Source: Alphaproteobacteria bacterium
Lineage (GTDB): Bacteria > Pseudomonadota > Alphaproteobacteria > ATCC43930 > CGMCC-115725
Length of the DNA: 33,696 bases
Direction of reading: 5' to 3'
Assembly: GCA_021324875.1 (NCBI GenBank)
Contig: JAJPIH010000092.1
Location: 1-33,696, forward strand
The notes under the pieces were generated by a model. That model saw only the letters and a program-made list of their open reading frames with translations. It did no database searches and was not told the DNA's origin. The position numbers and the translations under genes were made by a program. Of this stretch, positions 1 through 33,696 are shown one piece after another (the stretch's first letter is position 1; every line of letters begins with the position of its first letter).

Positions 1-1
1 C

Positions 2-85
2 ACCGAGACCGAACCCGCAGGAGAGGATTACCAGGCGTGGATGCGCTCCGAGCTCGATGCGCTCGACCGGGCCCTGGCCCAATAG
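2..85 (+). CDS. znuA: C-terminal end of a metal (Zn/Mn) ABC transporter substrate-binding protein (truncated by window start)
   Basis: Frame 2 reads TETEPAGEDYQAWMRSELDALDRALAQ* up to TAG at 83-85, directly overlapping the start of the ABC ATPase; position and operon context fit a ZnuA-type C-terminus. Confidence 0.55.
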   Translation, partial: TETEPAGEDYQAWMRSELDALDRALAQ

Positions 86-882
86 CGGAACCGGCGATCG
101 AGCTGCAGCGAATGACGCTGGTGCGCGGCGGCCGCATTGTCTTGGCCGAGGTCAGTGCGACGATTGCCGCCGGTCAGTTTGTCGGCGTGTTCGGACCGAA
201 TGGGTCGGGCAAAACCACGTTGCTGCGCGCGATCCTGGGGTTGCTGGCGCCGGTCTCGGGCGCCATTCGCGTCTTTGGCCGTGCGCCGCAGGCGTTTCGC
301 CGCGGCATCGGCTATCTGCCGCAGCAACGCGCTGCGGTCGGCGACCTGCCAATCCGGGGTTGGGACTTTGTCGCGAGCGCCTGGCGCGGCGAGCGCTGGG
401 GCCTGCCGCTCGTCGGGTCGCGGGGCCGAGCCCAGGTGGCGCGCGCGATCCAGCAGGTCGGCGCCGAGGCCATCGCCGGGCGGCGCTTGACCCAGCTCTC
501 CGGCGGCGAATTGCAGCGGCTGCTGCTGGCGCAGGCCCTGCTCGGCGAGCCGCGCATCCTGCTGCTCGACGAACCGCTGGTCAGCCTCGACCCGCATTTC
601 CAGCAGACCGTCGTGGCGCTGGTGCGCCAGATCCAAAGGGCCGAAGGGATCACCGTCTTGTTCACCGCTCACGACCTTAATCCCTTGGTCGGGGCGATGG
701 ACCGCGTGCTTTATCTGGGCAATCGCCGGGCCGCGATCGGAACCGTCGACGAGGTCGTGACCGACGCGGTGTTGTCCGATCTCTACCAGATGCCGATCGA
801 GGTGCTGCGCTATGGAAAACGGCTGATTGTCGTCGCCGGTCACGGCCCGGTCGAAGCCGAAGCCCACCGCCACGATGTTTGA
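37..882 (+). CDS. znuC: Metal (zinc/manganese) ABC transporter ATP-binding protein (start uncertain; in-frame ATG at 112 possible)
   Basis: Walker A GPNGSGKTT, signature LSGGELQRLLLAQAL, Walker B RILLLDEPL; followed by overlapping ZnuB-type permease. Confidence 0.9.
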   Translation: MDALRARCARPGPGPIAEPAIELQRMTLVRGGRIVLAEVSATIAAGQFVGVFGPNGSGKTTLLRAILGLLAPVSGAIRVFGRAPQAFRRGIGYLPQQRAAVGDLPIRGWDFVASAWRGERWGLPLVGSRGRAQVARAIQQVGAEAIAGRRLTQLSGGELQRLLLAQALLGEPRILLLDEPLVSLDPHFQQTVVALVRQIQRAEGITVLFTAHDLNPLVGAMDRVLYLGNRRAAIGTVDEVVTDAVLSDLYQMPIEVLRYGKRLIVVAGHGPVEAEAHRHDV

Positions 883-1672
883 GTACGATTTCATGCGTAC
901 CGCCTTCGCCGCGGGCGCGGTGGTCGCGGTGGTTGCGGGCGCGGTCGGGTTCTTTCTCGTGCTGCGCAATCTGACATTTGCCGGTCATGCGCTTTCGCAT
1001 GTCGGCTTTGCCGGCGCCACCGGCGCGGTCCTGTTGGGCCTGGATCCGCTGTGGGGTCTTCTCGCCTTTACCCTGGCGGCAGCGGTGGCGATGGGATGCC
1101 TCGGCGACCGGCTGCGGAACCGCGATGTCGCGGTCGGGATCGTGCTGTCGCTGGCGCTGGGGCTCGGGGTGCTGTTTTTGTACCTTTATACGACCAGTGC
1201 CAGCGAAGCGACCGCAATCCTGTTCGGGAATTTGCTCGGCGTCGACATCGCAAAGCTGTGGAGCCTGGTGGCGCTGGGGGCGGCGACGCTAGCGACGCTG
1301 GCGGCAATCGCGCGGCCGTTGCTGTTTGTCAGCCTGGCGCCGGAAATGGCGGAGGCAAAGGGGGTCTCGCTGCGTCTCGTCGGCGTTCTGTTCCTGGCGA
1401 TTGTCGCCGTCGCGGTGGCCGAAGCGGCCCAGATCGTCGGCGTGTTGCTGGTTTTCGCGCTGATGGTCGCGCCGGCCGCGGCGGCCCAGCGACTGTCGGC
1501 ACGGCTTGGCTTGGGTGTGGCGCTCGCCGTCGCGCTCGCCCTCGCCGAAACCTGGAGCGGGACGGCGCTCGCCTACGCCACCGACCTGCCGCCCACTTTC
1601 TGGATCGTTCTGCTCAGCTGTCTGGCCTATCTTGCCAGCCTGGCCAAGCCGACCGGTCTTGCCCGGGCTTGA
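875..1672 (+). CDS. znuB: Metal ABC transporter permease (ZnuB/MntB family)
   Basis: MFEYDFMRTAFAAGAVVAVVAGAVGFFLVLRNLTFAGHALSHVGFAGATGAVLLG is typical of ABC-3 family permeases; ATG at 875 overlaps the znuC stop. Confidence 0.9.
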   Translation: MFEYDFMRTAFAAGAVVAVVAGAVGFFLVLRNLTFAGHALSHVGFAGATGAVLLGLDPLWGLLAFTLAAAVAMGCLGDRLRNRDVAVGIVLSLALGLGVLFLYLYTTSASEATAILFGNLLGVDIAKLWSLVALGAATLATLAAIARPLLFVSLAPEMAEAKGVSLRLVGVLFLAIVAVAVAEAAQIVGVLLVFALMVAPAAAAQRLSARLGLGVALAVALALAETWSGTALAYATDLPPTFWIVLLSCLAYLASLAKPTGLARA

Positions 1673-1836
1673 GGGGCGGAATGGGCTGATCGGTCGTTTT
1701 GACCGGTCGGCGCGGCATTGCCAGCATAATCCGCGCTGCGCAGCTGCCGGCTTTGCTTGATGAACGCGGGGGGGAGCCGCGCCGCCGCAACCTGGCTGTC
1801 ATGCCGGCCCGGCGCCGCAGCGGCGGCCGCAAATGC

Positions 1837-2238
1837 CTATTTCTGTTTGGCGTCCTCTTCCTTGAGCACCTCGGCGGCGATGCGGAAGCTTTCAAGCGCC
1901 GCCGGAACGCCGCAATAGACCGTTGTCTGCAGCAACACCTCCTGGATTTCCAAGCGCGTAACACCGTTGTTGAGCGCTCCGCGGACGTGAAGCCGGATCT
2001 CGTTGGGGCGATTGAGCGCGGTCAACATCGCCAGATTGATCAGGCTGCGCGTCTTGCGATCGAGCCCCGGCCGGTTCCAGATCTCACCCCAGCACCACTC
2101 GGTGACAAGCTTCTGAAAAGGCTGGGTAAACGCATCGGCGTTGCGGATCGAGCGGTCGACATACTCGCTGCCGAGCACAGCGCGGCGCATCGCCAGACCT
2201 TGTTCGAACAGATCGCTATGGCGGTCGTCCTCGGCCAT
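1837..2238 (-). CDS. Carboxymuconolactone decarboxylase family protein (PcaC-like)
   Basis: WCWGEIWNRPGLDRKTRSLINLAMLTALNRPNEIRLHVRGALNNGVTRLEIQEVLLQTTVYCGVPAALESF; strong SD (AGGAGG) upstream of ATG at 2238. Confidence 0.9.
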   Translation of the reverse strand: MAEDDRHSDLFEQGLAMRRAVLGSEYVDRSIRNADAFTQPFQKLVTEWCWGEIWNRPGLDRKTRSLINLAMLTALNRPNEIRLHVRGALNNGVTRLEIQEVLLQTTVYCGVPAALESFRIAAEVLKEEDAKQK

Positions 2239-2446
2239 TTTATCCTCCTCGTTCGCGGGTCGCACAACGCTGTCCCGACCAAGAAGCCATAACTATCCAA
2301 GCCGGGCGGCGCGATCAAAATCGGCAGTGGCGCGGGCGCCGGACCGACGCTGCGGCGATCACCGCGGGCGCCGCGCGCGCGGACGCTCACTTTACGCCCT
2401 GGTCCGCCTCTGACAGGATGGCGACCCCCTGACCAACGAGGCGACG

Positions 2447-2725
2447 ATGCGCAAATTCATCATTGAGCGAGAGCTGCCGGCGATCGGCAGCGCCGAGCGA
2501 CAGGCCCTCAAGGAAGCCGCCCAGAAATCGAATGCGGTGTTGCGGGAACTCGGCCCGGACATCCAATGGGTTGAAAGCTATGTCGCCGGCGACAAGACGT
2601 TTTGCGTCTATCTTGCCAAGGACGAGGCGATCATCCACGAACATTCGCGGCGGAGCGGCTTTCCGGCGAACAAGATCACCGAGGTGCGGCGCATGATCGA
2701 CCCGACAACGGCGAGCGAGGGTTGA
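2447..2725 (+). CDS. DUF4242-type small protein
   Basis: MRKFIIERELPAIGSAERQALKEAAQKSNAVLRELGPDIQWVESYVAGDKTFCVYLAKDEAIIHEHSRRSGFPANKITEVRRMIDP matches the DUF4242 pattern. Confidence 0.8.
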   Translation: MRKFIIERELPAIGSAERQALKEAAQKSNAVLRELGPDIQWVESYVAGDKTFCVYLAKDEAIIHEHSRRSGFPANKITEVRRMIDPTTASEG

Positions 2726-2824
2726 GGCGGGGCTCGCTCCACGACCCGGCGCCGAGCGGCCACGCCGCCGGTCGCCGGCTTATTGCCTGTTGGCGGCGCC
2801 CTGCGGTTCGACAAGAGCTGCAGA

Positions 2825-3220
2825 TCAGCCGCGGCTCGCGCCGATATGGGCGACCGCCTCGATTTCGACCTTGAGAGAGGGTGCGGCAAGGGCGGCCACC
2901 TGCACCAGGGTCGAGGCCGGAAAATTGCCGCTGAAGAACTCGCGCCGCGCCTGCCACACCTTTTCGCGCTGGGTGATGTCGGTGACGAAGATTGTCACCT
3001 TGGTGACGTCGGCCATGGTCCCGCCCGCCGCCTCGACGAGGTGACGGATCTTGGCGAAAATCGCCTTCGCCTGCTGGTATTCGTCACCGCCTTCCTCGCT
3101 GCTGCCGCGGGCGGTCATGCCGGCGATGTAGGCGATGCCGCCGGCGACAAGGCAGTTCGACCACGTGCCCGCCGGCGGCTCGGGCACTTCGGGGCTATTG
3201 ACGCGCAGGATACCGGGCAT
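2825..3220 (-). CDS. RidA/YjgF/UK114 family protein
   Basis: MPGILRVNSPEVPEPPAGTWSNCLVAGGIAYIAGMTA...VTIFVTDITQREKVWQARREFFSGNFPASTLVQVAALAAPSLKVEIEAVAHIG; SD GGAGGAG before ATG at 3220. Confidence 0.88.
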   Translation of the reverse strand: MPGILRVNSPEVPEPPAGTWSNCLVAGGIAYIAGMTARGSSEEGGDEYQQAKAIFAKIRHLVEAAGGTMADVTKVTIFVTDITQREKVWQARREFFSGNFPASTLVQVAALAAPSLKVEIEAVAHIGASRG

Positions 3221-3372
3221 TGCTCTCCTCCCTGAAGCCCGGCGGAATGTAGCAAAGGGCGCGCACCGCCGGAACCGTCGCCTCTCGCCCCCCGTGTCTG
3301 AGGCGGCGCCGGCTGACCTGGCGATCATTCCGATCGCCTGCCGTCGAGCCGGAAACCACGGGCAGCACCGGT

Positions 3373-3576
3373 TCAAACGCGTGGGGCGCGCGGGCAGCCG
3401 ACGACATCGGCCGCCCCGGCAATGCCAAAGATTTCGATCAAGCGGGCAACCTGGTCGAGCAGGTCCCGCCGGGTGTAATCTTCGCCGGTTTCGGCAAAAA
3501 TCATGCCGGCGACAAAGCCGGGCGCGATCTCCTCCAGCCAACCCGCATAGCGCAAGATGCAACGCGTCGTGGCCAT
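3373..3576 (-). CDS. Small hypothetical protein (67 aa)
   Basis: Open frame with high third-position GC and ATG start (MATTRCILRYAGWLEEIAPGFVAGMIFAETGEDYTRRDLLDQVARLIEIFGIAGAADVVGCPRAPRV); no recognised family. Confidence 0.35.
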   Translation of the reverse strand: MATTRCILRYAGWLEEIAPGFVAGMIFAETGEDYTRRDLLDQVARLIEIFGIAGAADVVGCPRAPRV

Positions 3577-3902
3577 CGGCGAGCCCCCGTCAATCTTGCG
3601 TCAGCGAGCCGTCTAAAGATGATGCCAAATCGCTAACAAAAAGATAATTGTCGGTAATCGACCGGCCGCCGCCCCTGAGCTGTGATTGCCCGATGGCCCC
3701 CGCTCACACGGCAGGACGCGACGCGCGGTTCACGAGGCAACCCGGATCGCGGACGAGCGGGACCGCACCCGGCGCCCGCGGCGGCATCGCCATGGCCGTG
3801 TGCCGCCTGTGGCGCGAGCGGCCTGCTCCGATCGGCGGTTGACAAAGAGTCGTGCGAGGGGCTGCAATGCCGGCCGGATCTCGGCCGCCTCGTGGAGGGA
3901 CA

Positions 3903-4802
3903 ATGCTGACGCCAGCCGATCTTGCCGCCTATCGACGCGACGGGTTCATGGTGCTGCCCGACATCCTCTCCGCGCGCGAGATCGAGGCTTTGCGGCGCGT
4001 GACTGACGATTTCGTCGCCGCGGCAAGCCGCATCACGGCCAATGACGACATCTATGATCTCGAAGATTCGCACGCGCCGGGGGAGCCGCGGGTGCGCCGC
4101 ATCAAGACGCCTCACCTGCATCACCCGGTCTATGCCGAGGCCGCCCGTCACCCGGCAATCGTCGCGGTGCTCAGGGATCTGTGGGGTTCGGTCCGGTTTG
4201 ACACCGGCAAGCTCAATATGAAATCGGCCGGCTATGGGGCGCCCGTCGAATGGCACCAGGACTGGGCCTTCTACCCGCACACCAACGACGATCTGGCCGC
4301 GGTCGGCATCATGCTCGACGGCTGCGACGCGGACAACGGACCGATGATGGTGCTTCCCGGCAGCCATTTGGGGCCGATCTACGACCATCACGGCCCGGAC
4401 GGACGCTTCTGCGGCGCGATCGACGTCGAAGCCAGCGGGCTTGACCTGTCGGCGGCGGTGCCTTGCCTCGGTCGGGCCGGGTCGATCACGGTGCACCATG
4501 TGCGCGCCGTGCACGGCTCGGCAACCAACTTTTCCGGCCGGCCGCGGCGCCTGCTGCTGTTCCAGTACCGCGCCGCCGATGCCTGGCCGCTGCTCGGCTT
4601 CAAGGACGGCATCGAGAAATTCGACGAATTGCTGCTCGCCGGCGAGCCGAGCTTGACACCGCGCCTGGCCGCGGTGCCGGTGCGCCTGCCATTGCCTCCC
4701 GCCGCGCATCAGGGGTCGATCTATGAAAACCAGCGCGCCACCGGCCGCCGGTTTTTTGCGACCGCGGCGGCGCCGGACCGGGTGGCGGTAGCCGCCGAAT
4801 AA
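3903..4802 (+). CDS. Phytanoyl-CoA dioxygenase (PhyH) family protein
   Basis: MLTPADLAAYRRDGFMVLPDILSAREIEAL; Fe ligands VEWHQDWAFYPH (HxD) and distal H in VRAVHGS; SD GGAGGGA before ATG 3903. Confidence 0.9.
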   Translation: MLTPADLAAYRRDGFMVLPDILSAREIEALRRVTDDFVAAASRITANDDIYDLEDSHAPGEPRVRRIKTPHLHHPVYAEAARHPAIVAVLRDLWGSVRFDTGKLNMKSAGYGAPVEWHQDWAFYPHTNDDLAAVGIMLDGCDADNGPMMVLPGSHLGPIYDHHGPDGRFCGAIDVEASGLDLSAAVPCLGRAGSITVHHVRAVHGSATNFSGRPRRLLLFQYRAADAWPLLGFKDGIEKFDELLLAGEPSLTPRLAAVPVRLPLPPAAHQGSIYENQRATGRRFFATAAAPDRVAVAAE

Positions 4803-4829
4803 CAGGGACGCGCAGCGGCTGGGGGCTGG

Positions 4830-5411
4830 TCAGAAGAGCGGCAATTGCTCGGCCGCCGCCGGGTAGAGGATGGTACCGTCGGGTTGCGGCGCCGCCCCCG
4901 GGGTCAGGCTCGCCGCCTCGATCTGTCCGCGGCCGAGGATGTGACGGACGGACAATCCGGACACAATCAGATAGTCGCTGACGATGCGGCGATGGCAGCG
5001 CCACCACACCGCCTCGGCGCACATGATCGCGCTGCGGCGGTCAGCGGCGAGGTCGATGAGCTCCCGCAGACCGGCGCGAAAATCGGTGCTTGAGGCGGCA
5101 TAATCGGCATAGTTGCGAAACGCCTCGCTGCGCCACAATAGGTTTGATGAGCGCACCCCCTTTTGGCGACCGCGCAGACCGCCGAGCGCCGGCAGATGTC
5201 GGTAGGCGATCCCGGCCGCAGCCAGCGCCGGAGGCAGCACCTCGCGGTTGAATTGCGGGTTGGTGCGCGAGCGCGGCACCGAGCGGATGTCAACCAGCAA
5301 CGTCACCTCCGCCTGCCGCAACAGTTCGACCAATTCCGCGACCGGGCGCGTCGAGTGTCCGATTGTCCAGATCGTCAGCGGCTCGTCACGCGGCAGGTCG
5401 TTCATCGCCAT
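4830..5411 (-). CDS. DUF488 domain-containing protein
   Basis: TIWTIGHSTRPVAELVELLRQAEVTLLVDIRSVPRSRTNPQFN...YRHLPALGGLRG is diagnostic of DUF488. Confidence 0.92.
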   Translation of the reverse strand: MAMNDLPRDEPLTIWTIGHSTRPVAELVELLRQAEVTLLVDIRSVPRSRTNPQFNREVLPPALAAAGIAYRHLPALGGLRGRQKGVRSSNLLWRSEAFRNYADYAASSTDFRAGLRELIDLAADRRSAIMCAEAVWWRCHRRIVSDYLIVSGLSVRHILGRGQIEAASLTPGAAPQPDGTILYPAAAEQLPLF

Positions 5412-5505
5412 TTACATCGCAACCGGTGCTTATATCAGCCATTTACCAAAATCGTTGCAATCCTGTCCGGTCTTCGTCTAGATGCCGCGCGAGGGAGGAT
5501 CGGTT

Positions 5506-5736
5506 ATGGACCAACGTTCGATTGAAAAACATCTGCGCCGTTGGCACCGTCGCGACAAAAGCGCTGGCGAGAATTTGTCGCGGGACGGTGCGGTGGAGGT
5601 GTCGTCGGGCGATCGCCGACATAGCGCCACCACCGGCAGCGGGCTTTCGGTCGAGGCCCAGATCCGAAAGGAATGGGATCCGATGCGCGGGGGCGGATTG
5701 CCGACGTTTCTGGCGATTATCGACGATGACGAATAG
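5506..5736 (+). CDS. Small hypothetical protein (76 aa)
   Basis: ORF preceded by GGGAGG SD; MDQRSIEKHLRRWHRRDKSAGENLSRDGAVEVSSGDRRHSATTGSGLSVEAQIRKEWDPMRGGGLPTFLAIIDDDE; no recognised family. Confidence 0.6.
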   Translation: MDQRSIEKHLRRWHRRDKSAGENLSRDGAVEVSSGDRRHSATTGSGLSVEAQIRKEWDPMRGGGLPTFLAIIDDDE

Positions 5737-5997
5737 TCGGTGACGCCATCCCCTTCGGAAGGCGCCGTCGCGGCAACGCCCGCGCCTGGCGAAGGGCCGC
5801 AACCACGGCGATTTGACGGGGTGACGTTGACGACCGAAAAACCGCCGCAATAATTTCGGTTAGGGGGACAGAGTGGAACTCCCGCGCTTCGGCATGGGCT
5901 TGCCAGAGAATTGCCTTGGCGCCGCCGCGCAGAGAGACCCGGTTGCCGTTTTTGACAACCGGCGATCGTCGCCGAGATCGCTGCCGCGGACGCCGCA

Positions 5998-6990
5998 GTG
6001 AAAGCGATCCTGCTGCGGCAGCCCGGGGCTCCGACCGCGCTCGAATATGTCGAGGTGCCGACCCCGGTTCCTGGGGAAGGTCAGATCCTGGTCAAGGCCG
6101 ACACGATCGGGGTCAGCATGCCCGAGGTGTTGGTGCGTCGCGGCACCTATAATTGGATGCCGCCGCTGCCCGCCATTCCCGGGATCGAGATGAGCGGCAT
6201 CGTCGTTGCCCACGGCCCCAATGTCACGAGCCCGGCCGTCGGCCAAGGGGTATTTGTCAGCGCCCGCGAATTGCCGGTGCGGGCGGGCTGTTACGCCGAA
6301 TATATCGCAGTACCCGCGCGCGCTGCCTATCCCCTGCCCGCGGGGGTCTCGCTCGAAGCCGCGGCATGCCTTTCGAATTATCAGGTCGCCTATCACCTCT
6401 TGCATAGCGCGGCACGCGGGATCAACGCCGGGAGTGTGCTGGTCTACGCCGCCGCCGGCGGCGTCGGCAGCGCGGCGGTGCAGCTCGCCCTGCTGTCGGG
6501 CAAGAGCGTGATCGCCGTGGTCGGCTCGGACGCGAAGGCCCGGGCGGTCCTCGAACTCGGCGCCGGCCAAGCGATCAACTATCGTTCCGAGGACGTGGTC
6601 GGGCGGGTCATGCACTGCACCGGCGGGCGCGGTGTCGACCTGATCCTCGACCCGATCGGCGGCAAGGGATTTGGTCGCAATTTCACGATGCTGGCGCCAT
6701 TCGGCATGGTGATTTCATATGGTCGTCTCGACGGTCCCCCGGAACCCGACCTGGTTGCGGCGATGCGGGCCAATTCGACCGCCAGCCCGGCGCTGCGCTT
6801 TTTCACGATCCACAGTTTTGACGACCGTCCCGACATCCGCAGCGCGGTGACGAAAAAGCTGCTGACGCATTTGATGGCCGGCGAAATCCGGCCGTTGGTT
6901 CATGCCCGTTTGCCGCTGGCCAAGGCCGCGCAGGCCCATGAAATGCTGGAAAGCGGCGCGGTAACCGGTAAGCTTTTGTTGAAGCCATAG
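5998..6990 (+). CDS. Zinc-type alcohol dehydrogenase-like / NADPH:quinone oxidoreductase (MDR superfamily), GTG start
   Basis: MKAILLRQPGAPTALEYVEVPTPVPGEGQILVKADTIGV...VYAAAGGVGSAAVQLALLSGKSVIAVVGSDAKARAVLELGAGQAINY; Rossmann motif AAGGVGSAAVQLA. Confidence 0.92.
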   Translation: MKAILLRQPGAPTALEYVEVPTPVPGEGQILVKADTIGVSMPEVLVRRGTYNWMPPLPAIPGIEMSGIVVAHGPNVTSPAVGQGVFVSARELPVRAGCYAEYIAVPARAAYPLPAGVSLEAAACLSNYQVAYHLLHSAARGINAGSVLVYAAAGGVGSAAVQLALLSGKSVIAVVGSDAKARAVLELGAGQAINYRSEDVVGRVMHCTGGRGVDLILDPIGGKGFGRNFTMLAPFGMVISYGRLDGPPEPDLVAAMRANSTASPALRFFTIHSFDDRPDIRSAVTKKLLTHLMAGEIRPLVHARLPLAKAAQAHEMLESGAVTGKLLLKP

Positions 6991-7146
6991 CGCCTTCGCG
7001 GTCGTGGCCCGTCCTGCGGTTGCGGCGGTGCGCCTTTGGGCTCGCTGAATGAACTACCTTCACCCGATTCCCGGTGTATTTTATCGTCGCGCCGATAGCG
7101 GCGGATGCGCCGCTTTGGCAATCGCAAGGAACGGGGGGAAGCAAAC

Positions 7147-7542
7147 ATGAGACTACTCTATACGGGTCTCGATGCCGCCAGACCGTACGTCCTCAGCATT
7201 GTTCGTATCATCACGGCGCTGTTGTTTCTCGAACACGGGCTGCAGAAATACTTTCATTTTCCATCGGCGGGTCCGGCGATGCGCCCCCTGCTTTATGTTC
7301 AAGGGCTGATCGAGATCATCGGCGGCGTGCTGTTGTGTCTGGGCATCTATACCCGCATCGTGGCATTCTTCCTTGCCGGCGATATGGCGGTGGCCTACTT
7401 TATCGCGCATGCGCCGCGTTCGTTTTATCCGGCCGTGAATGGCGGCGACGCGGCCGTGCTCTATTGCTTTATCTTTTTCTACTTCGTCTTTGCCGGCGGC
7501 GGACCTTTGAGCCTCGACCGCGTTCTGGTCAAGCGGGGATAG
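7147..7542 (+). CDS. DoxX family membrane protein
   Basis: VRIITALLFLEHGLQKYFHFPS...LYVQGLIEIIGGVLLCLGIYTRIVAFFLAGDMAVAYFIAHAPRSFYPAVNGGDAAVLYCFIFFYFVFAGGGPLSLDR; typical DoxX. Confidence 0.92.
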   Translation: MRLLYTGLDAARPYVLSIVRIITALLFLEHGLQKYFHFPSAGPAMRPLLYVQGLIEIIGGVLLCLGIYTRIVAFFLAGDMAVAYFIAHAPRSFYPAVNGGDAAVLYCFIFFYFVFAGGGPLSLDRVLVKRG

Positions 7543-7713
7543 ATCGGACCGGCGCGCAACCGGGAGAACCGCGTCGGCGCCGCCGCGCCCGTTCGGTTCG
7601 GCCATGTCACCGGTGAACCGCCGTCTTGGGAGTTACCGCATTCCGGCCCGTTTGTTCTCTAATGTCGTCAGACAGGATCCCGTCGGCGCCCTCTTCCCCG
7701 ACGATCGATTGAA

Positions 7714-8661
7714 ATGGAGAAGCTCTTGCCTCGCCGCCTGCATGCCGCTGTCGCCCAACTTGGCCCCATTCATCGCAGCGACGAGCGCGCCGCGGTTGTG
7801 CGACGGCTCATGGCCTTGCTGCGCGAAGCCCACACCCGCGGCGCTCGCTTTGTGGTGTTCCCGGAATTGGCGTTGACGACCTTCTTTCCGCGCTGGTGGA
7901 TTACCGACCAGGCCGAGATTGACCGCTTCTTCGAGCGCGAAATGCCGAATGCCGCAACCCGGCCGCTATTCGACCTGGCCGCGGAGCTCGGGGTCGGATT
8001 CTACCTCGGTTATGCCGAGTTGGCCGCGGAGCGCGGCGCAGTCACGCGCTACAACACCGCCATCCTGGTGGATGGCAACGGACGGATCATCGGGCGCTAT
8101 CGCAAGATCCATCTGCCGGGCCATTCCGACCATCTGCCCGAGGCTCCGTTTCAGCATCTCGAAAAGCGCTATTTCGACGTCGGCAATGACGGCTTCCGGG
8201 TCTGGCGGTTTTGTGACGCGATCGTCGGCATGTGCATTTGCAACGATCGCCGCTGGCCCGAGACCTGGCGCGTTCTCGGCTTGCAGGGCGCTGAAATCGT
8301 CGCGCTCGGCTACAACACCCCGCTCGAAAACATCCATCACCGCGAGCCCGAACATTTGCGGATGTTTCACCATCTGCTGTCGCTGCAGGCCGGCGCCTAT
8401 CAGAATGCGACCTGGGTATTGGCGGCGGCCAAATGCGGCAGCGAGGACGGGTTTGCGATGATCGGCGGGTCGGCGATCGTGGCCCCGACCGGCGAAATCG
8501 CGGCCCGAACATTGAGCGAGGATGACGAGGTCATCACCGTCGAGCTCGACCTCGAGCTCGGCGCCTATCTACGCCGAACCGTCTTCGATTTTGCCCGGCA
8601 CCGCCGCATCGAGCATTATCGTCTGATCACCGAGCGCACCGGCGCCAAGGCCGAAGTCTAG
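7714..8661 (+). CDS. Nitrilase-superfamily amidohydrolase, N-carbamoyl-D-amino acid hydrolase-like
   Basis: Catalytic triad context: FPELALTTFFPRWW (E), RKIHLPGH (K), VGMCICNDRRWPE (C); the CNDRRWPE motif is typical of D-carbamoylases. Confidence 0.88.
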   Translation: MEKLLPRRLHAAVAQLGPIHRSDERAAVVRRLMALLREAHTRGARFVVFPELALTTFFPRWWITDQAEIDRFFEREMPNAATRPLFDLAAELGVGFYLGYAELAAERGAVTRYNTAILVDGNGRIIGRYRKIHLPGHSDHLPEAPFQHLEKRYFDVGNDGFRVWRFCDAIVGMCICNDRRWPETWRVLGLQGAEIVALGYNTPLENIHHREPEHLRMFHHLLSLQAGAYQNATWVLAAAKCGSEDGFAMIGGSAIVAPTGEIAARTLSEDDEVITVELDLELGAYLRRTVFDFARHRRIEHYRLITERTGAKAEV

Positions 8662-8823
8662 TCGCGACCCGCGCCGAACTCTGGCCGCGCCGGGCACAGG
8701 CGGCGTTGATCGGGGGCCGAGCGCGGTATCATCGGCCGCACCTCTCCGAGCGTTCACGATGGCCGGCATTGACCGCCGCGAGATCCGATGCGGCAATCGC
8801 GCACGCTCGATCGCGGGCCGCTC

Positions 8824-9858
8824 TCAGATCGCCAGCGGCTCGGCGCGGGCCGCTTGCGCGACTGCGGCAAGCGCCTCGCGGCACAGGGTTTCAGCAGGAA
8901 AACCGGTGGTTTTGATCAGGATCTCGGCCTCGGCGAGGCGCTCGAGCGCGGCCCGCAACGCCGGCTCCCGCCATTGCTCGAGCTGTCGCCGGATCGGCTC
9001 CCGGTGTTTGAAAAAGATCGGCGGGCGGGCGGCGGCCATCACCGCGTCGAGCGAATTGCCGGCGGTCAGGCTCGCGGCCAGGCCGTGCAGGCGCTGCAGG
9101 TGCCGCAGCAGCGCGCGCAGCACCGTGACCGGGGATTCGCCGCCCTGGAAGACGCGATCGAGCACCCGCTCGAGCCGCGCCGGATCGCCTTCGGCGGCGG
9201 CCATGATCGCGTCGTCGAGTTCGAGCGCGGCGCTGTCGCCAACCAGCCGGACCGCATCGTCGAACTGCACTTGGCCGCCCTCGCCGACATACAAAGCCAA
9301 TTTGTCGAGTTCGGCGCGGGTGGCAAGGCGGTCCTCGCCAAGATGGTCGACCAGGTAGCGCATCGCATCCGCGCTTGCGCGCACGCGGCGGGCGGCGAGG
9401 CTCTCGCGGATCACCGCAACCCGGTCGCGCGCCGTGTCCGGATAGCAGCCAATTGCCGTGGCTTGGGGCGCGGCCTCAAACGCGCGCCGCAGCGTCGAGG
9501 CGGTCGACGGCTCGCCCGCCTCGATCACGATCAGCGCATCACCCGGCAGTTGCGCAAGAAAGGCGGTGAAGATGCGGGCCAGGCTGTCGTTGGCCCCGCG
9601 CACCCTGACCACCCGCCGCCCGCCGATCAGGCTCAACTGTGCGGCCTCGTCGGCCAGACGCGCGGGATCGGCGGCGAGCGTCGCCCCGTCAAGTTCGGTG
9701 ACGCGAAACGGGTCGCCCAGATCGGCGCAGACGCTGCGGGCGAGCGTGTCGGCGCGCTCGCGCACCAGACCGGCATCCGGCCCGTACAGCAGCACGGCGC
9801 GGATCGCCGCATCGGGACGCTGCAAAAATCCGGCGACCCGGGCCGGCGCCAGCCTCAC
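8824..9858 (-). CDS. holA: DNA polymerase III subunit delta (GTG start)
   Basis: RAVLLYGPDAGLVRERADTLARS...FRVTELDGATLAADPARLADEAAQLSLIGGRRVVRVRGAND; GTG at 9858 overlaps the lptE TGA (GTGA). Confidence 0.92.
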   Translation of the reverse strand: MRLAPARVAGFLQRPDAAIRAVLLYGPDAGLVRERADTLARSVCADLGDPFRVTELDGATLAADPARLADEAAQLSLIGGRRVVRVRGANDSLARIFTAFLAQLPGDALIVIEAGEPSTASTLRRAFEAAPQATAIGCYPDTARDRVAVIRESLAARRVRASADAMRYLVDHLGEDRLATRAELDKLALYVGEGGQVQFDDAVRLVGDSAALELDDAIMAAAEGDPARLERVLDRVFQGGESPVTVLRALLRHLQRLHGLAASLTAGNSLDAVMAAARPPIFFKHREPIRRQLEQWREPALRAALERLAEAEILIKTTGFPAETLCREALAAVAQAARAEPLAI

Positions 9859-10397
9859 GGCACGGTCTCCGCCTTTTTGACCGCGGCCTGGGCCGCCCTT
9901 TGTTGCATGAATTGATTGAGCCTCAGGACGATCTCCTCGGCGAGTTCGGCGACGGTTCGCACCTGCGCGTCGTCTTCGCCAACCACCGTCGAATATTGGT
10001 TCGGGTTGAGTTGGAACGAGTTCTGTTCGTGCAATGTGAACGAGAGCAGCGTCTGCCCGCCGCGGTTTTCGACGAGATGGCTGGTGCTGGTGACGTCGAT
10101 CCGCCCCAGGGTCGCGGTACCCTGTGATTGCAGGCCGAGATTGCTGAGCGAGTAGGACAGCGTCGTCGCCAATGTGTAGCGATAGGGCGTCGGTTGCCCG
10201 GTCGGGTTCAGGGCATTGCGCAGCGCCATTTCCAGCCGCTGCCCGATCCGCTCCGCGATCGGCGCCACCCGGATCGCGCGCAAATCGGCGCTCGCCGGCC
10301 CGGTTGCCGGGTCGGCGTAGAGCCGCTCCCAGCCGCAGCCCGAGAGCGGCAGCACGAGCCACAGAAAGAGTGCGGCGGCGGCGCCGGTCGAATTCAC
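9855..10397 (-). CDS. lptE: LPS-assembly lipoprotein LptE-like (GTG start)
   Basis: Lipobox-like [15 protein letters not shown], followed by conserved [22 protein letters not shown]; located between leuS and holA as is common in proteobacteria. Confidence 0.88.
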
Positions 10398-12970
10398 GCG
10401 ACGATGCTGACGATCCGATTGGGCACGACGATGACCTTGCGCGGCGGGCGTCCTTCGAGCCAGCGCAGCACTTGCGGCAATTGCAGCGCCGCGGTCTCGA
10501 CCATGCTCTGCTCGGCATCGCGAGGACATTCGAGGGTGCCGCGCAGCTTGCCGTTAACCTGCACGGCGATCGTCACCTGTTCCTGACGCGCCAGTTCGGG
10601 ATCGGCCACCGGCCAAGCCTGCTCGGCGACCAGACCCTCGCGGCCCAAGACTTGCCACATCTCCTCGGCCAGGTGCGGCATCATCGGACCCACCAGCAAT
10701 GTCACGGTCTCCAGCGCTTCGCGCAGCACCGCCGGACCGGCGCCGGTACCGAGCACGGCCGGCGGCACTTCTTCGATCGCGTTGGTCAGCTCCCGGATGC
10801 GGGCGACGGCGCGATTGAAGCGGAACTTGTCGAGATCGTCGCCGACTGCGGCCACCGTGCGATGCATCACCCGCCGCAGCATGTCGACCTCGGGGGCAAG
10901 TTCGCCGGTGACGACAGCGCCCGGCGGCGGCAGCGCGACCGCCGGCTCGCTGACCATTCGCCACAGCCGGTTGACATAACGCCAAGCCCCCTCGATACCC
11001 GTCTCGGTCCATTCGAGATCGCGCTCGGGGGGACTGTCGGACAGCAAATAGAGCCGCGCCGTGTCGGCGCCGTAGGTGTCGACAATCGCGTCGAGCCCGA
11101 CGACGTTCTTCTTCGATTTCGACATCTTCTCGGTGCGCCCGGTGACGACCGGGCGGCGATCGGGACCGATCAGGCGCCCGCTGTCATCACGCTCGACCTC
11201 TTCCGGGAACAGCCATTCGCCGGCGGCGCTGCGATAGGTCTGATGACAGACCATGCCCTGGGTAAAGAGCCCGGCGAACGGCTCATCGAGATCGAGATAG
11301 CCGCAGCGGCTGAGCGCCCGGGTAAAAAAGCGCGAATAAAGCAGATGCAGCACGGCGTGCTCGACACCGCCGATATACTGGTCGACCGGCATCCAATACG
11401 CGACCGCCTCGCGGTCGAAAGCATGGCTGTCGCGGGCCGAACAGAAGCGCAAAAAGTACCACGACGATTCAAAAAACGTGTCGAAGGTGTCGGTCTCGCG
11501 CTCGGCGCCCCCGCCGCATTGCGGACAGCGGACATGCTTCCAGCTCGGATGATGCGCAAGCGGGTTGCCCGGCTTGTCGAAACTGACATCCTCGGGCAAG
11601 GTCACCGGCAGGTCGTGCTCCGGCACCGGCACGATCCCGCACACCGGACAATGAATGATCGGGATCGGGCAGCCCCAATAGCGCTGACGCGACACCCCCC
11701 AGTCGCGCAGCCGAAAAACGGTGGTGCGCTGGCCTTGGCCAAGGGCTTCGAGCCGCTCGCCGGCGGCCCGTTTGGCGCCGGCGACGGTCAACCCGTCGAG
11801 AAAGGACGAATTGAACAGCGTGCCGTCCTGTTCGACATAGGCTTCGTCGCCGATCGCAAAACCGGCCGGGTCGGCGCCGGGCGGCAGCACGACCGGAATG
11901 ACCGGCAGGCCGTATTTGCGCGCGAATTCGAGATCGCGCTGGTCATGCGCGGGACAGCCGAAAATCGCGCCCGTGCCATACTCCATCAGCACGAAATTTG
12001 CGACATAAAGGGGCACCCGGCGCTGCCGGTCAAACGGATGGATCGCCTCCAGGCCGGTCGCATAGCCGCGCTTTTCGGCGGTCTCGATGACCGCCTCGCT
12101 GGTCCCCATGCGGTTGCACTCGCCGATAAACGCGGCCAGCCCCGGATCGGTCGCGGCGAGCTTCTGGGCGAGCGGATGGTTGGGCGACAGCGCCACAAAC
12201 GAGGCGCCGAACAGCGTATCCTGCCGGGTCGTAAACACCTCGACCCGTTCATCGCGGCCGGCCAGCTCAAACACCACCCGCGCCCCCTCGGAGCGGCCGA
12301 TCCAATTCTCCTGCATCAGCCGCACGCGTTCAGGCCAGCGATCGAGCCGCTGGATCGCTTCGAGCAGCTCGTCGGTGAACGCGGTGATGCGCAAAAACCA
12401 TTGCGACAACAGCCGCTTTTCAACAATCGCGCCGGACCGCCAGCCGCGCCCGTCGATCACCTGCTCGTTGGCCAGCACCGTGTTCTCGACCGGGTCCCAG
12501 TTGACCCAGGCTTCCTTGCGATAGGCGAGCCCGTTGGCAAGAAAGTCGAGAAACATCTTTTGTTCGTGACGGTAATATTCAGGATGACAGGTCGCGATTT
12601 CGCGCGACCAGTCATAGGCAAAGCCCATCCGCTGGAGCTGGGCGCGCATGGTTGCGATGTTTTCCCGCGTCCACGCCGCCGGGTGGACCTTTTCCGCCAT
12701 CGCGGCGTTTTCGGCGGGCAACCCGAAAGCGTCCCAGCCCATCGGATGCAATACGTTGAAGCCTTGGGCGCGGCGGTAGCGCGCAACCAGATCGCCCATC
12801 GTATAGTTGCGGACATGCCCGACATGCAGTTTCCCCGACGGATAGGGAAACATCTCAAGCACGTAATATTTACGGGTGGTTGGTTTGGTCGAGACCTCAA
12901 ACAGTCGCCGCTCACGCCAGACCCGCTGCCATTTTTCCTCGGTCTCTCGAAAGTTATAACGCGACATCAC
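10394..12970 (-). CDS. leuS: Leucyl-tRNA synthetase
   Basis: [25 protein letters not shown] (HIGH-type motif), [11 protein letters not shown] (KMSKS), full-length class I LeuRS. Confidence 0.99.
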
Positions 12971-13149
12971 TCGTACGATTCTTTCGGCCGTGGCCGCCCG
13001 CCCGGGACCGGGTTATCCGGTGCGAACCGGCGATCTTGTCAGCATATAGTGTGTTGCGATTCGCGGCGATGCCGCAACCCTTGAAAACCGGTTAGAGCCG
13101 GGTGCGCGACGGGCGCGCCACTCGCGATCGGGCGGCGCCGGCGCCGGGG

Positions 13150-13737
13150 TCATTCGGCGGCATAGGCTTTCATCCACTGCCGTTTCAACTGCCCCGCGCG
13201 GCGCAAAATCGCCGCTTCGAGATCATCTTCGACCTTGCGCGCGATCGTGGTCGACTTCCACTCCCCCGACGGGGTCAATTCCTGTCGATCGACGGTCACG
13301 GCCACCGCTTCCGAGCGCACGGTGCGGGCCAGCACGAACACCTGGATCTTGTAGCGTTCGTTTGGCTTGCCCTGAGGGGAATACCAATCGGTGACAAGTT
13401 CGCCGGTCAGCGGGTCCTGGGTGCTGAACGTCGTGAAACTGAGCGTATCGAGCGCCGCCTGCCACAATATCGGGCTGACGGTGTTGCCGGTATGCGGACC
13501 GGGCTGGTGTTCGGACGGCTTTTTGGCCAGCCCGAGCACGGTCCAGATCGTCGCCTCGGTGTCAATGTCATCGGACCTGTCGGCCGCCGCCTTGACGTTG
13601 GCGGGATCCTGCGGCGATCCGCCCGCCCCCGGCGGCGCGCCCGCCTGGACCGGTGGTCGGCTCGACGCGCAAGCCACCAGCAGCAATGAAAGAGTTGCGG
13701 CAAACACCGCCGAAAGGCGGTAATGAAGATGCGACAT
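13150..13737 (-). CDS. DUF3576 domain-containing lipoprotein
   Basis: Lipobox LLLVACAS; ATIWTVLGLAKKPSEH...NTVSPILWQAALDTLSFTTFSTQDPLTGELVTDWYS...KIQVFVLARTVRSEAVAVTVDRQ; adjacent to leuS. Confidence 0.85.
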   Translation of the reverse strand: MSHLHYRLSAVFAATLSLLLVACASSRPPVQAGAPPGAGGSPQDPANVKAAADRSDDIDTEATIWTVLGLAKKPSEHQPGPHTGNTVSPILWQAALDTLSFTTFSTQDPLTGELVTDWYSPQGKPNERYKIQVFVLARTVRSEAVAVTVDRQELTPSGEWKSTTIARKVEDDLEAAILRRAGQLKRQWMKAYAAE

Positions 13738-13812
13738 CCGGCGATCCCCCGGGCGAGAGCCGCGCCCGCTGCCGGAGCGGGCCATCAGGCTTTTGCCAGG
13801 AACGGAGCTGAT

Positions 13813-14505
13813 ATGGAAGAGGTTATCGAGAGTGCCGTCGCCGCCAATTTGGACGCCGTCAGAACCCGGGTCGAGGCGGCAACGCGGGCGGCCTCGCGGC
13901 CCCCGGGCAGCGTCGCGCTGGTTGCGGTCAGCAAGACCCAGCCCGCCTCGGCGGTGCGCGAAGCCTTGCTCGCCGGCCACCGCCTGTTCGGCGAGAACCG
14001 GGTCCAGGAGGCGCAGGCCAAGTATCCGGAGTTGCGTGCCGCGTTTCCGGACCTCAAGCTGCATCTGATCGGACCGCTGCAGACCAACAAGGCCAGGGAA
14101 GCGGTGGCGCTGTTCGACATGATCGAGACCGTCGACCGGCCGCGGCTGGCGATCGCGTTGGCCCGGGAAATGGAACGCAGCGGCCGCCGGCTTCCCTGCC
14201 TGATCGAGGTCAATACCGGCGAGGAAGCGCAAAAATCGGGCGTGATGCCGACGGCCGCCGATGCCTTTATCGGCGAATGCCGCGATGTGCTCGGGCTGCC
14301 GATCGAGGGGCTGATGTGCGTGCCGCCGATCGATCAGGAACCGGCGCCGCATTTTGCGCTGTTGCGTGAGATCGCGCGGCGCAACGCGCTCGGAATCTTG
14401 AGCATGGGCATGAGCGCCGATTTCGAGACGGCAATCCGCTTTGGCGCGACGCATGTCCGGATCGGGACCGCGATCTTCGGCCCGCGCCGGGCGACAACGG
14501 CATGA
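13813..14505 (+). CDS. YggS family pyridoxal phosphate-binding protein
   Basis: LVAVSKTQPASAVREALLAGHRLFGENRVQEAQAKYPEL...LHLIGPLQTNKA...LIEVNTGEEAQKSGVMP...SMGMSADFETAIRFGATHVRIGTAIFG. Confidence 0.96.
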   Translation: MEEVIESAVAANLDAVRTRVEAATRAASRPPGSVALVAVSKTQPASAVREALLAGHRLFGENRVQEAQAKYPELRAAFPDLKLHLIGPLQTNKAREAVALFDMIETVDRPRLAIALAREMERSGRRLPCLIEVNTGEEAQKSGVMPTAADAFIGECRDVLGLPIEGLMCVPPIDQEPAPHFALLREIARRNALGILSMGMSADFETAIRFGATHVRIGTAIFGPRRATTA

Positions 14506-14527
14506 TCGGCAGCGGCGGAGCGCGGTG

Positions 14528-15571
14528 ATGCGGGTGTTCACGACCTTGCCGCAGGAAAACCTGCAAGCGGTGGCGGCGGCGGCGCGCGCGGTCGAAGCCG
14601 AAGGCTATGACGGCGTCGTGACGATGGAGAACAAGCACGACCCGTTCCTGGCGCTGGCGATCGCCGGCAGCGTGACCGAACGCATCGAGCTGCATAACGG
14701 GGTGGCGATCGCGTTTGCGCGCTCGCCGATGGCGGTGGCGGAAGTCGGTTGGGACCTCGCCGGCGCCACCGGCGGCCGGTTTGTCGTCGGGCTGGGTTCG
14801 CAGGTACGCGCCCACAACGAACGGCGCTTCTCGGTGGCGTGGACCCCTCCGGCCCAGCGGATGCGGGAATATGTGCAGGCGTTGCGCGCGATCTGGCGAT
14901 GCTGGAAGACCGGCGAGCCGCTCAAATACGAGGGCGAGCATTATCGCTTCACGCTGATGACGCCGAATTTCACGCCCGAGCCGATCGCCGCCCCACCGCC
15001 CGCGGTGACGATTGCCGCAGTCGGTCCGGCGATGTTGCGGGTCGCGGCCGAAGAATGCGACGGGGTGCGGCTCCACGGTTTTTGCACGCGCCGCTATATC
15101 GAGGAAGCGGTCATGCCGCGGCTTGCCGCCGGCCTCGCCAAAAGCGGCCGGCGACGCCAGAATTTCGAGGTCTCGGGCGGCGGGTTTCTGGCCACCGGCC
15201 CCGATGACGCGAGCGTCGCGCGCATGTTCGAATGGGTTCGCCAACGAGTTGCCTTTTACGGGTCGACCCCGGCCTATTACCCGGTCCTCGCCACCCACGG
15301 TCTTGAAGAGCTCGGGCACAAATTGACGGCGATGGTGCGCCAGGGAAAATGGGCTGAACTGGCCGCCGAGGTCAGCGACGAGGTTGTGCATCTGTTTGCC
15401 GCGGTCGGGCGCTGGGACGAGATCGCCGGCGCCATCGAGCGGCGCTTTGGCGGTCTCAGCGACGCGATCAACGCCCGCGCCAACCCGGAAGTGCCCGATC
15501 ATTTGCCGCCCGATTTGATCCAGGACATCCGTCGTCTGGCTTGTCCTTTCACCGGTTTTGCGCCGCTCTGA
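14528..15571 (+). CDS. LLM-class flavin oxidoreductase, resembling the F420-dependent TIGR03617 group
   Basis: MRVFTTLPQENLQAVAAAARAVEAEGYDGVVTMENKHDPFLALAIAGSVTERIELHNGVAIAFARSPMAVAEVGWDLAGATGGRFVVGLGSQVRAHNERRFSV; luciferase-like TIM barrel signature. Confidence 0.88.
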   Translation: MRVFTTLPQENLQAVAAAARAVEAEGYDGVVTMENKHDPFLALAIAGSVTERIELHNGVAIAFARSPMAVAEVGWDLAGATGGRFVVGLGSQVRAHNERRFSVAWTPPAQRMREYVQALRAIWRCWKTGEPLKYEGEHYRFTLMTPNFTPEPIAAPPPAVTIAAVGPAMLRVAAEECDGVRLHGFCTRRYIEEAVMPRLAAGLAKSGRRRQNFEVSGGGFLATGPDDASVARMFEWVRQRVAFYGSTPAYYPVLATHGLEELGHKLTAMVRQGKWAELAAEVSDEVVHLFAAVGRWDEIAGAIERRFGGLSDAINARANPEVPDHLPPDLIQDIRRLACPFTGFAPL

Positions 15572-15636
15572 GCAGGCGGCGCCATCACCGCGACCCCCGC
15601 CGCTCAAGCGCGTCTACTCCGAAGCGCAAAAAATGC

Positions 15637-15666
15637 TTGCCAAATGAGGTCATGGTTTGTTCTAAT
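15637..15666 (+). promoter_or_regulatory. Putative sigma70-type promoter for the EF-hand gene
   Basis: TTGCCA (15637-15642) - 18 nt - TCTAAT (15661-15666), about 33 nt upstream of ATG 15699. Confidence 0.45.
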
Positions 15667-15682
15667 AGAACAGGTCATGAAC
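15658..15682. promoter_or_regulatory. Putative LexA-like/palindromic operator
   Basis: Perfect inverted repeat TGTTCTA-A-TAGAACA (15658-15672) overlapping GAAC-N7-GAAC (15668-15682; GTTC-N7-GTTC on the minus strand), the alphaproteobacterial LexA half-site spacing. Confidence 0.4.
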
Positions 15683-15698
15683 TCTGAGGGGGGACCCG

Positions 15699-16250
15699 AT
15701 GACGCGATGGACCCTGGTTGCCGCCACCGCGGTGCTGGTCGGCGCGGGCTTATGGCACCTGCCGGCAACCGCTCAGCATGCGGCGACAGCCGCAGCCGAT
15801 AGCGGCCACACGACGGGAGCCGCAGCCGCCGAGCGCGTTACCGTCGCCCGGCCGCAGCCCGCCGCACCGCAGCTGATCACCTTTGACGAATATCGCGATT
15901 TTCGGCTGCGCATCATCGCCGAACGGCAGGCCGAACTCGCGCAGGCGCTCGCCGCGCCCGGTGTGGGGGCGGCGGAACGGGCCGACCTCGAAGGGCGCAA
16001 GGCCTATTACGATCGCCTTGCGGCGATGCCGGCAGAAGCGCGCGATCGCCTGTTTCGCCTGCGCTTCGACGAGATTGACACCAATCACGACGGCTTGATC
16101 GACGAGGCCGAGCGCGCTGCGTGGCGGATCCGACAACGCGAACATTACCGGCAGGTGGCGGCGGCCCGCCTCGCCTCACGCAGCGCTCAACCTTCGTCCA
16201 ATCCCGAGCCACCGGTGGCCGGGTCGGCGCTCGCGCAGGGCCAGCCCTGA
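15699..16250 (+). CDS. Secreted EF-hand domain-containing protein
   Basis: N-terminal signal-like MTRWTLVAATAVLVGAGLWHLPATAQHA; canonical EF-hand loop DTNHDGLIDEAE; SD GAGGGGGG. Confidence 0.8.
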   Translation: MTRWTLVAATAVLVGAGLWHLPATAQHAATAAADSGHTTGAAAAERVTVARPQPAAPQLITFDEYRDFRLRIIAERQAELAQALAAPGVGAAERADLEGRKAYYDRLAAMPAEARDRLFRLRFDEIDTNHDGLIDEAERAAWRIRQREHYRQVAAARLASRSAQPSSNPEPPVAGSALAQGQP

Positions 16251-16470
16251 CTTGGCGCCCGGCATCGCCGAGGCCCCCCGCCAAGCGCGCGAGGCGCGCA
16301 GCTGCGGTGGCCGGGACCTCCGGGTCTGCGGGCGGCGCTGCTCACTAATCCTCTGGCGATTGACCCTCCGCCTGCGCCGGCGATCGCCGGCCCCGGCCGC
16401 TCGGCAAATGCGCAGCCGGTCAGTGACCGATGCCCGGGGCCGCACGAATGGTGATTTATCCGTTGAAGAT

Positions 16471-16547
16471 TGGCGCGCCCGAGAGGAGTCGAACCCCTAA
16501 CCCCCAGATCCGTAGTCTGGTGCTCTATCCAATTGAGCTACGGGCGC
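16471..16547 (-). tRNA. tRNA-Arg (anticodon ACG), CCA encoded
   Basis: Minus strand reads GCGCCCGTAGCTCAATTGGATAGAGCACCAGACTACGGATCTGGGGGTTAGGGGTTCGACTCCTCTCGGGCGCGCCA; cloverleaf with GCGCCCG/CGGGCGC acceptor, anticodon loop CTACGGA, TTCGA T-loop. Confidence 0.95.
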
Positions 16548-16688
16548 CGCCGCCGTCGGCACGGAACCGCGGGCGGCAACGATTACCGCAGCCCGACCGC
16601 GCTGGCAAGTTCGATGCGGCGCAAGGCGGGTTGACCCTCGCCGAACGCTGCGGCAGCAGGCACAATAGCGGGATCGGCCAAAATCGGC

Positions 16689-18029
16689 ATGACCAGCGCA
16701 CCGCGCGGGGCGGAGATGATCGACGACAGCGCGCCAACAGCCATCGAGCCGGCCGGCGACGATCCGGCCGCCGACGATCCGACCGGCGACGACCCGGCCG
16801 CCGACGACCCGGCAGGCGACGACCCGGTCGGCGACGACCCGGCCAATCGACCGGTCGTCACACTGCTGCCGGCGGCGCACCGGCGCGCCGAGAGCGGCCA
16901 TCCGTGGATCTATTCGAACGAGGTCAAAATGGATGCCGCGACCCGCGCGCTTCCCGCCGGGACGCTGGTCACCTTGCAGCGCGGCGACGGGCCGCCTTTC
17001 GCGGTCGCGATGTTCAACCCGCACACCTTGCTCGCGGCCCGGATCCTCGACCGCGATGCCAGCCGGGTCATCGGCGCCCGTTTTTTCCGGCGCCGGGTCG
17101 AGCGCGCGCTGCGGCTGCGTGAACAAATCTTAGACGAGCCCTATTACCGGCTGGTTCATGCCGAGGCCGATGGCCTGCCCGGTCTGGTCATCGACCGCTT
17201 TGACGATGTTCTTGTCGTGCAGCAGAACGCCGCCGGCATGGTCCGGCTCGCAAAGCCCCTTCTGACCGCCCTTGCGGAGCTCTTGAAACCGCGCGCGATC
17301 GTGCTGCGCAACGACAGCTCCGCCCGCCTGCAGGAGGGTCTGAGCCCCGAGGTCCGGATTGTCGCCGGCTCGCTCGACGCTGCCGCGATGGTCCGCGAAC
17401 ACGGCGCGCGGTTCCGGTTCGACCCGCTCGCCGGCCAGAAAACCGGTTGGTATTTCGATCAGCGCGAGAACCGCCGGTTTATCGCCCGACTGGCCCGGTC
17501 CGGGGCCCGCATTCTCGACCTTTATTGCTACACCGGTGCGTTTGCGGTGCAGACGGCCCGCGCCGGCGCCACCGCGGTGGTCGCGATCGATCGTTCTGAG
17601 GCGGCCTTGGCGCTGGCCAGGGAAGCGGCGGCGCTCAACGGCGTCGAGACCCTGTGCACATTCCGCCGCGGCGACGCCTTCGGCGAGGCCGAGCGGCTGG
17701 CGGCGCAAAGCGAACGGTTCGACATCGTCATTGCCGACCCGCCGGCCTTTGCCAAATCGCGCAAGGAAGTGCCGGCAGCGTTGCGCGGCTACCGCAAGCT
17801 TGTGCGGTTGGCGACGGCGGTGACCGCGCGCGGCGGCTTTTTGTTTGTCGCCTCCTGTTCATTCCATGTCGGCGAGGCGGAATTCTTTGACATGGTTCGG
17901 CGCGGGCTTGCCGATGCCGGCCGCAGCGGCCGCATCATCCGCCGCGCCGGGGCGGCTCCCGACCATCCGGTGCATCCCGCCTTGCCCGAGAGCGCCTATT
18001 TGAAGTCGGCAACCGTCGCGGTCGATTGA
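16689..18029 (+). CDS. rlmI: Class I SAM-dependent rRNA methyltransferase (RlmI/RlmK-like, PUA domain) with N-terminal acidic repeat
   Basis: RRAESGHPWIYSNEV (PUA start), FRFDPLAGQKTGWYFDQRENRRFIARLA, ILDLYCYTGAFAVQTARAGATAVVAIDRSEAAL, FDIVIADPPAFAKSRKEVPAALRGYRKL. Confidence 0.92.
   Translation: MTSAPRGAEMIDDSAPTAIEPAGDDPAADDPTGDDPAADDPAGDDPVGDDPANRPVVTLLPAAHRRAESGHPWIYSNEVKMDAATRALPAGTLVTLQRGDGPPFAVAMFNPHTLLAARILDRDASRVIGARFFRRRVERALRLREQILDEPYYRLVHAEADGLPGLVIDRFDDVLVVQQNAAGMVRLAKPLLTALAELLKPRAIVLRNDSSARLQEGLSPEVRIVAGSLDAAAMVREHGARFRFDPLAGQKTGWYFDQRENRRFIARLARSGARILDLYCYTGAFAVQTARAGATAVVAIDRSEAALALAREAAALNGVETLCTFRRGDAFGEAERLAAQSERFDIVIADPPAFAKSRKEVPAALRGYRKLVRLATAVTARGGFLFVASCSFHVGEAEFFDMVRRGLADAGRSGRIIRRAGAAPDHPVHPALPESAYLKSATVAVD
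16755..16844 (+). repeat. Six tandem 15-bp units (~GGCGACGACCCGGCC) encoding [G/A]DDP[A/T/V] repeats
   Basis: Units at 16755, 16770, 16785, 16800, 16815 and 16830 differ by only a few substitutions each. Confidence 0.95.
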
Positions 18030-19438
18030 CCCGACATGCGCTGGCGCCAAACCGCGCGCTCGGACGGCGCCGGCAGGATAAGGCGGAACACGGTTCCCGA
18101 GCCGGTGCTGGCGACCAGCGCCAGATCGCCGCCATGGGCGCGCGCCAATTCGCGGGCGATCGCCAGCCCGAGCCCGGTGCCGCCGGGCCGCGCCGAGCCG
18201 AAAAACGGGCGGAACAAATTCTCCCGCGCCTTGGGCGGCAGGCCGGGGCCGTCATCGCTGACTGTGATCACCACCGTCTCGGCCGCCGGCGCCGCCGTGA
18301 CCTGCACCCGTCGGGCGCCGGCCTCGAGCGCGTTGCGGATCAGGTTGGACAGCAGCCGATAGAGCTGATCACGATCGGCTTCGAGCTCTAGATCATCGGG
18401 GATGATCGCCTCGACCGCCCTGTTCTCGGCGCCCGCGAGCCCGGCGGCGATCTCTTCGACGAGCGGCCCCAGCGCAATCCGCGACCGCGTCAGCGGGGCG
18501 GCATCCTCGCGCGAGAAGTCGAGCGTGCGTGTGCACAGGGCCACCGCCCGGTCGATCGCATCGACCAGCCGGGGCAGCAACCGGCGCACTTCGGGCGCAG
18601 CACTGGCGCTGAGCCCGTCGGCGACCAGCCGTGCGGTCGCCAGGATGTTGCGCAAATCGTGATTGATTTTGGTCACCGCCGTGCCGAGCGCGGCAAGCCG
18701 GCGGCGCTGCGCCAGGGCGCCGCGCACGGTCTGCTGCATGATCGCCAATTCGCGCTCGGCCATGCCGATTTCGTCACGGCGCCGCCCCGCCGCGATCATT
18801 CGCGCGCCATCTTCCGGATCCTCGCGAAACGCCATCATGCTGGCGGTGAGCCGCCGCATCGGCCGCACCAGCAGCCATTGCAGGCTCAGATAGAGGAGGG
18901 CGGCGGTGATCAGCGACAGAACAATCGACAGTTCCAGAATACGCGCCCCGAAATTCCACATCTCCCGCCGCAGCGGCGCCTCGTCGAGCAGGATTTCGAC
19001 GGTCTCGACGCCATGCCCGGCCGCCGCCGGCCCGATCACCCGCAACACCCGGTTGCCGGAGCGCAGCAGGGCCATCAGCGAGCCCCGGATCGCCCCCGGA
19101 ATGCTCGGATGGGTAAGGTCGATTGTGGTGTCCGCGCGCGGCAAAACCGGCGCATCCAGCATCAGCACGGCGCCGTTGGCGCGATGCACAATGACGCTAT
19201 GGGCGCCGACCCCGGCCAGCAATTTGTCGACCAAAGCGCGATCGAGCCGCCCGGTCGGGCTCGCCTCCAACGCCAGCGCGGCCAATTCGCCGGCGGCGAG
19301 GTGGTTGTCGAAATAGGTCATGCGAAAACGCGCCACCGAGAGCACAAAGATCAGCACCTCGCCCAGCATCACGAACAGAATGGTCAGTACCAGCAGCCGG
19401 GCCGACAGGCTCTTCAACAGCACGGCAAGCATCCACAT
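17996..19438 (-). CDS. Membrane-bound sensor histidine kinase
   Basis: N-terminal TM segment, periplasmic region, second TM; LVRPMRRLTASMMAFREDPED (HAMP-like), KINHDLRNILATARLVADGL (H-box), NLIRNALEAGA (N-box), DDGPGLPP and GGTGLGLAIARELARAHGG (G-boxes). ATG at 19438 overlaps upstream TGA. Confidence 0.93.
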   Translation of the reverse strand: MWMLAVLLKSLSARLLVLTILFVMLGEVLIFVLSVARFRMTYFDNHLAAGELAALALEASPTGRLDRALVDKLLAGVGAHSVIVHRANGAVLMLDAPVLPRADTTIDLTHPSIPGAIRGSLMALLRSGNRVLRVIGPAAAGHGVETVEILLDEAPLRREMWNFGARILELSIVLSLITAALLYLSLQWLLVRPMRRLTASMMAFREDPEDGARMIAAGRRRDEIGMAERELAIMQQTVRGALAQRRRLAALGTAVTKINHDLRNILATARLVADGLSASAAPEVRRLLPRLVDAIDRAVALCTRTLDFSREDAAPLTRSRIALGPLVEEIAAGLAGAENRAVEAIIPDDLELEADRDQLYRLLSNLIRNALEAGARRVQVTAAPAAETVVITVSDDGPGLPPKARENLFRPFFGSARPGGTGLGLAIARELARAHGGDLALVASTGSGTVFRLILPAPSERAVWRQRMSGQSTATVADFK

Positions 19439-20856
19439 CAGCCGAGGTGCCTCAGCAAGCGTACCATCCAACGGGTACGCGGCGAGAACAAGAGCGGCGT
19501 GAAAAAGCTGCCGGCGGCCCGCTTGCCCGCCTCGCTCCGCGTCGGATAGGGCATGACCAGATTGGCCAAGGCGCCGATTTTGAGCCGCTGGGCGATCGCC
19601 AGCGCCCAGGGAAGAATGAGCTCGCCGGCGCCCGGCGCCAGCACCGTCGCGCCGAGGATGCGACCGCTTTTCAGCGCCACGATCTTGACGAGCCCGATCG
19701 TGTCGCGCTCGGTATGGGCGCGATCGTTCTCGGCAAAGGGCCAACGCAGCACCCGCACCGAGCCGCCAAACCGCGCCCGCGCTGCGGCCTCGCCAAGCCC
19801 CACCTGGGCCAGCTCGGGATCGGTATAGGTGACCCACGGAAAGGCGCGATAATCGGCCTTCGCCGGCAGCCGGAACAGCGCGTTCCGGATCACAATGCCG
19901 GCATGGTAGAGGGCGGCGTGGGTGAATTGCGGCCCGTTTGCGACGTCGCCCACGGCGTAAATCCGGCGGTTGGAGGTGCGCAGACGGGTATCGACAAAGA
20001 TCCCGCGATGATCGGCCGCGACCCCGGCGGCGCCGAGGCCGAGCTCGTCGAGGTTCGGGCGGCGCCCGGCCGCGACCAGCAAATGCGACCCGGCAATCCG
20101 CTCGCCATCGACCAGCCGCACCGCCAGCCGATCCTTTTCCTGGCTGACCGCGGCGATGGCGATCCGGGGGCGCAGCGCAATCCCCTCCGCGGCAAGCCGC
20201 TCGGCCAACAGCGCCACCATTTCCGGATCGTCGCGCGGCAGTATCGGGCCTTGGTCGAAGACCGTCACCCGGGCGCCGAGCCGGCGATGTGCCTGGGCCA
20301 ATTCGATACCGACCGGCCCGCCGCCGATCACCAGCAAATGATCGACCGGCGTCCGGTTGGCAAAGATTGTCTCGTTGGTCAGATACGGAACCTGCGCCAG
20401 CCCGGCGATCGGCGGGATCGCCGGTTGCGAGCCGCTGGCGATCACAAAGCGCCGCGGCCGGATTTCGGCGTCGCCGGCGCGCAGCGTTTGCGGGCCGACA
20501 AAGCGCCCGGTGGCGGCGACCACCGTGGCGCCAAGCGCGCGAAACCGCGCCGCCGAATCATTGGGGGCCAGCGCGCCGACGACGCGTTCGACACTGTCGG
20601 CGACAGCGTTCCAATCCACGCGCGGTTGCGGATAGTCGAGGCCAAAGGCGGGCGCCTTTCGCCACAGATCGGCCATGCGCGCCGCGGCGAGCAGCGATTT
20701 GGACGGCACGCAGCCGGTGTTGAGACACTCGCCGCCCATGGCCCCCCGCTCAACCAGCACCACGCTGGCGCCGAGCTGCACCGCCCCGGCCGCCACCGCC
20801 AAGCCCCCCGCGCCGCCGCCGACCACGCAGAGATCGGGGGTCAGCGTTGATCTCAT
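19438..20856 (-). CDS. FAD-dependent pyridine nucleotide-disulfide oxidoreductase (mercuric reductase-like)
   Basis: VVGGGAGGLAVAAGAVQLGASVVLVERGAMGGECLNTGCVPSKSLL (FAD site and CxxxxC), LLVIGGGPVGIELAQAHRRLGARVTVFD (NAD(P) site), RIYAVGDVANGPQFTHAALYHAGIVIRN. Confidence 0.95.
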   Translation of the reverse strand: MRSTLTPDLCVVGGGAGGLAVAAGAVQLGASVVLVERGAMGGECLNTGCVPSKSLLAAARMADLWRKAPAFGLDYPQPRVDWNAVADSVERVVGALAPNDSAARFRALGATVVAATGRFVGPQTLRAGDAEIRPRRFVIASGSQPAIPPIAGLAQVPYLTNETIFANRTPVDHLLVIGGGPVGIELAQAHRRLGARVTVFDQGPILPRDDPEMVALLAERLAAEGIALRPRIAIAAVSQEKDRLAVRLVDGERIAGSHLLVAAGRRPNLDELGLGAAGVAADHRGIFVDTRLRTSNRRIYAVGDVANGPQFTHAALYHAGIVIRNALFRLPAKADYRAFPWVTYTDPELAQVGLGEAAARARFGGSVRVLRWPFAENDRAHTERDTIGLVKIVALKSGRILGATVLAPGAGELILPWALAIAQRLKIGALANLVMPYPTRSEAGKRAAGSFFTPLLFSPRTRWMVRLLRHLG

Positions 20857-21566
20857 CGCCCGCCCCGGCGGCGGCGCCGGCAGCAGACCGGGACAAGCGC
20901 CAACCCCGCCAAGCCCAGCATCGGACCGAACACGCCCGGGCGCAGCAGGATGCCCAGATCGGGCTCCTCGACGGCAGTACGAAGACCGTTGCCGAGGCTC
21001 GCATAGACAAAGGTGCCGGGGATGATCCCCAGAAATGTCGCGAGCATGAACGTCCGCGTTCCGACGCCGGCCAATGCCGGCGCGAGATTGACAAGCCAGA
21101 ACGGGAACAGCGGCACCAGACGCAACGCCAGCAGATAATTGAATGCATGAGCCGCAAACCCGGCCTCGAGCTTGCCGAGCCGCGGTCCGGCGCTCCGCGC
21201 CAGGCCGCTGAACCCGGCGCGCGCGGCGAGAAAGACCGCGGTGGCGCCGAGTGTCGCGCCGATCACCGCGCAACCGCCGCCGAGCCAGGTCCCGAACAGG
21301 AACCCGCCGGCAATGGTCAGGGCCGCGGCGCCAGGGAGCGACATCGCAACCGCCGCGGCATAGACCGCGACATAGCCGATCACGGCTGCGACGCCGAGCC
21401 GGGCGGCCAGATTGCACAACCAGACGCGGTTGTCGGCGATGGCGGAGAAGCTTACGTAGCGGTGCCAGCCGGCGGCAATAAAACCGATGCCCGCCACGGC
21501 AAGGATCGCCAGCGGCGCGTAGCGGCGCAGCGCAACGGGCGCGCAAGGAAAGGTGCGACGTGACAT
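20853..21566 (-). CDS. TVP38/TMEM64 family (VTT domain) membrane protein
   Basis: AVAMSLPGAAALTIAGGFLFGTWLGGGCAVIGATLGATAVFLAAR...LALRLVPLFPFWLVNLAPALAGVGTRTFMLATFLGIIPGTFVYASLGNGL. Confidence 0.92.
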   Translation of the reverse strand: MSRRTFPCAPVALRRYAPLAILAVAGIGFIAAGWHRYVSFSAIADNRVWLCNLAARLGVAAVIGYVAVYAAAVAMSLPGAAALTIAGGFLFGTWLGGGCAVIGATLGATAVFLAARAGFSGLARSAGPRLGKLEAGFAAHAFNYLLALRLVPLFPFWLVNLAPALAGVGTRTFMLATFLGIIPGTFVYASLGNGLRTAVEEPDLGILLRPGVFGPMLGLAGLALVPVCCRRRRRGGR

Positions 21567-21790
21567 CAGAGCGGTCGCTATAACTGCGGCGACGGTATCA
21601 CGATGCGGGCCGCCAGGGGCTCACCTTCGCGTGACCAATCAAACCCGGGCCGATCGACGGAAATCGTGGTTAATCAATGGGATATTTGTTGCAACAGGGG
21701 CCGATCGCGGATAGTTCGAGAAGGGCATCGTCGCATTTGTGGGGCGGTTCTCCTGCACGATGCTCCCGCCTTCTCCTCCGGGCGGGGCTG

Positions 21791-22801
21791 TCAAAACCCC
21801 GGCCGCATCGGCCGGGGTTTTTGCGCCGCACCCGCGGACTCCGGCAGCTCTCCGGCAACCCGCCACAGCCGGCCGGTTTCGACCAGGTGATAAGCGCCCA
21901 AGACCGGCAGGCCGATCGCGAAATCCCGCGCCCGTTTGAGCAATGACAACGCAAGGGTGGTCTCGGCGCCCAGGCCGAAGCTCATGCCGAGCACGACATA
22001 AGCCCCTTCCTGCACGCCGAGCGCGTTCGGCGCCATGAACGCCAGCGAACGGATCGCATAAAGCAAGCTCTCGATCGCCACGACCACCCCAAAGCTGCGT
22101 CCCGCCCCCATCAGCTTCAGCGCGAGCCAGATTTCGCCGGCACTGGCGATCCAGGCGATCAGGTGTAACCCGAAACTCGCCGCGACCCGCCGCCGGCGGG
22201 CATAGGTCGCGGCGATCGCGGCATGCACGCTCGCCGCCGCCGCCGCCGTCTTCGCGGTCCAACCGCGACCGAGCGCCCGCTCCAACAGGCCAAACCCACG
22301 GCGTTGGGCCACGACAAAGGCCAGCGCCCCCGCGACCGCCAGTCCGGTGCCGATGGCGCCGGGTAGCGCCAGCGAGGAGCGCGGGTTGCGCGCCACAAGC
22401 CACGACAGCGCGATCGCGACATAGGCGATCTGGGCCAGAAATTCCTGGGTGACATCGACAATCGTCGTCGCCACCGCCGCGCCGCCGGGAACGCCGGCGA
22501 CCGCAAGCGCCCGGGCGCCGAAAACGTAACCGCCGAGTTGCGAGAACGGCAGCACCTCGGCGACCGAGTCGCGCACCAAGCGCGCCCATATCACCGGCCA
22601 TGGGCCGCTCCCGGGCAGAAGCACCCACCAGGCCAGCCCCATCATGGCCATCAGCAGCAAATGGATGGCGCAAATCAGGACGACGCCGGAGATGCCGACC
22701 GCGGCCAGCGAGCGGGCCACCGCGCCCGCCCCGAAATGGACGACGAGCACGGCGATGACCGCCGAACCGGCGGCCGCCAGCAGGACCGTAACCCAGCGCA
22801 T
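21791..22801 (-). CDS. HpnL-like / lysylphosphatidylglycerol synthase TM-region (flippase-like) membrane protein
   Basis: Multi-pass hydrophobic protein: MRWVTVLLAAAGSAVIAVLVVHFGAGAVARSLAAVGISGV...LLPFSQLGG-type EVLPFSQLGGYVFGARAL...FMAPNALGVQEGAYVVLGMSFGLGAETTLALSLLKRARDFAIGLPVL. Confidence 0.85.
   Translation of the reverse strand: MRWVTVLLAAAGSAVIAVLVVHFGAGAVARSLAAVGISGVVLICAIHLLLMAMMGLAWWVLLPGSGPWPVIWARLVRDSVAEVLPFSQLGGYVFGARALAVAGVPGGAAVATTIVDVTQEFLAQIAYVAIALSWLVARNPRSSLALPGAIGTGLAVAGALAFVVAQRRGFGLLERALGRGWTAKTAAAAASVHAAIAATYARRRRVAASFGLHLIAWIASAGEIWLALKLMGAGRSFGVVVAIESLLYAIRSLAFMAPNALGVQEGAYVVLGMSFGLGAETTLALSLLKRARDFAIGLPVLGAYHLVETGRLWRVAGELPESAGAAQKPRPMRPGF
21793..21822. terminator. 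Strong GC-rich inverted repeat with flanking A/T tracts (intrinsic terminator candidate)
   Basis: AAAACCCCGGCCG-CAT-CGGCCGGGGTTTTT: perfect 13-bp stem, 3-nt loop, T tract on the plus strand and TTTT on the minus strand. Confidence 0.75.
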
Positions 22802-22808
22802 TCACCCG

Positions 22809-23651
22809 TTATCGACGACCGCGGCCGACCCTGCCCAAGCGCAGACCGGCAAGGACAAACCCGGCGAGCCGCGGCAAAAAAACCGGTTTCAGCAATTGCG
22901 CGTCAAAGGCATGCATGCGGCGGTCATATTCGGCGCAGCACTCTTCAAGAAGCATGCGCAGCGAAAAGCCGTCGAGAAAGATCGCGGCCTGCGTCGGCGA
23001 AAAATCGCGGCCGTCCGCGGCGTGCCGCCCGCGACGCACGGTCCCGAGAAGCCGGCCGATCGCCCCGGCGTAATAGCGCAGCGCGATGATCGCGCGCAGC
23101 CAGGCGAGACCGCGGCCGCGGCGCGCCTGCTCCCACGCCATCCAATTGATGAAAAAGACGATATGCCGGTTTTCCTCGTGCAGCAGGAGCTCGAAAATCG
23201 CGAATAACGGCTCCGGCAGGTAAGCCGCGCGTCGCGCGATGTTGAACACGCCAAAGCCGAGAAAGGCATCGAGGCATTCGCCATAGCCGAAATCGGCAAA
23301 GGCGCGGTAGAGATCGGCCGGCGGCGGTTCGGCCCGGACGTCGCCAACGGCAACGCCGTAGCGGCGCGCCATCAGCCACAGCAGACGGGCATGGCGAGCC
23401 TCTTCGTAGGCTTGCAGGGCCACCGCCTGGCGCACCAGCGGGTCGTCGATGCGCGCCGCATACGCATTCACGATGGCCCCGGCGCGCCGCTCGGTGGTCA
23501 GCACCTCGCCCCAGAACGGGATGGCCCGCAGCCTCGCCAGGGCCTCGGCGTCGAGCGCCGGCCAGGGCAGCGCCTCGGGTTGATAAGGATTGTGGGTGGC
23601 GATGAAATCCTCGCAAAACCGCCGCTTGTGCTCGTCGGTTCCGGCCTTCAT
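22809..23651 (-). CDS. Diiron ferritin-like domain protein, paralogue B (start 23651; upstream ATG 23678 also possible)
   Basis: QAYEEARHARLLWLMARRYG and FELLLHEENRHIVFFINWMAWE give two ExxH motifs plus intervening GECLDAFL; ATG 23651 overlaps upstream stop (ATGA). Confidence 0.75.
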   Translation of the reverse strand: MKAGTDEHKRRFCEDFIATHNPYQPEALPWPALDAEALARLRAIPFWGEVLTTERRAGAIVNAYAARIDDPLVRQAVALQAYEEARHARLLWLMARRYGVAVGDVRAEPPPADLYRAFADFGYGECLDAFLGFGVFNIARRAAYLPEPLFAIFELLLHEENRHIVFFINWMAWEQARRGRGLAWLRAIIALRYYAGAIGRLLGTVRRGRHAADGRDFSPTQAAIFLDGFSLRMLLEECCAEYDRRMHAFDAQLLKPVFLPRLAGFVLAGLRLGRVGRGRR

Positions 23652-24580
23652 GCGGGCGCCATGATCGTCCTTCGCCACCGCAGGAGGCGGTGGACAAAGC
23701 GCATCACGCCGGGGACGAGCCGCGGCCGCAACAGTCGCGGATCATAGCCTTCGAGGCGGCGCTCGTTCTCGCCGAGGCAGATCTCAAGCAATTCGGTAAT
23801 CGAAACTTTGGCATTACCGATCGCTTTGCTGCCATTCATGGTAAAGTTGTTGTCTTGTCCCTTTGCCGCCTCGTCGCCGCCAATCCCGCGCGCGATGCCC
23901 AGCCGCTCCCAGACCAGAAACGCCCATACCGCCGCCACCCGGAGCGCGAACCACGGCCGCCTCCAAACCGGCAACCGCCGGCGATGCCAGGCCGCCCAGT
24001 TGACAAAAAACAGGATGTGGCGACCCTCTTCCTGCATGACCGGTTCGAAGGTGTCGACCAGCGCGGTCGGGAAAAATCCCGAGCGCTTGGCCAGCGCAAA
24101 CAGGCCGAAAGCAAAAAAGCTGTCGATGCACTCGCTAAAGCCGGTGACCATGAACGCCCATTCGCGGTCGCGAGGCCGACGATATTCGGGTTCCGGCGCC
24201 AGGCGAATGCCATAAGCGGCGACGAGATTGGAGAGCACCTCCTTGTGGCGGCCCTCCTCGAACCCGTCGAGTTCGATCGCTTGCCGCAACAGCGGATCGG
24301 TCACGGTTTCGGCATAGCCGAGCACGCGCTCTCGGGCCTTGCCCTCGGTCTGAACGGCGATATCCCAGATCGGCAGCGTGACGAGCCGATCGCGCGCTTC
24401 GGGATCGAGCGCCGGCCAATCGATGACCGCGGGTTTGTAGCGGTTGTGGGTTTCCAGCAGCATTCGGCAGAATGCGACCTTGTGCCCATCGCTGCCGAGC
24501 GGGATCGGGTCATCGCCCGACGCCGTCCATTCGCGAGCGGCCCGGTCGGCCGCCTCGATCGCCGTGTCATCCGCCCGCAT
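23648..24580 (-). CDS. Diiron ferritin-like domain protein, paralogue A
   Basis: ELDGFEEGRHKEVLSNLVAAYG and FEPVMQEEGRHILFFVNWAAWH give two ExxH motifs plus SECIDSFF; collinear with paralogue B over most of its length. Confidence 0.75.
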   Translation of the reverse strand: MRADDTAIEAADRAAREWTASGDDPIPLGSDGHKVAFCRMLLETHNRYKPAVIDWPALDPEARDRLVTLPIWDIAVQTEGKARERVLGYAETVTDPLLRQAIELDGFEEGRHKEVLSNLVAAYGIRLAPEPEYRRPRDREWAFMVTGFSECIDSFFAFGLFALAKRSGFFPTALVDTFEPVMQEEGRHILFFVNWAAWHRRRLPVWRRPWFALRVAAVWAFLVWERLGIARGIGGDEAAKGQDNNFTMNGSKAIGNAKVSITELLEICLGENERRLEGYDPRLLRPRLVPGVMRFVHRLLRWRRTIMAPA

Positions 24581-24685
24581 CGGCCGCCACCCGCTCTCCC
24601 CCGGTCGCTGCTGCTGCCCCGAGATGGCACAGCGCTGCGCTGCCCTCAAGGCGAACACTTGACGAACAGAGGCGCGACCCCGCCG

Positions 24686-24714
24686 TTGACTCGATTCGGC
24701 ACCTGACCTATTTA
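24686..24714 (+). promoter_or_regulatory. sigma70-type promoter for rpmH-rnpA
   Basis: TTGACT (24686-24691) - 17 nt - TATTTA (24709-24714), ~40 nt upstream of rpmH start. Confidence 0.7.
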
Positions 24715-24754
24715 GGCTGCAAGTCGAACCGACACAATCATCGGAGTGGGCGCC

Positions 24755-24889
24755 GTGAAGCGCACCTACCAGCCAAGCAGGCTCGTTCGCAAGCGCCGCC
24801 ACGGATTCCGTGCGCGCATGGCAACGGTTGGCGGCCGGCGCGTGCTCGCCGCGCGGCGCGCCAAGGGCCGCAAGCGGCTGTCCGCCTGA
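24755..24889 (+). CDS. rpmH: 50S ribosomal protein L34 (GTG start)
   Basis: [44 protein letters not shown]; absent from the supplied ORF track because it is short and starts with GTG. Confidence 0.98.
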
Positions 24890-24948
24890 ACCACGCAACC
24901 TACTCTCACGCCGGGGCGGTTCAACCGGCGGCGCGCAGACCCGAGACG

Positions 24949-25317
24949 CTGAAGGTCAGACCGGACTTTCTGCGGGTCGCAGCAAGCCGCCGCAAAGCGG
25001 TAACCCCGGGTCTGATTTTGCAGGCGGCGGCGCGTCCTGCGGGGTCCGGGCAATCCGGGATGCGGGTTGGATTTACCGCCAGCCGCAAAGTCGGCAATGC
25101 GGTCACGCGCAACCGTGCCAAGCGGCGATTGCGCGCCGCCGCCGCGATCATGCTGCCGGAGCGCGGGCGACCCGGCACCGATTATGTGCTGATCGCCCGG
25201 CCGGAGACCGCCAAAAGGCCGTTCACCGCACTTCTCGACGATCTGGCCGCGGCGTTGCGGCGGGTCGAGCCCGGGACCGGACGCCAGCCGCAACGTGAGG
25301 CGAAGGGGAGCCGATGA
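24949..25317 (+). CDS. rnpA: Ribonuclease P protein component (start codon uncertain, see findings)
   Basis: [25 protein letters not shown]...[29 protein letters not shown]...[30 protein letters not shown]; location between rpmH and yidD. Confidence 0.92.
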
Positions 25318-25601
25318 CATCGCCCGAGTTTGGCCGGATCGCCAGCCTGCCGTTGCGGATGCTGGTGCGCGGTTATCAGCTGTTGGTTTCCCCGGTGCTG
25401 CCGCCGGCGTGCCGCTTTCTGCCGACCTGCTCGGATTATGCGATCGAGGCGCTCGCGCGTCACGGTCCGGTGCGCGGCCTCGGTCTTGCCCTGCGACGGC
25501 TGAGCCGCTGTCATCCTTGGGGCGGTAGCGGCTACGATCCGGTGCCGCCGGCAATGGCCGCCGCGGCCCGCGCGCGTCGCGGGCGCCTCTTCCTCCGCTG
25601 A
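25314..25601 (+). CDS. yidD: Membrane protein insertion efficiency factor YidD
   Basis: [63 protein letters not shown]. Confidence 0.97.
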
Positions 25602-25621
25602 GACGTTTCGGTCCCGACCCT

Positions 25622-27355
25622 ATGGAACAGCGCAACCTGTTGATCGCGATTGTCCTGTCGGTCGGGATTCTGATCGGCTTCCAGTTTGTGTTTCAGCGTC
25701 TCTATCCGACGCCGCCGCATATCGGCAGCGAGGCGACGCGGCCGGCGGGAGCGGCGAAGACCCCGTCTGCTGCCGCCCCGTCGCAAAACGCCAATGCGCC
25801 CGGCGCCGTCGCGGCAAAAGCCACCGAAACGGTCGCCCAAGCGATCGCCGGGAAACCCCGCATCGACATCAAGACGCCGTCGCTGCGCGGCTCGATCGCC
25901 CTGATCGGCGCCAAGTTCGACGATCTGACGCTCGCCAGATACCGGGAAACGGTCGACCCGAAGAGTCCGGCGGTGCTGCTGCTGTCGCCACCGGGCACCG
26001 AAAATCCCTATTTTGCCGAATTCGGATGGGTGGCGGCCGAGCCGGGGGCGGTGAAACTGCCGGGGCCCGACACGGAATGGAAAGCGACAGGCGGGCCGCT
26101 GACGCCAAGCCACCCGGTCACCCTCACCTGGGACAACGGCCAGGGTCTTGTCTTCACGCGGACGATCTCGGTCGACGAGAATTACATGTTCAGCCTGCGC
26201 GACGAGGTGCGCAACACCGGCAGCGAGCCGGTCAAATTGCTGCCTTATGGGCTGATCACCCGCGTCGGGACGCCGCAAGTTGCGGGATATTACATCCTCT
26301 TCGAAGGTCTGATCGGTTACCTCGACGGCTCACTCCACGAGGTCAAATATTCTTCGCTCAACCCGGGCGTGCCGATCGATTTCACGTCGACCGGAGGCTG
26401 GCTGGGCTTTACCGACAAATATTGGCTGACCTCGCTGATTCCGGCGCAGGACCAACCGGTCAGGGCGCGCTTCACGCGCACCGTGGAAAACGGCGTCGAT
26501 CATTATCAGACCGATTATCTGGGACCGCAATTCACACTCCAGCCGAATGCCTCGCACGCGGTCGAGACGCGATTTTTCGCCGGCGCCAAACAGCTTGACC
26601 TGCTCGAGGCCTATAGCGCCTCGGGCATTCCGCTGTTCGAATATTCGATCGACTTTGGCTGGTTCTGGTTTCTGACCAAGCCGATCTTCCGCCTGCTGTT
26701 GGTATTCGAACATTTTCTCGGCAATTTCGGGCTGGCGATCCTGGCGTTTACGCTGTGCGTCAAGCTGCTGTTCTTTCCGCTCGCCAATAAATCGTATCAG
26801 GCGATGAGCAAGATGAAACTCTTGCAGCCTGAAATTCAGAAGATCCGCGAGCGGTTTCCCGATGACCGCGCCCGCCAGCAGCAGGAAATGATGGCGATTT
26901 ACAAGCGGGTCGGGGCCAACCCGCTGGCCGGTTGTCTGCCGATCGTGATCCAAATCCCTGTCTTCTTCTCGCTCTACAAGGTGCTGTTTGTGACGATCGA
27001 GATGCGGCAGGCGCCGTTCTATGGCTGGATTCACGATCTGTCGGCGCCCGACCCGACGTCGTTTGCCAATCTGTTCGGGCTGTTGCCGTACAATCCCGCC
27101 GTCGTGCCGTTGATCGGGCCGTTTTTGATGGTCGGCGCGTGGCCGATCATCATGGGCGTGACAATGTTCCTGCAGCAAAAGCTGAACCCGCAACCCGTGG
27201 ACCCGGTACAGGCGCGCATGTTCATGGTCCTGCCGGTCGTGTTCACCTTTATGTTGGCCCATTTTCCCGCCGGTCTGGTGATCTATTGGGCGTGGAACAA
27301 TACGCTTTCGATCGCCCAGCAATGGCTGATCATGCGCCGCGCGGGAGCGGCATGA
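25622..27355 (+). CDS. yidC: Membrane protein insertase YidC
   Basis: MEQRNLLIAIVLSVGILIGFQFVFQRLY; NFGLAILAFTLCVKLLFFPLANKSYQAMSKMKLLQPEIQKIRERF; NPLAGCLPIVIQIPVFFSLYKVL. Confidence 0.99.
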   Translation: MEQRNLLIAIVLSVGILIGFQFVFQRLYPTPPHIGSEATRPAGAAKTPSAAAPSQNANAPGAVAAKATETVAQAIAGKPRIDIKTPSLRGSIALIGAKFDDLTLARYRETVDPKSPAVLLLSPPGTENPYFAEFGWVAAEPGAVKLPGPDTEWKATGGPLTPSHPVTLTWDNGQGLVFTRTISVDENYMFSLRDEVRNTGSEPVKLLPYGLITRVGTPQVAGYYILFEGLIGYLDGSLHEVKYSSLNPGVPIDFTSTGGWLGFTDKYWLTSLIPAQDQPVRARFTRTVENGVDHYQTDYLGPQFTLQPNASHAVETRFFAGAKQLDLLEAYSASGIPLFEYSIDFGWFWFLTKPIFRLLLVFEHFLGNFGLAILAFTLCVKLLFFPLANKSYQAMSKMKLLQPEIQKIRERFPDDRARQQQEMMAIYKRVGANPLAGCLPIVIQIPVFFSLYKVLFVTIEMRQAPFYGWIHDLSAPDPTSFANLFGLLPYNPAVVPLIGPFLMVGAWPIIMGVTMFLQQKLNPQPVDPVQARMFMVLPVVFTFMLAHFPAGLVIYWAWNNTLSIAQQWLIMRRAGAA

Positions 27356-28086
27356 GCGGCGCCCGGGACATGGTCGGGGCGGATCGCCCCGCCCTCTACC
27401 CGCCGCGGGCGCTCGATCCGGCGCTGGTCGAGACCGGGCGGCGGCTGTTTGCCCGCGAGGCACGCTTTGTCGCCGGCGCCGCCACCGCCGCCGGGCTGCC
27501 GAGCGAGGGCCTGCCCGAGATCGCGTTTACCGGCCGGTCCAATGTCGGCAAATCAAGTCTCGTCAATGCGCTGACCGGGCGACGCATGCTGGCGCGCATC
27601 TCGAACACGCCGGGCCGCACCCGCCAGCTCAATTTCTTTGACCTCGGCGGGGCGCTGATGCTGGTCGATCTGCCGGGTTACGGTTACGCCGAGGCCTCGA
27701 AGGCCGCGATAGCGAACTGGACCGGGCTCGTGCAGCACTATTTTCGCGTACGCGCGGCGCTCTCCCGGGTCTGCGTGCTGGTCGATGCCCGCCACGGGCT
27801 TAAACCCCCCGACCGGCCGCTGCTCCGACTGCTTGATGAAAGCGGCCTTTCCTTCCAGGTCGTTCTGACCAAGACCGACAAGATCGCCGCCGCCGACCTC
27901 GCGAAGATCGCCGAGGCGGTGCTGGCCGATCTCGCCCTCCACCCCGCCGCCCACCCCGAAATTCATCTGACCAGCGCCGCGAAGCATCACGGCATCGCCG
28001 CGTTGCGCGCCACGCTGGCGGCGTTTGCTCGCCATGCTTGCGCCGACCCGGCGCAACAGCGGCCCGCCTCCGATTTGCCGCGATAG
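27352..28086 (+). CDS. engB: Ribosome biogenesis GTP-binding protein YihA/YsxC (EngB)
   Basis: [22 protein letters not shown] (G1), [21 protein letters not shown] (G3), VVLTKTDKI (G4). Confidence 0.98.
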
Positions 28087-28099
28087 ACCGAGAGCTGCG

Positions 28100-29011
28100 A
28101 TGACCTCCAACCCGAACCATCGGACCCCGAGCGGCGTCGTGGCGCCGCTGGCAAAAGCCGCGGTGCTGGCCGAGGCGCTCCCTTATATGCGGCGCTACGC
28201 CGGCCATTGCCTGGTCGTCAAATATGGCGGCCATGCGATGGGCGAAGGCGGCGATTCGTTCGCGCGCGACGTCGTCCTGCTCAAACAGGTCGGGATCCAT
28301 CCGATCGTCGTTCATGGCGGCGGCCCGCAGATCGGCCAGATGTTGAAGCGCCTGGGCATTGAGAGCCAGTTTGTCGACGGCTTGCGGATCACCGATGCCG
28401 AGACGATGGAAGTGGTCGAGATGGTTCTCGCCGGCACGATCAACAAGCAGCTGGTCGCGGCGATCAATGCCGAAGGGGGTCGCGCGATCGGGCTCACCGG
28501 CAAGGACGCCGGGCTCATCCAGGCCAAAAAGCTGAGGCTTGACAACGCCGGCAACGGCGGCGGCGCCGCCATCGATCTCGGTTTTGTCGGCGAGCCGCAG
28601 CGGGTTGCCGCCGATGTCCTCGCCACCTTGATCAGATCCGACATCATCCCGGTCATTGCGCCGATCGGGGTCGGCGCCAATGGCGAGACCTACAATATCA
28701 ACGCCGACACCGTCGCCGGTGCGGTGGCCGGCGCGGTCAAGGCGACCCGGCTGTTGTTGCTGACCGACGTCGCCGGCGTGCTCGACGCCGACAAGCAGCT
28801 GGTCTCGGAGATCACCGCCGCGGCGGCGCGGCGCATGATCGCCGAGGGCGTCATTCATGGCGGCATGATCCCCAAGGTCGAAACTTGCCTCGAGGCGGTT
28901 GAGGCCGGGGTCGAGGCGGCGGTGATCCTCGACGGCCGCGTCGAGCATGCGATCCTGCTCGAATTGTTCACCGACACCTCGGGGGCCGGCACCCTGATCC
29001 GCGGCGGCTGA
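28100..29011 (+). CDS. argB: Acetylglutamate kinase
   Basis: [62 protein letters not shown]...[38 protein letters not shown]. Confidence 0.98.
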
Positions 29012-29022
29012 GGGTTGGCGCG

Positions 29023-29798
29023 ATGCCCGACAATGGCGGTCGCCCGCTGGCCGAGATCGAGACCTGGATTTTCGATCTCGACAATACCCTCTATCCCGCC
29101 TCATGCCGGCTGTTTGACCTGATCCATGCGCGCATGCAACGCTTTGTCGCCGAGCGGCTGGGGCTGTCGCTGGACGAGGCGCTTGTCGTCAGAAGCGCTA
29201 TTTTCGCGAATATGGCACGACGATGCGCGGGCTGATGACCGTCGACCGGGTCGATCCGGCGGAGTTTCTCGCCTATGTGCATGAGGTCGACCTCGCCTGC
29301 GTGCCCCCCGACCCGGTCTTGGCCGCCGCACTTGCCCGATTGCCCGGACGCAAGCTGATCCACACCAACGGCTCGACCCGCCATGCCCAGCGACTGCTCG
29401 ACCATCTCGGCCTCGCTTCGGCCTTCTCCGGCGTCATCGACATCGTCGATGCCGGCTACGAGCCGAAGCCGGCGCTCGCCGGCTATCACGAATTATTGCG
29501 CCGCCACCGCGTACGCCCCGAGACCGCGCTGATGGTCGAAGACATCGCGCGCAACCTGGTCCCGGCGGCGGCGCTCGGCATGACCACGGCATGGGTGCGC
29601 GGCACCCTCGACTGGGCCGCCCTCGGCGCCGACGGCGACCACATCCATTATGTTGTCGACAATCTCGGCCAGTTTCTCACCGCCGCGGTGCCGGCTGAAC
29701 CCGCACCAGAAGGCGCGGCTGACGCCGCAAGGTCCGATCCTGATGGTCCGGCGGATCGCAGAGCCAGGCTCGATGGTTGCACCGATGACCGTCGCTGA
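29023..29798 (+). pseudogene. HAD-superfamily pyrimidine 5'-nucleotidase, split into two frames (29023-29235 and 29223-29798)
   Basis: 5' ORF: WIFDLDNTLYPASCRLFDLIHARMQRFVAERLGLSLDEA; then frame shifts; frame-3 continues QKRYFREYGTTMRGLMTVDRVDPAEFLAYVHEVDL...KLIHTNGSTRHAQRLLDHLGL...MVEDIARNLVPAAALGMTTAWVRG. Confidence 0.75.
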
Positions 29799-30060
29799 CA
29801 CGATCCGCCGCAAGCTGACCCAACACTTTGCGCCGACCCGGCTCGAGATAATCGACGAATCGCATCGCCATGCCGGCCATGTGGGCGCCCGGCCCGAGGG
29901 CGAGACGCATTTCCGGGTCACGATTGTCGCGGCCGCCTTTGCCGGTCTTGGCCGGCTCGCGCGCCAGCGTCTGGTCTATGCGGCTTTGGCCGAGGAACTG
30001 AAAAGCCGCGTCCACGCGCTCGCGCTGACCACTCTGGCTCCCGACGAGGACCGCGGCTGA
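29785..30060 (+). CDS. BolA family protein (alternative start 29773)
   Basis: MTVADTIRRKLTQHFAPTRLEIIDESHRHAGHVGARPEGETHFRVTIVAAAFAGLGRLARQRLVYAALAEELKSRVHALALTTLAP. Confidence 0.95.
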   Translation: MTVADTIRRKLTQHFAPTRLEIIDESHRHAGHVGARPEGETHFRVTIVAAAFAGLGRLARQRLVYAALAEELKSRVHALALTTLAPDEDRG

Positions 30061-30065
30061 GCGGC

Positions 30066-31190
30066 TCAGGCGGCGGCGAGAAAATCGCGCAATTCGGCGG
30101 TCGGTGCGTCCCGCATGATGAACGCCTCGCCGATCCGACGCGGCAGGATCAGCGTGAGCTTGCCGTCGCGCACTTTCTTGTCCTTTGCCATATGCGCCAG
30201 GAGCCGCTCCGGCGCAACCTCGCCAAGACCGATCTCGGCGAGGCGCGTGGGCAAGCCGACCGCGGCAAAATGGCGGCGCACACGCTCGCCTTCGCCTTCG
30301 GCGACAAGCCCGAGCCGGGCCGCGAAGCCGAACGCCAGCACCATGCCCAACGCCACCGCCTCGCCATGCAACAGGCGGCTTGAAAAGCCGGTTTCGGCTT
30401 CGAGCGCATGCCCGAAGGTGTGGCCGAAATTGAGCAGCGCGCGCTCACCCTCTTCACGCTCGTCGCCGGCCACGATTTCGGCCTTCATCTGGCAGCTGGT
30501 CACGATCGCATGGCGAAGCGGCTCCGGCGCCAGCCCACACAGCGCGTTCCCCTGGCGCTCGCACCAGGCGAAAAAGGCGGCGTCGCGGATCAGCCCGTAT
30601 TTGACGGTTTCGCCATAGCCGGCGAGCAATTCGCGGCGCGGCAAGGTGGCGAGCACATCGGTATCGGCCACCACCAGCCGCGGCTGGTAGAAGGCGCCGA
30701 TCAGGATCTTGCCGCTCGCCGCATTGATCGCGGTTTTGCCGCCCACCGAGCTGTCGACTTGGGCCAGCAAGGTCGTCGGAAGCTGAACGAAATCGACGCC
30801 GCGCAGCAGCGTCGCGGCGGCAAACCCGGTGATGTCGCCGACCACGCCGCCGCCCAACGCGATCAGCATCGAGCCGCGCTCGAGGCCACAGGCCAGAACA
30901 TCCTCGGCGAGCCGGCCGAAATGCGCGAGGTCCTTGGTCTCTTCGCCGGGCGGCAGCACGACCGTGTGATAGCTGATGCCGGCGGCGGCGAGACTTGCCA
31001 GCAAGGGCTCGAGCCAATGCCGGGCGACATTGTCGTCGCTGACAACGACCGCATGCGGCCGCCGCATCAAAGGCCGGATCTCATGGCCGGCGGTTGCGAT
31101 GAGCCCCGCGCCGACCACGATGTCATAGGCGCGCGCACCCAGCTCCACGCGCAACCGTTGACGCTCGGCGGTCATAATCGGCATCGTCAT
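30066..31190 (-). CDS. aroB: 3-dehydroquinate synthase
   Basis: [78 protein letters not shown]. Confidence 0.98.
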
Positions 31191-31792
31191 TCCGGACCCT
31201 CCCTCGCCGCCGGCACCGAGGCCAATGGGCAGGCGGCCAGCGCCGTGATCGCGCGGCCGACGGTTCCCTCGGGCGAGCCGTCACTGCTGTCGATCGTAAT
31301 GTCGGCCTCGGCGTAGATCGGATAGCGGCGCTCGATCAGCTCGGCCAGGATCGCGCGCGGATCGCCGGCCTTCAGCAGCGGCCGATCGCTGCGTCGCGAC
31401 ACCCTTTGCACCAGCGTGTCGAGATCGGCGCGCAGCCACAGCGAGACGCCATATTTGCGCACCAGCGCCCGGGTCAGTGGGTCCATGAATGCGCCGCCGC
31501 CGGTTGCCAGCACATGAACCGGCTTGGCCAACAGCCGGGCGATGACCCGACGCTCGCCGTCGCGAAACACCCGCTCGCCGCGATTGGCAAAGATTTCCTC
31601 GATCGTCTCGCCGGCCGCGGTCTCGATCTCCTGGTCCGAATCGAAAAACGGCAGACCCAGTCGCAGGGCGAGGCGGCGGCCGATTTTGGTCTTGCCCGCG
31701 CCCATCAACCCGACCAAGACGACCGTCCGGGACGGGACAAAGCGCCGCAGCGGCCCCGCCGACCGGCCCGATTCGAGCGCGTCAATCACCAC
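31187..31792 (-). CDS. aroK: Shikimate kinase
   Basis: [61 protein letters not shown]...[12 protein letters not shown]. Confidence 0.97.
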
Positions 31793-31941
31793 TTATCGCC
31801 GCTCCTGTAGAGACCGCTCTTTTTCGCGGCATATTGTATCGGTACTAGCATATCGTGTGGCGGGGTCGTCAATTGGCGGGTGCCGGCGCGTCCCGGTCGA
31901 TTGCGCCGCAACCGCCGGATTGCGACATGCGAGCCTGAGGC

Positions 31942-32082
31942 ATGGGGAAACTGACCATCGGAGTTGTCGTTATCGTCGTCTTGGCGGTACTGGGCGGCGC
32001 GGCGTTTTTGGCGCTTTGGAACCCGCCGGTGCCGTCGACCCCGGTGCAGAAGGTGCTGCCCGATGCGCGTTTCCCGCGGTAG
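31942..32082 (+). CDS. Small single-pass membrane protein (46 aa) upstream of and overlapping xerD
   Basis: [46 protein letters not shown]; hydrophobic TM followed by Pro-rich tail; stop overlaps xerD start by 20 nt. Below the size cutoff of the ORF track. Confidence 0.7.
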   Translation: MGKLTIGVVVIVVLAVLGGAAFLALWNPPVPSTPVQKVLPDARFPR

Positions 32083-33019
32083 GCGCGGACGGTCCGAGCG
32101 GTTGGCGCGGCCCGCGTTTTCCCGCCACCTCGAAGCGTTTCTCGAAACGCTTGCCGCCGAGCGCGGTGCAGCGCGGCTGACCATCGCCGCCTATCGCCAC
32201 GACCTCGAGGACCTCGCAGGGTTTCTCGCGACCCGCAGGACAACCCTCGAGGCGGCCGACGAGCCCAGCATTCACGCCTATCTGACCGGACCGCCGACGG
32301 CGCAGCTGGCGCCGCGCAGCCTGGCGCGGCGCTTGTCGGCCTTGCGCCAGTTCTACAAATTCCTGATTTTGGATGGGGTGCGCGGCGACGACCCGACCGC
32401 CAATCTCGACACCCCGCGTCTCGGCCGCCCTCTGCCCAAGCTTTTGTCGGAACACGAGATCGAGGCCCTGCTGGCGGCGGCGCGAGCCTGGCCCGGCCGC
32501 GAGGGGACGCGGGTGCTGTGCCTCGTCGAGCTGCTGTATGCGACGGGGCTACGGGTCTCCGAGCTGGTCACGTTGCCGCATGCGGCGGCGCTGCGCGATC
32601 CCCGTTTCTTGTTGGTGCGGGGCAAGGGCGGACGCGAACGGGTGGTGCCGCTGGGCGAGCCGGCGCGCCGGGCGCTTGCCGATTACCTTGCCAGCCGCAG
32701 CCTGTTTCTGACCGACGACCGGCCGTCGCGCTGGCTGTTCCCCTCGCATGGCGACACCGGCCATTTGACCCGGCAGCGTTGCGGCCAGCTGTTGAAAGAG
32801 TTGGCGGGGCGCGCCGGCCTCGACCCGGCGCGGCTGTCGCCACATGTGCTGCGGCATGCCTTTGCCAGCCACCTTCTGGACCACGGCGCCGATCTGCGCA
32901 GCGTTCAGCAGATGCTCGGGCATGCCGACATCGCGACGACCCAGATCTACACCCATGTCCTGTCCGAGCGGCTGCGCCAGCTCGTGCACACCGCCCATCC
33001 CCTCGCCCGGCGCAAATGA
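32063..33019 (+). CDS. xerD: Tyrosine site-specific recombinase XerD-like
   Basis: [91 protein letters not shown]. Confidence 0.95.
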
Positions 33020-33696
33020 CGCGTCATTTTCTCGACTTCGAACGTGCGATCGGCGAGCTCGAAGGCAAGATCGAGGAACTGCGCCACCTCTCGACGACCA
33101 GCGAAATCAACATTACCGAGGAAGTCGGCCGCCTCGAAGCGACCGCCGCGCGCTTGCTGCGCCAGACTTACGCGCGCCTGACCCCATGGCAGAAAGTCCA
33201 GGTCGCGCGCCACCCGGAGCGGCCGCACACGCTCGATTACATCGCCAACCTGATCACCGATTTCACGCCGCTTGCCGGCGACCGCGTCTTTGCCGAGGAC
33301 AAGGCGATTGTCGGCGGGCTCGGCCGGTTTCGCGGCCGCAGCATCATGGTGCTGGGTACCGAAAAGGGCGGCGACACTGAAAGCCGGCTCGTTCGCAATT
33401 TTGGCATGGCCCGGCCCGAGGGGTACCGCAAGGCGAGCCGGCTGATGCGGCTGGCCGACCGCTTTCGTCTTCCGGTGCTGACCTTTATCGACACCGCCGG
33501 CGCCTATCCCGGGGTGGACGCCGAGGCGCGCGGCCAGGCCGAGGCGATCGCCCGCGCCATCGAAACCTGCCTCGACATCGAGGTGCCGCTGGTCGCCGCG
33601 GTGATCGGCGAAGGCGGTTCGGGGGGTGCGATCGCGCTCGCCGCCGGCAATGCGGTATTGATGCTCGAACATGCGGTCTATTCGGTCATCTCGCCG
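33016..33696 (+). CDS. accA: Acetyl-CoA carboxylase carboxyltransferase subunit alpha (truncated by window end)
   Basis: [26 protein letters not shown]...[21 protein letters not shown]...[26 protein letters not shown]...[32 protein letters not shown]. Confidence 0.98.

Follow-up and report, generated by a model that had tools for sequence, protein, structure and literature searches.

The D1-D2-hpnL operon

At positions 21791-24580 on the minus strand, the window (the whole stretch of DNA analysed, 33,696 nucleotides long) carries a three-gene operon in the order D1, D2, hpnL. Its features are as follows.

23648-24580, minus strand: D1 (P0001), ferritin-like diiron protein of 310 aa, with ligands E79, E109/H112, E150 and E185/H188
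22809-23651, minus strand: D2, paralogue of D1, 280 aa, with ligands E54, E84/H87, E125 and E160/H163
21791-22801, minus strand: hpnL (P0003), hopanoid-associated LPG_synthase_TM/flippase-like membrane protein of 336 aa (TIGR03476)
21793-21821, minus strand: terminator-like hairpin with a T-tail, which overlaps the hpnL stop and closes the operon (direct folding)

The first-pass annotation, made from the letters of the sequence, had described this operon correctly: all three open reading frames lie where it placed them, and the ATGA overlap at the D1/D2 junction and the quoted motifs are present. The hpnL start follows 7 bp past the D2 stop. Its assignment of the third gene as HpnL-like is likewise borne out, since the protein scores 262.2 bits against TIGR03476, over the curated cut-off of 195.65 bits; it is the only HpnL of the window's genome. 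Direct folding of the operon end gives a 13-bp hairpin of -28.5 kcal/mol (z -3.7), which a simple terminator scan requiring five T in the tail did not list. Upstream, the rnpA-yidC-engB side (named from sequence and synteny) runs divergently from the operon. Downstream, at 17996-21566 on the minus strand, lie genes for a VTT-domain membrane protein, a pyridine-nucleotide/flavin disulphide oxidoreductase and a histidine kinase, the synteny of which is kept within the genus.

D1 and D2 as ferritin-like diiron proteins

D1 and D2 are diverged paralogues, as proposed at the outset, sharing 39% identity over 271 aa (E 7e-58). Searches of Pfam and NCBIfam assign no family to D1 and none of significance to D2, and the curated acyl-ACP desaturase profile in these collections gives the same result, with no match by D1 and no significant match by D2. 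Against Rubrerythrin (PF02915), D2 reaches 12.1 bits, below the Pfam gathering score of 22.8, and D1 does not match this profile. A sequence search of the PDB finds no relative of known structure for D1.

Conservation of the metal site is much more informative. Among 130 relatives (105 D1 and 25 D2 sequences), 129 keep the six canonical diiron ligands, the sole exception being H112Q at locus L083, and E108, R111, C151, E184, R187, N194, E271 and R275 are also invariant in this set. Ligand columns this close to invariant mean that the motifs first noticed in the sequence are no chance pattern, and both D1 and D2 have complete metal sites by sequence.

Structural modelling agrees with this assignment. 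The AlphaFold model of D1, based on 62 D1 homologues (pLDDT 88, pTM 0.87), is a four-helix ferritin-like bundle with the ligands in place on consecutive helices in the order E, ExxH, E, ExxH: E79 in helix 72-90, E109/H112 in helix 96-123, E150 in helix 139-167, and E185/H188 in helix 179-202. This predicted ligand set is the canonical diiron arrangement, and the ferritin-like diiron fold that had been read from the motifs is supported both by the model and by its similarity to diiron oxidases in Foldseek. Against the PDB, the best Foldseek matches of D1 are the R2-like ligand-binding oxidase (R2lox), RNR R2, aldehyde deformylating oxygenase (ADO) and the arylamine oxygenase CmlI (probability 0.97-1.0), with E-values of about 0.01-0.1, identity of only 10-16% and TM scores up to 0.61 (ADO), but none of them is matched at the sequence level. 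D1 and D2 thus form a branch of their own among the ferritin-like diiron oxidases, one that has no name and whose members are oxidase-sized rather than storage-ferritin-sized.

Size and architecture also bear on another reading, in which D1 and D2 are iron-storage, peroxide-scavenging or oxygen-sensing proteins merely located in hopanoid loci. The ferritin-like fold would allow this, as would the weak Rubrerythrin match of D2, but the nearest folds are oxidases (R2, ADO and CmlI) with 220-330 residues, alignments to ferritins cover no more than about half of the D1 chain, and D1 carries conserved additional C-terminal helices and a loop.

One segment of D1 (residues 233-256, window about 23813-23884) is disordered or of low confidence in the model, yet strongly conserved. 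It retains D243, N245, F246 and G250 (QDNNFT..G) and differs in D2 (NDGKDF); it may serve as a substrate or partner lid.

Linkage to hopanoid biosynthesis genes

Hopanoids are the bacterial counterpart of cholesterol. The D1/D2 family belongs to the hopanoid pathway, being linked to hpn genes and depending almost strictly on hpnH. Gene neighbourhoods were compared at 80 named loci, with flanks of at most 10 kb and often shorter, by sorting the genes through all-against-all comparison and annotating the resulting clusters. At one locus (L117), the gene order is hpnI-hpnJ-hpnK-D1-D2-hpnL-hpnA-hpnB-hpnC-hpnD-shc-hpnG-hpnH, and at three others (L118, L149 and L073) D1 without D2 follows hpnK within hpn clusters. 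The genes flanking D1 in these clusters score over the curated NCBIfam cut-offs. Within the reach of 10 kb, 37 of the 80 loci contain an hpn gene and 23 contain one besides hpnL; in Acetobacteraceae and Burkholderia, D1 of this set usually does not stand beside other hpn genes.

Co-occurrence across genomes extends the link beyond immediate neighbourhood. Among 337 alphaproteobacterial genomes, HpnH scores over its cut-off in all 22 D1 carriers versus 70 of 315 non-carriers (Fisher p = 5e-14, for genomes that are not independent), and the association is seen in each of the 13 families that the carriers span. Acetobacteraceae show the same pattern: 73 of 140 genomes carry D1, with HpnH over the cut-off in 71 of them, a fragment in one and none in one. 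A third family has D1 in two of 121 genomes, directly after hpnK, and both are among its 12 HpnH-positive members. On plasmids, HpnH lies on the same replicon in 11 of the 13 D1 records of the collection.

The window's own genome carries hpnK-hpnJ-hpnI, hpnH, hpnG and shc on another contig (C416, locus L151), whereas elsewhere D1 and D2 occur inside hpn clusters. With the rest of the hpn set on that contig and the genome's only hpnL in the operon, the operon is a segment of the hopanoid pathway that has been displaced.

Taken with the fold, this placement makes it very probable that D1 and D2 are a diiron enzyme for hopanoid tailoring. The tie between D1 and hpnH also weighs against storage, scavenging or sensing proteins that happen to sit in these loci, a reading that becomes highly improbable. 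The first-pass annotation had suggested a lipid-modification system; its membrane-lipid role stands and can now be specified as hopanoids. A 2025 survey (PMC12583986) names hpnA-hpnR and hpnX in its text, with neither D1 nor D2 among them, and no paper in the literature searched links ferritin-like diiron proteins to hopanoids. Fold and pathway are already known; the D1/D2 family has no name.

Distribution and evolution of D1, D2 and hpnL

Phylogenetic analysis separates D1 and D2 into two clades split by one branch with an SH-aLRT support of 100, which points to an old duplication rather than a local one. D1 is an accessory hopanoid-pathway gene, and D2 is its ancient paralogue. D1 alone is commoner than the pair, D2 being missing from 61 of the 80 D1 loci (some of which are incomplete); examples include Cupriavidus and Burkholderia, whose loci are without D2. 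All five named Gluconacetobacter loci carry both genes, and no D2 was seen without D1 in the genomes examined, including the 337 alphaproteobacterial and 140 Acetobacteraceae genomes. In several genomes of the family, D1 and D2 form one in-frame open reading frame of about 585 aa, which suggests joint action of the two proteins in genomes that have both.

The duplication had initially been taken to indicate a heteromeric enzyme. In its strict form, D1 and D2 would be an obligate heterodimer catalysing one reaction, and D1-only genomes would hold a different, homodimeric variant. The ATGA coupling, the in-frame fusions and the lack of any D2 without D1 favour such an arrangement, but so many loci without D2 do not, metal sites are complete in both proteins, and the model of the fused protein, with two bundles and a pTM of 0.54, fixes no domain arrangement. 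An obligate heterodimer is possible though doubtful: joint work is suggested by the fusions, but the heteromer is not obligatory, as D1 often occurs without D2. This question concerns subunit make-up and is compatible with desaturation or hydroxylation as the reaction.

The module varies between genomes of the window's genus at a single syntenic site beside rnpA-yidC, where four genomes show the following arrangements.

G007, syntenic site: D1-D2-hpnL
G005 (L155, C410:12000-24000), 4464-8911: an additional D1 between yidC and rnpA, plus D1-D2-hpnL, giving three diiron genes
G006 (L153, C265), 5336-7712: hpnL at the syntenic site, with no D1/D2 in front
G004 (L154, C412), 1600-2681: short D1 remnant only, beside hpnL

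Congeners that keep hpnL without intact D1/D2 indicate that hpnL is independent of them and that D1/D2 are the accessory genes. Obligate coupling of D1/D2 to HpnL was rejected on the congener with hpnL at the same site and no D1/D2. The tight coupling to the flippase that the first-pass annotation had envisaged, and had offered for checking by neighbourhood comparison, is accordingly not supported: 28 of the 80 loci have hpnL no more than 1.3 kb from D1, and many genomes, among them one of the same genus, have hpnL without D1/D2.

Proposed role in hopanoid ring desaturation

Knowledge of unsaturated hopanoids goes back to the 1980s, and soluble acyl-ACP desaturases are ferritin-like diiron proteins that perform desaturation. 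According to the 2025 survey, two oxidative steps in hopanoid biosynthesis are without genes, namely delta-6/delta-11 ring desaturation and the hydroxylation of the side chain that yields pentols and hexols; it states that the desaturase genes are unknown, and likewise those for pentol and hexol formation (PMC12583986). We infer the first of these steps as the specific reaction of D1/D2, giving a role as hopanoid ring desaturase about an even chance.

Mechanistically, D1 and D2 would use O2 at a diiron centre to tailor hopanoids (bacteriohopanepolyols). Binding of O2 to reduced D1 would form a diiron oxidant, which would remove hydrogens from an unactivated CH2-CH2 unit in ring B and so generate a delta-6 double bond, a chemistry modelled on the soluble ferritin-like acyl-ACP desaturases. 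D2, found only beside D1, would either act at a second position (delta-11) or pair with D1 as a subunit. HpnL would deal with this lipid too, and D1/D2 would not need it. Acyl-ACP desaturases have the same kind of ligands as D1 (E, ExxH, E, ExxH), and their desaturation chemistry is a plausible one for D1, but they are absent among the top 50 fold matches listed for D1, and they use acyl-ACP, whereas the presumed substrate of D1/D2 is a polycyclic triterpenoid.

Three reasons favour ring desaturation: this precedent in acyl-ACP desaturase chemistry, the unsaturated hopanoids of those carriers whose chemistry is known, and the distribution of pentol producers (below). In the survey, 49-82% of the BHPDs of acetic acid bacteria are unsaturated (PMC12583986), and a delta-6 BHT cyclitol ether is reported for B. 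cepacia and putatively for B. cenocepacia (PMC8560942; PMC5516240). The match is at the genus level, with Gluconacetobacter (D1+D2) and Burkholderia (D1) both making unsaturated hopanoids, and the pentol phenotype overlaps with it. Since the same bacteria also make BH-pentol derivatives, these phenotypes fit side-chain hydroxylation as well as desaturation.

Hydroxylation is the main rival. D1/D2 would then modify the hopanoid side chain at C-31 (and C-30), converting BH-tetrol to BH-pentol and BH-hexol through the same class of enzyme chemistry. This reading would fill the second gap named by the survey, and it suits both the pentol cyclitol ethers made by Burkholderia and acetic acid bacteria (PMC8560942, PMC12583986) and the position of D1 next to the side-chain genes hpnIJK. 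The distribution of pentols argues otherwise. They are common in Sphingomonadales and Nitrospirillum, where there is little or no unsaturation (PMC12583986), and D1 is present in only 2 of 12 HpnH-positive genomes of a family that may be Sphingomonadaceae, a weak identification based on 112 bases of 16S at 96%; with that weakness, most carriers do not seem to be pentol producers that lack unsaturation. Moreover, the BHPDs of Gluconacetobacter diazotrophicus are 49% unsaturated and only 6% pentol plus hexol (PMC12583986). On this evidence, side-chain hydroxylation is unlikely to be the reaction of D1/D2.

If ring desaturation is the reaction, D1 could be the delta-6 and D2 the delta-11 desaturase, with D1 alone yielding delta-6 and D1+D2 yielding delta-6,11 hopanoids. 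This division of labour is tentative, with less than an even chance of being right, and the delta-11 activity of D2 is speculation. Komagataeibacter, kin to the D1+D2 carrier Gluconacetobacter, makes diunsaturated hopanoid products, which fits this speculative role. For the delta-11 hopanoids of methanotrophs, a membrane sterol-desaturase-like protein has been proposed (PMC6460317), and these organisms may use another enzyme. Sterol-desaturase-family candidates (hpnX, POZ53527 and WP_003625306) have been proposed for the same reaction as D1/D2 (PMC12583986, PMC6460317) but belong to a different superfamily: POZ53527 is integral to the membrane and carries His motifs (PMC6460317). The candidate desaturase of the survey is stated there not to match unsaturation 1:1 (PMC12583986).

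If the assignment is right, D1 and D2 would be the first soluble ferritin-like diiron desaturases with a polycyclic triterpenoid as substrate, and would differ from every membrane-bound sterol desaturase. The family is a good candidate for the long-missing hopanoid ring desaturase, already placed in its pathway and testable in culturable bacteria, and it extends the diiron oxidases by a branch tied to hopanoids. Unsaturated hopanoids serve as biomarkers, of nitrogen fixation among other things (PMC5516240), and D1/D2 could serve as a marker in genome surveys that predict producers of these lipids.

Neighbouring genes in other carriers

Other genes accompany D1 in particular lineages. In Burkholderia and Paraburkholderia loci (L072, L076, L099 and others), an FMN reductase gene (PF03358) lies directly upstream of D1 on the same strand, and a gene for a conserved 98-aa protein of unassigned family also precedes D1 on that strand. 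Together, these two genes are possibly an electron source or supply operon for D1. In Acidiphilium and relatives (L045, L046, L064 and L081), a SAM methyltransferase gene comes directly after D1; it could provide a further tailoring step or be there by chance.
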